IMG/VR virus record: IMGVR_UViG_3300046458_000154
Span: 1-53,146 of that record
Reading direction: 5' to 3' (one strand)
Origin: a virus
DNA length: 53,146 bases
Shown: one piece after another, positions 1-53,146 of the stretch
Position numbering within the stretch: position 1 is the stretch's first letter
Layout: each line of letters opens with the position of its first letter
Position numbers and translations under genes: made by a program
Notes under the pieces: generated by a model
Seen by the model: only the letters and a program-made list of their open reading frames with translations
What the model was told of the DNA's origin: nothing
The model's database searches: none

Positions 1-267
1 TCAGCCCACGCGAGAAAGATCTAAAGTCCAGGTTTCGGCCACAGCATTGCCTGCAGAGGGTTTGACCCCTGCCAGCTTGAGCCTTGCATAAACTCGCCCG
101 ACAATTGGGCGTCTCGCTCCCGTCAGTACGTACTGCCACCCATTGTTGGCAAGCCATTGGATCTGCCGAGACGGCAACTGGTATCCCGTAATGGTCGCGA
201 GCTCGTCGGTGGTCAGCGTTTCACCTTGAAAATCGATGACCATCGCCGCTCTGATAGATGTAGTCAT
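1..267 (-). CDS. DUF4224 domain protein, integrase-adjacent phage protein
   Basis: This 88-aa protein has the DUF4224 pattern: an LTTDELATITGY segment around residues 18-29 followed by a QIQWLANNGW segment. Such proteins are typical neighbours of phage tyrosine integrases and may act as small DNA-binding recombination factors, but no function is established. The gene is last in the leftward early operon. Its ATG follows an AGGAGG ribosome site by about 6 nt and overlaps the stop of the alternate-frame ORF at 264-1157 as ATGA. The integrase is expected just left of the window. Confidence 0.75.
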   Translation of the reverse strand: MTTSIRAAMVIDFQGETLTTDELATITGYQLPSRQIQWLANNGWQYVLTGARRPIVGRVYARLKLAGVKPSAGNAVAETWTLDLSRVG

Positions 268-1157
268 GCTGCCTCCTTGTCATTCTTCCCTGTGCAGCAA
301 ATCGAATGCTGCAGCTGCCACTCGCGGAACTTGTCCATTTCCAAGGGCTTTAAGTCTGTCCAGCCGGTGGGCCACCCCATGAGCCACTCGACCCACGGCG
401 GGTTCAGCTGGCCATGGTCGGAAGCCATGACTGCGTGGTCCAAGCGATCCCGGGCGCGGCTGGCTCCGGATCTGCGGGTCAGGGCGGCCGGCGACGATCC
501 TTTGCACATGCTGGCAACGGGCGTTGGCCAGGTATTTGTGCTCGAGGATGATCGGCGTCTGCGCTGCAGTTGGTGCTGAGTGTGCGAGGGCCACTGTTTG
601 ACAGCGCTGCTCAACCCCCAGCTGGCATTCTTGCTGCTGCCTGGCTGGTTGTGACACCCATGGACGGTCGGTGTAGGCCACAAGCCAGATTCGGTTTCGT
701 TTGTGAGGCGCGCCGAAGTCTGCCGCTGAAAGACAACGCCAGTGCGCGTCATACCCCAGGCGGGTAAGGTCACCGAGGACCACGGCAAGACCTCTTCCCA
801 CAAGCAGCGGTGAGTTTTCCAGCAGGACCCAGCAGGGTCGTACTTCACCGATGACTCGTGCCATCTCACGCCACAAGCCTGAGCGGCTTCCGTCGATACC
901 TGCGCCGTTGCCGGCTGCAGAGATGTCCTGACACGGAAACCCGCCCGATACCAGGTCAACAATCCCTCGCCATGGGCGGCCGTCAAAACTGCGCACGTCA
1001 GCCCAAATCGGGAAAGCTGGGAGGGCTCCATCGTTTTGTCGTTGCGCGAGAACTTGTGCGGCGTAGGCATCACGCTCAACGGCGCAGATGGTGCGCCAGC
1101 CCAGGAGGTGGCCGCCGAGTATCCCGCCACCAGTTCCAGCGAAAATAGCCAGCTCAT
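264..1157 (-). CDS. Alternate-frame ORF inside the methyltransferase gene, resembles a phage 'WPTPT / WVEWLMGWP' protein family
   Basis: This 297-aa ORF lies on the same strand as the methyltransferase, one frame over. It does not look random: it has LTCAVLTAAHGE, ARLTNETESGLWPTPTVHG, a second TWPTP segment and LNPPWVEWLMGWPTGWTDL. These match, from memory, a family of phage proteins found with or as parts of cytosine methyltransferases. Its ATG is 8 nt from GGAGG, better spaced than the GTG of the overlapping gene. It is linked by ATGA overlaps to both the upstream gene (1157-1154) and the downstream gene (267-264). Function is unknown, and conservation imposed by the other frame is a possible alternative explanation. 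Confidence 0.45.
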   Translation of the reverse strand: MSWLFSLELVAGYSAATSWAGAPSAPLSVMPTPHKFSRNDKTMEPSQLSRFGLTCAVLTAAHGEGLLTWYRAGFRVRTSLQPATAQVSTEAAQACGVRWHESSVKYDPAGSCWKTHRCLWEEVLPWSSVTLPAWGMTRTGVVFQRQTSARLTNETESGLWPTPTVHGCHNQPGSSKNASWGLSSAVKQWPSHTQHQLQRRRRSSSSTNTWPTPVASMCKGSSPAALTRRSGASRARDRLDHAVMASDHGQLNPPWVEWLMGWPTGWTDLKPLEMDKFREWQLQHSICCTGKNDKEAA

Positions 1158-1161
1158 TCAC
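280..1161 (-). CDS. Phage C5 cytosine DNA methyltransferase
   Basis: This 293-aa Dcm-type enzyme would transfer a methyl group from S-adenosylmethionine to C5 of cytosine, probably shielding phage DNA from restriction. Visible motifs are FAGTGGG near residue 7 (motif I), GGFPCQDIS with catalytic Cys77 (motif IV), ENS at 115-117 (motif VI, usually ENV), HKRNRIW near 153 (motif VIII) and LKALGNGQVP near the C terminus (motif X). The start is GTG, only 4 nt after GGAGG, and overlaps the upstream gene. The recognition sequence cannot be predicted. Most of the gene is also open in a second frame with recognisable family features. Confidence 0.88.
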   Translation of the reverse strand: MNELAIFAGTGGGILGGHLLGWRTICAVERDAYAAQVLAQRQNDGALPAFPIWADVRSFDGRPWRGIVDLVSGGFPCQDISAAGNGAGIDGSRSGLWREMARVIGEVRPCWVLLENSPLLVGRGLAVVLGDLTRLGYDAHWRCLSAADFGAPHKRNRIWLVAYTDRPWVSQPARQQQECQLGVEQRCQTVALAHSAPTAAQTPIILEHKYLANARCQHVQRIVAGRPDPQIRSQPRPGSLGPRSHGFRPWPAEPAVGRVAHGVAHRLDRLKALGNGQVPRVAAAAFDLLHREE

Positions 1162-1588
1162 TGCGCCTCCGGTCCAGCACGGACATCAGGTGGTGGACGT
1201 TATCCGGCAGCAGCCAGGTCTGGGCCATGTCGGCCAGAATGGTTTCGTTGCACAGGTGGGCGGCCTCCCAATCCACTGGCGTGATGGAGCGCCAGCCAAA
1301 AGTGAGCATGTATCGATGGCTGACCGGCTTGGCTTGAAGTTCCTCACCGGACTGGCCATACCCCTGAGCAAGCTGCGCGGGCGGGCGATTCCGCGCTCTC
1401 AGCGCTACTCCCGGTTTCGCTGCTCGGCGCAGCCTGACGTGGGGGGGAAGCGGCTTCGTGGCACCTGGCAGGGCGTGATTAATGCCTGCTGCTACGCAGC
1501 AGAGGCTTTTTATGCTGAGCGCGCTGACTCTGGCTCGTCTGCGAAGCAAAGCGGCCGAAGACTTTGCGTACGGGAATTGAACTTTCAT
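1154..1588 (-). CDS. Hypothetical early phage protein
   Basis: I do not recognise this 144-aa protein. The N-terminal half is basic and Ala/Arg rich. The C-terminal part is more ordered (a YMLTFGWRSITPVDWEAAHL stretch, then a helix ending at DRRRSE). The ATG at 1588 is preferred over an upstream in-frame start because it overlaps the stop of the HD-domain gene as ATGA, the arrangement used through this operon. Its own stop overlaps the starts of the methyltransferase and the alternate-frame ORF. Confidence 0.55.
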   Translation of the reverse strand: MKVQFPYAKSSAALLRRRARVSALSIKSLCCVAAGINHALPGATKPLPPHVRLRRAAKPGVALRARNRPPAQLAQGYGQSGEELQAKPVSHRYMLTFGWRSITPVDWEAAHLCNETILADMAQTWLLPDNVHHLMSVLDRRRSE

Positions 1589-2127
1589 ATCGCTTTCCTT
1601 CGATGGTTGATAGCGAGTTGGTCCATCAACTGCTGAAAATAAATGTCGCGGGCTTTCTGTATGCTCCAAGGCTGTATGGTCTGGTCCATGGGCGAAGCGT
1701 GGGTATTGGATCTGCAGGCCGGATCGGCGTTTTTGACAAGGTCGCGGCGCTCTGGGGCTGTGACTACTCGATCTGCGTTGAGAACGGATTCCGGCAACTG
1801 TGGATCGATGTCGAACCGCTTGCAGATCCGCGCCCAGTGCAACCGTTCAAGATCCCGGTAAAACATGACGCACTGTTTCATTGGTTCGATCATGTGGCCG
1901 ATGTACGCCTCGGCCGCATTGTGGAGCAGGGCCGTAAGACGGTCTTGCGGTGGCACAAGATCGGCGACCAGGCATGAGTGCTGCGCCACGCTGTAGAACG
2001 TGTTTGTGTGGCCGTTGAAGCGACAGAGATGTGCCAGTGAGTGGGCAATGTCGCGCGGGTCAATGTCATCGGCCACCGGAGTGATCAGGCTGTAGTGTTT
2101 GCCCAGGTATGTGGTGAACGCCGTCAT
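1585..2127 (-). CDS. HD-domain phosphohydrolase-like protein with altered HD motif
   Basis: This 180-aa protein resembles the phage and YfbR-like HD phosphohydrolases, which act on nucleotides. Histidines at 40 and 50 and the segment ALLHNAAEAYIGHMIEP align with the family pattern LLHDAAEAYIGD. The second residue of the HD pair is Asn70 instead of Asp, and the later Asp is His78. Both are metal-site positions, so the protein may be inactive or may have changed metal use. It overlaps both neighbours by ATGA and belongs to the leftward early operon. Confidence 0.7.
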   Translation of the reverse strand: MTAFTTYLGKHYSLITPVADDIDPRDIAHSLAHLCRFNGHTNTFYSVAQHSCLVADLVPPQDRLTALLHNAAEAYIGHMIEPMKQCVMFYRDLERLHWARICKRFDIDPQLPESVLNADRVVTAPERRDLVKNADPACRSNTHASPMDQTIQPWSIQKARDIYFQQLMDQLAINHRRKAI

Positions 2128-2540
2128 GCCGCCAGTGCCTTCTCTTTAGGTCGAAGAAGGTCCGCAAGGCTCAGGGCTCTTGCGCGCAAGGCAACAGAGC
2201 GTTCGGCTTGTGGCTTGGAGGAGAGCGCCTTGAAGGTGCGTGAGCAGAGGTCAAGGTGGTCTGCAATATCCACCAGAAGGGCGCGCTCTGTTTCCCCCAT
2301 TGCTGACTTGGCAAGTGCCCAATTCGCGATCACGCGTTCTTTGCTGCAGTCTGCGCGCGATCTGTCCAGGTCTACCCGCAGTTGGGCAATCGTCACGCTG
2401 CGGAAGAGGGCCGCGGTGTCGTCTCCATCGACGATGCCCCGTTTATAGCCGTCCCGGCGTCCGGCCCAATAGCCCATGGCGACAAGCACACAAGCCATAA
2501 CAGTTAATGCGATGAGGGCGTGAATTTGCGTGTCAGTCAT
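2124..2540 (-). CDS. Hypothetical protein with one N-terminal membrane segment
   Basis: This 138-aa protein starts with a hydrophobic helix (about residues 8-26, HALIALTVMACVLVAMGYWA) followed by GRRDGYKRG. This suggests a single-pass inner-membrane protein with a cytoplasmic, charged, mostly helical domain. I know no family for it. The gene overlaps the upstream PrtN-like gene by 8 bp and the downstream HD gene by ATGA. Confidence 0.6.
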   Translation of the reverse strand: MTDTQIHALIALTVMACVLVAMGYWAGRRDGYKRGIVDGDDTAALFRSVTIAQLRVDLDRSRADCSKERVIANWALAKSAMGETERALLVDIADHLDLCSRTFKALSSKPQAERSVALRARALSLADLLRPKEKALAA

Positions 2541-2898
2541 TGTGGTGTGCTCCGGTTTTAGGGCCGGTGGTGTCGGCCGTCAGGGGTTGGGGCTGTTCTG
2601 CGGCGCGGCTCATCGATTCGTCTGCGCTGTACGCAGAAGCCTCGACGAGCGCGGCGATATGCCGGATGTAGATGAACTTCGGCGCCTTGCGGCTGCAGTC
2701 CAGGGTGGTGACCGGCAACTGAATTCGGCCGCTCTCAATCTCGGATTGAAAAGACCGTTCGTTGAGGTTCCGGAAGTACCTGGCGCGCACTTGATCGATA
2801 GGGATCAGGACGTCGCCAAAGGTGCGATACAGCAGCTCGACGGTAACTGCTTCCGGTGCTTGCATAAGCCGTAGCGGAGGTTGGTGTGTGGTGTTCAT
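2533..2898 (-). CDS. Pyocin activator PrtN-family protein
   Basis: The 121-aa protein has the PrtN signature: LLYRTFGDVLIPIDQVRARYF near residues 23-43, then RNLNERSF, RIQLPVTTLD and KAPKFIYIRHIAAL. In P. aeruginosa, PrtN activates pyocin genes after DNA damage. Phage-borne members like this one are common and probably DNA-binding, but the target is unknown. The ATG overlaps the upstream stop as ATGA. A second, decayed PrtN-like fragment occurs at about 49277. Confidence 0.75.
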   Translation of the reverse strand: MNTTHQPPLRLMQAPEAVTVELLYRTFGDVLIPIDQVRARYFRNLNERSFQSEIESGRIQLPVTTLDCSRKAPKFIYIRHIAALVEASAYSADESMSRAAEQPQPLTADTTGPKTGAHHND

Positions 2899-3062
2899 TG
2901 GCTTTCCGTGCGTGATTTCCGTTTGGGGTGTTGCCAGGCGATCAGGCAGTGCGTTTTTGTCAACTCCCGCAGGTGCTCAGGGACTTCAAGGAGCGCAGCG
3001 TTGCGCTCCTCTTTGGTCCGTAGAGCGATGATCTGGCGAGCGTATTCCCTAGGCCACGTCAT
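2895..3062 (-). CDS. Small hypothetical phage protein
   Basis: A 55-aa protein beginning MTWPREYARQIIALRTKEER and ending in a basic tail. The pattern (REYA, then ERNAALLEVPEHLREL) recurs in small early proteins of pseudomonad prophages as I recall them. No function is known. The ATG at 3062 is chosen over an in-frame start at 3092 because similar proteins begin with MTWPREYA and it reduces overlap with the KilAC-type gene to 14 bp. The stop overlaps the PrtN-like gene. Confidence 0.55.
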   Translation of the reverse strand: MTWPREYARQIIALRTKEERNAALLEVPEHLRELTKTHCLIAWQHPKRKSRTESQ

Positions 3063-3333
3063 GGTGGTCAGCCGGTGTGGCGGGCAGGGCAAGACCGAGT
3101 TGATCGGCCAGCCATGGAAGGCCGGCTTGCCTGACCCTGGTCGACTGGGTGTATTGCATGCCCAACTGCAGGTGATACCAACTCCCGTTTTTGACCCTCA
3201 GGTAATCGCGGTGACGATTCGGGTAGGCGGGGAGGTTAAGGTCGTTCAGCAGGCCTTTGGCGCGCATCAAATTGATGAGCTTTGGCCGGGTGGTGCCGAA
3301 GTGCTTCGCGGTTTGTTGGAGGCTGCGTTCCAT
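3049..3333 (-). CDS. KilAC-type antirepressor C-terminal domain protein
   Basis: This 94-aa protein resembles the KilAC (phage antirepressor C-terminal) domain. It has an N-terminal helix-turn-helix-like segment (SLQQTAKHFGTTRPKLINLMR), then a PYxxH/R segment, a YHLQLGMQYTQSTRV strand region and GLPWLADQLG. There is no antirepressor N-terminal domain, so it is a stand-alone DNA-binding module. TTAAGGAG lies about 7 nt before the ATG at 3333, which supports this start over the longer reading. Confidence 0.7.
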   Translation of the reverse strand: MERSLQQTAKHFGTTRPKLINLMRAKGLLNDLNLPAYPNRHRDYLRVKNGSWYHLQLGMQYTQSTRVRQAGLPWLADQLGLALPATPADHHDVA

Positions 3334-3343
3334 GCTGCACTCC

Positions 3344-3655
3344 TTAAGCCGCGTGCGCTGATGAAGCAGCGCTCGCCCTTTGGTGGACGGGGTCATTCGG
3401 GCCGTTTGCGATTTCCTCAATGAACTCTGCCAGTTTGAAGTGCATGTTCTTCGTGTTCGGAAGGATCAGCGAGTGTCGCTCGCTGCATAGCTCAACGGTG
3501 AAGTGCGTTTTATCTTTGCAGCGGTCGACCTGCAGGCGGAACGCAAGGCGCTGGCGCGGCTGGATGGTCCGCAGCGTGTGAGTGAATGTCGCATTGAGGT
3601 TCACCTGCGCACTGAGAAGGCACAGCGTGCGCTCGTCGATTTTGAAGGGTGTCAT
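3344..3655 (-). CDS. Hypothetical early phage protein
   Basis: A 103-aa soluble protein with alternating strand-like segments (LCLLSAQVNLNATF, LAFRLQVDRC, HFTVELCSERHSLILP) and a Ser/Ala-rich tail. No family is recognised. Its ATG overlaps the stop of the upstream gene as ATGA, so it is translated within the same leftward transcript. Confidence 0.55.
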   Translation of the reverse strand: MTPFKIDERTLCLLSAQVNLNATFTHTLRTIQPRQRLAFRLQVDRCKDKTHFTVELCSERHSLILPNTKNMHFKLAEFIEEIANGPNDPVHQRASAASSAHAA

Positions 3656-3828
3656 GCTGCACGCCCCCCGCCGTTGGGTGTAGGAGGGGTGGGGCCTGTA
3701 GAGAGGATGGCCTTCGGTTTGGTGGGTGCGAAAGTGCAGCCAGACTCACGGGCCTGGCGGCGGGTTTCGAAGATCTGGAACGGGTTTGCAGCGGCCGGGT
3801 GGACGTGCAGGGTTGCGGTGGTGTGCAT
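3652..3828 (-). CDS. First gene of the leftward early operon, hypothetical
   Basis: A 58-aa protein with the segment NPFQIFETRRQARESGCTFAP and a Pro/Gly-rich C terminus. Function is unknown. The ATG at 3828 has a GAGG about 8 nt upstream. The longer reading would need a TTG start inside the promoter. It lies just downstream of the inferred leftward promoter and its two operators. Confidence 0.5.
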   Translation of the reverse strand: MHTTATLHVHPAAANPFQIFETRRQARESGCTFAPTKPKAILSTGPTPPTPNGGGRAA

Positions 3829-3863
3829 GGCGGTTGCCTCGCTCTGTGGTGGAGAGTGAAGCA

Positions 3864-3892
3864 AATATCAATTCTTGGTTGATAAATGTCAA
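3864..3892 (-). promoter_or_regulatory. Leftward early promoter (PL-like)
   Basis: On the minus strand, TTGACA at 3892-3887 is a perfect -35 element. A 17-bp spacer leads to GATATT at 3869-3864, which matches four of six bases of a sigma-70 -10 box. The promoter points into the leftward early operon. The two 17-bp operators at 3867-3883 and 3888-3904 cover the spacer/-10 and the -35 box. Confidence 0.7.
3867..3883. promoter_or_regulatory. Repressor operator OL1
   Basis: ATCAATTCTTGGTTGAT is an imperfect dyad with perfect ATCAA/TTGAT half-sites and a 7-bp centre. The same arrangement appears at the repressor/cro region (6807-6880). It overlaps the -10 and spacer of the leftward promoter. Confidence 0.75.
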
Positions 3893-3904
3893 GCGGTGGT
3901 TGAT
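3888..3904. promoter_or_regulatory. Repressor operator OL2
   Basis: GTCAAGCGGTGGTTGAT matches the operator half-sites at nine of ten positions. Its centre is 21 bp, two helical turns, from OL1, which would favour cooperative repressor binding. It overlaps the TTGACA box of the leftward promoter. Confidence 0.7.
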
Positions 3905-3984
3905 GTTAATTTTGGATCCTCAATGATGGCAATTTGTAAATCTTCAGGTAGGATGGTGCGAGGAAACGTCGGTATCCCATACAA

Positions 3985-5073
3985 ATGATTTTGCACGAGC
4001 GAACTCTATTCGTCTTAACGGTCTTGATGCTATTGCTATTCTTTGGATTTGAAATGGCGCGATTAAGTAAAATTTATGAGCGTCTATATGCTCGTTTTGC
4101 AGCGATATTTAATGATCGCAACACTTCTGTAGAATCAGATTCTCTTACGAAGATGCTGTTCAAATTAATCACCTTGGCAGTGGTCTCTGCAATAGTGCTC
4201 TTTGCCATCGATCTGGTTTTAATTAGACAAGACCCTAATGTTGGCGGGGTGTTTGGGGATTTTTTTGGAGGTGTACTCAATCCTATATTTACATTTCTCA
4301 CTTTTCTGGGATTGATTGTTACAATCGTAATTCAGCGACAAGACCTAAGATTGTCGAGAGTTGAATATGAAAAAACGGCTGAAGCTCTCGCTACTCAATC
4401 GGTAGAAAATACATTTTTTAACTTGCTCGATCTGCATCACAAAATTGCGGAAAACCTGAAGTTTGACTTGAGCACAGTTGCAAATAACTCTTATTTGACA
4501 AATGCATATTTGCTTAAACATCTTAAGCCGCATGAAGTCGCTTCGGATGGCAGGGCTGTCTTTGACGCTATAATAAAATACCTTTCTGCAGATGCAGCAT
4601 CACCGCTACAGATTAAGACTAAATATCTGCGTATACAGGAAAGTCATAATCATGTGCTTGGACATTATTTTAGGAATCTGTATCAGGCAATGAAGTTTAT
4701 TGACGGCTTCGATGAAGGGGTTGTGTCGCGTTCGCGGAAGTTTAAGTACGCGAGCATTCTAAGAGCGCAGCTTTCAACAAAAGAATTGGTTTTGCTTTTC
4801 ATTAATTGCTTAGATGGGGTTTGTGATAAAGGCCAGTTCAAAAACCTATTGGTAAGATATGCAATGCTCGAGCATCTTCCTTGTAAGATCACTGATGCTC
4901 ACTGCTACATTGGAGGCGGCGAAGGTCTTCGGGTTGATAGGAAGATGGTAATTCAGTACGCGCGCGAGAAGACCTTTAAAACCATAGACCTGGTTAAGAC
5001 GTATGGTGGCGCTTTTGGAAAAAATCCCAGTATCCCATATGATTTGGCTAGACGGTTGGTGGAGGATGAGTAG
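3985..5073 (+). CDS. AbiC-like putative phage abortive-infection membrane protein
   Basis: This 362-aa protein resembles the putative phage abortive infection (putAbiC) family. Hydrophobic segments lie near residues 7-24, 58-80 and 98-115. They are followed by the family-like sequence VIQRQDLRLSRVEYEKTAEA and NTFFNLLDLHHKIAENL, then a soluble helical domain. Such proteins are thought to block infecting phages. The gene is AT-rich relative to the phage and sits between the early operon and the repressor, so it is probably lysogeny-expressed cargo. Only a weak ribosome site is visible. Confidence 0.7.
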   Translation: MILHERTLFVLTVLMLLLFFGFEMARLSKIYERLYARFAAIFNDRNTSVESDSLTKMLFKLITLAVVSAIVLFAIDLVLIRQDPNVGGVFGDFFGGVLNPIFTFLTFLGLIVTIVIQRQDLRLSRVEYEKTAEALATQSVENTFFNLLDLHHKIAENLKFDLSTVANNSYLTNAYLLKHLKPHEVASDGRAVFDAIIKYLSADAASPLQIKTKYLRIQESHNHVLGHYFRNLYQAMKFIDGFDEGVVSRSRKFKYASILRAQLSTKELVLLFINCLDGVCDKGQFKNLLVRYAMLEHLPCKITDAHCYIGGGEGLRVDRKMVIQYAREKTFKTIDLVKTYGGAFGKNPSIPYDLARRLVEDE

Positions 5074-5313
5074 CTTTTTATTTAAGTGGGGCTATCGCCT
5101 CACGTCAATTAGTGAGCGGTTCAGCTAGTTCTAAGTGCTTATAAAAATTGCAGGGATGGCATGTTTAACAGTTCTCGTTTTATTGTACTGCCGCCCAAAA
5201 TTATGGTGGAGGATCGATGAAGTGTTTAATCTCGAGCTGTTCATGCAGGTCAGTGGCAAGCTGATTGTAGGGTTGTTTTTATAATTTTAAAGGTCAATAT
5301 TGTTGAGGTCTTG

Positions 5314-6033
5314 ATGGACGATAATAGTTTCAAAGTTTCGCTTGGGGGCGTTATCACATCTGGTGCTACTCTCATTGGTGGGACTGCGGGGATACTGATA
5401 TGGGTTTTCACTCAATATATCATCCCCCTGCAGATATCTAGCTATACTCAGAAAAACTCTGAACTAGATAAGCAAGTGCTGGAGTTGAAGGGTGAGTCTT
5501 CCGCTCGTGCATCTTCCATCGTTGATTTAGAATCTAAGCTCGCCAATGCTCTAAGTAAAATGGCTGAGAATGAGAAGAATTATGTACACAGGATACGGAC
5601 TCTTGAGAGCAAAGGATTGTTTATTGTTGGTGATCCTTATCCTTTTCTCCTTGGGAAGGTTAAATTGGGCGATCCGATTGGCAAGCTGAAAGATGTGTAT
5701 CCTGTTGAAAGCGTTAGCGCTTCAGATGGTGATGTGGTTAGACCATACTTTATCGTTAACGACGTAAGTTCTGTTTTTTCAAGAATTACATATTTTTATG
5801 ATAAGAAGAGTAACAACGTCACATCAGTGTCTTTCAGGCTCAACGACGAGCTTGCGCAATACAAGGACTTTATTGTGGATAGAGCTTCCGAGGCTCTTGG
5901 TAAGCCTTATAGGTCCTCTGTCAGGGCTGCTTATAGGTGGGAGTACAGTAAAACTGTGTCCGCATATATAATCTTAGGCGATACTTATCAGCTCATGAGT
6001 AATGATTATGTTCCCGTGATTTGGGAGGATTGA
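5314..6033 (+). CDS. Hypothetical membrane-anchored coiled-coil protein (cargo)
   Basis: A 239-aa protein with an N-terminal membrane helix (about residues 8-33, through GVITSGATLIGGTAGILIW), a coiled coil (about 42-95) and a C-terminal domain beginning FIVGDPYPFLLGKVKLGDP. No family is recognised. The ATG at 5314 is chosen because GAGG lies about 6 nt upstream. A TTG codon lies just before it. AT-rich codon use matches the AbiC-like gene, suggesting they were acquired together. A role in superinfection exclusion is inferred from position only. Confidence 0.6.
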   Translation: MDDNSFKVSLGGVITSGATLIGGTAGILIWVFTQYIIPLQISSYTQKNSELDKQVLELKGESSARASSIVDLESKLANALSKMAENEKNYVHRIRTLESKGLFIVGDPYPFLLGKVKLGDPIGKLKDVYPVESVSASDGDVVRPYFIVNDVSSVFSRITYFYDKKSNNVTSVSFRLNDELAQYKDFIVDRASEALGKPYRSSVRAAYRWEYSKTVSAYIILGDTYQLMSNDYVPVIWED

Positions 6034-6098
6034 TTACGACTGAAGGCATTGCCGCAGTCAGATCAGACAAAGCTGTCCTCAGGATCAACGGTTGATGC

Positions 6099-6815
6099 CT
6101 ACTCCGAAAGAAACGAACCTATGACCTTTCCACAAATATGTCTGTCATTTGTTATGTCTATTATCGGGTATTGCGGATTTATTGGACGCAGGTAGCTCCG
6201 CCCAGCATCCTCTGTCAAGACTTTGAAAGTCATTTGGTTAGTATCTGGGACTTTGGCAATGACTTTGTCCCCTGTTCGGACTTCAGCATCAGGGTCGATG
6301 AAGATTATGCAGCCGTCAGGATAGCTCCTATCCTGACCAATACTCATCATTGAATCTCCCCGCACGCGTAGCGCAAACCCATTCTCGCCGATGGCCACAG
6401 GACAATATATCCAACTCTTTCCATGGGGATAATTGCGGTTCTTTGCCTCGCGGGATGTTTTTAAACGGTCCCAAGGAATCAACGGTACTTTTCCACCAAG
6501 GGAGTGGTCTCCAGGGAGAGTAGTGTACGTTGAACCGTTAATGGCGGAAGTACCAGGAGTTTTGGGCAATACACCGTATTCTAGCCATTCTCTGCGAACA
6601 TATAGCCAAACGCACAGTGTAGCCAAGCTATCGGGCTCCGCCATAGCCTCGCCATTGAGCCATTTGCTCACAGCCTGAGTCGTCTTGTTCACACCACGTG
6701 CCTTGAGTTCTTTCTGGACATCAACGCCACGGCCACGGGACCTGACGCCCGCATCATCCAACGCTTCATGCAGACGCAAGCTGAAAGCCAGACGAATTTC
6801 GTTTTTATCAACCAT
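6099..6815 (-). CDS. CI-type prophage repressor, HTH plus S24 peptidase domain
   Basis: This 238-aa repressor has an N-terminal helix-turn-helix region (about residues 30-56, with TTQAVSKWLNGE) and a C-terminal LexA/S24 domain. The catalytic pair is Ser155 in VRGDSMMS and Lys198 in QMTFKVL. It should bind the ATCAA-N7-TTGAT operators to keep the prophage silent. RecA-stimulated self-cleavage is the usual induction route, but the usual Ala-Gly or Cys-Gly cleavage site is not seen in the linker (VPLIPWDRLKTSREAKN). One operator covers its own start codon, implying autoregulation. Confidence 0.9.
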   Translation of the reverse strand: MVDKNEIRLAFSLRLHEALDDAGVRSRGRGVDVQKELKARGVNKTTQAVSKWLNGEAMAEPDSLATLCVWLYVRREWLEYGVLPKTPGTSAINGSTYTTLPGDHSLGGKVPLIPWDRLKTSREAKNRNYPHGKSWIYCPVAIGENGFALRVRGDSMMSIGQDRSYPDGCIIFIDPDAEVRTGDKVIAKVPDTNQMTFKVLTEDAGRSYLRPINPQYPIIDITNDRHICGKVIGSFLSE

Positions 6816-6823
6816 CTGTTGAA
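6807..6823. promoter_or_regulatory. Repressor operator OR3, over the repressor start codon
   Basis: ATCAACCATCTGTTGAA matches the operator half-sites at nine of ten positions. The repressor ATG (6815-6813) is at its centre, so binding here would block repressor expression. Confidence 0.6.
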
Positions 6824-6836
6824 AATCTCATAAAGC

Positions 6837-6865
6837 TTGCGCAATTGTCAGTTGATTAGTAATAT
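6837..6865 (+). promoter_or_regulatory. Rightward early promoter (PR-like) for the Cro gene
   Basis: TTGCGC at 6837-6842 and TAATAT at 6860-6865 are separated by 17 bp and point toward the Cro-like gene at 6894. Both boxes are moderate matches. The assignment is supported by overlap with operators at 6840-6856 and 6864-6880. Confidence 0.5.
6840..6856. promoter_or_regulatory. Repressor operator OR2 (weak match)
   Basis: CGCAATTGTCAGTTGAT has a perfect right half-site and a left half-site matching at three of five positions. It overlaps the -35 box of the inferred rightward promoter. Its centre is 24 bp from OR1. Confidence 0.45.
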
Positions 6866-6880
6866 CAACCGAAAGTTGAT
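6864..6880. promoter_or_regulatory. Repressor operator OR1
   Basis: ATCAACCGAAAGTTGAT has perfect half-sites and is the clearest copy of the operator. It lies between the repressor and the Cro-like gene, over the -10 and start region of the rightward promoter. Confidence 0.75.
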
Positions 6881-6893
6881 TTGAGGACTTTCC

Positions 6894-7154
6894 ATGCTTG
6901 ATCCCAACGAATACCCCAACGCCGTCGCCTTTGCGTTTGACGCGGCTGGAGGCATAGGCGCAGCGGCAAGGGCCTGTGGCAGAAGCTATCAGGCCCTGAG
7001 CAAATGGCGCTCAGCTTCAAGGCTGCCACGCACCGACTACACAGGTGAAACCAGCTACGCGATACATTTGGCTAGAGCAGCTAAGCAAAATGGCAACCCG
7101 TTTGACGCTGAATGGCTACTTCAGGCTTCGGCTCCTACTCGAGCCGCTGCGTGA
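6894..7154 (+). CDS. Cro-like transcriptional regulator
   Basis: This 86-aa protein is divergent from the CI-type repressor. It has a Cro/YdaS-like helix-turn-helix (AGGIGAAARACGRSYQALSKW, about residues 18-38). It probably competes for the same operators and promotes lytic growth. GAGG lies about 7 nt before the ATG. Repressor and Cro-like starts are 79 bp apart with the operators between them. Confidence 0.8.
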   Translation: MLDPNEYPNAVAFAFDAAGGIGAAARACGRSYQALSKWRSASRLPRTDYTGETSYAIHLARAAKQNGNPFDAEWLLQASAPTRAAA

Positions 7155-7476
7155 ACGGAAAAAAGGCGACCCAAGGCCGCCCAGTTCCCCCCGACAGCAT
7201 CACCACAATGCTGTCAGGTCTCGGAAGCGGCTGACGTGCACACCACATGCCGTCAGTCACTGCCGAGTTTCCAAGGCACGGATGCCTTGGTGTTGCTGCC
7301 GTCTCCACCACAGATAGGGCAGCGGTTGCGCCAGAGGTGAGCAATGGATTGTTCGCCTCGGCACGGTGCCGGTTTCGACTTTACGGGTCTATCCGGCGTT
7401 TGGGCCTCTCAGCCACGCGGGCAATTTACCACCATTGCGTCCCGCGCGGCACTGGCAACTTGAAAGGATTAATGCC
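7155..7476 (+). other. Untranslated leader region with hairpins and the first leader repeat
   Basis: No convincing gene. It contains two perfect inverted repeats, GACAGCAT/ATGCTGTC at 7193-7215 and CCAAGGC/GCCTTGG at 7271-7290. From 7344 it carries a leader that resembles the one before the CII-type gene at 7997-8131. Confidence 0.5.
7344..7476 (+). repeat. Diverged direct repeat, leader copy A
   Basis: The 133 bp before the ATG at 7477 align with 7997-8131 before the ATG at 8132. Shared blocks include ATGGATYGTTCRC, GGTGCCGGTTT, TTTACGGG, GGCCTCT and TACCACCAYTGC. Both copies end just before an ATGAGCCGT gene start. This looks like a duplicated leader, perhaps structured RNA or a regulatory site. 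Confidence 0.6.
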
Positions 7477-7746
7477 ATGAGCCGTAACAACTTAGCTATC
7501 CCGAAGGACTCTGAGCGCCCCTTCAACATCTATGCCGATGATTTCGGGGTCGCTGTAGGGCTTCAGATTTCGCTCACCCGAATCGAGGGTGACCTCATTG
7601 TGGTGAGGTGCGCGCATTACGGTCGGGTGTTCGAGGTCTACGGCCCGACCACGCCGAGTCGAGCATTGGAAATGGCCGGAGATCTTATTCAGGGTTTGCA
7701 ACCGTTACCTTCCCGGTCGTCTTGCTCCGCGATACATGCTCGTTGA
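7477..7746 (+). CDS. Hypothetical early protein behind leader copy A
   Basis: An 89-aa protein starting MSRNNLAIPKDSERPF with a compact alpha/beta-looking core (NIYADDFGVAVGLQIS, then VVRCAHYGRVFEVYG). Function is unknown. The ATG at 7477 follows AAAGGA by about 6 nt. Its start (ATGAGCCGT) matches that of the CII-type gene, which has a related leader. Its last 62 bp overlap a gene on the other strand. Confidence 0.55.
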   Translation: MSRNNLAIPKDSERPFNIYADDFGVAVGLQISLTRIEGDLIVVRCAHYGRVFEVYGPTTPSRALEMAGDLIQGLQPLPSRSSCSAIHAR

Positions 7747-7888
7747 ACTCCATTTGGACGAGCTTCTCTCCTCGAGTTTTCAGCCGGTAGAACTCCAGGC
7801 CGCTGAAGCTGATCTCGAAATCATCGGGATAGCCGGAAAGCATTTCGCGCAAGCTCTTTACGGAAATTGTCGGGATGTGATCAGGCAT
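7685..7888 (-). CDS. Small hypothetical phage protein, antisense-overlapping
   Basis: A 67-aa protein with SLREMLSGYPDDFEISFSGL and EFYRLKTRGEKLVQMEF, a pattern I recall from small conserved proteins of pseudomonad phages. AAGGAA lies about 8 nt before the ATG at 7888. It is the only minus-strand gene in the rightward early region, and its 3' end overlaps the convergent gene 7477-7746 by 62 bp. Confidence 0.55.
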   Translation of the reverse strand: MPDHIPTISVKSLREMLSGYPDDFEISFSGLEFYRLKTRGEKLVQMEFNEHVSRSKTTGKVTVANPE

Positions 7889-7996
7889 CGTTTTCGTTCC
7901 TTGATGTTGTTTCTGGATGGAAAGCCAGGGCAGGAAGCCCTGCTGAATATGCCGTCTCTCTTGGGGAGTAGGCAGATATTGCGGCAGATGTGATTG

Positions 7997-8131
7997 ATGG
8001 ATCGTTCACTTCGGCGCGTTCCGGGTGCCGGTTTTACGGGGCCGCATCCGGGGTTAGGCCTCTTTGCCGGGCGTAAATGTACCACCACTGCATACGACCG
8101 GCGTCGGCACACTATTAAGGGAATTTTAGTC
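7997..8131 (+). repeat. Diverged direct repeat, leader copy B
   Basis: Second copy of the leader described at 7344-7476. In this copy the leader is open in frame with the CII-type gene and could add about 45 residues starting MDRSLRRVPGAGFTG. In copy A the frames do not match, so the shared feature is more likely nucleic-acid structure than peptide. Confidence 0.6.
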
Positions 8132-8650
8132 ATGAGCCGTATCGCATTGAATTGCGTTGATCGGGCGCGAAGGGAGGTTCTCCCGCTCGAATTGGCGCTG
8201 TACCACGCCGCACGGGACTACCCGGGCGGAGCTGCTGCGATTGCTGCCACCACCGGCAGGAACGCGTCAACGCTGCAGCACAAGCTTTCACCCACGCATC
8301 CCAGCCACACCGTCAATGTGCAGGAGTTCGGCGAGATCCTCGAACTGACGAAGGATCGCCGCATCCTGGATGCGGTGCATGCGTTGGTGGGGGACACCAT
8401 CTGGCACGACCTGGCAGAGGCTTACACCAACGATATGCCAGAGACGCTGACTGTCGGCATCGCCGCGTATTTTCGGCAGGTTGCTGACCTGGCGGACGTT
8501 TGGGCCAAGAGCATTGGTGACGGGCAGATCGATGATTCTGAACTGGCCGAGATCCGGCTGCAGGTTTTTCGCGGGGTTCAAGGGTTGCTGGGGCTGTTGA
8601 ACCGCGCCAGTTATGTCAACCGGACGACACGGGGGCATGACCGTGGATAA
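8132..8650 (+). CDS. CII-type phage regulatory protein (CP76 family)
   Basis: The 172-aa protein matches the phage regulatory CII/CP76 family: LELALYHAARDYPGGAAAIA, TGRNASTLQHKLSPTHPSH and VNVQEFGEILELTKDRRIL. These proteins bind DNA and control the lysis-lysogeny choice in P2-like and other phages. The ATG at 8132 is preferred over in-frame starts near 7994, because the family usually begins near here and the upstream part is a duplicated leader. It overlaps the next gene by 14 bp. Confidence 0.8.
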   Translation: MSRIALNCVDRARREVLPLELALYHAARDYPGGAAAIAATTGRNASTLQHKLSPTHPSHTVNVQEFGEILELTKDRRILDAVHALVGDTIWHDLAEAYTNDMPETLTVGIAAYFRQVADLADVWAKSIGDGQIDDSELAEIRLQVFRGVQGLLGLLNRASYVNRTTRGHDRG

Positions 8651-8870
8651 CGCCGATTTCGTCACCGAACTCAATCTCAGATCCATGGATGAGGCGCTTG
8701 CTGTTCGGCGGTCTGCTGAGCCCCAGGAAAAAACTGCGTCCATGCACTGCATTGAGGCGATGTGTGGGGCTTTGATCCCATGGCAGCGGCGCTTCGCGGT
8801 TGCAAATTGTTTGCGTTGCATGAAGTGCCAGATGATTTTGGAAGGACAGGGAGTCGGTGATGCTGGATGA
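8637..8870 (+). CDS. TraR/DksA-type zinc-finger protein
   Basis: A 77-aa protein with an N-terminal helix and four cysteines in HCIEAMCGALIPWQRR and NCLRCMKCQ. This resembles the C4 zinc finger of phage TraR/DksA proteins (CxxC...ARR...CxxC). The first pair is spaced CIEAMC, slightly unusual. Such proteins bind RNA polymerase through its secondary channel and alter promoter response. It overlaps both neighbours. Confidence 0.7.
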   Translation: MTVDNADFVTELNLRSMDEALAVRRSAEPQEKTASMHCIEAMCGALIPWQRRFAVANCLRCMKCQMILEGQGVGDAG

Positions 8871-11073
8871 GGTTTTAGGTCAATTTGCGGATTATGGGTT
8901 GGAGCCTGAGCAGCCACTGACCTTCGGAAAGTTGACCCGCTGCAAGACGTCGCAGGACAACGGCAAGGAAAAAAACGGCTGGTACGTGGTGCACGAGCAC
9001 CGGACAGCGAAGGGTGAGACGCTGATTTTCGGCAGCTTTGGTGATTGGCGTTCTGGTGAGTCGCAGAAGATCAAGGTCAAAGCGGGGCGAATGAGCCAGG
9101 AGGAGCGCGAGGTGATGCGCGCTCGACAGGAGGAGGCAAAGCGCCGGGCGGCGGAGATCGCAGCCAATGCGGCTCGGCGTGCTGCGAACCGGGCCGGTCG
9201 GTTGTTCCAGCAGATGCCGGAGCAGGGCAAGAGCGATTATCTGGATCGCAAGCGAATCGTAGGTCTTGGCGTGCGTTATGCGCCACGCACTGGCGCAGTC
9301 CTGGTGCCGATGTGCAATGCCCGCGATCAGATCGTCGGCCTGCAGGTGATCTTTCCAGAAAAGCAGGAGGCGACCGGGCGGGACAAATCCTACTGGCCGT
9401 ACGGGATGTCGAAAGAGGGCGCGTTTCACCTGATCGGCCCGCACCCGGAGCCAGGTGAGCCAGTGCTGGTTTGTGAGGGCTATGCGACCGGTGCAAGCCT
9501 GCATATGGCGACCTCGACGACGGTAGCGATTGCGTTCGATGCGGGCAATCTGCGGGAGGTCGCGAAGGCGATGCGTGATCGGTTCCCGGGGCGCCCCTTG
9601 ATTGTCTGTCGGGACGATGACTGGAAGACCAAACGCCCGAATGGTGAGCCTTGGAACCCTGGAGAGGAGAAGGGCACCAACGCCGCTTTGATCGTTGGCG
9701 GTCAGGTGGTGGGGCCGATCTTCTCGGGCGCCCGGGAAGACAAGTGGACCGACTTCAACGATCTGCATTGCGCAGAAGGGCTTGATGCGGTTCGGCGTCA
9801 GGTGATGGCGGTGATCAAGCCACCTGCCGTTGGCGGCTGGCGCGATCAACTGGCCCGCACGGAGAACGGTTCCCTAATTGCGCACATGTCGAACGTCGAG
9901 ATGATCCTGGCCAATGATGAGCGCTGGAAAGGCGTGGTGAGTTACTGCGCGTTCAGTTCGAAGATCGTGAAGCTGCGAACGCCTCCCTATGGCGGTGATA
10001 CCGGCGACTGGGCCGACATCGATGACACGCGGGTGATGAAGTGGCTGGCCCAGGAGTACAACCTGCGGGTGAAGCCGTCGAGCGTGATCGAGGCGGTGAG
10101 TGTTGTGGCACATGACCACGCATTTCATCCGGTCCGGGAGTATTTGCATGGGCTGGAATGGGACCGAGTCCCGCGCCTCGACAGTTGGCTGACGGAGACT
10201 ATGGGCGTTGCCCCGACTGATTACGTCGCGAAGGTGGGCAAACGCTGGATGATCTCGGCGGTGGCGCGGGTGATGAAGCCTGGCTGCAAGTCAGATTCGG
10301 TACTGATCTTGGAAGGTGCCCAGGGCGCCGGTAAGTCGACCGCCATGCGGATCCTGGGCGGCGACTGGTTTATGGACACGCCTTTCTCCCTGGGAGACAA
10401 GGACGGGTTTCAGGCGATCAGGGGCAAGTGGATCGTCGAGCTGGGCGAGCTAGATAGCTTTAACAAGGCAGAAAGCACGAAAGCGAAGCAGTTCTTCTCG
10501 GCGTCGACGGACACATACCGCGAGAGCTACGGAAGAAGAACGAACGACGTACCACGCCAGTGTGTTTTCGTGGGTACTACGAACCAGGGCGAGTACCTGA
10601 AGGACGCAACCGGTAACCGTCGTTACTGGCCGGTGGCGTGCACGAAGGTTGAGCTGGAGACGCTGCGAAGGATCCGCGATCAGCTATGGGCTGAGGCGAT
10701 GTTCTGTTATCTCGCCGGTGAGCTTTGGTGGGTGAACCCGGAGGAGGCGGCACTGTTCTCCGAGGAGCAGGACGAGCGATTTGTGGTGGATGAGTGGGAA
10801 GGGCCGATTCTTACCTGGCTTGAAGAGTCGCAGATCGGCGAGACCACCACCGGGAGTGAGATTCTGTCGCAGTCTTTGAAGTTGGACTTCGGCCATTGGG
10901 GTAAGCCTGAGCAGATGCGCGTCGGGGCGATCATGCACCGTCTCGGCTGGCGAAGGGTGCGGCTCGCTGCATTGGCAAAGAGCAAGGTCCGGCCTTGGGG
11001 TTACCGCAAGCCAGATGGCTGGGGTGGTGCATGCCATTTGACGGTTGAGCCGATGAAGGAGCCCTGCTTTTGA
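8860..11073 (+). CDS. Replication primase/helicase: Toprim domain plus VapE helicase domain
   Basis: This 737-aa protein combines a Toprim primase domain (around residues 195-300, with VLVCEGYATGASL and VCRDDD) and a C-terminal VapE-type superfamily 3 helicase/ATPase domain. The latter has a P-loop EGAQGAGKST near residue 487, followed by WIVELGELDSF and VFVGTTNQ. It should prime and unwind DNA for phage replication. The ATG at 8860 is preferred over the adjacent GTG at 8857. Confidence 0.9.
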   Translation: MLDEVLGQFADYGLEPEQPLTFGKLTRCKTSQDNGKEKNGWYVVHEHRTAKGETLIFGSFGDWRSGESQKIKVKAGRMSQEEREVMRARQEEAKRRAAEIAANAARRAANRAGRLFQQMPEQGKSDYLDRKRIVGLGVRYAPRTGAVLVPMCNARDQIVGLQVIFPEKQEATGRDKSYWPYGMSKEGAFHLIGPHPEPGEPVLVCEGYATGASLHMATSTTVAIAFDAGNLREVAKAMRDRFPGRPLIVCRDDDWKTKRPNGEPWNPGEEKGTNAALIVGGQVVGPIFSGAREDKWTDFNDLHCAEGLDAVRRQVMAVIKPPAVGGWRDQLARTENGSLIAHMSNVEMILANDERWKGVVSYCAFSSKIVKLRTPPYGGDTGDWADIDDTRVMKWLAQEYNLRVKPSSVIEAVSVVAHDHAFHPVREYLHGLEWDRVPRLDSWLTETMGVAPTDYVAKVGKRWMISAVARVMKPGCKSDSVLILEGAQGAGKSTAMRILGGDWFMDTPFSLGDKDGFQAIRGKWIVELGELDSFNKAESTKAKQFFSASTDTYRESYGRRTNDVPRQCVFVGTTNQGEYLKDATGNRRYWPVACTKVELETLRRIRDQLWAEAMFCYLAGELWWVNPEEAALFSEEQDERFVVDEWEGPILTWLEESQIGETTTGSEILSQSLKLDFGHWGKPEQMRVGAIMHRLGWRRVRLAALAKSKVRPWGYRKPDGWGGACHLTVEPMKEPCF

Positions 11074-11432
11074 TCAAGCACATTGATGAGATGTTGAAGC
11101 TTTGGGCCGAGGATCTGCACTCCCCACACCAGTATGAAGCCCCAGGCGCGGGCGGGAACATGATCGCCATGCTGATGGAATGCAAAGGGGAGCTGATCCG
11201 GGGGACTCGGGGGAGCCGCGTGCTGCTCGATGAGTCTGCCGACATCGAGCTTATCGTGAACAAGCACCTGGCTCCGGAGTTGGCGTTAGTGGTGCGGGAG
11301 CACTACTGCAATCACGAAAGTCTTTTGCGGCAGAAGTACACGCACTGTGGCTGCAGCCGCGACACCTACTACCAGCGACTGCATGACGCGCATGTGTGCA
11401 TCGCCGGCATGTTGATGGGGAAGGCTGCTTGA
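11070..11432 (+). CDS. Probable late-gene regulator (antiterminator Q-like), hypothetical
   Basis: A 120-aa protein with a C-terminal HTH/sigma-region-4-like half (VREHYCNHESLLRQKY, then CGCSRDTYYQRLHDAHV). Proteins of this form occur after the replication gene in pseudomonad prophages, where late antiterminators are expected. The start is TTG at 11070, overlapping the VapE stop, with AAGGAG upstream. The antiterminator role is inferred from position and from the terminator-like hairpins in the late operon. Confidence 0.55.
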   Translation: MIKHIDEMLKLWAEDLHSPHQYEAPGAGGNMIAMLMECKGELIRGTRGSRVLLDESADIELIVNKHLAPELALVVREHYCNHESLLRQKYTHCGCSRDTYYQRLHDAHVCIAGMLMGKAA

Positions 11433-11903
11433 TCGTTCGCCGGTCCCTGTTCGCTGTGTTTTTGGCCCGCCTTGTCCCTCTGCGTTTGCGCAGCGTGGGA
11501 CAAGCGCGGGCCTTGTCGTTGTTGGTCTGTCCCACTGTCCCGCTTGTTAGCGCCCTCACGCATGTGAGCGTAGCGGGCGGGCAGATACGCGCGCGTCACG
11601 CGCAGGCGTGTTTTTACTTTCTCTCTTTACACGGAAAAGTAGAGATATAAGTGGGACAGTGGGGTATAGCCTTGATTTGCGGGGCTCTTAGCTGACCCAC
11701 TAGGTTTTGGGGCATTGGGACAGCCCAACCTTGCATCAGAAGCGAATAGCCGAGGGAGGGTATTCGTCGACATTGCCGGGGCGTTGGTGCAGCGTTGACT
11801 ACATATTCGCCGGTGGCGTTAGAACAGGCTTGCTGCCACCGGAATCGACCTGTAAAAAGTAGTCATCTTTGATAGGTGCGAGCGCAGCAAGCGCTTACAA
11901 ATG
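11433..11903 (+). other. Long untranslated region between early and late genes
   Basis: No supported gene in 470 bp. It contains GTGGGACAGTGGGG and TGTCCCACTGTCCC segments (about 11526-11540 and 11651-11665), which are inverted relative to each other, and a CCGGTGGC/GCCACCGG inverted pair (about 11812-11843). The late promoter or an origin could lie here, but neither can be pinned down. Confidence 0.4.
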
Positions 11904-11905
11904 GG

Positions 11906-11929
11906 CCGGCCCAGTGAGCCGGTTTTTTT
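11906..11929 (+). terminator. Rho-independent terminator-like hairpin
   Basis: CCGGC (11906-11910) pairs with GCCGG (11918-11922), followed by seven T (11923-11929). It lies before the late operon and close to the 3' end of the opposing membrane-protein gene. Confidence 0.7.
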
Positions 11930-11933
11930 ATGC

Positions 11934-12278
11934 CTATTGGCCGTGCTCGCCTTGGGTGTTGGTTGCTTTAACACTGTCCTTCCCTATCCAGTATCCGGCC
12001 AGGAAAAGACCAAAGTGTCCATAGATCAGGGCATTCCACAGATTCATCAGCAACCAGAGCACGTCTTTTCGGGTCAATGGCTCATCGCTGGTACCAAATT
12101 TAACGATCTGGACAACTGAGACTACCACGATGCCGATAGCGCAAGAGTAGGCAGTCCAGCGGATGGCAACCGTTCTAACCTCCGCCCGCTTTTGGTGTGA
12201 AAGGCTGATGTATCCGATAACCAAACCCGCAATAGCCGCAACCGCCTGCAGCACATCAAGCCAAATCCCCATAAGCAT
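11934..12278 (-). CDS. Hypothetical membrane protein, three or more transmembrane helices
   Basis: A 114-aa protein with hydrophobic segments near residues 5-25, 43-60 and 84-100 and a charged hydrophilic tail (KATNTQGEHGQ). It lies on the minus strand just before the late operon. No family is recognised. Two ATGs are possible (12278 and 12272). AGAGGA is immediately before the first, so translation may begin at the second. It may be lysogenic cargo. Confidence 0.5.
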   Translation of the reverse strand: MLMGIWLDVLQAVAAIAGLVIGYISLSHQKRAEVRTVAIRWTAYSCAIGIVVVSVVQIVKFGTSDEPLTRKDVLWLLMNLWNALIYGHFGLFLAGYWIGKDSVKATNTQGEHGQ

Positions 12279-12349
12279 TCCTCTACCAATCGTGGATCAA
12301 ATGATATTTCTTTGATATCGCAGGAGGAAGATTTTCACAATGGATCAAC

Positions 12350-12697
12350 ATGACGAGTGAACAGCAAACCTTGGCAGACATGCCAATCTGGATGGTAATC
12401 CTTCTTTCCATGCTGGGCGGCATCTCTGGTGAGATGTGGCGAGCCGACAAAGCCGGCATGCGGGGCTGGACGCTGATGCGGCGGCTGGCGTTACGATCTG
12501 GCGCCTGCGTCGTTTGCGGCGTTTCGACAACTATGCTTCTGTACGCAGCCGGGGTCTCGATGATCACGGCCAGCGCGGCGGGGTGCCTCACTGCGATGGC
12601 CGGGGCTGATGTGGCAATTGGATTGTACGAGCGGTGGGTCGCTAAACGGCTCGGCATCCTCGATGCCCCGCCGGGCGCGGGCGGATCCCGCGAGTGA
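12350..12697 (+). CDS. Phage holin
   Basis: This 115-aa protein resembles pseudomonad phage holins. It has three hydrophobic stretches (about residues 12-27, 50-65 and 67-92), with GGISGEMWRADKAGMRGW between the first two and a C-terminal YERWVAKRLGI. Holins permeabilise the inner membrane to release the endolysin. The gene is just before the terminase genes, far from the endolysin and spanins at 32933-33900. Confidence 0.75.
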   Translation: MTSEQQTLADMPIWMVILLSMLGGISGEMWRADKAGMRGWTLMRRLALRSGACVVCGVSTTMLLYAAGVSMITASAAGCLTAMAGADVAIGLYERWVAKRLGILDAPPGAGGSRE

Positions 12698-12856
12698 CCC
12701 TGACCCTGGGCCCGAGACAGGCCGGGGACCCTGTGACCTAGCACGGGGTACGGGGCAGGAAACCCGCGGGACTTTGTTAGCGGGAGGTTCACCAGCTTAG
12801 TGAACCGAGTGAACGGGTGAACAGCCCGTATTTATTGGGTGAACTGGATTATCAAC

Positions 12857-13426
12857 ATGACCGTCATCAGCAAATCTGAGTTTGCGGCGCGGCGTGGCTG
12901 GGCGAAATCGTACGTTTCCAAACTCGGCAAACAGGACCGCTTGGTGCTCACCGACGAAGGCAAAGTCGACCTGGAAGCCACCGAGCTGCTACTCGCATCA
13001 TCTGCCGATCCCAGCAAAGCGGCCGTCACCGCACGGCACGATCAGGTGAGAATTGAGCGCAACGTTCATTCGCAGCTGTCGATAGCCGCCGAACAACCTG
13101 CGGTGCAGCCCACCGGCAAGGCGCCGGACTTCCAGAAGGCCCGAGCACACCGCGAACACTTCCTCGCCCAGCTGGCCGAGGCAGAGTTCTACAAAGTCCA
13201 AGGCAATCTTGTCGACCGCGACGCCGTCTCCAAAGCGGCATTTACGGCCGGCCGCATGCTGCGCGACCTGATCTTCGGGCTGTCGCCTCAGTTGGCCCCC
13301 GAGCTGGCCGCGATGACCGATCCCTGGCAGATCGAAAAACACCTCACCGGCACGTTCCGGCGCGTCTTTACCGACGCGAGCCGGATGAATGCTGCCGACC
13401 TTGAGCAAGCAATGACACAAGGCTGA
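12857..13426 (+). CDS. Terminase small subunit
   Basis: A 189-aa protein of the Nu1/terminase small subunit type. It has an N-terminal winged-helix-like segment (SKSEFAARRGWAKSYVSKLGK), a linker, and a helical C-terminal half (RMLRDLIFGLSPQLAPELAAM). It should recognise the packaging site and load the large subunit. It precedes the large subunit by 3 bp. The ATG at 12857 gives the usual family start near SKSEFA. A GTG at 12839 is the alternative. Confidence 0.8.
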   Translation: MTVISKSEFAARRGWAKSYVSKLGKQDRLVLTDEGKVDLEATELLLASSADPSKAAVTARHDQVRIERNVHSQLSIAAEQPAVQPTGKAPDFQKARAHREHFLAQLAEAEFYKVQGNLVDRDAVSKAAFTAGRMLRDLIFGLSPQLAPELAAMTDPWQIEKHLTGTFRRVFTDASRMNAADLEQAMTQG

Positions 13427-13429
13427 CCT

Positions 13430-15454
13430 ATGCAACCTGGATACGCAGACGGTGCTGATGTGTACCGAGAAGCGTATCTGCGCGGCCTGTTGCCCGACCC
13501 TGATTTGTGGGTCGATGAATGGGCCGACGAATACATGCGCATCCCGCGTGACACCGGTGCCGCCGAACCTGGCAAATACCGCACCTCGCGTACACCCTAC
13601 GCCCGGGAGCCGATGCGATGCCTGTCACCGGCGCACCCCTGTAAGCGCGTGGTCACTATGGTGGCCTCGCAGTTGATGAAGACGCAGATCGCGCTGAACT
13701 GGATCGGTGGGCTGATCCACATGGCGCCGTCGAACATTTTAACGCTGCTGCCAAGCCTGGGCCTCGCCAAGCGCGTTTCATCACGGATCGGCAAGACCAT
13801 CAAGGCAACACCGGTTCTGAACGAGCGTGTGGCCGCCAGTCGCTCGCGTGACGCGCGCAACACGATGGACACCAAAGAGTTCGAAGGCGGCTCGCTCTAC
13901 GTCACCACAGCAGGCTCAGCGGCCAACCTGGCCGAATTGTCGGCACGCTATATCTACGGCGATGAGGTCGACCGCTGGGATGTGGACGTAGGAGAAGAGG
14001 GCGACCCCATCGAACTGGCCGAAACCCGAGGCAGCACTTTCGGCCGAAACGCCAAGTTCTACTTTTCCAGCTCGCCAACGATCAAGGGCGCCTCCCGGAT
14101 CGCTGACCTGTTCGACACCAGTGACCAGCGCTACTACTTCGTCCCATGCCTCACCTGCGGGCACATGCAGACCTTGGAGTGGGAGCGGCTGCACTATTCA
14201 GCCGATCTTAGCGTGGCCCATTACGAATGCGCCGGTCCCGACTGTGATGTGTTGATCGAGGAGCATGAGAAAGGCGAAATGCTCGCACGCGGCCAATGGC
14301 GCGCAACGGCGACCGGCGATGGCGAGACGGTAGGCTTCAACCTCAACGCCTTGTACTCGCCGCCTGGCTGGATGGATTGGCGGGCCCTGGCGAAGCAGTT
14401 CGAGAAAGCCAAGAAAGCCCAGGCGAAAGGCGATCTGGAACCCATGCAGGTGTTCTACAACACCCGCTTGGCGAAAGTTTGGGACAGCGCACAGGAACAA
14501 ACCAAAGCGGAAGTGTTGATAGCGCGAGCGCGCCAAGAGACGTACACGCTTGGCTCGATCCCTGTCGGTGTTCTCATGATTACCGGCTCCGTGGACGTAC
14601 AGGCCAACCGGCTGGAATTCATGGCCATAGGGTGGGGCGTCGGCATGGAACGCTGGGTCGTGGACTTACAGGTGGTGGCCGGTGACCCGGCAGACGAGCG
14701 AACTTGGACGGCTCTGGACGAACTGCTCAAGCAACGTTACCGACATCCGTCCGGTGTCGGCCTGACGATCCTTGCCACCGGCGTCGACTCTGGTGGGCAC
14801 CACACCGACGAGGTCTATCAGTTTTGCCGCGTGCGACGCTGGCGTAACGTTTTCGCACTCAAAGGCGCGAGCAAGCCAGGCAAGCCTGTGATCGCACAGC
14901 GGCCATCAGTGGTCGACGTGACCTGGAAGGGCCAGACCGAACGCGGCGGCGCCGAGCTGTGGATCGTCGGCACCGACACGGCCAAGGACTGGATCTACAA
15001 CCGTTACCCATTCGAATCAGGTCCGGGAGCGTTGCACTTCGCTAATGACCTGCCGGATGAGTTCTTCGCCCAGTGTGTGGCCGAGCGCAAGGTTGCCCGG
15101 TACGTGCGAGGTCACAAGCGTATCGAGTGGATCAAAGGCAAGGCCGAACGTAACGAAGCGCTCGACCTGATGGTTTACAACCTGGCGATGGCGCATTACC
15201 TGGGCATCGCGCGTTACAAGGAGCATGACTGGGACAAGGTGAGGCAGGCGTTAGCGCAGTCTGGGTTGTTCGATGAGGCGCATTTGAGCACGCGGCCAAG
15301 CGTGGGGACTGTGAGTTCGGCACACGCAAGTGTTCAAGCAGATCTGTCGGAAGGACCCACGCGCAGTGAAGTCTCAGATCCAGCGCGCGTGTCAGGACAT
15401 CCGCGAACCTCCGCTCGCCGCACTTCGACGAGCGGGTATCTGAAGCGTCGCTAA
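13430..15454 (+). CDS. Terminase large subunit, GpA family
   Basis: The 674-aa protein is the packaging ATPase/nuclease of the lambda GpA type. Family features include EWADEYMRIPRDTGAAEPGKYRT near residue 25, a Walker B-like YIYGDEVDRW near 178, and a nuclease region with GSVDVQANRLEF. The deviant Walker A region reads VASQLMKTQ where most relatives have a Gly before KT. It cuts concatemers and powers DNA entry through the portal. The last 60 or so residues are low complexity. Confidence 0.93.
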   Translation: MQPGYADGADVYREAYLRGLLPDPDLWVDEWADEYMRIPRDTGAAEPGKYRTSRTPYAREPMRCLSPAHPCKRVVTMVASQLMKTQIALNWIGGLIHMAPSNILTLLPSLGLAKRVSSRIGKTIKATPVLNERVAASRSRDARNTMDTKEFEGGSLYVTTAGSAANLAELSARYIYGDEVDRWDVDVGEEGDPIELAETRGSTFGRNAKFYFSSSPTIKGASRIADLFDTSDQRYYFVPCLTCGHMQTLEWERLHYSADLSVAHYECAGPDCDVLIEEHEKGEMLARGQWRATATGDGETVGFNLNALYSPPGWMDWRALAKQFEKAKKAQAKGDLEPMQVFYNTRLAKVWDSAQEQTKAEVLIARARQETYTLGSIPVGVLMITGSVDVQANRLEFMAIGWGVGMERWVVDLQVVAGDPADERTWTALDELLKQRYRHPSGVGLTILATGVDSGGHHTDEVYQFCRVRRWRNVFALKGASKPGKPVIAQRPSVVDVTWKGQTERGGAELWIVGTDTAKDWIYNRYPFESGPGALHFANDLPDEFFAQCVAERKVARYVRGHKRIEWIKGKAERNEALDLMVYNLAMAHYLGIARYKEHDWDKVRQALAQSGLFDEAHLSTRPSVGTVSSAHASVQADLSEGPTRSEVSDPARVSGHPRTSARRTSTSGYLKRR

Positions 15455-15455
15455 A

Positions 15456-15896
15456 TTAGTTAGGAAGTCCCACATATGGGCTTATAAGCCGAACGCCTAC
15501 GCCCAAGGCTTGAGAGAAAAGACCTCGCATCGCTTCTTTGCCACCGGTCTTGGCCGCATTTGCAAGTTGTTCGCCAATCGATGGGTCGCCTTTCAAGCTG
15601 CCCGGGATGGCCCTCAGAACCTCAAGCCCTTTTGCAGTGAGTACAACATCACTTACTCGACTGTGATGGTAGCCGTCAGCTGAGACATAACCGGCCTTTT
15701 CAAGCCATTGGACTGTGGCGAGAAAGAACTCCCCGTCATCGATTATTACGTCTTGTTGGAATGTCTCGTTCCACTCGGTAGCGGGGTCGAGATAATCCTC
15801 GGTCGCGAGCTCTGTGGGCAGAGGGAAATTCTCATACAACTCTGCGAAAACTCGACTCGCGATATCGTCGAATCTCTGAATATTAGAGACAGCCAT
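15456..15896 (-). CDS. Hypothetical protein, reverse-oriented cargo gene within the head operon
   Basis: A 146-aa soluble protein. Residues 60-100 look like a winged helix (FFLATVQWLEKAGYVSADG, then SDVVLTAKGLEVL). The C terminus is Gly/Ala rich. It ends 1 bp after the terminase stop on the opposite strand and separates terminase from gpW, so it does not belong to the late transcript. This is the usual pattern of a lysogenic moron. No function is known. Confidence 0.6.
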   Translation of the reverse strand: MAVSNIQRFDDIASRVFAELYENFPLPTELATEDYLDPATEWNETFQQDVIIDDGEFFLATVQWLEKAGYVSADGYHHSRVSDVVLTAKGLEVLRAIPGSLKGDPSIGEQLANAAKTGGKEAMRGLFSQALGVGVRLISPYVGLPN

Positions 15897-16073
15897 GTCT
15901 GAGTACTCCTGAGTAAACGCGCAACGTGCGCAAGGCTTAAACCACCACTGAACAGAAATAGTTGCGCTGGATGATCGCCGATCCTGGCGACGCCGAACTC
16001 ATCCCCGGCACCAGAGCTTATGGATGACGGTCTTTTACCGCACGGCGCTCAGCCGCTCAAGAGTAAGCCTCCA

Positions 16074-16280
16074 ATGTCATTTACCCCAAAACACCTCGAA
16101 GCCGTCGAGGCGGACATCGCGCGTGGCGAAAAGACCGTGCGCTACACCGACCGCACGGTTGAATACCGCACCGTCGATGAGCTGCTCAAAGCACGCGAAG
16201 AGATCCGCAGCTCGCTGGCCAGTTCTGGCAAACCGCGTTCCCGCGTATACCGCATGTACCACGGCGGAAAGGGGCTCTGA
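16074..16280 (+). CDS. Head-tail joining protein gpW
   Basis: This 68-aa protein matches gpW, which stabilises packaged heads and prepares the tail attachment site. It has an N-terminal helix (TPKHLEAVEADIARGEKTVRY), a DRTVEYRTVDELL beta-helix turn and a basic tail. The ATG at 16074 gives the family's usual length. The stop overlaps the portal start (TGATG). Confidence 0.8.
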   Translation: MSFTPKHLEAVEADIARGEKTVRYTDRTVEYRTVDELLKAREEIRSSLASSGKPRSRVYRMYHGGKGL

Positions 16281-17758
16281 TGGCACGCTACCCGACGCTC
16301 TCCCGTAACGGGTTCCTGCTGCCGGAGCGCATCAAGGCCAGTTACGACGGCGCTGGAGAAGGGCGCCGCTCGGCGACCTGGGATGCGCCGGACGGCAGTG
16401 TAAACAGCCTGATGATGCCAGCCCTGCGTAACCTGCGAAGTCGCTCTCGCGCTGCCGTCCGTAACGACCCGTACGCCTTCAACGCCATCGACAAACGCGT
16501 CAGCAACCTGATCGGCGCCGGCATCACCCCTCGGCCAACGATGGACGACCCGTCGCTACGCAAGCGGCTGCAGGAGCTTTGGATGGATTGGGTCGACGAG
16601 TCCGACGCTGATTGCGTTACCGACTTCTACGGCCAGCAAGCGCTGATCGCTCGAACCGTGGAAACGGCGGGCGAGTGCTTCGTGCGCCTGCGACCTCGCA
16701 GTCTGGACGAGGGCCTCGCCGTACCGATCCAACTGCAGACCCTGGCACCCGAGTTCGTCCCCCACGACAAGTTCGAAACCGCGAGTAACGGCAACGCGAT
16801 CCGGGCCGGCATTGAGTTCGAACTCTCGGGCAAACGCGTGGCGTACTGGATGTATCGCTCGCACCCTCGCGAAGCATCGGGTCTGAGTAGCGGGTACAAC
16901 CAACTGGTACGAGTGCCCGCCGCGCAAGTGCTGCACATTTTCGAGCCTATCGAACCTGGGCAACTGCGCGGTGCGCCGCGTCTGTCGCCAGTCCTCAAGC
17001 GCTTGCGCAGCCTGGACAACTACGATGACGCCGTGCTGTTCCGACAGGAGGTGGCCAACCTGTTCGCTGGGTTCATTACGCGACCGGCGCCGGATGCAGG
17101 GCCAGTGCCTCGCGATCCGGTGACCGGGAGTCCGCTCAGTCCAGATACCGACGGCTTTACGCCGATGGTCGCTCTGGAGCCCGGCACCATGCAGGAGTTG
17201 GGCGCGGGTGAAGAGGTCGAATTTTCCAAGCCTCCTGACGCGGGCAATAACTACCCGGATTTTATGCGGCAGCAGTTGATGGCGGCAGCGGCCGGGAGTG
17301 GCACACCTTACGAATTGCTGACCGGTGATATGAGGGACGTGAACGACCGTGCCTTGCGCGTCGTACTGAACGAGTTCCGACGGCGGCTTGAGCAACTGCA
17401 ATTCAGTGTCTACGTCCACCAACTTTGCCGCCCGGTGCGCGCGGCATGGATGGACATGGCCGTGTTGGCGGGCGAACTGGATTTGCCGGACTACGCAAGA
17501 CGTCGTCGGGAATATCTGCGCACACGCTGGGTACCACAGGGCTGGGCCTACATTCATCCAGTGCAGGACGTGCAGTCTCGGATTCTGGAGGTTAACGCCG
17601 GTTTCGCCTCACGTAGCGAAATGGTGCTGCGTACCGGGTACGACGCCGAAACTGTCGACGCGGAAAACGCTGCCGACCAGAGTCGCGCCATGTCGATGGG
17701 CCTCAACTACAAAACTCTCAGCACGTTCGACTCACCGGACGAGAAGGAACAACCATGA
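16280..17758 (+). CDS. Portal protein, lambda family
   Basis: The 492-aa protein is a lambda-type portal, the dodecameric ring through which DNA enters and leaves the head. Features are NDPYAFNAIDKRVSNLIGAG near residue 60, RVPAAQVLHIFEP in the middle and a stem/crown region with GTPYELLTGDMRDVNDRALR. It overlaps gpW upstream and the protease downstream by 4 bp. AAAGGGG lies just before the ATG. Confidence 0.92.
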   Translation: MARYPTLSRNGFLLPERIKASYDGAGEGRRSATWDAPDGSVNSLMMPALRNLRSRSRAAVRNDPYAFNAIDKRVSNLIGAGITPRPTMDDPSLRKRLQELWMDWVDESDADCVTDFYGQQALIARTVETAGECFVRLRPRSLDEGLAVPIQLQTLAPEFVPHDKFETASNGNAIRAGIEFELSGKRVAYWMYRSHPREASGLSSGYNQLVRVPAAQVLHIFEPIEPGQLRGAPRLSPVLKRLRSLDNYDDAVLFRQEVANLFAGFITRPAPDAGPVPRDPVTGSPLSPDTDGFTPMVALEPGTMQELGAGEEVEFSKPPDAGNNYPDFMRQQLMAAAAGSGTPYELLTGDMRDVNDRALRVVLNEFRRRLEQLQFSVYVHQLCRPVRAAWMDMAVLAGELDLPDYARRRREYLRTRWVPQGWAYIHPVQDVQSRILEVNAGFASRSEMVLRTGYDAETVDAENAADQSRAMSMGLNYKTLSTFDSPDEKEQP

Positions 17759-18900
17759 CCCAAAAAACAGTGCCGCGCATTTATGACAGCGCAGGTAAAC
17801 AGCTACCGGTCTCGGAGAAAAGCTGGTACTTCCTACAGGCGAACGGCGAAGCCGAGCAGCGCACGATTGAAGTGTACGTGTATGGGGAAATCGGGGGCTG
17901 GGGCATCACGGCCAATCAGTTCGTGCAGGATCTGCGGGCCGTCGACGATGGCGTCTCGCCGATAGTCGTGGCATTCAACAGCGGCGGCGGTGATCTGTTC
18001 GACGGGCTCGCCATGCACAACGCGTTGTCGCGGCTCGGCTCGCGCTGTACGGGTCGCGTAGACGCACTGGCAGCAAGTGCCGCGAGCGTCGCCGTCTGTG
18101 GCGCACATCGCGTTGTCATCGCTGCCAATGCCATGCTGATGATTCACAACCCGTGGACCTATACCAGTGGCAACGCCGATGATTTTCGACGCGTGGCTGA
18201 CGTACTAGACCAGACCTTCGAAGCCATCATCGCAGCATACAAAGCCAAGGCGCCGAATGCTGACGACGCCGAGCTTCGGCGTCTGGTCAACGCTGAAACC
18301 TGGCTCACGGCTACCGAGGCCGTCGAGTTGGGGCTTGCCGATGAAGTTGGTGACGGCATCGAAGTCAAGGCGTGTCTAGGGCAGGGAGCCGTGCTGCACC
18401 GCTACCGGCATGCACCCCAGGCTTTGATGGACCTGATCGAGGGTGCAGCAGAGCCCGTCATCGAATATGAACCGCCCCAGCAGCCGACAGAGCAGGCAGA
18501 GACGATCGCAAATCTCGCTTTGATGATTACCCAAGGCTGTAGAGAAGCCGGGATCAGCAATCTGATCGAACCGTTGATTCGAACAACGCAACTGGCTAGT
18601 GAGCCCGCCGTGCAGGCAGCGCTTAAACGCGCTAAAGCCGTTCGAGATCTGTGCGTGGCGGCGAGACTGCCAGATCTGACCGAAGGCTTCGTGCGAGACG
18701 GACTGGACACCGTCGCGGTACGTGCGCGGCTGTTCGACACCCTAACCGGGAGTGGCGGTTTTGAAATCGACAACAGCTTACCGCTTGCTCAAGACGGTCT
18801 GATCCAGACACAAGCGCGACAGCCAAATCCAAAGGGCATCTGGGCATCCCGGCGCACCGCCCAATCAACGAACACACCCGCTCAGGAAACAAGGCAATGA
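17755..18900 (+). CDS. ClpP-like prohead protease
   Basis: A 381-aa S14/ClpP-type head maturation protease. Residues 65-200 form the catalytic domain, with a glycine-rich VVAFNSGGGD segment, ALAASAAS with the likely nucleophile Ser108, and MIHNPW with His131. The remaining 180 residues are helical and may act as the internal scaffold, as in related fusions. It overlaps both neighbours by 4 bp. Confidence 0.88.
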   Translation: MTQKTVPRIYDSAGKQLPVSEKSWYFLQANGEAEQRTIEVYVYGEIGGWGITANQFVQDLRAVDDGVSPIVVAFNSGGGDLFDGLAMHNALSRLGSRCTGRVDALAASAASVAVCGAHRVVIAANAMLMIHNPWTYTSGNADDFRRVADVLDQTFEAIIAAYKAKAPNADDAELRRLVNAETWLTATEAVELGLADEVGDGIEVKACLGQGAVLHRYRHAPQALMDLIEGAAEPVIEYEPPQQPTEQAETIANLALMITQGCREAGISNLIEPLIRTTQLASEPAVQAALKRAKAVRDLCVAARLPDLTEGFVRDGLDTVAVRARLFDTLTGSGGFEIDNSLPLAQDGLIQTQARQPNPKGIWASRRTAQSTNTPAQETRQ

Positions 18901-19241
18901 CGATCAGACACGAGCAGATTCATGCAGGCGAATTCCTGCTTTCCGAAGGCCCGGGCCAGATATCCCGGGAGGTTGTCAATGTGGCCGCTGGTGACGCTTT
19001 GGTAGCGGGGCAGGTTCTCGCGCTCAGGACCGCCGGCGGGGAGTACGCTGCCTATGAACCCACCGCCAAAGATGGCACCGAAAAGGCGGCGTGCGTTCTG
19101 TACGCGCCGCTCGGCCAATCTGACGCAGTGCGCCGAGCTCGGGTTGTGGCACGGTTGGCTGAAGTCAGCGAAACCCACCTGACCGGTGTGGATTCCAGAG
19201 CCAAAAAGTACCTGGCAACCCAGTTAATCATCGTTCGCTGA
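18897..19241 (+). CDS. Head decoration protein, gpD-like
   Basis: The 114-aa protein resembles capsid decoration proteins that trimerise on the expanded head. It has a flexible N terminus with HAGEFLLSEGPGQISRE, a beta-rich core (GDALVAGQVLALRTAGGEY) and a closing ARVVARLAEVSETHL. It sits between protease and capsid genes as in lambda, and its start overlaps the protease stop. Confidence 0.8.
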   Translation: MTIRHEQIHAGEFLLSEGPGQISREVVNVAAGDALVAGQVLALRTAGGEYAAYEPTAKDGTEKAACVLYAPLGQSDAVRRARVVARLAEVSETHLTGVDSRAKKYLATQLIIVR

Positions 19242-19257
19242 CACCTGTTCGTATCTT

Positions 19258-19289
19258 CGAAACCCCGCCGAGTGCGGGGTTTCGCTTTT
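19258..19289 (+). terminator. Perfect 11-bp hairpin with short T tract inside the head operon
   Basis: CGAAACCCCGC (19258-19268), loop CGAGT, GCGGGGTTTCG (19274-19284), then CTTTT. It lies between the decoration and capsid genes. It could act as a partial terminator, or as a processing or stability element for the capsid mRNA. Confidence 0.7.
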
Positions 19290-19302
19290 CTGGAGTACAC
19301 CC

Positions 19303-20298
19303 ATGGCCGACATCGGCATTTTTGAAGATGACGCGTTCAGCGTTGCCAGCCTCACCACCGCCATTAACGAGCAGGAATACCTGCCCGGGCGAATTTCGAG
19401 CCTTGGTTTGTTCCAAGAAGAGGGCGTAACTACGCTCACGGTACAGGTCGAGAAAGACGGCGATACTCTATCGCTCGTACCTGCGGGCGAGCGTGGAACG
19501 TCCGGTCTGGTAGTCGGCGGAAGCAAACGGCAGCTTATCCCGTTCAACACCGTGCACCTGCCGCAGCGCTTCACCATATTGGCTGATGAGATCCAGAACA
19601 TCCGCACCTTCGGTTCACAGAGCGAAATGCAGGCGGTGCAGGACGTGGTCAACAATCGTCTGGCGAAAGTCAGGCGCCAGTTGGACATTACCCATGAGTT
19701 TCAGCGTATTGGGGCCATTAAAGGCCAGGTGCTGGATGCCGACAGTAAAAGCGTCCTGCTCGACATCTATGAACGTTTCGGCGTTAAGCGACAGACGATG
19801 TCGCTGGAGCTGAACAACCCCGAGATCCTGGTGCAAGTGAAATGCATGGAAGCGCTGGACATGCAGGAAGACGCGTTGGGCAGCGTCATCAGTAGCGGCG
19901 CCAGGGCGTTCTGTGGCAGAACCTTCTGGGAAAAACTGATCAGCCACCCATCAGTCGTAAAGACCTACGAAGGCACATTGCAGGCAGCGGCCCTTCGAGG
20001 TGATGGCCGGGATTCGTTCGACTTCGGCGGAATCACGTGGGAGCGCTATCGCGGCAAGGTGGCCGGGGTGCCTTTCGTAAACACTGACCAAGCCTATCTT
20101 GTGCCCGAGGGGGTACCCGAACTCTTTCAGTCCGCCTTCGCGCCTGCTGACTACATGGAAACCGTCAACACGCTCGGCATCCCCTACTACAGCAAGCTCG
20201 AAACAATGCCCTTCGGTAAGGGCGTTGCTGGTGAAGCACAGTCCAACCCTTTGCACCTATGCACCCGTCCTCGCGCCGTTGTAAGACTGACCATCTGA
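19303..20298 (+). CDS. Major capsid protein, gpE type
   Basis: The 331-aa protein has the gpE/capsid-E pattern: FEDDAFSVASLTTAINEQEY at the N terminus, RGTSGLVVGGSKRQLIPFNT and EIQNIRTFGSQSE in the middle, and YYSKLETMPFGKGVAGEAQS then HLCTRPRAVVRLT at the C terminus. It forms the HK97-fold shell. A clear GGAG precedes the ATG, and a hairpin lies immediately upstream. Confidence 0.92.
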   Translation: MADIGIFEDDAFSVASLTTAINEQEYLPGRISSLGLFQEEGVTTLTVQVEKDGDTLSLVPAGERGTSGLVVGGSKRQLIPFNTVHLPQRFTILADEIQNIRTFGSQSEMQAVQDVVNNRLAKVRRQLDITHEFQRIGAIKGQVLDADSKSVLLDIYERFGVKRQTMSLELNNPEILVQVKCMEALDMQEDALGSVISSGARAFCGRTFWEKLISHPSVVKTYEGTLQAAALRGDGRDSFDFGGITWERYRGKVAGVPFVNTDQAYLVPEGVPELFQSAFAPADYMETVNTLGIPYYSKLETMPFGKGVAGEAQSNPLHLCTRPRAVVRLTI

Positions 20299-20300
20299 TT

Positions 20301-20615
20301 ATGGCGTTCCGGGATCTTATCGCTGACATTGATGACACCGTGTTTGCCGTGCTGGGCGATTCTGCGCAGATCGAGGGCCGACCGGTCGCGGGTATGTTCT
20401 GCGCGCCTTGGTTGCAGCCTGTGGTGGGGCGATTGAACACCGGCCTGCGAGAGCCGCATTTCGTCATGCGAGTTACGGAGGCGCAAGGCGTCGATCAAGG
20501 GCAGGTGTTCAACATCGATCTGCCCGGGATGGATGGCGGTGGGACTTACACCATCGCGCGGCTGGAGCCGGATGGCACCGGTCTGGTCTCGTTGGTATTG
20601 AGGATGAAGTCATGA
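20301..20615 (+). CDS. Head-tail joining protein (Gifsy-2/gpFII-like)
   Basis: A 104-aa protein in the head completion position. It begins AFRDLIADIDDTVFAVLGD and ends in beta-rich GGGTYTIARLEPDG, matching the small head-tail connectors of lambda-type heads. It starts 2 bp after the capsid stop and ends in an ATGA overlap with the next gene. Confidence 0.7.
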   Translation: MAFRDLIADIDDTVFAVLGDSAQIEGRPVAGMFCAPWLQPVVGRLNTGLREPHFVMRVTEAQGVDQGQVFNIDLPGMDGGGTYTIARLEPDGTGLVSLVLRMKS

Positions 20616-21277
20616 GCATCGGCACTTTTTACACAACCTCATCCAGCCGCGGAATGATCACGCTGCAACCCTCAGCAGCAGATCTACAGGCGCTCACTCA
20701 CTTTGCCAGGCTCGTGCCCAAAGCCGCAGCAAACGCCCAGCGACGGGCCATCAACAAAACGCTGGGCTGGCTGAGAACCTACATTGCCCGCGAGGTCGGG
20801 CGCAAAGAAGGCATCGCCATGCGTGCGGTAAGACAGCGCCTTCGGGCGTATTCGGTCACCAGCAGCAGCGGCCGAGGCAAACTGTGGTTCGGCCTCAATC
20901 CGCTGGAAGCCAGCCGCACCGGGCGACCGCGTCAGACCGCAGCGGGTGTGTCGGTGGGACGTCGCCGGTATGCCGGAGCATTCTTCAAGAAGGTCTATGG
21001 CAACAAGCCCGACATCTGGATTCGCACGGCCAGCAAACACTTCAAGGCCAGTGACTATCCAGACAGTGAGGTGTCACTCGGTGGCGGTATCAGCTCAGGC
21101 TGGATCGCCGAGAACGACAGCCGCTTCCCCCTCGCCAAAGCCAAGGTCTCAATCGAAAACGCTAGGTCAGCGTTTGACTCCTGGGCACGTCGTGCAGATG
21201 CGCGTCTGCTGGAAATCCTCAAGCAGGAACTGAACTTCGAACTGCAGAAACACATGCGAGGCAATGGCCATGGATGA
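20612..21277 (+). CDS. Prophage minor tail protein Z (gpZ)-like
   Basis: The 221-aa protein resembles lambda gpZ, involved in joining or completing tails. It has a helical AQRRAINKTLGWLRTYIARE segment near residue 45, a basic centre, then KPDIWIRTASKHFK and a long C-terminal helix. It overlaps the previous gene as ATGA and the next by 8 bp. Confidence 0.7.
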   Translation: MSIGTFYTTSSSRGMITLQPSAADLQALTHFARLVPKAAANAQRRAINKTLGWLRTYIAREVGRKEGIAMRAVRQRLRAYSVTSSSGRGKLWFGLNPLEASRTGRPRQTAAGVSVGRRRYAGAFFKKVYGNKPDIWIRTASKHFKASDYPDSEVSLGGGISSGWIAENDSRFPLAKAKVSIENARSAFDSWARRADARLLEILKQELNFELQKHMRGNGHG

Positions 21278-21758
21278 AAAACCCCTCACGCTCAACGCCT
21301 TCCTGGAAGCGGTAGAGCGCCAAATTGCGGAGGAACTGACCGGCGTCCAGGCGGTAGCGACCTGGCCGGACATCCGCGATAGGGTGTCTTTGCCCGCAGT
21401 GTTTCTGGAGCTGGCCGAAGTTGAGCCTGGCCGGGATCCCGGCAATGGCCACGTCGGACTGATCTGCCGGATGGAAGCCTATGTCATCGTCGCAGCTGAG
21501 GTGGCAGGGCACCATCACCAGGCCGCACAGTTGGCGACCCAGTTGGTGGTGATGCTGCACGGGCAGTATTGGGATCTGAATAATGTCGACAACGCCGAAT
21601 TCGTGCAGGCCGGTCATGACTGGACCAAACCCGAACTGGACAGCTGTACCGTCTGGAAAGTCGAGTGGACTCAGCAGATCTACCTGGGGCAGGAGCAATG
21701 GCCCTGGCCGGTGGAACGCCGGGAACTGATCTGGGATGTTGAGGTGGTCGCGCAATGA
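21270..21758 (+). CDS. Probable tail terminator/completion protein
   Basis: A 162-aa alpha/beta protein in the position of tail-completion proteins, between gpZ and gpV. The N terminus is LNAFLEAVERQIAEELTGVQ, followed by a strand-rich core ending VERRELIWDVEVVAQ. The function is inferred from order. GAGG is 8 nt before the ATG at 21270, while the in-frame ATG at 21264 is too close to it. Confidence 0.6.
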   Translation: MDEKPLTLNAFLEAVERQIAEELTGVQAVATWPDIRDRVSLPAVFLELAEVEPGRDPGNGHVGLICRMEAYVIVAAEVAGHHHQAAQLATQLVVMLHGQYWDLNNVDNAEFVQAGHDWTKPELDSCTVWKVEWTQQIYLGQEQWPWPVERRELIWDVEVVAQ

Positions 21759-22315
21759 GCAGCGAGGCGCTGGCCGAACATGACCGCATGATTGGCATCA
21801 TGCTCGCTCCGTGTCAGGTGGTGGCCGTCGACACAATCGCGGGCAAAGTCAGGGTCGACTCCCGGGGCTGGATCAGCCCGTGGGTTCGTTGGCACAGCCT
21901 CGCGGCCGGGAAGGCGCGGCACTGGCGAGCGCCCAGCATTCGTGAAACCGGCAGCCTGCTATGCCCACACGGTCAACCCCAACTCGGTCGATACATTCCC
22001 GGATTGTACGGCGAAGCCTTCGGCCAACCCGACAACCGTGACCATGTTGAGGTCTGGCGCTTTGAAGATGGCGGCTCGCTGGTGTACGACTGGGAGGCAA
22101 GTACCTACGACATCACTCTGCCAACCGGCATCGTCACCATTACCGTCGGCGCATCGGTGTTTACCGTTACCGACGATGAGGTTTCGGTCAGGTCGCCTGC
22201 GATCAAGCTGCTGGGCAACACCGAAATCGACGGCAGCTTGCGCGTGTCTGGGGACGTCACCGGGCTGGGCAGCATCATCGACAGCAAAGGCAACAGCAGC
22301 AATCACCAGCACTGA
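21755..22315 (+). CDS. Baseplate assembly protein V, tail spike tip
   Basis: The 186-aa protein is a P2 gpV-type central spike. It has an N-terminal OB-like domain (KVRVDSRGWISPWVRW, ETGSLLCPHGQPQLGRYIPG) and a C-terminal beta-helix needle with repeats such as GNTEIDGSLRVSGDVTG. It ends in NHQH. Histidines in such tips bind an iron ion and pierce the outer membrane. Confidence 0.88.
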   Translation: MSSEALAEHDRMIGIMLAPCQVVAVDTIAGKVRVDSRGWISPWVRWHSLAAGKARHWRAPSIRETGSLLCPHGQPQLGRYIPGLYGEAFGQPDNRDHVEVWRFEDGGSLVYDWEASTYDITLPTGIVTITVGASVFTVTDDEVSVRSPAIKLLGNTEIDGSLRVSGDVTGLGSIIDSKGNSSNHQH

Positions 22316-22331
22316 CATGAATCGCTTATCT

Positions 22332-22354
22332 GCCCGCCACGTGCGGGCTTTTTT
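22332..22354 (+). terminator. Terminator-like hairpin after gpV
   Basis: GCCCGC (22332-22337), loop CACGT, GCGGGC (22343-22348), then six T. It lies inside the tail operon, 19 bp before the next ATG. Confidence 0.7.
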
Positions 22355-22372
22355 GTGCCTGGAGGCAAAGCC

Positions 22373-22609
22373 ATGACGAGCAAAAAAACAGAGGTTCAGC
22401 CCCCCGATGGACGGGGTGAGGCGGCAGCAGCCGTGCAAATCGAAGCTATGCCCGCGCCGGCCTTTCGCGACAAGAAATACATCTCCCGAACCCTGATCCT
22501 GCCCGAAAACCGAACCGCGCAAGTCACAGCAGGGAAGATCTCGGCCACCGATGCAGATCTGCTGGCCCTGCTTAACGAACACCCAGAATTCGAACGCATG
22601 ACGGAGTAG
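22373..22609 (+). CDS. Hypothetical baseplate-region protein
   Basis: A 78-aa protein with a disordered N terminus, an extended middle (KKYISRTLILPENRTAQV) and a short helix at the end. It lies between V and W where P2 has no gene, and may be a small structural protein. GGAGG precedes the ATG at 22373. The family is not recognised. Confidence 0.5.
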   Translation: MTSKKTEVQPPDGRGEAAAAVQIEAMPAPAFRDKKYISRTLILPENRTAQVTAGKISATDADLLALLNEHPEFERMTE

Positions 22610-22614
22610 CCCAC

Positions 22615-22941
22615 ATGATCGGCATGGACCGTCACACCGGCAAGCCGCTGGCCGGTCTTGAGCACCTGCGGCAATCCATTGGTGACATTCTCTCGACTCC
22701 CTTGGGATCGAGGCGAATGCGTCCAGAGTACGGCAGCGGGCTGCGCCGCTACGTCGACCTGCCGGTGAGCGAAGGCTGGAAGGGCGCTGTCCAGGCAGAA
22801 GCGGCTCGCGCCCTAGGGCGTTGGGAACCGCGCGTGGTGCTGGCGAGCGTGCGGGTCATTGCAGTGATGGGCGGAAAAATCACCTTCCAACTGGCTGTGG
22901 ATTACCAGGGTGACCGCAGGGTTCTGGAGGTGTCTGCATGA
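22615..22941 (+). CDS. Baseplate wedge protein W (gp25-like)
   Basis: A 108-aa GPW/gp25-type wedge protein with HLRQSIGDILSTPLGSRRMR and EYGSGLRRYVDLP near the N terminus, a family hallmark, and a closing strand pair. It helps trigger sheath contraction. It overlaps gpJ by 4 bp. Confidence 0.88.
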   Translation: MIGMDRHTGKPLAGLEHLRQSIGDILSTPLGSRRMRPEYGSGLRRYVDLPVSEGWKGAVQAEAARALGRWEPRVVLASVRVIAVMGGKITFQLAVDYQGDRRVLEVSA

Positions 22942-23819
22942 ACATCGTGGACCTTTCCGGGTTGTCCGCCCCCGATGTGCTGGAGCCGCTGGACTTCGAA
23001 ACGATTTACGCCGAAGAGCGGGCCAGTTTCATGGATCTGATGGGCGACGGCTACACCGCACCGCTGGAAAGCGATCCTGTGGTCAAGCTGCTGGAAGTCG
23101 CGGCGTATCGCAAGCTGACGAACCGAGCGCGTGTCAATGACGCCGCCAAGGCGCTGCTGCTGCCATATTCCAAGCGCTCAGATCTGGACCAAATCGCGGC
23201 GAGGGTGAACCTCAAACGGCTAGTGGTTCAGCCGGCAGACAACACCACGGTGCCGCCAACGCCTGAGGCGCTAGAAGAAGATGACGCTTTGCGCGAGCGG
23301 ATTCAAATGCGCTGGGAAGGGCTTAGCACGGCCGGGCCACGCAATAGCTACATCCTACACGCGCGCAATGCCTCGGCTCTGGTTGCTGACGCCACGGCAG
23401 AAAGCCCCTCACCGGCAGTGGCGGTGGTCACTGTGCAGCAGCTGACCGGCCTCGGTCATGCCGATCCCCAACTGTTGGAGACAGTGGAGGCTTATCTGAG
23501 TGATGACGACCGCCGGCCGCTTGGCGACCGCTTGACCGTGCAAAGCGCTGAGGTTTTGCCATACACCATCAACGCGATCATTCATCCGGAGGGTAACGGT
23601 TCAGAGAACGAGGCCATCCTTGCTGAGTGCAACGCGCGCTTAGCAGGGTGGGTAAACCCCCGCAGGCGGTTGGGGGTCGAGGTGGCTCGATCTGCTATCG
23701 ATGCCCAACTGCACATTACCGGTGTGAGGCGAGTCGAGCTGATCGGCTGGATCGATATCAAGCCAACCACCGCTCAGGCCGCATATTGCACAGGCTTTAT
23801 CGTCACGCTTGGGAAGTGA
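22938..23819 (+). CDS. Baseplate assembly protein J
   Basis: The 293-aa gpJ-type protein forms the outer baseplate wedge. Family features are LEVAAYRKLTNRARVNDAAK near residue 50, ERIQMRWEGLSTAGPRNSYI in the middle and RRLGVEVARSAIDAQLHITG near the end. It overlaps W by 4 bp and sits 1 bp before gpI. Confidence 0.9.
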   Translation: MNIVDLSGLSAPDVLEPLDFETIYAEERASFMDLMGDGYTAPLESDPVVKLLEVAAYRKLTNRARVNDAAKALLLPYSKRSDLDQIAARVNLKRLVVQPADNTTVPPTPEALEEDDALRERIQMRWEGLSTAGPRNSYILHARNASALVADATAESPSPAVAVVTVQQLTGLGHADPQLLETVEAYLSDDDRRPLGDRLTVQSAEVLPYTINAIIHPEGNGSENEAILAECNARLAGWVNPRRRLGVEVARSAIDAQLHITGVRRVELIGWIDIKPTTAQAAYCTGFIVTLGK

Positions 23820-23820
23820 A

Positions 23821-24426
23821 ATGACCAGTCTTCTACCGCTTAATAGCACCCGGCTGGAACGGGCAATAGATGCGGCAACCGAGGAAATCACGCCTGCGCC
23901 CTTGCGGGCGATGTACAGCCCCGACACCTGTCCGGCGCACTTGCTGCCCTTTCTCGCCTGGGAGTGCTCGGTAGACCGCTGGGACGAAAAGTGGCCGGAA
24001 TCCGCCAAACGCATAGCGATTCGTTCCTCGTTCTATGTTCATGCCCACAAGGGCACCATCGGCGCACTTCGCCGCGTGGTAGAGCCTTTGGGTTATCTGA
24101 TCGAAGTCATCGAATGGTGGCAGAAGGTGCCAGAGGGGCCGCCTGCGACTTTTGAGCTGAAAGTCGGAGTGCTGGACACCGGAATCACCGAAGAGATGTA
24201 CCAGGAGCTGAGCTGGCTCATCGATGACGCCAAGCCGCTGACCCGGCACATGATCGGCCTGGCCATCAGCCTGGAAAGCAGCGGGGTGGCCACATTCGCA
24301 GTCAGCCATTACGAAGGTGATGAACTTGACATTTACCCGCCTGCTCCGCACGACATCGAGGTCGGTGGCATGTTTGGCTTGGGCGGACGGGAAACCACTA
24401 TCGATACATTGGATGTGCACACATGA
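23821..24426 (+). CDS. Tail protein I (baseplate wedge)
   Basis: The 201-aa protein matches P2 gpI: LPLNSTRLERAIDAATEE at the N terminus, then AHLLPFLAWECSVDRWDEKW and FYVHAHKGTIGALRRVVEPL. It completes the wedge with W and J and links to the tail fibre. It overlaps gpH by 4 bp. Confidence 0.88.
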   Translation: MTSLLPLNSTRLERAIDAATEEITPAPLRAMYSPDTCPAHLLPFLAWECSVDRWDEKWPESAKRIAIRSSFYVHAHKGTIGALRRVVEPLGYLIEVIEWWQKVPEGPPATFELKVGVLDTGITEEMYQELSWLIDDAKPLTRHMIGLAISLESSGVATFAVSHYEGDELDIYPPAPHDIEVGGMFGLGGRETTIDTLDVHT

Positions 24427-25517
24427 TTGACCACAATTCGCAGTTCTTTGCGATCCTCACCAACATCGGCGCCGCCAAACAAGCCAACGCCGACGCCTTG
24501 GGCGTTCCATGGAAGCTGGCGCAAATGGCCGTTGGGGACGCCAATGGGGCCGAGCCACAGCCGGACGCCTCGCAGACCGCATTGATTAATGAGTGGCGCC
24601 GTGCGCCTCTTAATCAGTTACGTATCGACCCTGGTAATAGCGCAATCATCGTTGCCGAACAGGTGATTCCTGCTGACGTCGGCGGCAAGTGGATTCGTGA
24701 AATCGGCCTGTACGACTCAGACGGCGACTTGGTAGCAGTGGCCAATTGTGCGCCTACGTTCAAGCCGCTATTGAACCAGGGCTCCGGCCGCACACAGATC
24801 ATTCGGATTAATCTGCTGGTCAGCAACACAAGCAACGTCGAGTTGAAGATAGACCCTTCAGTGGTCCTTGCGACCCGTAAGTACGTCGATGATTCACTCA
24901 ACAGCGTGATACCTGCCGACAAAAGATCTGGCACCTTCACCAAGGTCACCATCAATGCGCGAGGCCTCGTGGTCAAGGGTAGTAATCCTACGACGCTTGA
25001 AGGTTATGGTATCGCCGCAGCCACTCAGCAGGACGCCGAGGCAGGTGAGGACAACTCCAAACCTATTACTGCGCTTCGAGTATGGCAGGCCATCAGCAAA
25101 AGGGCGATTCAGTCCACCGAGGCTGTCGCCGGCATCGCGAGAACCGCCTCGCAGCCTGAGTTAGAGGAGGGTGTCGACGATTCCAGCATCGTAACCCCCA
25201 AGAAGCTGCTATTCGGCTTCGTGTTCAGTTGGCAGGGGGATGATGGCTATGTTGCTTTCCCTACTTGGCTAGGCGGGCTCATTTTTCAGTTCGGGCGCAT
25301 GGGTGTGTCGGCCACCGACAAGATTACGTTACTGCCCGTCACCTTCCCGCGTGAGCATTACGTGGTCATAGCCAATAACGACTACACCGCGGGCTCAGGA
25401 TTCATTGGCTATGTGGCGGCTCGCCCTCACAGCCTTTCTACAATCATATCGAAGGCGTCGAGTGCATCACTGGGAGCTTTCTATCCAGCATCGGCCGCTA
25501 GGGGGAAACCAACATGA
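24423..25517 (+). CDS. Tail fibre protein H
   Basis: The 364-aa protein has a P2 gpH-like baseplate-binding N terminus (LTNIGAAKQANADALGVPWK, KWIREIGLYDSDGDLVAVAN), a shaft with VTINARGLVVKGS, and a C-terminal head rich in aromatics (WLGGLIFQFGRMGVS). The C-terminal part determines which surface sugar is bound. It is shorter than P2 gpH, which suggests a short fibre. Confidence 0.85.
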   Translation: MIDHNSQFFAILTNIGAAKQANADALGVPWKLAQMAVGDANGAEPQPDASQTALINEWRRAPLNQLRIDPGNSAIIVAEQVIPADVGGKWIREIGLYDSDGDLVAVANCAPTFKPLLNQGSGRTQIIRINLLVSNTSNVELKIDPSVVLATRKYVDDSLNSVIPADKRSGTFTKVTINARGLVVKGSNPTTLEGYGIAAATQQDAEAGEDNSKPITALRVWQAISKRAIQSTEAVAGIARTASQPELEEGVDDSSIVTPKKLLFGFVFSWQGDDGYVAFPTWLGGLIFQFGRMGVSATDKITLLPVTFPREHYVVIANNDYTAGSGFIGYVAARPHSLSTIISKASSASLGAFYPASAARGKPT

Positions 25518-25945
25518 CGATTTACTGGAGCCGCGCGCGGACAGGCTTTTTTGATTCGCGAATCAATCCTGTCATCCCTGACGACGCTGTAGAAATCACC
25601 GAAGGTTATCGCGGAACGCTTTTGGGAGGCACGCGTAAGGGCCAGGTGATCGCCATCGACAAAAAGGGGTTCCCCTTATTGAGAGACGCGCCACCGACAA
25701 CCACTTTAGAACTGGAAGCTGCAGAACGCGAGTGGCGTGATGCAGAACTTGCGAAGGTTGTATGGCTGCGGGACCGTCACCGGGATCAGATCGAAGCAAA
25801 GGTGCGGACAACACTTGATTCAGACCGATTCGCCCAACTTCTCATATTCATTCAACAACTCAGAGACTGGCCTCAATCCGAAGCCTTTCCCGATATTGGC
25901 CGCCGACCGGTAGCGCCCGCCTTTGCTGGCACCCAATTTCGATAG
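25514..25945 (+). CDS. Tail fibre assembly chaperone
   Basis: The 143-aa protein follows the fibre gene with a 4-bp overlap and has the form of a tail fibre assembly protein: an N-terminal beta domain (GFFDSRINPVIPDDAVEI) and a helical C-terminal part with EREWRDAELAKVVWLRDRHR. It aids folding and trimerisation of the fibre. Confidence 0.75.
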   Translation: MTIYWSRARTGFFDSRINPVIPDDAVEITEGYRGTLLGGTRKGQVIAIDKKGFPLLRDAPPTTTLELEAAEREWRDAELAKVVWLRDRHRDQIEAKVRTTLDSDRFAQLLIFIQQLRDWPQSEAFPDIGRRPVAPAFAGTQFR

Positions 25946-25994
25946 CGTCCCACCGCTGAGATGGGCGTTGCTTACATCTCTTCAACTCATTCTA

Positions 25995-26017
25995 GCCCCG
26001 CTCTGCGGGGCTTTTTT
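25995..26017 (+). terminator. Terminator-like hairpin between fibre chaperone and sheath genes
   Basis: GCCCCGC (25995-26001), loop TCT, GCGGGGC (26005-26011), then six T. The sheath ATG follows 17 bp later. Confidence 0.75.
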
Positions 26018-26034
26018 ATTCCGGTAATTCCTCC

Positions 26035-27216
26035 ATGAGCACCGACTTTTTCCACGGCGTCACCGTCACGAACCTCGATACCGGTTCACGTCCTATCTCT
26101 CTGCCGTCTTCCTCGATCATCGGGCTGTGTGACGTATTCACACCGGGGCCGGGTGTCAAAAGCATACCGGCTGCCACCAGCAACGAGCTGAGGATGATCA
26201 CCCGCCTCGCCGAAGCGGTAGACGCCTGGGGCGCCGATGCCCCAATCACCCAAGCATGTGAAGCGGTGTTTCAACGTGCCTCTGCGGTCATCATCGGGTG
26301 CGGGGTAGCCAAGGTTGCCGATGCTGCCGCACAAATCTCCGCCATTATCGGCGGGGTGCTCGCCAGCGGTCAGCGCACCGGCCTGCAGGCGCTGCTCGAT
26401 GGCAAAAGCAGGTTCAACGCCCAGCCACGCTTGCTGATCGCGCCGCAGCATTCAGCCACCCAGGCGGTCGCCACGGCCATGGATGGGTTGGCAGGCAAGC
26501 TGCGCGCGATAGCCATTGTTGACGGCCCGAACACCACGGATGAGGCCGCGCTGGAATATGCCGAAAATTTCGGCAGCAAGCGCATCTTCATGGTCGATCC
26601 GGGCGTGCAGTTCTGGGACACACGCGCTAACGCCGCAGTGGACGCGCCGGCTTCGGCATGGACGGCCGGCCTGTTTGCGTGGACCGACGCCCAGTATGGA
26701 TTCTGGGCCTCGCCGTCGAACAAAGAGTTTGTCGGCATCACCGGCACCGGTCGCCCCATCGAGTTTCTCGACGGCGACACCACCTGCCGCGCCAACCTGC
26801 TGAATGCCGCGAACATCACCACCATCATTCGCGACGATGGCTATCGCTTGTGGGGTAATCGCACCCGCTCAAGCGACCCCAAATGGTCGTTTGTGACCCG
26901 GGTCCGGACGATGGACATGGTCATGGACGCGATCCTTTACGCGCACAAATGGGCGGTAGACCGATCCATCACCAAGACCTATGTCAAAGACGTCACCGAA
27001 GGTCTGCAGAACTTCATGCGTGACCTCAAGAACCTGGGCGCGGTGATCAACTTCGAGGTGTTTGCCGACCCGGACCGCAACACTGCCAGCCAGCTGTCGG
27101 AGGGCAAGGTGTACTGGCGCATCCGCTTCACCGACGTGCCGCCTGCTGAAAACCCGAATTTTCTGGTGGAAGTCACGGACCAGTGGATCACCGAAGTTCT
27201 CGATAACGCCGCATAA
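26035..27216 (+). CDS. Contractile tail sheath protein
   Basis: The 393-aa protein is a P2 gpFI-type sheath subunit with HGVTVTNLDTGSRPISLPSS at the N terminus, RANLLNAANITTIIRDDGYR and LWGNRTRSSDPKW in the middle and INFEVFADPDRNTASQLSEG near the end. Its presence establishes a contractile (myovirus) tail. Confidence 0.93.
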   Translation: MSTDFFHGVTVTNLDTGSRPISLPSSSIIGLCDVFTPGPGVKSIPAATSNELRMITRLAEAVDAWGADAPITQACEAVFQRASAVIIGCGVAKVADAAAQISAIIGGVLASGQRTGLQALLDGKSRFNAQPRLLIAPQHSATQAVATAMDGLAGKLRAIAIVDGPNTTDEAALEYAENFGSKRIFMVDPGVQFWDTRANAAVDAPASAWTAGLFAWTDAQYGFWASPSNKEFVGITGTGRPIEFLDGDTTCRANLLNAANITTIIRDDGYRLWGNRTRSSDPKWSFVTRVRTMDMVMDAILYAHKWAVDRSITKTYVKDVTEGLQNFMRDLKNLGAVINFEVFADPDRNTASQLSEGKVYWRIRFTDVPPAENPNFLVEVTDQWITEVLDNAA

Positions 27217-27227
27217 GGGGCTGCTCA

Positions 27228-27731
27228 ATGATTCCTCAAACGCTTTTCAACATGAACATGTTCGTCGACGGCATCAGTCTGAGCGGCGACACCACCGAGC
27301 TGACCCTGCCCAAACTTACGGTCAAGACCGAAGCGCACCGTGCCGGTGGTATGGATGCCGAAATCGATATGGACATGGGCCTGGAGAAGCTCGATGCGTC
27401 CTTCTCCGGTACCGGCATCCGCAAGGAGGTCCTGAAATGGTTTGGCCTGGCGGATCAGAGCGCCTTCAACAGCAGCTTTCGGGGCTCTTTCAAGAGCCAG
27501 AAAGGCGAGGCCACAGGAGTGGTCGCCACGATTCGCGGCATGCTTCGGGAGGTCGATCCGGGAAGCTGGAAGGCCGGGGACAAAAACGAGTTCAAGTACG
27601 CCGTGAGCGTGAGCTACTACAAGCTCGAAGTGAATGGCGTGCTCGTCTACGAGATCGACCCCGTCAACATGGTCCGTGTCATCAATGGCGTTGACCAACT
27701 GCAGCAACACCGCACCAATCTGGGCTTGTAA
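27228..27731 (+). CDS. Major tail tube protein
   Basis: The 167-aa gpFII-type tube protein follows the sheath by 11 bp. It begins IPQTLFNMNMFVDGISLSGD and contains EVDPGSWKAGDKNEFKYAVS and VYEIDPVNMVRVINGVD. It forms the rigid inner tube through which DNA passes. Confidence 0.93.
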   Translation: MIPQTLFNMNMFVDGISLSGDTTELTLPKLTVKTEAHRAGGMDAEIDMDMGLEKLDASFSGTGIRKEVLKWFGLADQSAFNSSFRGSFKSQKGEATGVVATIRGMLREVDPGSWKAGDKNEFKYAVSVSYYKLEVNGVLVYEIDPVNMVRVINGVDQLQQHRTNLGL

Positions 27732-27740
27732 GGAGACCGC

Positions 27741-28064
27741 ATGACCACTCTGGATATCAACACCGACACCCTCAACGGTTTGCCGCGCTGGCTTGCCGTC
27801 ATGGACGGAGGCGTCACGATCACCCTGTCTACTCCCGCAACACTGAGTGGTGTCAAAGTCGAAAAGTTGACTTTGCGCACACCCACTGTCAGAGATTTGC
27901 GGACTTGCCAGAAGATGCACCCCAACGACTTGCTGGCCGTTGACGCGATGCTGTTCAGCAGCCTGGCGTCCATCACCGAAACCGAGCTGTTGAGCCTCTC
28001 GCTGAAGGACTACGAGCGCGTGAAGAGTGGTTATTTTCGCATGGTCGAAGAAGACGAACTTTAA
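27741..28064 (+). CDS. Tail assembly chaperone E (zero-frame product)
   Basis: A 107-aa protein in the position of P2 gpE, with LRTPTVRDLRTCQKMHPND and TETELLSLSLKDYERV. It ends GAA CTT TAA A. A second, family-like reading frame follows immediately in the +1 frame (28060-28176). Reading through would give about 144 aa, close to the P2 E+E' product (142 aa). The two products normally coat the tape measure protein during tail assembly. Confidence 0.85.
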   Translation: MTTLDINTDTLNGLPRWLAVMDGGVTITLSTPATLSGVKVEKLTLRTPTVRDLRTCQKMHPNDLLAVDAMLFSSLASITETELLSLSLKDYERVKSGYFRMVEEDEL

Positions 28065-28176
28065 ACCTGCGGTTTTGCGGCAATTGGCGAAACGACTGTC
28101 CCGGGAGTCCGGATTTACCCTGGACGAGATCGAGACCATGCCTTTTTTCGAAATGGTGTGGTGGCTCACGGACTGA
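28060..28176 (+). CDS. Tail assembly chaperone E' (frameshift extension)
   Basis: This +1-frame reading encodes KPAVLRQLAKRLSRESGF followed by TLDEIETMPFFEMVWWLTD, a typical extension of tail assembly chaperones. It has no good start of its own. The only candidates are TTG codons near 28075 without a clear ribosome site. A +1 slip of the CTT-decoding tRNA onto TTT, before the TAA stop, would fuse it to E. Confidence 0.7.
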   Translation, partial: FKPAVLRQLAKRLSRESGFTLDEIETMPFFEMVWWLTD

Positions 28177-28212
28177 GCCACTCACCCTGGACCGGGATGC
28201 AGGGGCAATCAC

Positions 28213-30744
28213 ATGGCAAAAGAGTTAGCGCTTGGGCTGGTGATCGGCGGCGCGGTCAACAAGTCAGTAGGCGCTGCGTTCAATCACGTTGAAGGGAGAG
28301 TCAAACGCCTGGAATCGACAGCGGCAAAAGCCCGCGTTCTTCAGTCGATGATCGGTGAGACCAAAAAGCTGCAGGACGAATGGCGCAAGGCCCATGCATC
28401 AGGGGCATCGGCGGCCGAAGGGTTAAGGCGCAAGCTCGACACCAACCTTCAGAGTCTGCGTCGACAGGGAGTTGAGGTCCACAACCTTGGCCGGGCTTAT
28501 GAGCAGATGGGGCGTAAGGCTCGTGCGGCGGATCTTCGCGCAACCGGGCACGCTCAGCTCAAACAGGGGGTCGTCGGCCTGCGCAATACGGCGGCCGCCA
28601 CAGCGGGGGCCGCTGCCACGACCATGATCGCCCCGAGCAAGGTCAGCGCGGACTATGGCGCGGTGGTAAGGGATATCGCGATCAAGGCCGGTATCGCCAA
28701 CACTACCGAAGAAAAGCGGATGTCGAACTCAATCATCGACACATCGCGCAGTACCGGCATGGCGCGAAACGATGTCGCCGACGTGGTCAACGCCTTGGTC
28801 GGCGCCGGCATGGAGTTAGAGCAAGCCATCCAGTACGCACCTGTGGCGTCGAAATTTGTGGTCGGGCAGGGCGCCGAAGCTACCGACACAGCGAGGATGA
28901 TCAACGCCTTGGGGCAGAACGCCAAGATAACGGACCCCCAGGAGATGCAAAAAGCGCTGGAGGCCATTGCCTTTCAAGGGCAGGCAGGCAGCTTTGAAGC
29001 CGCCGATATGGCCAAGTGGTTTCCGCAGTTGCTGGCCGGGATGGAGAAGCTAGGCATCAATGGCAACGATGCCGTATCGCAACTGGGCTCGATGCTGCAG
29101 GTGCAGATGAAAACCGCAGGTAGTTCGGACGAAGCCGCGAACAACCTGAAAAACTGGATGGAGAAAATCGGTTCCACCGACGTGGTCAAGTCTTACAAAG
29201 ACGCGGGGATCGACTATCAGGCCTCACTGAACACCGGCCTGCAGAAAGGCATGTCGACGCTGGAAGCCAGTTTCGCCCTGGCACAGAAATACGTCGAAGC
29301 CACCGACCCCAAGAAGGCCACAGAGATGTCGGAAGCCATGGCGAAGATCAGCAAAGAGGCCGACCCCGCCAAGGCCAAGAAGATGATGGCGTCCCTTGAG
29401 CAGGCGCTGCGTACCGGCGATCTGTTCGCAGACATGCAGGTGAAGGCCGCGCTGACCGCCTACACGCAGAATAAGGATCTGTATCAGCAACTTAAAAAGG
29501 ATTCGGCTAACGCCTCGGGCATCCTCGACAAGAACCTGGCCGAACGGCGGGAAACTTCGGCCCAGAAATGGAGTGAAGCCGGGCAGGCCATGAACGATGC
29601 CCTGCGCAGCGCTGGGGATGCCATGCGCCCGCTGACAGACAAGCTGGCCGGTGGCGTTTCCGACATCGGCAAAAGCCTGTCCAGCCTCAGCGATAGCACG
29701 CCTAACCTGGTCACGGGTTTGCTGAGCGTTGGCGCGGCCGTCGCCACCATCACAGCGGCGTACAGTGGTCTCAAGATCGCCAAAGGCCTGATGAACATTG
29801 GTCGCGGCACGCTGATGGGCAATCCCAACCTCGTGCAGAAGGTCCACGTCGTCAACGGGCTGGGCGGTGCGGGTGGCCTGGACGTGAATGGCGATGGCGG
29901 CAAAAAGGCCGGCCGTCGCGCGAAACGGCGGGGCGGGTTTTGGCGACGGCGCGGCGCGGTCGGCGGGCCAGTAGCGTTGGAACCGGTCAGCAAGCCGCGC
30001 ATGCGCGTTTACCCCGGCGGCACGGCTGTCGAGGCACCCAAATCCCTAAGCGGCTGGAAGCCCCCGACGGAAGTGCCGAAAACGTCGACAATACCCGCCT
30101 CATCGCTGGTCGCGGCCTCCAACAAAGTGGGTGGCGCGCTCAGCGTCGTGCGCTCGGTAGGCAAGGCGAATGTGGCCGGTGCGCTGCTCGATGCCGCGCT
30201 CAGCGCCAAGGAGGTTTACGACACTGCTGAAACGCGGGACGAAAAAGCCCAGGGCTACGGCTCTGTAGCGGGTACGGCAACGGGCGCCCTTGCCGGTGCT
30301 GCTGCCGGCGCGGCCATCGGTTCGGTGGTACCCGTTATCGGCACGGCCATCGGCGGATTGATTGGCGCCTGGTTGGGTTCTCAGGGTGGCGGCAAGCTGG
30401 GTGGCGTTGTAGGCAAAGCGCTGTTTGGCGGGCCAGATGAACCAGCATCCGCAACTGCCAAGTCTGCACCCGACGAGGTGGCCAGGTCATTGCGCGAAGC
30501 AGACACAAAGCCTCAGGCCGCAATGCTCGCTGAAGCCGCCAAGGCTGTACCGGGCCCCAAGCCCGAACAAGCCAAAGTCGACCAGAAAATCACGCTGTCG
30601 CCTTCGTTCAGCATCATCGTGCAAGGAGACGCCAAGGATCCTCGTGAGCTGCTGAATCAGATGATGCCCGAGATCGAACGGCGCCTGTCCGATCTGTCGC
30701 AACAGGTCGCGCGCCGCGACATGACCGACGCGCCAGTGTTTTAA
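28213..30744 (+). CDS. Tail tape measure protein
   Basis: The 843-aa protein sets tail length. It has a helical N-terminal third (NHVEGRVKRLESTAAKAR), a central TP901-type core (MARNDVADVVNALVGAGMEL, MQVQMK region), a hydrophobic/Gly-Ala-rich stretch near residues 690-735 (AGAAAGAAIGSVVPVIGTAI) and a basic linker near 575 (KKAGRRAKRRGGFWRRRG). It is large and directly follows E/E', as in P2. Confidence 0.9.
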   Translation: MAKELALGLVIGGAVNKSVGAAFNHVEGRVKRLESTAAKARVLQSMIGETKKLQDEWRKAHASGASAAEGLRRKLDTNLQSLRRQGVEVHNLGRAYEQMGRKARAADLRATGHAQLKQGVVGLRNTAAATAGAAATTMIAPSKVSADYGAVVRDIAIKAGIANTTEEKRMSNSIIDTSRSTGMARNDVADVVNALVGAGMELEQAIQYAPVASKFVVGQGAEATDTARMINALGQNAKITDPQEMQKALEAIAFQGQAGSFEAADMAKWFPQLLAGMEKLGINGNDAVSQLGSMLQVQMKTAGSSDEAANNLKNWMEKIGSTDVVKSYKDAGIDYQASLNTGLQKGMSTLEASFALAQKYVEATDPKKATEMSEAMAKISKEADPAKAKKMMASLEQALRTGDLFADMQVKAALTAYTQNKDLYQQLKKDSANASGILDKNLAERRETSAQKWSEAGQAMNDALRSAGDAMRPLTDKLAGGVSDIGKSLSSLSDSTPNLVTGLLSVGAAVATITAAYSGLKIAKGLMNIGRGTLMGNPNLVQKVHVVNGLGGAGGLDVNGDGGKKAGRRAKRRGGFWRRRGAVGGPVALEPVSKPRMRVYPGGTAVEAPKSLSGWKPPTEVPKTSTIPASSLVAASNKVGGALSVVRSVGKANVAGALLDAALSAKEVYDTAETRDEKAQGYGSVAGTATGALAGAAAGAAIGSVVPVIGTAIGGLIGAWLGSQGGGKLGGVVGKALFGGPDEPASATAKSAPDEVARSLREADTKPQAAMLAEAAKAVPGPKPEQAKVDQKITLSPSFSIIVQGDAKDPRELLNQMMPEIERRLSDLSQQVARRDMTDAPVF

Positions 30745-30753
30745 GGAGGAACC

Positions 30754-31599
30754 ATGGCCTACATGGAAAACATGCAATCCGGGCTCAAATACCTGGTGCA
30801 GGCAGGCGAAGCAGGGCGCAAGGATCTGGACGGTATGCTGGGCCCCATGAACGGCGCCATCGGCTCGATCATGGGCGCGGCCGATGAGCTGGAGAGTGTT
30901 CCGTTCGTGGGGCCGGTGATCGGCGCCAAGCTGCAGCGCATCACCGGCGCGATCGGTGTGGCTCAAGCCAAGGTCGGCCGGATCGTCTCGGCCTACGGCA
31001 CCGCCACTCGGGTCGCATCGGAGGTTCAGCGAAGGGTCGAGGTGCTGGGCGAGCAGGCCGCCCGCGCGAAGTCGGCGGTCAACAGCCTGGCCGCAAAGAT
31101 CAGCCCTGGCTCCGAACCGATTTTCGCGACCACCGCCATGGCGCCCAACGCCACGCCGGCGCCCGAAGCCGTGAAGCCGTTCCCGCACCTTCTGATCATG
31201 CAGCCGCTGGCGGCCAGTGCCGTGCCGTATTTCTTCAACCTCGACACCGCCGCATTCGACGAACTGAATCGCTCCACGGCATTCCGCTGGGCGGCTCAGG
31301 AACGTCTCACGCGGCGTCCTGCACAACAGGCGGTTGGCATGGGCGAAGACAAGATCACCCTCAAGGGCGCGATCTTTCCCGCCTTCAAGGGTGGGCTCAA
31401 GCAGCTCAACACCCTGCGCAGCATCGGCAAGCGCCTGCAGCCGCTGATGCTGACCACGGGCTACGGCGAAGTGCTGGGCAACTGGTGCCTCACCAGCGTG
31501 AACGAAGAACAGACCGCGCTCCTTCCGGGCGCAATTCCGCGCAAGCAAGGCTTTACCCTGGAGTTTGTACGCTATGGCGATGACCTGCAGAACGTCTGA
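30754..31599 (+). CDS. Tail protein U
   Basis: A 281-aa protein with an N-terminal helical extension (about 1-125) and a C-terminal P2 gpU domain (about 145-281, with LLTTGYGEVLGNWCLTSV-like sequence and KQGFTLEFVRYGDD). P2 gpU is about 160 aa, so this is an extended version. It lies between the tape measure and X genes. Confidence 0.82.
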   Translation: MAYMENMQSGLKYLVQAGEAGRKDLDGMLGPMNGAIGSIMGAADELESVPFVGPVIGAKLQRITGAIGVAQAKVGRIVSAYGTATRVASEVQRRVEVLGEQAARAKSAVNSLAAKISPGSEPIFATTAMAPNATPAPEAVKPFPHLLIMQPLAASAVPYFFNLDTAAFDELNRSTAFRWAAQERLTRRPAQQAVGMGEDKITLKGAIFPAFKGGLKQLNTLRSIGKRLQPLMLTTGYGEVLGNWCLTSVNEEQTALLPGAIPRKQGFTLEFVRYGDDLQNV

Positions 31600-31780
31600 T
31601 GGCGACGTGCTCGACACCATTTGTCAGCACCATTACGGTCACCTGATTGGCACCGTCGAAGCCGTGCTGGATGCCAATCAGGGCCTGGCCGATGAGCCCC
31701 AGCCGTTTCGCGCAGGGGTATTGATCCGGCTGCCTGACATACCGTCTGCAGTCGACGAGAACGTCACACTCTGGGACTGA
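31574..31780 (+). CDS. Tail protein X (LysM-like)
   Basis: A 68-aa gpX-type protein with TSDGDVLDTICQHHYGH, VEAVLDANQGLAD and PFRAGVLIRLPDI, the LysM-like pattern of baseplate hub proteins. It overlaps gpU by 26 bp. GGAG lies 10 nt before the ATG at 31574. The ATG at 31580 is also possible. Confidence 0.82.
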   Translation: MAMTCRTSDGDVLDTICQHHYGHLIGTVEAVLDANQGLADEPQPFRAGVLIRLPDIPSAVDENVTLWD

Positions 31781-31804
31781 CACCCACGCTGACCTTTTCC
31801 ACCC

Positions 31805-31826
31805 AACCCCGCACTGGCGGGGTTTT
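31805..31826 (+). terminator. Terminator-like hairpin between X and D
   Basis: AACCCCGC (31805-31812), loop ACTG, GCGGGGTT (31817-31824), then TT and a T-rich stretch. The gene D ATG follows at 31844. Confidence 0.65.
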
Positions 31827-31843
31827 CATTTTGAGGGCCGTTT

Positions 31844-32875
31844 ATGAAACCGGCATACAGGATTGTCGCCAACGGCACGGACATAACCGCTGTTATCAAC
31901 GACCGTATGCTGATGATCCGCACAATAGACAAGCCGGGGGCCAGCTCCGACGACTTCGAACTGCGTATTGATGACCGCGATGGCGTCGTCACGCTCCCCA
32001 AGCGTGGGGCGAGGATGGAGGTCTATCTGGGCTACGAAGGTGAAAAGCTCGCTTTGATCGGCAAATACACGGTCGATGAAATCGAGGTTTCAGGCCCGCC
32101 GGACACCATCGTCATTCGCAGCAAGTCCAGCGACACGCGCAGCAGTGCCAAGACCACCCGCAGCGGCAGTTGGGAGGGCGTCAGCCTTGCCAGCATCGTC
32201 GCCGACATCGCCGCGCGTAATGGCTGGCAACCCCAATGCAGCGTGCAACCGCTAATTGAACGGGCCGACCAACTCAACGAGTCCGACCTGAGCTTCATCA
32301 CCCGGCTCGCCAAACAGTACGACTGCACCGCCAAAGTGGCAGGCGGCAAACTCATCGTCCTGCCGCGCCAGGGTGGCGTCAGCGCCAAAGGGAGCAAGTT
32401 TCCCGTGATCGGCATCAAACGCAGCGACGTCAGTGGCTGGAAATTTCGCCTGGGTGACGACAACGTCAAGAAAGCGGTTAGGGCGGCTTACGCCGACAAA
32501 AACGGCCAGCTCGTCACCGTCCAGCTAGACAACGAGAGCACCGAGGGACTGCCGCCCATCCACACCGACCGCCATATCCACGCGAACAAAGGAGCAGCCG
32601 AAGCCGCCGCCAAGGCCCGTCTGGCCGGATTCAATCGCTCGACGGCGGGTGTTCGTCTGGACATGCCAGGCAGGACAGACCTGTTCGCCGAACGTGAGAT
32701 CGATGCCCAGGGCTTCAAGGTCGGTCTCGACGGCAACTACTTGGTCGACACAGTGGAACAGGTCTTTACCCAGGCCGGCTGGTCTACAACGGTTGAATGC
32801 AACGGCGGCAAGAAAGGGAAGGCCAGCGCTAAGGGCAAGAAAGCCCAAAAGCCTGTGAAAGTCGTGCAGTTATAA
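31844..32875 (+). CDS. Tail protein D (baseplate hub)
   Basis: The 343-aa protein matches P2 gpD: YRIVANGTDITAVINDRML at the start, GARMEVYLGYEGEKLALIGK, and SDLSFITRLAKQYDCTAKVA in the middle. It forms the hub around the spike. The tail is Lys-rich (KGKASAKGKKAQKPVKV). Confidence 0.88.
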   Translation: MKPAYRIVANGTDITAVINDRMLMIRTIDKPGASSDDFELRIDDRDGVVTLPKRGARMEVYLGYEGEKLALIGKYTVDEIEVSGPPDTIVIRSKSSDTRSSAKTTRSGSWEGVSLASIVADIAARNGWQPQCSVQPLIERADQLNESDLSFITRLAKQYDCTAKVAGGKLIVLPRQGGVSAKGSKFPVIGIKRSDVSGWKFRLGDDNVKKAVRAAYADKNGQLVTVQLDNESTEGLPPIHTDRHIHANKGAAEAAAKARLAGFNRSTAGVRLDMPGRTDLFAEREIDAQGFKVGLDGNYLVDTVEQVFTQAGWSTTVECNGGKKGKASAKGKKAQKPVKVVQL

Positions 32876-32894
32876 GAACGCAAACGTCATTAAC

Positions 32895-32917
32895 GCCGCA
32901 ACAGAGCGGCTTTTTTT
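32895..32917 (+). terminator. Terminator-like hairpin after gene D
   Basis: GCCGC (32895-32899), loop AACAGA, GCGGC (32906-32910), then seven T, ahead of the endolysin gene. Confidence 0.7.
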
Positions 32918-32932
32918 CGGCTGGAGAAAAGG

Positions 32933-33370
32933 ATGGTTGTAGCAAACGGAGATTTACAGACGCTCGCGCTCACCCTGTGGGGCGAGGCGCGGTCTGAGGG
33001 GCGGGACGGGATGATCGCCGTTGCCTGGGTGATCAGAAACCGAGTGGAGCTGGATCTCAACAAAGATGGCAAACCGGATTGGTGGGGCGAAGGGTACAGT
33101 CAAGTCTGCCGCGCGCCTTATCAGTTCAGTTGCTGGAACAAAGCAGACCCGAATCGCCCCTACCTCATAGGCGAGCGACCTATCCCTGCATCACAACTAC
33201 TGTCGTGCACGCAAATAGCGCAATGGGTGATGAACAACTCTGTTCCTGACCCGACATACGGCGCGACCCACTATTACGCGACCAGCATGCGCGCGGCGCC
33301 ACCCTGGGCGGCCAGCGCTCAAAAGACGACAGCGATTGGGCGGCATATTTTCTTCAAAGACGTGCGCTGA
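32933..33370 (+). CDS. Endolysin, SleB-type cell wall hydrolase
   Basis: The 145-aa protein has the hydrolase_2/SleB pattern: LALTLWGEARSEGRDGMIAV with a likely catalytic Glu, AWVIRNRV, and GATHYYATSMRAAPPWA near the end. It should cut peptidoglycan glycan strands once the holin opens the membrane. No signal peptide is visible. Its stop overlaps the spanin start by 1 bp. Confidence 0.85.
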   Translation: MVVANGDLQTLALTLWGEARSEGRDGMIAVAWVIRNRVELDLNKDGKPDWWGEGYSQVCRAPYQFSCWNKADPNRPYLIGERPIPASQLLSCTQIAQWVMNNSVPDPTYGATHYYATSMRAAPPWAASAQKTTAIGRHIFFKDVR

Positions 33371-33900
33371 TGGGGCTCCAATTCAGCCTGAAAAGCATGT
33401 GCGCTTTACTGATCATCGGCGGAGTGATTGGGGGTTGCTACGGTGCGTATCTGCATGGTCGATCCGTTTCTGACATCTCATGCGATGCGGTACAGGCAAT
33501 CAAAGACGCCGAGGAGTCAAAGGCTATCGCCTCAATGACTGAGTCTAATCGCGCAGAAGAGCAACGCCGACAATCAAGGATTAATGAGGTAGAGAAAGGT
33601 GCGCGAGAGAAGAAAGCCGCTGCAAATATTGATGGCCTTGAAGCTGATGCTGCTGGTGAGCGCTTGCACGGCCACGCCCAAAAAATGCTTGCCGGTGCCC
33701 GTTGCCCCACCAGTCATACCGGCGCTCCCTCTCGAAGCGATAGTGCCACCCGCGCCGCCATGGTGCTATCCGACTTGCTCCAAAGGACTGATGAGAGAGC
33801 GGGAGAGCTGGCGAAGGCTTATGACAGCGCCCGGATAGCGGCATCTACCTGCGTTGAGGCGTATGAATCTCTTCGAGCAGAGCATGCCGCTGGCTCATGA
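33370..33900 (+). CDS. Inner-membrane spanin Rz-like (DUF2514)
   Basis: A 176-aa protein with an N-terminal membrane anchor (about residues 9-27, MCALLIIGGVIGGCYGAYL) and a long periplasmic helical, charged region (DAEESKAIASMTESNRAEEQ). It pairs with the embedded Rz1 lipoprotein to fuse the membranes in lysis. Its Cys residues near the end could form disulfides. Confidence 0.8.
   Translation: MGLQFSLKSMCALLIIGGVIGGCYGAYLHGRSVSDISCDAVQAIKDAEESKAIASMTESNRAEEQRRQSRINEVEKGAREKKAAANIDGLEADAAGERLHGHAQKMLAGARCPTSHTGAPSRSDSATRAAMVLSDLLQRTDERAGELAKAYDSARIAASTCVEAYESLRAEHAAGS
33599..33838 (+). CDS. Outer-membrane spanin Rz1, embedded in Rz
   Basis: In the +1 frame within the Rz gene, a 79-aa ORF encodes a basic n-region (RERRK), a hydrophobic stretch and the lipobox LLVSAC, then a Pro-rich mature part (PVPVAPPVIPALPLEAIVPP). 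These are the defining features of Rz1. The start is GTG at 33599 or ATG at 33635. The embedded arrangement is as in lambda. Confidence 0.8.
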   Translation: MRERRKPLQILMALKLMLLVSACTATPKKCLPVPVAPPVIPALPLEAIVPPAPPWCYPTCSKGLMRERESWRRLMTAPG

Positions 33901-33946
33901 TCGGCCGGTGATGGCATCATGATTTGTCTTAGTAAGGGACTACATC

Positions 33947-34669
33947 ATGTCTGGCAAGCTCACAACCGCTCATGTGGAGCGCTCCTACGTTGTTGCGACA
34001 CAGGTCTTCGACAAGCAAATCCCACTTAAACGCGGCGTCGAGCTGCTAGTTGCGGAGGGTGTCGGCACAGCCTATGCCCAGGACCTCATCAACGGTTACC
34101 GCGATATGCGTTTGGGGAAATGCTACTACCGAACCTTGAACGTCATGGCGACGGACTACTACCTTGATCGGTTGTATGCCGACCATGGGGCGGAGGCGCT
34201 GGCGAACGCGGTCGAGGCTACCAGCCAACACATCGCTTATTACGAATCGCTGCAGAAAATCACGCTTCATAAAAAGCGCGCGGTGGTGGCTGCGCAATCC
34301 ATCAAACTCGACGCTGACTCTAGTCTTATCCAGCACCTTCAGGCCTTCGAGAGGGATGTGGCAAAAGCCTATTCCGACTCGGCCAGCGCTCGAGCGCTAC
34401 GCCTTTCAGCGTCGTCTCCGGTGCCGCAGCGCCGAACCTTGCCGGTAGAAGTCTTCATCCGAAATCCTGATGTAGTTGCGGAGACGTTGCACAGGGCTGG
34501 GGGGATCTGCGAAACGTGCAGGAAGCCTGCTCCTTTCAATCGCAAAACGTCAGGTAAACCGTATCTGGAAGTGCATCATCGGGTCCGATTGGCTGACGGC
34601 GGCTTGGATACAGTCGACAACGCGATTGCCGTATGCCCGAACTGTCATCGAGAAGCGCACTACGGTTAA
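33947..34669 (+). CDS. HNH endonuclease with ScoMcrA-like head domain
   Basis: A 240-aa protein. Residues 8-95 resemble the helical N-terminal head of ScoMcrA-like proteins, and residues 180-240 form an HNH domain (GGICETCRKPAPF, YLEVHHRVRLADGG, NAIAVCPNCHREAHYG) with zinc cysteines and the catalytic His pair. It may restrict modified DNA, or act in packaging or recombination. It lies after lysis genes, in cargo position, close to an adenine methylase. Confidence 0.8.
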   Translation: MSGKLTTAHVERSYVVATQVFDKQIPLKRGVELLVAEGVGTAYAQDLINGYRDMRLGKCYYRTLNVMATDYYLDRLYADHGAEALANAVEATSQHIAYYESLQKITLHKKRAVVAAQSIKLDADSSLIQHLQAFERDVAKAYSDSASARALRLSASSPVPQRRTLPVEVFIRNPDVVAETLHRAGGICETCRKPAPFNRKTSGKPYLEVHHRVRLADGGLDTVDNAIAVCPNCHREAHYG

Positions 34670-34696
34670 TTGAGACTGGTGATTTAATCGTAATTC

Positions 34697-34819
34697 ATGA
34701 TCCCACGTTATAAGGAAGCTGCCGGGGTGGCTGCGCCAACAGCCGCACCGGCCGCTCTACCCGCAGTTACCGCCTGCAAGCTCGGCCAAGGCTCCCGCTT
34801 CGTGCACAAAGCGAAGTGA
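34697..34819 (+). CDS. Possible 40-aa Ala/Pro-rich peptide
   Basis: The ORF encodes MIPRYKEAAGVAAPTAAPAA and ends CKLGQGSRFVHKAK. It fills the gap between the nuclease and the adenine methylase. No ribosome site stands out, but the third-position base pattern looks coding. Function is unknown. Confidence 0.3.
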   Translation: MIPRYKEAAGVAAPTAAPAALPAVTACKLGQGSRFVHKAK

Positions 34820-34861
34820 GTCTAGCGTCCGTTCTCAATGCATTTAAGGCTTGCTCACACA

Positions 34862-35659
34862 ATGAATCACTCTCCCATCATCCCTTGGATGGGCGGCAAA
34901 CGCCGCCTCGCTGATCGCCTGATCCCACTCTTTCCACCGCACGAATGCTACGTCGAGGTCTTCGCCGGTGGCGCGGCATTGTTTTTCCTGCGGCCACAAC
35001 CCGCGCCTGTAGAAGTGCTGAACGACATCAACGGCGAGCTGGTAAACCTCTACCGAGTGGTCCAGAACCACCTTGAGGAATTCGTTCGCCAGTTCAAATT
35101 GGCGATGAGCTCGCGTCAGATTTTCGAATGGCATAAGGTCACCCGCCCCGAAACGCTTACCGACATACAGCGGGCTGCACGTTTTTTCTACCTGCAGCAT
35201 CACGCGTTCGGGGGGAAGGTTTCTAGCCAAACGTTCGGTACTGCCACTACCGCCCCAGCCGTCAACCTGTTGCGGATCGAAGAAAACCTGTCAGCCGCCT
35301 GGCAGCGCTTGTCAGGCACCTACATTGAAAATCTACCCTGGCTGGAATGTGCAGAGCGGTATGATCGCGCCCATACGTTTCATTACATGGACCCTCCGTA
35401 CTGGAAAACCGCCGGCTATGGCGTCGACTTCGGTTTCGAAAATTACGAGCAGATGGCCGAATTCATGAGGCGGTGCAAGGGGAGGGTCATGGTCAGCATC
35501 AACGATCACCCAGACATCCGGCGCGTGTTCAGCGGATTTCATTTCGAAGCTTTGGACATCCGCTATACCACGACAAATCAGCGAAACAGTCAGCCAGGGT
35601 TAAGCCGTGAGTTGGTGATTCTTAACTGGATACCTTCCAATTTAGGCCAGCTATTTTGA
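34862..35659 (+). CDS. DNA adenine N6 methyltransferase (D12 class, Dam-like)
   Basis: The 265-aa protein carries the D12 class motifs: PWMGGKRRLADRL near residue 8, EVFAGGAALFF near 32 (SAM binding), and DPPY at 178-181 (catalysis), plus ITDH-like SINDHPDIRRVF. It would methylate adenine in phage DNA, which could protect against host restriction. The ATG at 34862 is chosen because the family begins close to PWMGGK. It is separate from the early C5 methyltransferase, so the phage carries two methylation systems. Confidence 0.88.
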   Translation: MNHSPIIPWMGGKRRLADRLIPLFPPHECYVEVFAGGAALFFLRPQPAPVEVLNDINGELVNLYRVVQNHLEEFVRQFKLAMSSRQIFEWHKVTRPETLTDIQRAARFFYLQHHAFGGKVSSQTFGTATTAPAVNLLRIEENLSAAWQRLSGTYIENLPWLECAERYDRAHTFHYMDPPYWKTAGYGVDFGFENYEQMAEFMRRCKGRVMVSINDHPDIRRVFSGFHFEALDIRYTTTNQRNSQPGLSRELVILNWIPSNLGQLF

Positions 35660-35943
35660 TACTGCACGGTCTTACTTGAATGTCGGTTGGATCAAAAGCA
35701 GCTAACTAACATCTGAGCAAGCTTCACGCATTCTATCAAAAACTCAAACATCACGACTGCAAGGGTTATCAGGCTCATTGCCGAAATCCTAGTTTAGAAA
35801 TCTTTTAAAGGACGAGAAGGGCTGCGAAGCTTTTCAGCCTGGGTCGTTACGGTTGGTGGAAAATAGCTTAGTAGGATGCTGATTAATTCGTCAATACCTA
35901 ATTCTCAGATTTTTTAGCTTCTGATTTCAACTGTGTTTGCCTC

Positions 35944-35987
35944 CAGCAGTGAGTGAGCACTGCGCGCGCAGTGCTCACTTACTGCTG
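35944..35987. repeat. 44-bp near-perfect inverted repeat
   Basis: Two 21-bp arms (35944-35964 and 35967-35987) separated by CG, with one mismatch (35951 against 35980) that would be a G-U pair in RNA. No T tract follows, so it is not an ordinary terminator. Confidence 0.8.
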
Positions 35988-36117
35988 TGAGCCGGACGCG
36001 CAGGGACTGGTGCGAGGGGGGAGGTCTATACCGTTCCGATTTGAATTATTGAAGATGAGCTCTGGACTACGAATGGGAAAGGCGTCTGCCGCTGAATTTT
36101 CAACATAACGTAGCTCC

Positions 36118-36245
36118 GTTATTCCGTTATTCCGTTAAAGCGTTAAAGCGTTAAAGCGCTAAAGCGCTAAAGCGCTAAAGCGTTAAAGCGTTAAGCAGTA
36201 AATACGTAATTGCGTAATTGCGTAATTGCGCAAATGCGCAAATGC
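36118..36245. repeat. Octamer staircase array, 16 x 8 bp
   Basis: Sixteen exact 8-bp units in register: GTTATTCC x2, GTTAAAGC x3, GCTAAAGC x3, GTTAAAGC, GTTAAGCA, GTAAATAC, GTAATTGC x3, GCAAATGC x2. Identical units are grouped in runs of two or three, and neighbouring groups are mostly similar. The array lies about 70 bp past the end of the antirepressor gene. Confidence 0.85.
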
Positions 36246-36312
36246 GCAAGCTGCATTGGTTCAGGGCTGGAAATTTAGCCGCTAAATTCCCAGCTCACGT
36301 CAGATGAAGGCT

Positions 36313-37032
36313 CTAAGTGGACGGAGTTTTTAGCCGGTCTCCGATAGCGCAGAGCAGGTCCGGGATGAAAGAACTACACGCCCCGTCAGGCTCGCGAATC
36401 CACCTCAGAATCTTTTCCGGAGTGAAGATCCCCGCTTCGCTAGGCACCCCCATAAGCTCAGGGTTGCCGCCGGCGCTAAAAGTGACCAACCAACGTTTAT
36501 CTCTGAGCAACGTCATTGCCAGCCGAGTCGCCATTCTGCTTTCCGTGATGACATCCAGTTTGGGCAAGGTGCCGCCAGCGTCAACGACAGCATCGTGATA
36601 CCTGGATAGATAATTGCTGGCCATATCTATCGCCTCATCATCCTGAAGCTCGGATTGTCTGCGCTGGACCTGTCCCAACCGCCAATGACGCCAAAGCACA
36701 TCGTCGCAATCATGCCGATACGCATCCACACATCGCTGAAGATTTGGCCGCAATGCGCTCGTCTTTATCATCCCCAGCCAACCCAAGAGCTTGCGAAGAG
36801 GAAGGCAAACCATCGAACGACGTTTACCCGTACCAACGACAACTACGACCTTCACTGTGGATGGTCCGAACGTGCTGGCAGCCAGCTTTGCCCGTTGGTA
36901 TTTCCAATTCAGCCCGATCCCTTCAACCAGTCGCTTCATAGGCACAAACGGCTCCCCGTGATGATCGACAAGGAACAAATCGGCAGATTGAAAAGGGATA
37001 ATGGATGGAACGACGGCATTCGAACTTTTCAT
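36313..37032 (-). CDS. P22-type antirepressor N-terminal domain protein
   Basis: The 239-aa protein has the P22_AR_N pattern: VPIIPFQSADLFLVDHHGEP-like sequence, VPMKRLVEGIGLNWKYQRAK, CLPLRKLLGWLGMI and DCDDVLWRHW. Such proteins inactivate phage repressors or replace tail-region regulators. The C-terminal half is unlike known partners. The start at 37032 has GGGAG about 8 nt upstream. It is oriented against the surrounding cargo genes. Confidence 0.78.
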   Translation of the reverse strand: MKSSNAVVPSIIPFQSADLFLVDHHGEPFVPMKRLVEGIGLNWKYQRAKLAASTFGPSTVKVVVVVGTGKRRSMVCLPLRKLLGWLGMIKTSALRPNLQRCVDAYRHDCDDVLWRHWRLGQVQRRQSELQDDEAIDMASNYLSRYHDAVVDAGGTLPKLDVITESRMATRLAMTLLRDKRWLVTFSAGGNPELMGVPSEAGIFTPEKILRWIREPDGACSSFIPDLLCAIGDRLKTPST

Positions 37033-37437
37033 GGCTTTCTCCCTGGATACGCAGTCTTGAAAGCTAGTTCGCTTCCATACCCACAGCCTTGACGCGACCA
37101 ATCCTTTCGTCAAAAGGCGATGTGAAACTGAATGAAAGGATTGCTGAAGCTTTGTGCCGGCTAGAGTTCGCGGCTGCAAGGGTCATGACACCGCTTACCC
37201 CACGTGGTCCGTAGCTGCCTACATCTGGCCCCCGCAAAAAAGGACCAGGTCGGGTCTAGCGTCAATGGGAATATGTCCAGTGCTTCGTCAGCTAAATCGG
37301 ACGTGATCGTCAGAGAGTTCCGTGGCAGATATCTCCCTAAAAACAAGCGATATGTGTTGTGATTATGTACCCTAAGGGTACAATGGCTCTATGGGCAGCG
37401 CATCAAGCGCGACCCGATCGCCCAAAAGGATGAAGGC
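37033..37437. other. Divergent regulatory region between antirepressor and small genes
   Basis: A 400-bp gap without a convincing gene. It contains the 17-bp palindrome at 37367-37383, about 55 bp before the rightward gene at 37438. A TTGTGATTATGTAC stretch could be part of a promoter, but boxes cannot be assigned firmly. Confidence 0.4.
37367..37383. promoter_or_regulatory. Palindromic operator-like site
   Basis: TGTACCCTAAGGGTACA is a near-perfect 17-bp palindrome (only the centre is unpaired). Similar GTACCC-N-GGGTAC sites are typical of HTH-protein operators, such as those of HigA-type antitoxins. The binding protein here is not identified. It probably controls the genes starting at 37438. 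Confidence 0.6.
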
Positions 37438-37629
37438 ATGTTGAGAGACGACCGCGAGCACCTGGAGCTGGAAAAGCTGTCGGTAGAGATACAGAAGCTT
37501 ATGGCTGAAAGCCGCAAGCTTAGGGCAGAAGAGGAGAAGATCCGGCGAGAAGCCATGCTCTATCCGTTCTTCGTAGGCGCTGGATTGATTACAGCTTTAG
37601 TGGCGCTTATCACGCTGCTGCGCAAGTGA
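37438..37629 (+). CDS. Small coiled-coil membrane protein
   Basis: A 63-aa protein with a charged coiled coil (about residues 5-38, with LEKLSVEIQKLMAESRKL) and a C-terminal hydrophobic helix (about 40-60, AMLYPFFVGAGLITALVALI). No family or function is recognised. GGATGAAGGC precedes the ATG. It follows the palindromic site. Confidence 0.6.
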   Translation: MLRDDREHLELEKLSVEIQKLMAESRKLRAEEEKIRREAMLYPFFVGAGLITALVALITLLRK

Positions 37630-37751
37630 GTAGTAGCCCTGGCTGACCGGGGCTTTAGAAGGGGTGGCTTGAGTTGTCGCCCCCACCGGGTCTAAAGTAT
37701 GCATGAAGGTGCAAACGTGACCTGCGCTTTTTCCTTGAGAGGATGCTTGAT

Positions 37752-37958
37752 ATGTCCAACCCTCGCACCGAACCCAACATTGGCCAGACGGACCGATTTG
37801 CCCAACTGCATGCCGACGTAGCTGCCTTTAACGAAGAAATGCACCTTTATGCCGTCCGCCCTGCAGACACTCGCAAAGCATGGTTGCATTTCGGCTTGGG
37901 CGCTGCGGCCGCATTAGCCGTGTTTGCTTGTGCTGCTCTCGTTCAACATTTGATCTAG
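37752..37958 (+). CDS. Small membrane-anchored hypothetical protein
   Basis: A 68-aa protein with a hydrophilic N-terminal part and a C-terminal membrane helix (about residues 48-66, FGLGAAAALAVFACAALV), resembling a tail-anchored protein. AGAGGA lies about 8 nt before the ATG at 37752. The in-frame ATG at 37743 overlaps that site. Function is unknown. Confidence 0.55.
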   Translation: MSNPRTEPNIGQTDRFAQLHADVAAFNEEMHLYAVRPADTRKAWLHFGLGAAAALAVFACAALVQHLI

Positions 37959-37993
37959 CCTCAGACATTCCCCATGCCGGGGTATAGGCCCCA

Positions 37994-38299
37994 ATGAACC
38001 GAATTGAGCAATATCAGCCGCCCAGCGCGGCTGAACTCGCGCAGCTCAAAGCTCGCCTGAAATTTACCAGCCAGCAGATGGCGGACCTTGTCGGCCTGGC
38101 TGGAGGGTCCCAGTGGCGCAAGTACACCGGCGGTGTCGACCCCCGGACCTTGGGGCAGCACATGCATTTCTACCTCGCAGCCCTGTTGACTCTTAATGAT
38201 GAACAGCTTCAGCGAGTTTACGACTGCATGCGGGATCATGGCGCGATGGTCGAGGAGATATCGGATACCGGTCTGGCGTCAGCGCGCAAGTTGGAGTGA
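37994..38299 (+). CDS. Phage HTH (XRE-like) protein
   Basis: A 101-aa protein with a lambda-repressor-like helix set (AELAQLKARLKFTSQQMADL, then VGLAGGSQWRKYTGG) and a helical C terminus. It could bind the nearby palindrome, but there is no direct evidence. It is followed by a strong terminator that separates it from the convergent SRAP gene. Confidence 0.6.
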   Translation: MNRIEQYQPPSAAELAQLKARLKFTSQQMADLVGLAGGSQWRKYTGGVDPRTLGQHMHFYLAALLTLNDEQLQRVYDCMRDHGAMVEEISDTGLASARKLE

Positions 38300-38340
38300 C
38301 CTCGATACTCAGCGGCCAATTTGACGGCCGCAACTTTGCA

Positions 38341-38362
38341 AACCGGCTCTGTGCCGGTTTTT
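38341..38362 (+). terminator. Terminator of the small-gene operon
   Basis: AACCGGC (38341-38347), loop TCTGT, GCCGGTT (38353-38359), followed by TTTTTG. It lies between two convergent genes and could serve both strands. Confidence 0.75.
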
Positions 38363-38383
38363 TGTTTTGAAGAACAATTGGAC

Positions 38384-39109
38384 TCACTGATCGTCGTCGG
38401 GGAAGAGATCCTGAACAATGGCTGGCTGGATCAGCTCGGGACCTTGATTCCTGACGTTGCCTACGCCCTTGTCGACGGTGAACCATTCGAACTCCTCGGT
38501 AGGCCTACAGCACTGCGTTGCGATTTCGGCAGCGCGCTCTGGCGTCGTCTCCGGGTCTACCCACTCCCGGGCATGCTCCGGGCTCAGCACCACGGGTCGG
38601 CGATCATGGATGTCGACCATGCCTTGGTCTGAGTCGGCGGTAATAATCCCGAAGCCGTCCTGCGGATCTGGCTCCATCCCCTGATGCACTTCCGCCAGCG
38701 CGGCGAAGAACATCGGTCCTGCCCCTTTGAGCCTGATGAAATACGGCTGCTTCTTCGTCGGATCATTCGGATCCTTCACCCACTCGAACCAGCTATTGGC
38801 CGGGGCCAGCGCGCGCCCGTTCGGCCAGAGCTGCTTGAAGTATTTCCCGGTCATCACCGTCTCGACCCTAGCATTAATGGGGGCGGGGCGCTTTGCATCC
38901 TTCTTTGCCCAGAATGGCGACCACCCCCATTTCACCTTGTCGACGCTCAATCCGCCTTCGACAGGCCAGATCACCTCAACCCTGGTCGACGGCGCGACGT
39001 TGTATCTCTCAATCGGCCAGAGGTCGTAGCCGTTGATGACCAACTGCTTTGGCGCAAGCTCCTTGAGGTAGTGGTCCATCGACTCATAGATCGAGTAGCG
39101 TCCGCACAT
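38384..39109 (-). CDS. SOS response-associated peptidase (SRAP, YedK/HMCES-like)
   Basis: The 241-aa protein begins MCGRYS. Cys2, after Met removal, is the catalytic residue that bonds covalently to abasic sites in single-stranded DNA. Other family features are WGWSPFWAKKDAKRPAPINA, PNSWFEW-like PANSWFEWVKD, and DIHDRRPVVLSP with the conserved His. It is divergent from umuDC across a LexA box, so it is probably DNA-damage induced. Confidence 0.88.
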   Translation of the reverse strand: MCGRYSIYESMDHYLKELAPKQLVINGYDLWPIERYNVAPSTRVEVIWPVEGGLSVDKVKWGWSPFWAKKDAKRPAPINARVETVMTGKYFKQLWPNGRALAPANSWFEWVKDPNDPTKKQPYFIRLKGAGPMFFAALAEVHQGMEPDPQDGFGIITADSDQGMVDIHDRRPVVLSPEHAREWVDPETTPERAAEIATQCCRPTEEFEWFTVDKGVGNVRNQGPELIQPAIVQDLFPDDDQ

Positions 39110-39169
39110 GGTGTCACCTGTCGAAATTTCCTACACATGAGATTGACCGCAAGCGATCAAGAACGATAA

Positions 39170-39185
39170 CTGTATATACATACAG
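39170..39185. promoter_or_regulatory. LexA (SOS) box
   Basis: CTGTATATACATACAG fits the LexA consensus CTG-N10-CAG with an AT-rich core. It lies between the SRAP start (39109) and the umuD start (39209), so it can control both directions. Confidence 0.85.
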
Positions 39186-39208
39186 TTACCCAAAACAAGG
39201 CTTGCATC

Positions 39209-39638
39209 GTGAGCGTCTCCATCCTCGGCCCACTGTCAGCGCACGGCGACAAGCTGCCCCTTTACTCATTCCACGTACCGGCAGGCTTCCCGTCGCCGGC
39301 GGCGGACCACATCGAAATGCACATTTCCCTGGATGAGCTCTTCGATATCCGCGCCGCATGTGTACCTGGTCAAGATCGCGGGCGACAGCATGCAAGGCGC
39401 GGGCATTTATTGTGGCGACTTGGTGATCGTTGACCGTAGCCTGTATGCCGAACACGGCGATATCGTTATTGCAGCACTCAACACTGAGCCGGTCTGCAAG
39501 CGCCTGCACATGCGGGGGAACGAGGTGATTCTGAAGTCGGAAAATTCCAAATACCCGCCGCGTTTCGTGATGGAATGCGACGAGCTGGTGATCTGGGGCG
39601 TGGTGAAGTACAGCGTTCGCGATCATGACAAAGCCTGA
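39209..39638 (+). pseudogene. umuD: umuD with internal frameshift
   Basis: The first part (from 39209) reads MSVSILGPLSAHGDKLPLYS and continues to LDELFDIRA. The rest (APHVYLVKIAGDSMQGAGIY onward to 39638) is one frame over. The break is near 39350-39360, where two bases (CG in a CGCG run) appear to be missing relative to the expected DIRAPHVYLV. The catalytic Ser (GDSMQG) is beyond the break, so no full UmuD can be made. A sequencing error in the CG-rich run is possible. Confidence 0.8.
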
Positions 39639-40910
39639 ACCCGTCTTCGCCCTAATCGACTGCAACAGCTTCTACGCGAGCTGTGAGCGAGTCTTTCGTC
39701 CGGACCTGGCCAAGACACCAATAGTGGTGCTGTCGAATAACGACGGCTGCGTGATCGCGCGCAGTTACGATGCCAAGCCCTTCGTGAAGATGGGGCAGCC
39801 GTATTTCCAGATACGGGATCACCTTCGGCGCAATGGTGTGGTGGCGTTCAGCAGCAACTATGCGCTCTACGGCGATATCAGTGAGCGCGTGATGTCAGTT
39901 ATCGAGTCGATGGTACCGGCGACCGAGATCTACCCGACTGACGAATGCTTTGCCGATCTGACCGGCATTCCCGGCGAACTTACAGAGTTTGGACGCGAGA
40001 TCCGCACACGCATCCTCAAGGACACCGGCATCCCGGTTGGAGTAGGCATCGCTCGGACCACGCCGCCGGTCTGGCCAAGCTGGCGAACTGCACCGTGAAG
40101 CGCTTGCTGGGCCAGACCGGCGGCGTGGTCGATATCTGTGACCCTTTCAAGCGTGATTGGACCCTGCGCAACACCGAAGTCGGCGAGGTCTGGGGCGTGG
40201 GCAAGCGCATGAAGGCGCATCTGGAAGTGCTGGGTATCAAGATGGCAATGGATCTGGCGAAAGCCGACGCCTGGACGCTACGACAGAAGTTCAGCGTGGT
40301 CATCGAGAAAACCGCGCGGGAACTGGCTGGCACGCCGTGCCTGGAACTGAGCGGGGCCGAACCTGCGAAGCAGGAGATCTGCTGCAGCCGGATGTTCGGC
40401 AAGCGCCTGACCGATATCGAGCCCATTCGCGAGGCTGTGGCCACTTACACTCAACGTGCGGCCGAGAAGCTCCGCGCCCAGGGCTCAATGTGCAAGAAGG
40501 TTCGGGTAAGCATCCGCACCGGCATGTTCAACCCGGAGGAAGCCAAGTATGCCAACGGCGCTCTGATCGAGCTCCCGTATCCCACCGACGACGTCCGCCT
40601 GATGACGAAGGCTGCGGTTGAAGCGGTCAATCGCCTTTTCCGGCCGAACTTCAAATACAGCAAGGCAGAGGTGCTGCTTATGGATCTGCGTCAGCCGGGC
40701 GAATATACCGACGATTTATTCGCTGCGTCCCAGCCCGAGGTGGCGAGCAGAGTGATGGGTGTCCTGGATGAAATCAATGAGAGATAGGGAAGAGGGACGT
40801 TACGGGCGGCTAGCGTGCCGGCTGACCCTGGCTGGGCGATGCGGCGTGACTTGATGAGGCAGAGTTTTACGACGAGGATCGATCAGCTCTGGACAGCGAA
40901 GTGTAATTGA
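39625..40910 (+). pseudogene. umuC: umuC (DNA polymerase V) with a frameshift and a nonsense codon
   Basis: The polymerase starts intact (FALIDCNSFYASCERVFRPD, with the catalytic DCNSFYAS and YPTDECF motifs). The frame breaks near 40060-40075: the first frame ends at 40098 as WPSWRTAP, and the expected LAKLANC continues in another frame. That frame then meets TAG at 40785 where relatives have Trp (DEINER-stop-GRGTLR). The same frame continues through MRRDLMRQSFTTRIDQLWTA to a stop at 40910. Two independent lesions argue for real decay. Confidence 0.82.
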
Positions 40911-41348
40911 GAGGCAGAGGAATGAAGTTTCAAAATAAGCCGCAACACTGTTGCGGGCTAGGATCCAAAAAGGTAAAGAAACCGCAACCTTGTCAATCCC
41001 CGCAGCGAAAATTTAGTAACGTATGGATCGGTACGGGTATGGGAGGAAACTTTAGTAAGCTGCCAACTATAACACTCTCTACAGTAGTGGTCGGCCTGAC
41101 GAGGGAGCGGCCTTAAAAAAACTTAGCTTAGAAGCTTAATAAAGATCATGCTTATTCGGCGGTTATCTCTACTATCCGGACAAGTAATGTTGAAAAAAAC
41201 CAAAGTAAAGAGGCTGCTGGATTTTTCGAGGGTAGCATTGTAAATGAGTTTTGGATATGCATCGAGCGATGACTAGTCAAAGTCATATCTCCAGTCCAAC
41301 GAGCTGCACGCCATCAAGAACGAGCGTTGATGGCGTTCGTATCAGTTA
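40911..41348. other. Gene-poor spacer before the DarT-type module
   Basis: An ORF of about 69 codons (40907-41116) has no recognisable domain and a Lys/Pro-rich composition, so it is not called. The rest is AT-rich. No clear terminator was found. Confidence 0.4.
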
Positions 41349-42920
41349 TTAAAGTTGGAGGTTTGGGTAATGCTTGTTTATCAAATGCTTTAGTTTTTGA
41401 TTGTTGTGAGAGTCTGAAAATATCGTCGTCCCGACGATCGCTATGTCTAATACAGCAGACGTACCCTCCTTGATAACCTCGGTGATCTGCTCGTCCTCTC
41501 CTGGACCCACCTTGTAGCCTAACCATGCAGCGCTAGAGGCGTCAACGTCCATATACTTCGAAAGGCTTGCTGCAGAGAAATGCATAGCTTCCGATGATAG
41601 TTGGCTGTACATAAGGTACTTTTGTTCGAGGGGGCCGAGTTTTGAGATCGATTTTATTGTAGGTGGGCTCTTGGTTTTTGTTTCAGCTATTTTTTTTATT
41701 TTTTTATAATGGGGGTGGTTTGGTGAGATTGCTCCTTGTGCAAGGAGCATCTTTGCCATTTGATGTTTACTAAATTTATCTGTCTCGTGAAGATAGTTTA
41801 CAATGTCATCATGAGATTGCTCTAGCGCTGCGACGAAAAAAGCGTTTTCAATCAAGGATCTAATGAATATACGACCCTCATTGACCATGCCGCGCTCAAT
41901 GAGCAGAAGTAAGCCCTGAAATATGGTGGCCGACCTCATTAGAGCAGTAGTGTAGATGTTTTCTCTAGATAAAGATGTGCTGTGCGAGTCTGAGTTGGCA
42001 TAGCTTGAGAGCATGGATTGAAGGAGGTGATTGGTTTTGTAGGCTAGTTCAAAATTCAGCTTGTGGCTGTTTTTAATATCCGGGATCAGATACTGGGCTT
42101 GGCTAGATACAAAACCTGCTTCTTCAAACGAGCTTTCAATGGCTTCATTGGGTAGTACATCCTCTGGACGAATGAGATCGTCCTCAACCGAATCAGGAAG
42201 GCTAACAATTTCCGGCTGTTTGTCGAGCAGACCAGGTTGGAATGGCTCACTGCTTTCACCCTTAATCCCTGGGGTGAGTCGAACAGCGGATAGAAAAGTC
42301 TCTTTTGACCTTAATACGCTGTCGAGCATGTCCCGTTTCAATAACGATACGAGCAGAGCGCAGGTTCTCGCTTGGCAATTGATCGATTTTTCAGGGTTAA
42401 ATTCAATGTCAGAGAAACCTTTGTACTCGAATAGACGGGTCAGGTAGCTCTTGTGCGGCTGTAGAGCAGTTAAGTATAGCCAATCGTAGAAGCTCGTTTT
42501 TGGTTCTAGTGGCCATACGTCACCAAAAAAATCAAATGCGATTAACCGCCCCGAATTTTTAAGTCGCTCATCGCGTTTTGCGGATCTGCTATCGGTTTTG
42601 TATAAGTCAGTATACGGCCCACCACGCTCAAACACTTTGCTGCCTTGAAAAGCGCATTCGATACTGATTTCACCTACAGGTGTAGATATCTTTAAATTGA
42701 ATGCGCTTAGGCGCTGCCCGAGTTTATCCTCGGATTTGGTGGATACTTCCAATACAGGGGAAAGCCCTTTGCTAGAAGCAGCCTCGTGCATGGCCACAAT
42801 ATTCTTTTTTTTCTGGCTCGCTGCGAAACCGCCCGCCCAAGTAAAGGATACTGGCACTTCCTCAACCATTTTGTTGGGCTCTGGGCTGGGTGTAAATATT
42901 GGGCGACTAGCCATTTTCAT
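41349..42920 (-). CDS. NADAR antitoxin fused to a DUF5677-like helical domain
   Basis: A 523-aa protein. Residues 1-215 match DarT-associated NADAR antitoxins: FTWAGGFAASQKKKNIVAMH, SIECAFQGSKVFERGGPYTD, AKRDERLKNSGRLIAFDFFG and SFYDWLYLTAL. NADAR enzymes remove ADP-ribose from guanine bases. Residues about 285-505 form an extra helical domain similar to DUF5677 (GLLLLIERGMVNEGRIFIRS, LIENAFFV, SSEAMHFSAASLSKYMD). It overlaps the toxin gene by 14 bp (8 bp if translation begins at the second Met, 42914). It is AT-rich, like the other cargo. Confidence 0.75.
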   Translation of the reverse strand: MKMASRPIFTPSPEPNKMVEEVPVSFTWAGGFAASQKKKNIVAMHEAASSKGLSPVLEVSTKSEDKLGQRLSAFNLKISTPVGEISIECAFQGSKVFERGGPYTDLYKTDSRSAKRDERLKNSGRLIAFDFFGDVWPLEPKTSFYDWLYLTALQPHKSYLTRLFEYKGFSDIEFNPEKSINCQARTCALLVSLLKRDMLDSVLRSKETFLSAVRLTPGIKGESSEPFQPGLLDKQPEIVSLPDSVEDDLIRPEDVLPNEAIESSFEEAGFVSSQAQYLIPDIKNSHKLNFELAYKTNHLLQSMLSSYANSDSHSTSLSRENIYTTALMRSATIFQGLLLLIERGMVNEGRIFIRSLIENAFFVAALEQSHDDIVNYLHETDKFSKHQMAKMLLAQGAISPNHPHYKKIKKIAETKTKSPPTIKSISKLGPLEQKYLMYSQLSSEAMHFSAASLSKYMDVDASSAAWLGYKVGPGEDEQITEVIKEGTSAVLDIAIVGTTIFSDSHNNQKLKHLINKHYPNLQL

Positions 42921-43425
42921 AACCTAGGATATAATCAACCGGCACGGCATGTGGGATCAGGATTTGACTTTTTCTCGCTGCTAGCTTGCGTTCTTTATTG
43001 CCTTCAGCATTGAAGGGTAGAAATTTGTAAATACCCTCAAGGTCTATTTGTGCTTTAGCTTCGTCATTTTCAAGAAGTGCTGCACCAGCTTGGTTTGCTA
43101 CTTCCTTCGTGTATCGGATATTCGGATTAGATAGTATTGATGAGCAGATTTTGATCCAAGTAGCAGCGTTGATTCGTCCGTCTTGTTGCGCTGCGTGGAG
43201 CATCGGATGGTCTTTTGAAAACGCTAGATGTACGTAGGCATCGAGTCCGCTACGCTCGTCCGCATCATGGCTCCACTTGTTTCCGCCTGGGGCTGAGGGG
43301 GTGATTTTTGATGCTTTGAGAGCGGATAGGGAAAGCAGCCCATTTTTTTTAATAGACGGTATGTTCGTTGTATCCGTGAAATGCCAAAGATGATCGATAC
43401 CGTATTTTTTCAGTGCTGCCTGCAT
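42907..43425 (-). CDS. DarT-type DNA ADP-ribosyltransferase toxin
   Basis: The 172-aa protein has the DarT pattern: YGIDHLWHFTDTTNIPSIKK then NGLLSLSAL near the N terminus, a histidine/aspartate-rich DADERSGLDAYVHLAFSKDH segment, and ILIPHAVPVDYILGYENG at the end. DarT enzymes add ADP-ribose to DNA bases and are neutralised by a cognate hydrolase. The adjacent NADAR gene identifies the guanosine-directed type. The ATG at 43425 gives a family-like N terminus. A longer reading to 43473 is possible. Confidence 0.75.
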   Translation of the reverse strand: MQAALKKYGIDHLWHFTDTTNIPSIKKNGLLSLSALKASKITPSAPGGNKWSHDADERSGLDAYVHLAFSKDHPMLHAAQQDGRINAATWIKICSSILSNPNIRYTKEVANQAGAALLENDEAKAQIDLEGIYKFLPFNAEGNKERKLAARKSQILIPHAVPVDYILGYENG

Positions 43426-43944
43426 AGCCTCGCTTCCTTTGCATTGCCGATTTTGGAATGAAATTAATCGCAAGGTTTTGGTATGTCAATGGAGGATGCG
43501 GATTGGCAGCATGAGCCTTCGACCATTGCAGCGGCTTTGGGCGGTACGTTGCGGGAGGGTGGCAGGGAGCCGGCTCTTCAGTCCTGAAGTTCTCCTGCAC
43601 GCAAGAAGGCCACTGAACAGCACTGCCACCTCTATGCAGGATTGCTGGAATCCTCCTCAGCGCTAGTCTCCTCAAGGAGCATCGACTCATACCAACCGCA
43701 AGCCTAGTCGTCATCAAATTTGCACCAGGGGGAGGATCGCTTGACACAGAATGAACGTTTCCCCCTGGCCTGAAATGCGGCATAGCAACGAAAAATTCTC
43801 TCCGACCACTTCAGAAAATGTCATCAAAATCGTTCCGCAACCACTGACTGAGTGGTTGAGTATGGCGGCCTGCAGATGATCTGAAGAACCTTGCATGCGG
43901 AACACAAAATGCTGTAACCTATTGAAATACAGAGTTTTTGTGGT
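43426..43944. other. Spacer between the DarT-like gene and the right attachment site
   Basis: No supported gene in 518 bp. ORFs here lack recognisable domains. An inverted pair CCAGGGGGA/TCCCCCTGG lies near 43726-43770. The toxin promoter should lie just above 43425, but no box pair can be assigned. Confidence 0.4.
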
Positions 43945-43992
43945 CGGATTGCAAATCCGCTTACGCCGGTTCGATTCCGACCTCGGCCTCCA
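43945..43992 (+). tRNA. 3' fragment of tRNA-Cys (GCA), right attachment site
   Basis: CGGATTGCAAATCCG (anticodon arm, anticodon GCA) is followed by a T-arm with GGTTCGATTCC and an acceptor end CTCGGCCTCCA. The 5' third of the tRNA, including the acceptor partner and D-arm, is absent upstream. This is the expected scar of integration into tRNA-Cys, with the restored copy at the other prophage end. Confidence 0.8.
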
Positions 43993-43997
43993 CATTT

Positions 43998-44032
43998 AAA
44001 ACCCGTAAGATCAACGTCTTACGGGTTTTTTT
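43998..44032 (+). terminator. Terminator of the tRNA-Cys operon
   Basis: AAAACCCGTAAG (43998-44009), 8-nt loop, CTTACGGGTTTT (44018-44029), then TTT. It lies directly behind the tRNA fragment, indicating that bacterial sequence resumes here. Confidence 0.8.
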
Positions 44033-44266
44033 GTGGGCGAAATTCAAGCAGTCACTTCCGCGTCCGATGAAATCACTCGCGCGAAGATCGAAGCGGAGAG
44101 ATCGAAATAGCCTATCAGGTATGGCCCACTGACACGGTTGACACGGTTACCCTGTGTGGCATCATTAACGGACTACTCAGCCCGTACGCAGTGATTCAGT
44201 TCGCTGGCCGTTGGGGTGAAGAAACCGGCCCCGTGCTGGTTTTTTCGTTTCCAGGGACTGAAAAAT

Positions 44267-44947
44267 TTGCGCACAGCTTGCTTTGTCGATGGCTACAACC
44301 TTTTCTACGGCCTTCTTGCGGATGCACCCTACAAGTGGCTAAACCTCCACTCACTTCTGTCCCTCATTCTGCGCGTCGAAAACCCCGCGAACACGCTTGA
44401 GGCCACCTCGTTCTTCACCTCCGGTGTCATTCCGTCTCTGGAGAGCCGTGGGAGCCTTTCCAAGGAAGCACAGGACGCCTACATCCGCGCACTCAAGGTC
44501 AGCGATGTAGAAGTTTTCCTGGGAAGACATCAGTTGGAGCCTCGGTACGCGCCTCGGTACGTCGACCACAGAACGCCTGCCTCCAGAGCTGATCAGGTGG
44601 GGATCTGGAAACTGGAAGAGAAAGAGACTGATCTCCACATAGCAATCAGCATGTACCGTCTTGCCGCACGTCAGGCGGCTTTACCGCCGGAGCAGCGTAT
44701 CGATCAGATCGTGCTGGTTTCAGCTGACACGCCTGCATTGAAAGCATTGCGAGAAGACTTTGCGGACCTGTGCCTGGGCGTGATCCTTCCACACAGGGAA
44801 AGCCACAAACGCAAAGCTCCCGGATCTTTGAGACAATATGCGCATTGGATGAGGCACGTCGTCACTGACGATGAGCTCGCCAGCCACCAGTTTCCTAATC
44901 GCATACCCACTCGTAAAAAACCTGTCGACAAGCCCGCGTACTGGTGA
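44267..44947 (+). CDS. NYN-domain (PIN-like) putative RNase
   Basis: A 226-aa protein beginning LRTACFVDGYNLFYGLLADA, the classic NYN/LabA start, with further acidic residues in KETDLHIAISMYRLA and QIVLVSADTPALKALR. NYN domains are metal-dependent nucleases, often in RNA processing or defence. The TTG at 44267 is chosen because the family begins M-RTA-FVDGYN. A GTG at 44216 would add 17 residues. It separates the tRNA-Cys and tRNA-Leu genes. Confidence 0.78.
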   Translation: MRTACFVDGYNLFYGLLADAPYKWLNLHSLLSLILRVENPANTLEATSFFTSGVIPSLESRGSLSKEAQDAYIRALKVSDVEVFLGRHQLEPRYAPRYVDHRTPASRADQVGIWKLEEKETDLHIAISMYRLAARQAALPPEQRIDQIVLVSADTPALKALREDFADLCLGVILPHRESHKRKAPGSLRQYAHWMRHVVTDDELASHQFPNRIPTRKKPVDKPAYW

Positions 44948-45161
44948 TCGGTGACTAATCACTGCCGACTGACAATGATGCGTTTCCTGATGCAGTAGGA
45001 TATTGATTTTCAGAGCTTTTTTATTCGCAAGAATATCAGGGCTCGAAGCATTTAGACGCCATTCAAGCTTGCTTCACCGGGTAGGGATGTATATATTCCC
45101 ACCTCTTGTCGGCACCCACAGCTTATCAGTCGGGCTGCTCTGACAACGCACACGTGCTGCC

Positions 45162-45248
45162 GCCCTGATGGTGAAATTGGTAGACACACCGGACTTAAAA
45201 TCCGTCGTCCGAAAGGATGTGCCGGTTCGACTCCGGCTCGGGGCACCA
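45162..45248 (+). tRNA. tRNA-Leu (anticodon TAA)
   Basis: An 87-nt type II tRNA. Acceptor strands GCCCTGA and TCGGGGC, D-arm GGTGAAATTGGTAGACAC, anticodon loop CTTAAAA with TAA, a long variable arm (GTCGTCCGAAAGGATGT), T-arm GGTTCGACTCC and an encoded CCA end. Its 3' end serves as an attachment site for the element to the right. Confidence 0.95.
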
Positions 45249-45249
45249 A
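45227..45249 (+). repeat. Left attachment site (attL) in tRNA-Leu
   Basis: 23 bp at the tRNA 3' end ending in GGGCACCAA, identical to 48448-48470. Confidence 0.85.
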
Positions 45250-45280
45250 TTACGATTCCCAAGGGCGCTCAGCCCTTATC

Positions 45281-45317
45281 AAAAAGCCTCGCTGGCCTGT
45301 GCCTTGCGGGGCTTTTT
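45281..45317 (+). terminator. Terminator downstream of tRNA-Leu
   Basis: AAAAAGCCTCGC (45281-45292) pairs with GCGGGGCTTTTT (45306-45317) with one G-U pair, giving a strong stem ending in T. Confidence 0.75.
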
Positions 45318-45411
45318 GCAATCAGTGCTTGCCAACTCCTCTCATGCCTACACGCAATATTTGGTCCATTCACCAGCACATTTTGAGTTCGATTGCCTAG
45401 GTAATGTACTA

Positions 45412-45650
45412 ATGCCCATAACAGACACGGCCTACAGGCAAACCAAGCCGCGAGATAAGGACTTCAGCATTAGCGATACGGGCGGTCTGTCACTGTTCAT
45501 TTCAGCGAAAGGCGCGAAATCGTGGCACGTCCGTTTTACCTGGCACGGGCGATAGCCGAGGATCTCGCTGGGTACCTACTCAGAAATTTCCTTAAAAGAA
45601 GTCCGCGACCGAAGGGACCAGGCTCGCCGCCTTACTTGGTACCACTCCCG
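45412..45650 (+). pseudogene. P4-type integrase, N-terminal remnant
   Basis: The start MPITDTAYRQTKPRDKDFSI is typical of P4-family tyrosine integrases, followed by SDTGGLSLFISAKGAKSWHV. At 45553 a TAG replaces the expected Gln (HGR-stop-PRISLGTYSEI). The frame then continues LGTYSEISLKEVRDRRDQAR until homology ends near 45640. The catalytic part is missing. Its place beside tRNA-Leu fits an old integration. Confidence 0.75.
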
Positions 45651-45664
45651 CGGCAGGCGGTGGT

Positions 45665-45954
45665 TGAGATACGCAAGGTGATGGAGATGACCGGCGTGTA
45701 GCTCATCTGGTCCTGTTCGATGAAGCCGCGCGCGCCCGCTTCGGCACGGTGAAGCACGTAGGTGCTGAAGTCGGCCAAGGAGTGCGTCGAGTAGGTTCCA
45801 CGAAAGCAGCTGCGGCCACGTTGGTATTCTCCATATTCAGCACTTTCGCGCCGTCCGGCAAAATCGCGGTGGGCGCGAAGGTGTTCAGCGACTTACCGGA
45901 GGCCTCCAGCGCGGTGTCGCTCATGAGTTGAATCGCTTCTTTGGTCGGGGGCAT
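45665..45954 (-). pseudogene. DUF2303-type phage protein fragment, frameshifted
   Basis: Translation begins MPPTKEAIQLMSDTALEASG, with KSLNTFAPTAILPDG, then the family pattern FRGTYSTHSLADFSTYVLHR continues in a second frame with GFIEQDQMSYTPVIS. The gene is truncated near the integrase remnant. It is a decayed phage gene. Confidence 0.65.
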
Positions 45955-45957
45955 TCG

Positions 45958-46369
45958 TCATTCCTCTTCGTGAGGGAAGGGCGGGCGGCTTAGCGTCCGC
46001 GTTATCAAGCATCACTGCCTTCTGGAGCGAACGAAGTTGCGAGCGCTGAACCTCGAGTTCCGCAGTCGACTTGGCGCCGCTACGCGGCGATGCTTCAAAC
46101 TGTTTCATCTGATTGATGAAAGCAGTCGACACCATGCCGTCAGCGGTTTTACCCGCGCTGCGTGCGCTTGTTTCCACCTCTTTGAGTGCGGCAGGTAGCG
46201 GCGCCGTTCCTTTGCCGACCTCTTTCAATGCGGTGGACGACGAGTCACCAAGGTCCTTAACCGCATCTTCAGCCCGGACAGCAGCCGTTGTGAGCTTTTC
46301 CAGATCGGTCGCAGCCTTGGCTGCTGGGCTGGAATCGATGGCAATGCCGAGAGTTGCGAGATCGTTCAT
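45958..46369 (-). pseudogene. Tape-measure-like fragment
   Basis: Reading from ATG 46369, MNDLATLGIAIDSSPAAKAA and ATDLEKLTTAAVRAEDAVKD resemble the N terminus of a lambda-type tape measure protein. Homology is lost after about 110 residues, close to the DUF2303-type fragment. The frame itself runs on into that fragment. A truncated remnant of another phage. Confidence 0.6.
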
Positions 46370-46396
46370 AGCTACCCTTTTCCTAGATCGCGGCAA

Positions 46397-46420
46397 TAAA
46401 AAACCCGCCGAAGCGGGTTT
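46397..46420 (-). terminator. Terminator on the minus strand
   Basis: On the minus strand AAACCCGC, loop TTCG, GCGGGTTT followed by TTT. It ends the transcript of the lipoprotein gene at 46438-46959. Confidence 0.7.
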
Positions 46421-46437
46421 GTAAGTGCGGTATTTCG

Positions 46438-46959
46438 TTACTTCACGCTATCGCATGAAGGCATTGCCCTCAGTCGCAGCTGTGGATCGGATATCCGCAT
46501 AACCCTGGCCATACAGGTGTCATAGGTCTCGCCGGAGTTGAGGGTAGGGCTGACCGCTAAGAATCTACCTCCGTAGACAGTACCCCCATTCGCTACACAA
46601 TCGAAATTTTGAGGATCTTTCAAGCGTACCGCCTCCCCCCAGACCTGCGGTCTTGCCCAGGCAAACGCGCCTATTTTCATTCGCTGTTTTTTATCTACCA
46701 CCGCGTCGGCGCCAACTCCCCTTGCCACAGTCACCAGCTCCGCATTGACGCCCGCATACCCGCCGTACCACTGCTGATTGGCTACCGCCCTACCAAGCAG
46801 CACTGAGTCCACCCCGTCAGGCAAAGGCTTGGGAAGCAAGCAAACAGGGCCCGTATATGCAGGCAAAGGAGGCGATGAATTTTTCCACTTCTGAACTACG
46901 GACTTACCACTGCAGCCAGCGAGCGCTGCGGCCACCATCAAAATGACAATTCCCTTCAT
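46438..46959 (-). CDS. Putative lipoprotein
   Basis: A 173-aa protein with a signal peptide and lipobox (AAALAGC, lipidated Cys16). The mature part contains several Cys and a GYAGVNAELVTVARGVGADA segment. No family is recognised. It is divergent from another small lipoprotein gene at 47064. Confidence 0.65.
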   Translation of the reverse strand: MKGIVILMVAAALAGCSGKSVVQKWKNSSPPLPAYTGPVCLLPKPLPDGVDSVLLGRAVANQQWYGGYAGVNAELVTVARGVGADAVVDKKQRMKIGAFAWARPQVWGEAVRLKDPQNFDCVANGGTVYGGRFLAVSPTLNSGETYDTCMARVMRISDPQLRLRAMPSCDSVK

Positions 46960-47063
46960 TACGACATCCTCGGTTGAGAGGTGGCAAATCTAACACCCGC
47001 CCTCTCACTTGATACAAACAGGGCGACAAGGCATCCTGCACGTCCTCAAGCAAGGAGCACAAA

Positions 47064-47315
47064 ATGAAAGGGATTATCTTATCCAGCGCACTACTGCTCA
47101 GCCTTGCAGCCCTGGCCGGTTGTACCACGGCGCAGAAAATCAGCAGGCCGGACGGCACAACCGAATACCAGATCGCATGCGGAGCTGCCACGGGATGGGG
47201 GATCTGCTACAGCCGCGCCGAAAAGCTTTGCCCAGGCGGCTACCAAACGGTGAACGAAGACGCCGGATTCAACCGAAAAGAGCTGAGGATCAGCTGTGGC
47301 AAGGCCACGCACTGA
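47064..47315 (+). CDS. Small putative lipoprotein
   Basis: An 83-aa protein with a signal peptide and lipobox (LAALAGC), then a Cys-rich domain (QIACGAATGWGICYSRAEKL, KELRISCGK). It resembles small YecR-like or prophage lipoproteins in form, but function is unknown. AGGAG lies about 6 nt before the ATG. Confidence 0.65.
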   Translation: MKGIILSSALLLSLAALAGCTTAQKISRPDGTTEYQIACGAATGWGICYSRAEKLCPGGYQTVNEDAGFNRKELRISCGKATH

Positions 47316-47692
47316 TTCATAGGGCCTGCCGCCTCGCAGCCCATGTGAACGCATCCTTAAGTCAACACTGACCGGCAAGGAATGTTGAATGCCCGCACTC
47401 ACCTTCAAACTCATTGGTCACACCAAGCGGGACGATGGTCTGATAGGCGATATCACCTTGAGGTGACAGATAGCCGGAGCGGCAAGATCGCGACCATCTG
47501 TCGAGCCCAGGGATCTTGCCTCGGCCCGGAGTACGAAACAGATACTTCTGGGCAGGTGAATGTTCTACAGCGCTACTCGCGGGGAGCACGATCTGCTGTT
47601 GCTCGCGATGTTTGATCCGGAGCGCGCTGCAGTCCATCTCTAACTGTAGAGCGGCCATCCTGCACTTCCCATTAATGACTGAACACTAATCA
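47316..47692 (+). other. Spacer with a truncated phage-like start
   Basis: The only notable reading is 47389-47466, MPALTFKLIGHTKRDDGLIG then DITLR-stop. It looks like the start of a phage protein cut by a TGA. The remaining bases show no supported gene. Confidence 0.35.
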
Positions 47693-48199
47693 ATGTCCAT
47701 CGATACGCATAGCATTACGGGCCTTCTCATCTGGTTTTGGGAGAATGCGGCCACAGCGATCTGGGGCGGCATCTCTCTGGCAGTCGCAAACAGATGCCTC
47801 AAGAGATTTCAAGATTGGGCTGTAGGCCTCCCAACCGCTATCCGCAACGCCTCCCGTAGATCAGGCAACCCGGTCGCATATCTACGGAAGCTGAAGCTGA
47901 AAGACATACGCCAAATTCGACGCTTCCGCTTCAACGATATGTGGATCGCTAGAGAAGTCAGTCGAGGCAACGCCGCTCTCATTCTCTTCGGGCTGAGCTC
48001 AGGGTTCTGGCTCATGGCGCTGGGCTTGAAAGAGCAAATGGTCGTCTCAGGACAGTTGCTCTCAACAGATGCGACGACAGTCTTGATTTCGGCTTTCCCG
48101 GCGTACGTCTTCGAGGTGATGTGGCTTTACAGATCTTCCCGCGCCAACCGTCTAATTGACTACCGACAGAAATCGAAGCTCTGGCGCTTTCGCCGCTAA
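47693..48199 (+). CDS. Hypothetical membrane protein
   Basis: A 168-aa protein with an N-terminal hydrophobic segment (about residues 8-30), a basic central region (KLKLKDIRQIRRFRFNDMW) and hydrophobic segments near 95-112 and 125-145. No family is recognised. It may be cargo of the tRNA-Leu element. Confidence 0.55.
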   Translation: MSIDTHSITGLLIWFWENAATAIWGGISLAVANRCLKRFQDWAVGLPTAIRNASRRSGNPVAYLRKLKLKDIRQIRRFRFNDMWIAREVSRGNAALILFGLSSGFWLMALGLKEQMVVSGQLLSTDATTVLISAFPAYVFEVMWLYRSSRANRLIDYRQKSKLWRFRR

Positions 48200-48447
48200 C
48201 TGATGGCCAGATGCTCGAATGGACGGACGCGGCCAGGCTCTAGTGATTGCTAGGGCTGGACGAGGCCGAATTCTTCGGTCTTTTCGATGCCGGCAGGTTC
48301 TCGGAGGATGGAATTCAAATAGTAAGAGGGGTGGGGTGATCGTCGGCAGGATGCACGGCAGTGATTGAGAAACAGTACAGCAATCTGTACATCGTTTTCA
48401 GGTGGGGCAATTTATTCCCAGTAAATACAGGGGGAAAGTGCTTGGGA

Positions 48448-48470
48448 TCGACTCCGGCTCGGGGCACCAA
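48448..48470 (+). repeat. Right attachment site (attR), copy of tRNA-Leu 3' end
   Basis: 23 bp identical to 45227-45249 at the end of the decayed element, reading out to GGGCACCAA. Confidence 0.85.
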
Positions 48471-48523
48471 ACGCATTGCGACGAGTGATCCTTCATTACT
48501 TCCGATTGCACACATACCCAAGG

Positions 48524-48549
48524 AAACCGGCCTACGAGCCGGTTTTTTT
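48524..48549 (+). terminator. Terminator behind the right repeat
   Basis: AAACCGGC (48524-48531), 6-nt loop, GCCGGTTT (48538-48545), then four T. Probably the original terminator of tRNA-Leu. Confidence 0.75.
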
Positions 48550-48743
48550 GTGCTTGGGTTATCCCGCGTTCGCCTCCTGACCGCAGCGTTTCGGAATATC
48601 TTTGCGTATATTTCTGGCTGAATTGATGCACGTGTAGTTCGAATGGGCAGGATTTTGACGATGAAGAGTGTACCGGCTCATGGCCATATTCCTTTTGTTG
48701 TATTCTCCCGGTCCCCAATCTGTCACCCAACAAGGATGTACCG

Positions 48744-49265
48744 ATGCGTATCGCTTTGATCGCTGGTCTGCTCGTTTCGCTTAGCGCTTGCTCCACCCAC
48801 AAGAATTTCTACGCGACGGGTGGAAGCCGCGCGGACGGTGTTATCGATGTGGCCTACGACTTCAATAGTCTGGAAACGCCGGTGGTCGACAACAATCAGG
48901 CATATACCATCGCCAAGTCAAAGTGCGCGTTGTGGGGCTATCCCGACGCTGAGCCGTTCGGTGGCAAGACGCAAACCTGTCAGGCTCGGCGAGGTTTTGG
49001 CGAGTGTTCGGCGTGGCAGGTTTCGATCAAGTATCAGTGCCTAGGCAATTTGGGGCAGGTGTCGCAGCCTGTGAATTACTTGGAGTCTGGCACGCCGGTG
49101 GCTCCTGCCCCGGTGCGAGCGCAGTCCTATGCACCAAACGCTGCTGCTGCGCCGCAACCGATGAGCAAGGAAGATTTCCAGCGCGAGCAAGTACAGAAGT
49201 TGATGCAGGACAACGTTTCGTATGAGGAGTATCAGCGGCGGTACAGGATAATTATGGGGCAGTAG
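48744..49265 (+). CDS. YecR-like lipoprotein
   Basis: A 173-aa protein with a signal peptide and lipobox (LLVSLSAC, Cys16). The mature part has VIDVAYDFNSLETP and Cys-rich segments, and ends in a charged helix EDFQREQVQKLMQDNVSYEE. This resembles YecR-type lipoproteins, whose function is poorly known. It is probably chromosomal. Confidence 0.65.
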   Translation: MRIALIAGLLVSLSACSTHKNFYATGGSRADGVIDVAYDFNSLETPVVDNNQAYTIAKSKCALWGYPDAEPFGGKTQTCQARRGFGECSAWQVSIKYQCLGNLGQVSQPVNYLESGTPVAPAPVRAQSYAPNAAAAPQPMSKEDFQREQVQKLMQDNVSYEEYQRRYRIIMGQ

Positions 49266-49276
49266 TCATGCTTCGA

Positions 49277-49380
49277 TGACAACTCTATTCGTGCTTCTGG
49301 CCCAGTACGATGGCCGGATCATCATTCCGTTGGAGCGCATCTGCTCCGACTACTTTATCTCAACGATCCACCCGGGCTAA
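49277..49380 (+). pseudogene. PrtN-like fragment
   Basis: The reading MTTLFVLLAQYDGR, then IIPLERICSDYF, matches the start of PrtN-type pyocin activators (NTLFLLMAQYNG-VIPL). It ends after about 35 codons, with a likely frame break inside, and the rest of the gene is absent. The exact boundaries are approximate. Confidence 0.5.
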
Positions 49381-49446
49381 AACCGCGCTATACATTGTAT
49401 GACTCCGATGAGGCTTTGCTTAAGATCGACGCCGAACAGGCGGGCA

Positions 49447-52023
49447 TCAGATCCCCGCCAAAACCGCCTGTAAAAACGGCGCCGTGCGGCTCGCCTTGGC
49501 CTTCGCCACTTTCTCCGGCGTACCGCTGGCGACGATCTTGCCACCTTGATCGCCTGCGCCCGGGCCGATATCGATCACCCAGTCACTCTGTGCGACGACG
49601 CGCATTTCATGCTCGACGACGATGACGCTGTGGCCGTTGTCGACCAGTGCGTTGAGTTGCACCAGCAGACGGTCTACGTCGCTGGGGTGCAGGCCCGTGG
49701 TGGGTTCGTCGAGCACGTAGAGGGAGGCGCCGCGGGCATTGCGTTGCAGTTCTGTCGCCAGTTTAATGCGTTGGGCTTCGCCGCCGGACAGCTCCGTCGC
49801 GGGCTGGCCGAGGCGCAGGTAGCCCAGGCCAATGTCGCGCAGTACGGTCAGGGACCGCCGCACCGCAGATTGCTCGGCGAACACTTCCACAGCCTGGTCG
49901 ACGGTCAGTAGCAGGACTTGGGCGATGTTCAGGTCTTGCCAGCGTACGGCCAGTGTCTGGGGGTTGTAACGGGCGCCGTGGCAGGTCTGGCAGGGTGCAT
50001 AGACGCTGGGCATGAACAGCAGCTCGACGCTGACGAAGCCTTCGCCCTCGCACACCTCGCACCGACCCTTGGCGACGTTGAAGGAAAACTGCCCGGCGTC
50101 GTAACCGGCGGCTTTCGCATCTTCGGTGGCGGCGAACAGTTTGCGCACGTTGTCGAACAGCCCGGTGTAGGTGGCAAGGTTCGAGCGTGGGGTTCTGCCA
50201 ATGGGTTTCTGGTCGACCTGGACCAGGCGTTTGATCGACTCGAGGCCGCCTGCGATACGGCCCGTTGTGGGTTGCGGCGTGTCGTCTTCCAGGCTCGGCT
50301 CTTCCTGGTCACTGCTGGCGCTGGTGCTGCCCAACGCTGCGCCGACCAACTCCAGTAACGCCTGGCTGACCAGGCTGGATTTGCCTGAGCCGGAAACGCC
50401 GGTGACGGAGGTGAAACAACCTAGCGGAAATTCGGCAGAGACGCCGATGATGTTGTTGCGGGTGATGCCTTCCAGGCGCAGCCAGTGCTTGGCTTTGCGC
50501 CGGTCTGTGCGCAACTGGCTGTGCTCGGCGAAAAGGTGCAGGCGGGTGCGTGACGCCTGGATCTGTGCGAGGCCCGCGGGCGGTCCGCTGTACAGCACGC
50601 GGCCGCCGTGTTCGCCAGCTGCGGGCCCGACATCGACCAGCCAGTCGGCGCGGCGCATGGTTTCCAGATCGTGCTCGACGACGAACAGCGAATTGCCGCC
50701 GGCTTTGAGTTGTTGCAGTGCCGCGAACAGGGCTTCGCTGTCAGCCGGGTGCAGGCCGGCTGAGGGTTCGTCGAGCACGTAGATCACGCCGAACAACTGC
50801 GAACCCAGCTGTGTCGCCAGGCGCAGGCGCTGCAGTTCGCCCGACGACAGCGTCGGCGTGCTGCGGTCCAGTGCCAGATAGCCCAGGCCAAGGTCGGTCA
50901 GTGTGCTGACGCGCCCGAGCAGGTCCTGGGCGATGCGCTGGGCGGCCAGGCGTTTCTCGATCGACAGGCTGGGGTTGGCCGGATCGTCGCAGGCGCTTTC
51001 CATGGCCACCGGCTGTAGCACTTCGGCCAGGCGAATCAGCGGCATCTGCGACAGCTCGCCGATGTCCAGGCCGGCGAAGGTCACTGACAGGGCTTCACGT
51101 TTCAGGCGTTTGCCATCGCAGAGCGGGCAGGGGCTGCCGCGCATGAACTGCGAAACGCGCTTTTTCATGAGGGCGCTCTGCGAATGAGTGAAGGTGTGCA
51201 GGATGTAGCGTCGCGCGCCGATGAAGGTGCCTTGATAGCTGGGCTCGAGTTTACGTTTGAGGGCGGTGCGGGTCTCTTCCGGTGTCAGGCCGGCGTAGAC
51301 CGGGGCAGTGGGTTGTTCTTCGGTGAACAAAATCCAGTCGCGCTGTTTTTTCGGCAAATCGCGCCAGGGGATGTCGACGTCGTAGCCGAGGGTGACCAGA
51401 ATGTCACGCTGGTTCTGGCCCTGCCACGCCAGCGGCCAAGACGCCACGGCCCGCTGGCGAATGGTCAGCGAGTCATCGGGCACCATAAGTTCTTCCGGCA
51501 CTTCATAGACCCGGCCCAGGCCATGGCATTGCGGGCATGCGCCCTGGGGCAAGTTGGGCGAGAAGTCTTCGGCATAGAGCATCGGCTGGCCGTCTGGGTA
51601 CTGACCGGCGCGGGAATAGAGCATGCGGATCAGGCTCGACAGCGTGGTCACACTGCCCACCGATGAGCGCGTGCTGGGTGTTCCCCGTTGTTGTTGCAGC
51701 GCTACGGCTGGCGGCAGGCCTTCGATGGAATCCACATCGGGCACACCGACCTGATCGATCAGGCGCCGCGCATAGGGCGCAACCGATTCGAAATAGCGGC
51801 GCTGGGCTTCGGCGTACAGTGTCGAAAACGCCAGGGATGACTTGCCTGACCCCGAGACGCCGGTGAACACCACCAGGGCATCGCGAGGGATATCGATGTC
51901 CACGTCCTTGAGGTTGTGCTCGCGGGCGCCGCGCACTCGCACAAAACCGGGCTGGTCGGGGGCAACGGTGAAGGTCGCGGGTGATTGGGTGGTGTCGTCA
52001 GGCAGGTGTGGCGAAGTGGTCAT
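49447..52023 (-). CDS. UvrA-like excinuclease ATPase (UvrA2/class II type)
   Basis: The 858-aa protein has two ABC ATPase halves with Walker A GVSGSGKSSL near residues 55 and 545, UvrA signature LSSGELQRLRLA and LSGGEAQRIKLA, Walker B LDEPSAGL and LDEPTTGL, and zinc-binding CPQCHGLGR and CEVCEGEG. It is shorter than UvrA (about 940 aa) and lacks much of the UvrB-binding region, as in UvrA2 proteins. These may handle DNA damage or exclude antibiotics. The gene is on the bacterial side of the elements. Confidence 0.85.
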   Translation of the reverse strand: MTTSPHLPDDTTQSPATFTVAPDQPGFVRVRGAREHNLKDVDIDIPRDALVVFTGVSGSGKSSLAFSTLYAEAQRRYFESVAPYARRLIDQVGVPDVDSIEGLPPAVALQQQRGTPSTRSSVGSVTTLSSLIRMLYSRAGQYPDGQPMLYAEDFSPNLPQGACPQCHGLGRVYEVPEELMVPDDSLTIRQRAVASWPLAWQGQNQRDILVTLGYDVDIPWRDLPKKQRDWILFTEEQPTAPVYAGLTPEETRTALKRKLEPSYQGTFIGARRYILHTFTHSQSALMKKRVSQFMRGSPCPLCDGKRLKREALSVTFAGLDIGELSQMPLIRLAEVLQPVAMESACDDPANPSLSIEKRLAAQRIAQDLLGRVSTLTDLGLGYLALDRSTPTLSSGELQRLRLATQLGSQLFGVIYVLDEPSAGLHPADSEALFAALQQLKAGGNSLFVVEHDLETMRRADWLVDVGPAAGEHGGRVLYSGPPAGLAQIQASRTRLHLFAEHSQLRTDRRKAKHWLRLEGITRNNIIGVSAEFPLGCFTSVTGVSGSGKSSLVSQALLELVGAALGSTSASSDQEEPSLEDDTPQPTTGRIAGGLESIKRLVQVDQKPIGRTPRSNLATYTGLFDNVRKLFAATEDAKAAGYDAGQFSFNVAKGRCEVCEGEGFVSVELLFMPSVYAPCQTCHGARYNPQTLAVRWQDLNIAQVLLLTVDQAVEVFAEQSAVRRSLTVLRDIGLGYLRLGQPATELSGGEAQRIKLATELQRNARGASLYVLDEPTTGLHPSDVDRLLVQLNALVDNGHSVIVVEHEMRVVAQSDWVIDIGPGAGDQGGKIVASGTPEKVAKAKASRTAPFLQAVLAGI

Positions 52024-52087
52024 CGAAGGGCCCAGGGTCGAAGGATTTCAGCAGCCAGCTTACCGGTTGAACGGGCAGCTTGCTGGT

Positions 52088-53146
52088 TCATGTTTTCTGT
52101 TCGCTGGCCATTTGCAGGGCCTCGGCGGCCTGCAAGCCTTTGAGAAATCCGGCCAGTGCCGCCTCTTCAAGGCGCAGGCCCTTGCGTTGGCGCAGGCGTG
52201 GCAGTTTGGCCAGCTCGCCCACGACAAAGGCCTCCAGAACGGCCGGGTGGATATAACACTTGCGGCACACCGCGGGCGTATTGCCCAGCAGGCGGGCGAC
52301 TTCCTTGACCATGGCGACGATGTGTTTCTTGGCGTCGGCCTCGGGCTCCCAGTCCAGTTTACGCAGGGTGGCCAGGGCCATGGCGCTGCCGGCCCAGGTG
52401 CGGTAGTCCTTGGCAGTGAAGTCGGCGCCGGTCAGGTCGTGCAGATACTGATTGATGTCCGAGGAGCTGACACTGTGGCGCTGGCCTTCGTCGTCCAGAT
52501 ACTGGAACAGGTTCTGGCCCGGCAGCTCCATGCAGCGCTTGATGATGTTGGCCAGGCGCCGGTCAGTCACGCTGACTCGGTGCTCGACGCCGCTCTTGCC
52601 GCGAAACTCGAACAGGATCTTGTTGCCGTGGACATCGACGTGCTTGTTGCGCAGGGTGGTCAGCCCATAGGAACGGTTGTCGCGGGCGTACTGGCTGTTG
52701 CCGATGCGAATCAGCGTCTGGTCCAGCAGCGACACGACCGCCGCCATGACCTTCTCGCGCCCCATGCCAGGCATCGCCAGTTGCGCCTCCAGCTGCTTGC
52801 GCACCTTGGGCAGCACCAGCCCGAACGCGATCATGCGCGAGTATTTGTTCTCGTCGCGCAGCTCCCGCCAGCGCGGGTGATAGCGGTATTGCTTGCGGCC
52901 TCGTGCATCACGACCCGTGGCCTGCAAATGACCGCGCGGATCGGCGCAAATCCAGACATCGGTGTAGGCAGGGGGGATCACCAGGGCATTGATGCGCTTG
53001 ATTTCGGCCTCATCGCGGATGCGCTCGCCGTCGCGGTCGAAGTAGACAAACTTGCCGCGCAGGATCTTGCGCGTCAGCCCCGGCTGGCTGTCGTCGACGT
53101 AGTGCAGATCCTTGGGCAGGTCTTCCCTTGATGTGGCATCGGGCAT
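52088..53146 (-). CDS. DNA topoisomerase IB
   Basis: The 352-aa protein has the poxvirus/bacterial type IB pattern: LTRKILRGKFVYFDRDGERI, YRYHPRWRELRDENKYSRM, SYGLTTLRNKHVDVHGNKIL, and DYRTWAGSAMA, with the catalytic Tyr in CRKCYIHPAV near residue 300. It relaxes supercoils by a 3'-phosphotyrosine link. The ATG is at the last base of the window, so the gene is complete but its promoter is outside. It is co-directional with the UvrA-like gene, 64 bp apart. Confidence 0.9.
   Translation of the reverse strand: MPDATSREDLPKDLHYVDDSQPGLTRKILRGKFVYFDRDGERIRDEAEIKRINALVIPPAYTDVWICADPRGHLQATGRDARGRKQYRYHPRWRELRDENKYSRMIAFGLVLPKVRKQLEAQLAMPGMGREKVMAAVVSLLDQTLIRIGNSQYARDNRSYGLTTLRNKHVDVHGNKILFEFRGKSGVEHRVSVTDRRLANIIKRCMELPGQNLFQYLDDEGQRHSVSSSDINQYLHDLTGADFTAKDYRTWAGSAMALATLRKLDWEPEADAKKHIVAMVKEVARLLGNTPAVCRKCYIHPAVLEAFVVGELAKLPRLRQRKGLRLEEAALAGFLKGLQAAEALQMASEQKT

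Follow-up and report, generated by a model that had tools for sequence, protein, structure and literature searches.

The tail assembly chaperone of phage P2 is described in two forms, E with 91 amino acids and E+E′ with 142 amino acids (PMC3091744). The extension is reached by −1 slipping in P2, and phage Mu uses −2. For other tails, forward shifts have been proposed; that of the haloarchaeal HSTV-2 tail chaperone is regarded as 'very likely +1' (PMC5009743), and SEA-PHAGES annotations include forward tail-chaperone shifts (PMC10885494). A +1 shift at the motif UUU_CGN was shown by mass spectrometry in influenza virus (PMC3498833) and inferred in amalgaviruses (PMC5052127); the CUU-stop cases listed in RECODE are all prfB (PMC10885494). 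At the tail locus described here, E-E′ would very probably be made by a +1 slip at UUU_CGC (28035-28040), with the 107-amino acid E as the main product and a 144-amino acid fusion as the minor one, as judged from comparison of related genes.

The window, i.e., the whole analyzed stretch of 53,146 nucleotides of viral DNA from an IMG/VR record, has the appearance of a hybrid phage, combining a lambda-like major capsid protein E (PF03864, 19303-20298) with a P2-like contractile tail (26035-32875). In the tail region, all on the forward strand, the tail sheath gene FI (26035-27216; Pfam PF04984/PF17482) is followed by the tail tube gene FII (27228-27731; Pfam PF04985, E=9.9e-60), the chaperone gene E (27741-28064), and the tape-measure gene T (28213-30744; Pfam PF10145, E=4e-23; PHROG 794; TIGR01760). 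Gene E encodes 107 amino acids in the zero frame, belongs to the chaperone family Phage_TAC_7 (PF10109, E=8.7e-16; PHROG 166, tail protein), and is located between the tube gene and the tape-measure gene, as in P2. Its 3′ end reads GTC GAA GAA GAC GAA CTT TAA A, with CTT at 28059-28061 and TAA at 28062-28064. The reading frame of E′, +1 relative to E, has no stop between 28024 and the TGA at 28174-28176 and includes ...MPFFEMVWWLTD; the extension proper, counted from the proposed slip, covers 45 codons (28039-28176, TGA included). An earlier sequence-only reading had recognized a tail chaperone E/E′ with a +1 shift at this place. The family match and the gene order bear out the chaperone, the layout of E and E′ is confirmed from the sequence, and the fused length of 144 amino acids is indeed close to the 142 of P2. 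With E′ or the E-E′ fusion as query, no match for the E′ part was obtained in Pfam, NCBIfam or among solved structures, and a nucleotide search of phage records gave no match.

For comparison, 111 non-identical E genes of one clade were compiled, the window itself counted in, from ten viral contigs, further viral contigs, Pseudomonas genome loci, and 399 sampled genomes of this genus, E homologues being present in 116 of them. The named hosts of the close relatives are all Pseudomonas. A non-redundant set consists of 67 representatives with less than 85% nucleotide identity. The E frame is continued in the +1 frame in all 111 genes, as the earlier reading had it for the window, and the extension measures 45 codons from the proposed slip in 105 of them. 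Since E′ is conserved in every relative of the clade examined, its reading is more than chance. Natural in-frame E-E′ fusions were not seen among the loci read.

The conserved signal of this clade is found upstream of the E stop. The Phe codon of a GY-F-R stretch, nine codons before the stop in the window, is TTT in 111/111 genes, with a C next to it in 110 of them and a T in the remaining gene. This makes 107 genes with TTT_CGN, among them the window with TTT CGC, three with TTT_CTG, and one with TTT_TGC, the last resulting from an Arg-to-Cys change that leaves a slippery UUU_U. Among the 67 representatives, TTT is present in 64/64, and the other three, in which the Phe is shifted by one column, also have TTT_C. 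Against a family background of 37% TTT this corresponds to a binomial p=1e-28 for the representatives, a value without phylogenetic correction that overstates independence since the representatives are related. The count of changes on a tree, made from the remainder of gene E, is the safer figure: the third base of the slip Phe codon does not change in 108 sequences, whereas Phe72 of E has 16 changes and further codons taken for comparison have 14 to 25. As a control, the neighboring gene FII has a conserved Phe with Arg CGN after it, and this Phe is TTT in only 20/105 cases.

The surroundings of this codon are constrained as well. Between TTT_C and the E stop, a +1-frame stop is found in none of the 111 genes, while 56 of them have one within 12 codons upstream of TTT_C. 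In the window, that stop is the TGA at 28021-28023, five codons upstream of the slip Phe codon, so the shift must take place downstream of it. The Arg codon after the slip Phe is CGC or CGT in 63/63 representatives, with CGA occurring in the tandem form L190 and in L156. The next Leu codon is YTG in 61/61 versus a background of 73% (p=3e-9, subject to the same relatedness of the representatives), which keeps a +1-frame Trp directly after the site. The preceding Tyr codon (28032-28034 in the window) is TAT in 48/67 representatives versus a background of 24%, TAC being preferred elsewhere in E and TAC_TTT being found in 30/111 relatives. The excess of TAT, though it lies 5′ of the shift, would fit an effect of weak E-site pairing and is suggestive only; in E. 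coli prfB, a UAU codon stands in the E site. The probable slip site of the window is thus TAT_TTT_CGC at 28032-28040, whose invariant TTT_C at 28035-28038 lies just outside the interval 28040-28176 to which the sequence-only reading had assigned the frameshift.

Site, frame and E′ protein are conserved; what we infer is that the slip happens in vivo, how efficient it is, and what the two products do. Most ribosomes would end at the TAA of E and release the 107-amino acid chaperone. In a minority, tRNA-Phe in the P site would slip from UUU (28035-28037) to UUC (28036-28038), while the E site holds a Tyr codon and Arg CGC waits in the A site. Re-pairing would be favored since UUC is a better match than UUU for the anticodon GAA of the only tRNA-Phe. 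The next codons would be read as GCA TGG, yielding a 144-amino acid fusion ...KSGYF|AWSKKTNFKPAVLRQLAKRLSRESGFTLDEIETMPFFEMVWWLTD, the computed product reading ...GYF-AWSKKTNFKPAV... at the junction. By analogy with G/GT of lambda and E/E+E′ of P2, coating of the tape measure would fall to the E part, and the recruitment of tube subunits to E′.

Searches for a stimulator of the slip gave none. The tetranucleotide alone cannot suffice, since the head and tail genes that were counted contain 14 in-frame copies of UUU_C, including the one in E, and gene D has a UUU_CGC as well. As CGC is common here, starvation at the A site does not suggest itself as a trigger. There is no excess of Shine-Dalgarno-like pairing at the site, with a mean of −3.93 versus −3.92 kcal/mol in synonymous controls. 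RNA structure adjoining the site is equally lacking (z +0.5 for 6-56 nucleotides downstream), and RNAalifold gave no consensus structure for all 67 representatives; P2 and its Burkholderia relatives are likewise without downstream structure (PMC3091744). Farther into E′, in the equivalent of 28066-28176, the relatives show a structure mildly more stable than synonymous shuffles (z −1.0 to −1.4).

The earlier reading had placed the slip at the end of E, on CTT_TAA (28059-28064), where a peptidyl tRNA on CUU would re-pair with UUU while the stop is slowly decoded, in the way of release factor 2. CUU_U does allow re-pairing, the principle is proven in prfB, and NTT precedes the stop in 90/111 genes (CTT, GTT, ATT or TTT, i.e., Leu, Val, Ile or Phe, together with TGA, TAA or TAG). 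CTT itself, as in the window, is found in 30/67 representatives. Alignment of the homologues around the stop, which that reading had proposed as a check, shows the stop-adjacent NTT to be variable and the conserved signal to lie upstream, at TTT_C. NTT-stop is missing in 21/111 relatives, with TTT_C kept in 110 genes of the clade and UUU_U in one. Several E genes end with CTG TAA (L058, L084, L105, L108, L136 and likewise L203) or GTG TAA (L120, L123, L129, L130), others with GAT TAA (L006), GAA TAA (L128, L133), GAG TAA (L138) or AGC TGA (L025), and in L016, L059, L060, L065, L092, L121 and L139 E runs on beyond the old stop point. In relatives with a displaced E stop (L006, L128, L059, L065, L025), a Phe near the former stop position persists in E′, encoded as TTC. 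This retained Phe would be missing from the fusion if the shift took place at the stop, which argues for entry into E′ upstream of the stop. The NTT pattern is itself explained by this conserved E′ Phe codon, which in the +1 frame overlaps the T of the stop. The subclades with CTG TAA and GTG TAA have Cys in place of the E′ Phe and argue, as a natural experiment, against the codon next to the stop as the slip site. Moreover, GTT and ATT variants would be mismatched after the slip, the window context is TAA A and not UGA C, and no Shine-Dalgarno-like element stands out upstream of CTT_TAA, where the anti-Shine-Dalgarno pairing profile stays near its average. Since, in addition, a slip at the stop leaves the invariant TTT_C, the YTG constraint and the lack of +1 stops unexplained, it is considered improbable.

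Still less probable is that E′ would be a separate, unfused small protein with its own start near the 3′ end of E, either internal or by translational coupling. A few relatives (L006, L025, L059) do have an E′-frame ATG near the E stop, and the window has a GTG at 28027 in its E′ frame. The ATGs stem, however, from GAT GAA-type codon pairs in E and look incidental, and many relatives have neither an ATG there nor an evident ribosome-binding site. It also speaks against separate initiation that the E′ frame stays open up to TTT_C and that its length from there is as constant as noted above. A −2 slip as in phage Mu, which would reach the same frame as +1, or transcriptional slippage can hardly be expected, since in the 30 relatives with TAC_TTT tRNA-Phe cannot re-pair two bases back and a T run of only 3 to 4 bases is too short for the usual cases of the latter.

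A paralogue control for the slip Phe is offered by the many Pseudomonas E proteins of about 200 amino acids that contain two tandem TAC_7 domains (L144, L145, L155, L182-L197, L200). Their first domain is without the slip Phe (AYSHLVP and similar), while the second, which adjoins E′, keeps TAT or TAC followed by TTT CGN. From this contrast between the two domains, the slip Phe seems to serve recoding rather than the fold.

Outside the clade, the direction of slipping is different. E′ occupies the −1 frame in distant relatives such as Foxunavirus, Jilinvirus and Persinger, whose sites read T_TTT or T_TTC, in many of them with the P2-like form T_TTT_TTN. In an alignment of the fused proteins, the slip Phe of the −1 relatives, which stands in T_TTT_TTN or T_TTT/TTC_A, falls into the same or an adjacent column as that of the +1 clade. 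The −1 slip on T_TTT at the equivalent Phe in P2 and in the distant relatives implies that the direction has flipped. The +1 sequences form one clade, with the R-pyocin-type L016 and the divergent L156 (TCC_TTT_CGA) included. One further locus, L178 on contig G1270:C235, has TTT_TTT_CGT with E′ in the +1 frame and stands beside the −1 relative L179; it may represent a separate switch of direction, seen at a single locus near a contig end. The distant relative L176 has GGT_TTT_CGC, but its E′ is in the −1 frame, so UUU_CGC alone does not fix the direction. Altogether, we lean towards regarding the Phe codon as an ancestral pivot, where a T before and a T or A after it would give −1 and a C after it +1. 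The Pseudomonas tails and tailocins would then have flipped as a clade, L178 perhaps independently, and the motif would have converged with that of influenza virus and the amalgaviruses. One family would thereby switch its slip direction at one codon.

The site is not confined to one kind of particle. It is found in prophages with capsid genes (the window and L206), in a recA-flanked tailocin-type locus (L205), and in phage regions of the plasmid records NZ_CP062157 and NZ_CP085886 (L203, L204), where E′ is unannotated and a gap is left between E and the tape-measure gene. In the biocontrol strain P. protegens CHA0, R-tailocin genes are located between mutS and cinA/recA (PMC7815802). In the record of L016 no capsid gene is annotated, and the annotation of its terminal genes is consistent with trp genes. 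The 18.5-kb P. aeruginosa record OQ658366 (L202) is named a complete phage; it looks like an R-pyocin cluster, without an annotated capsid gene and with trp-consistent genes at one end. R-pyocin-type and tailocin clusters also have E′, which should be needed there for building the particle.

Compared with the known systems, the E/E′ pair of the window resembles E/E+E′ of P2 in its place between the tube and tape-measure genes, in its chaperone role, and in the slip at a Phe codon, which in P2 lies about seven codons before the E stop. It differs in direction, since P2 slips −1 at T_TTT_TTG, whereas E′ of the window is in the +1 frame with a C after TTT; together with the TAC_TTT variants, this upholds the earlier view of a solution distinct from both P2 and Mu. 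With prfB (CUU_UGA_C) it shares a bacterial +1 shift and a U-rich P-site codon. However, prfB depends on its stop codon together with a Shine-Dalgarno element upstream, whereas the shift of the window clade would be independent of the stop. Access to a chaperone extension by +1 was proposed earlier for HSTV-2 and in SEA-PHAGES annotations, but these concern other phage groups, and UUU_CGN at their sites was not met with in the literature examined. The literature search, which mostly did not extend to subscription papers, gave no report of UUU_CGN from Pseudomonas or from any tail chaperone; the motif at a tail chaperone is apparently new. The closest mechanistic parallel is not CUU_UGA of prfB, to which the sequence-only reading had likened the site, but UUU_CGN of influenza A PA-X (UCC_UUU_CGU) and of plant amalgaviruses, with a zero-frame UUU followed by CGN, reading in the +1 frame, and UUU to UUC re-pairing (PMC3498833, PMC5052127). 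The +1 motif, discussed so far for eukaryotic viruses, is here fixed in bacteria, where it offers a system in which tRNA-Phe, the codon for arginine and influences of the E site can be varied freely. The window clade is set apart by its E-site Tyr codon and by CGC or CGT as the A-site Arg codon in the non-redundant set, and PA-X and the amalgavirus proteins are made from eukaryotic RNA viruses on 80S ribosomes, whereas the site of the window belongs to a bacterial tail gene. The pivot reading and the convergence on UUU_CGN would point to a property of the ribosome that is common to 70S and 80S.
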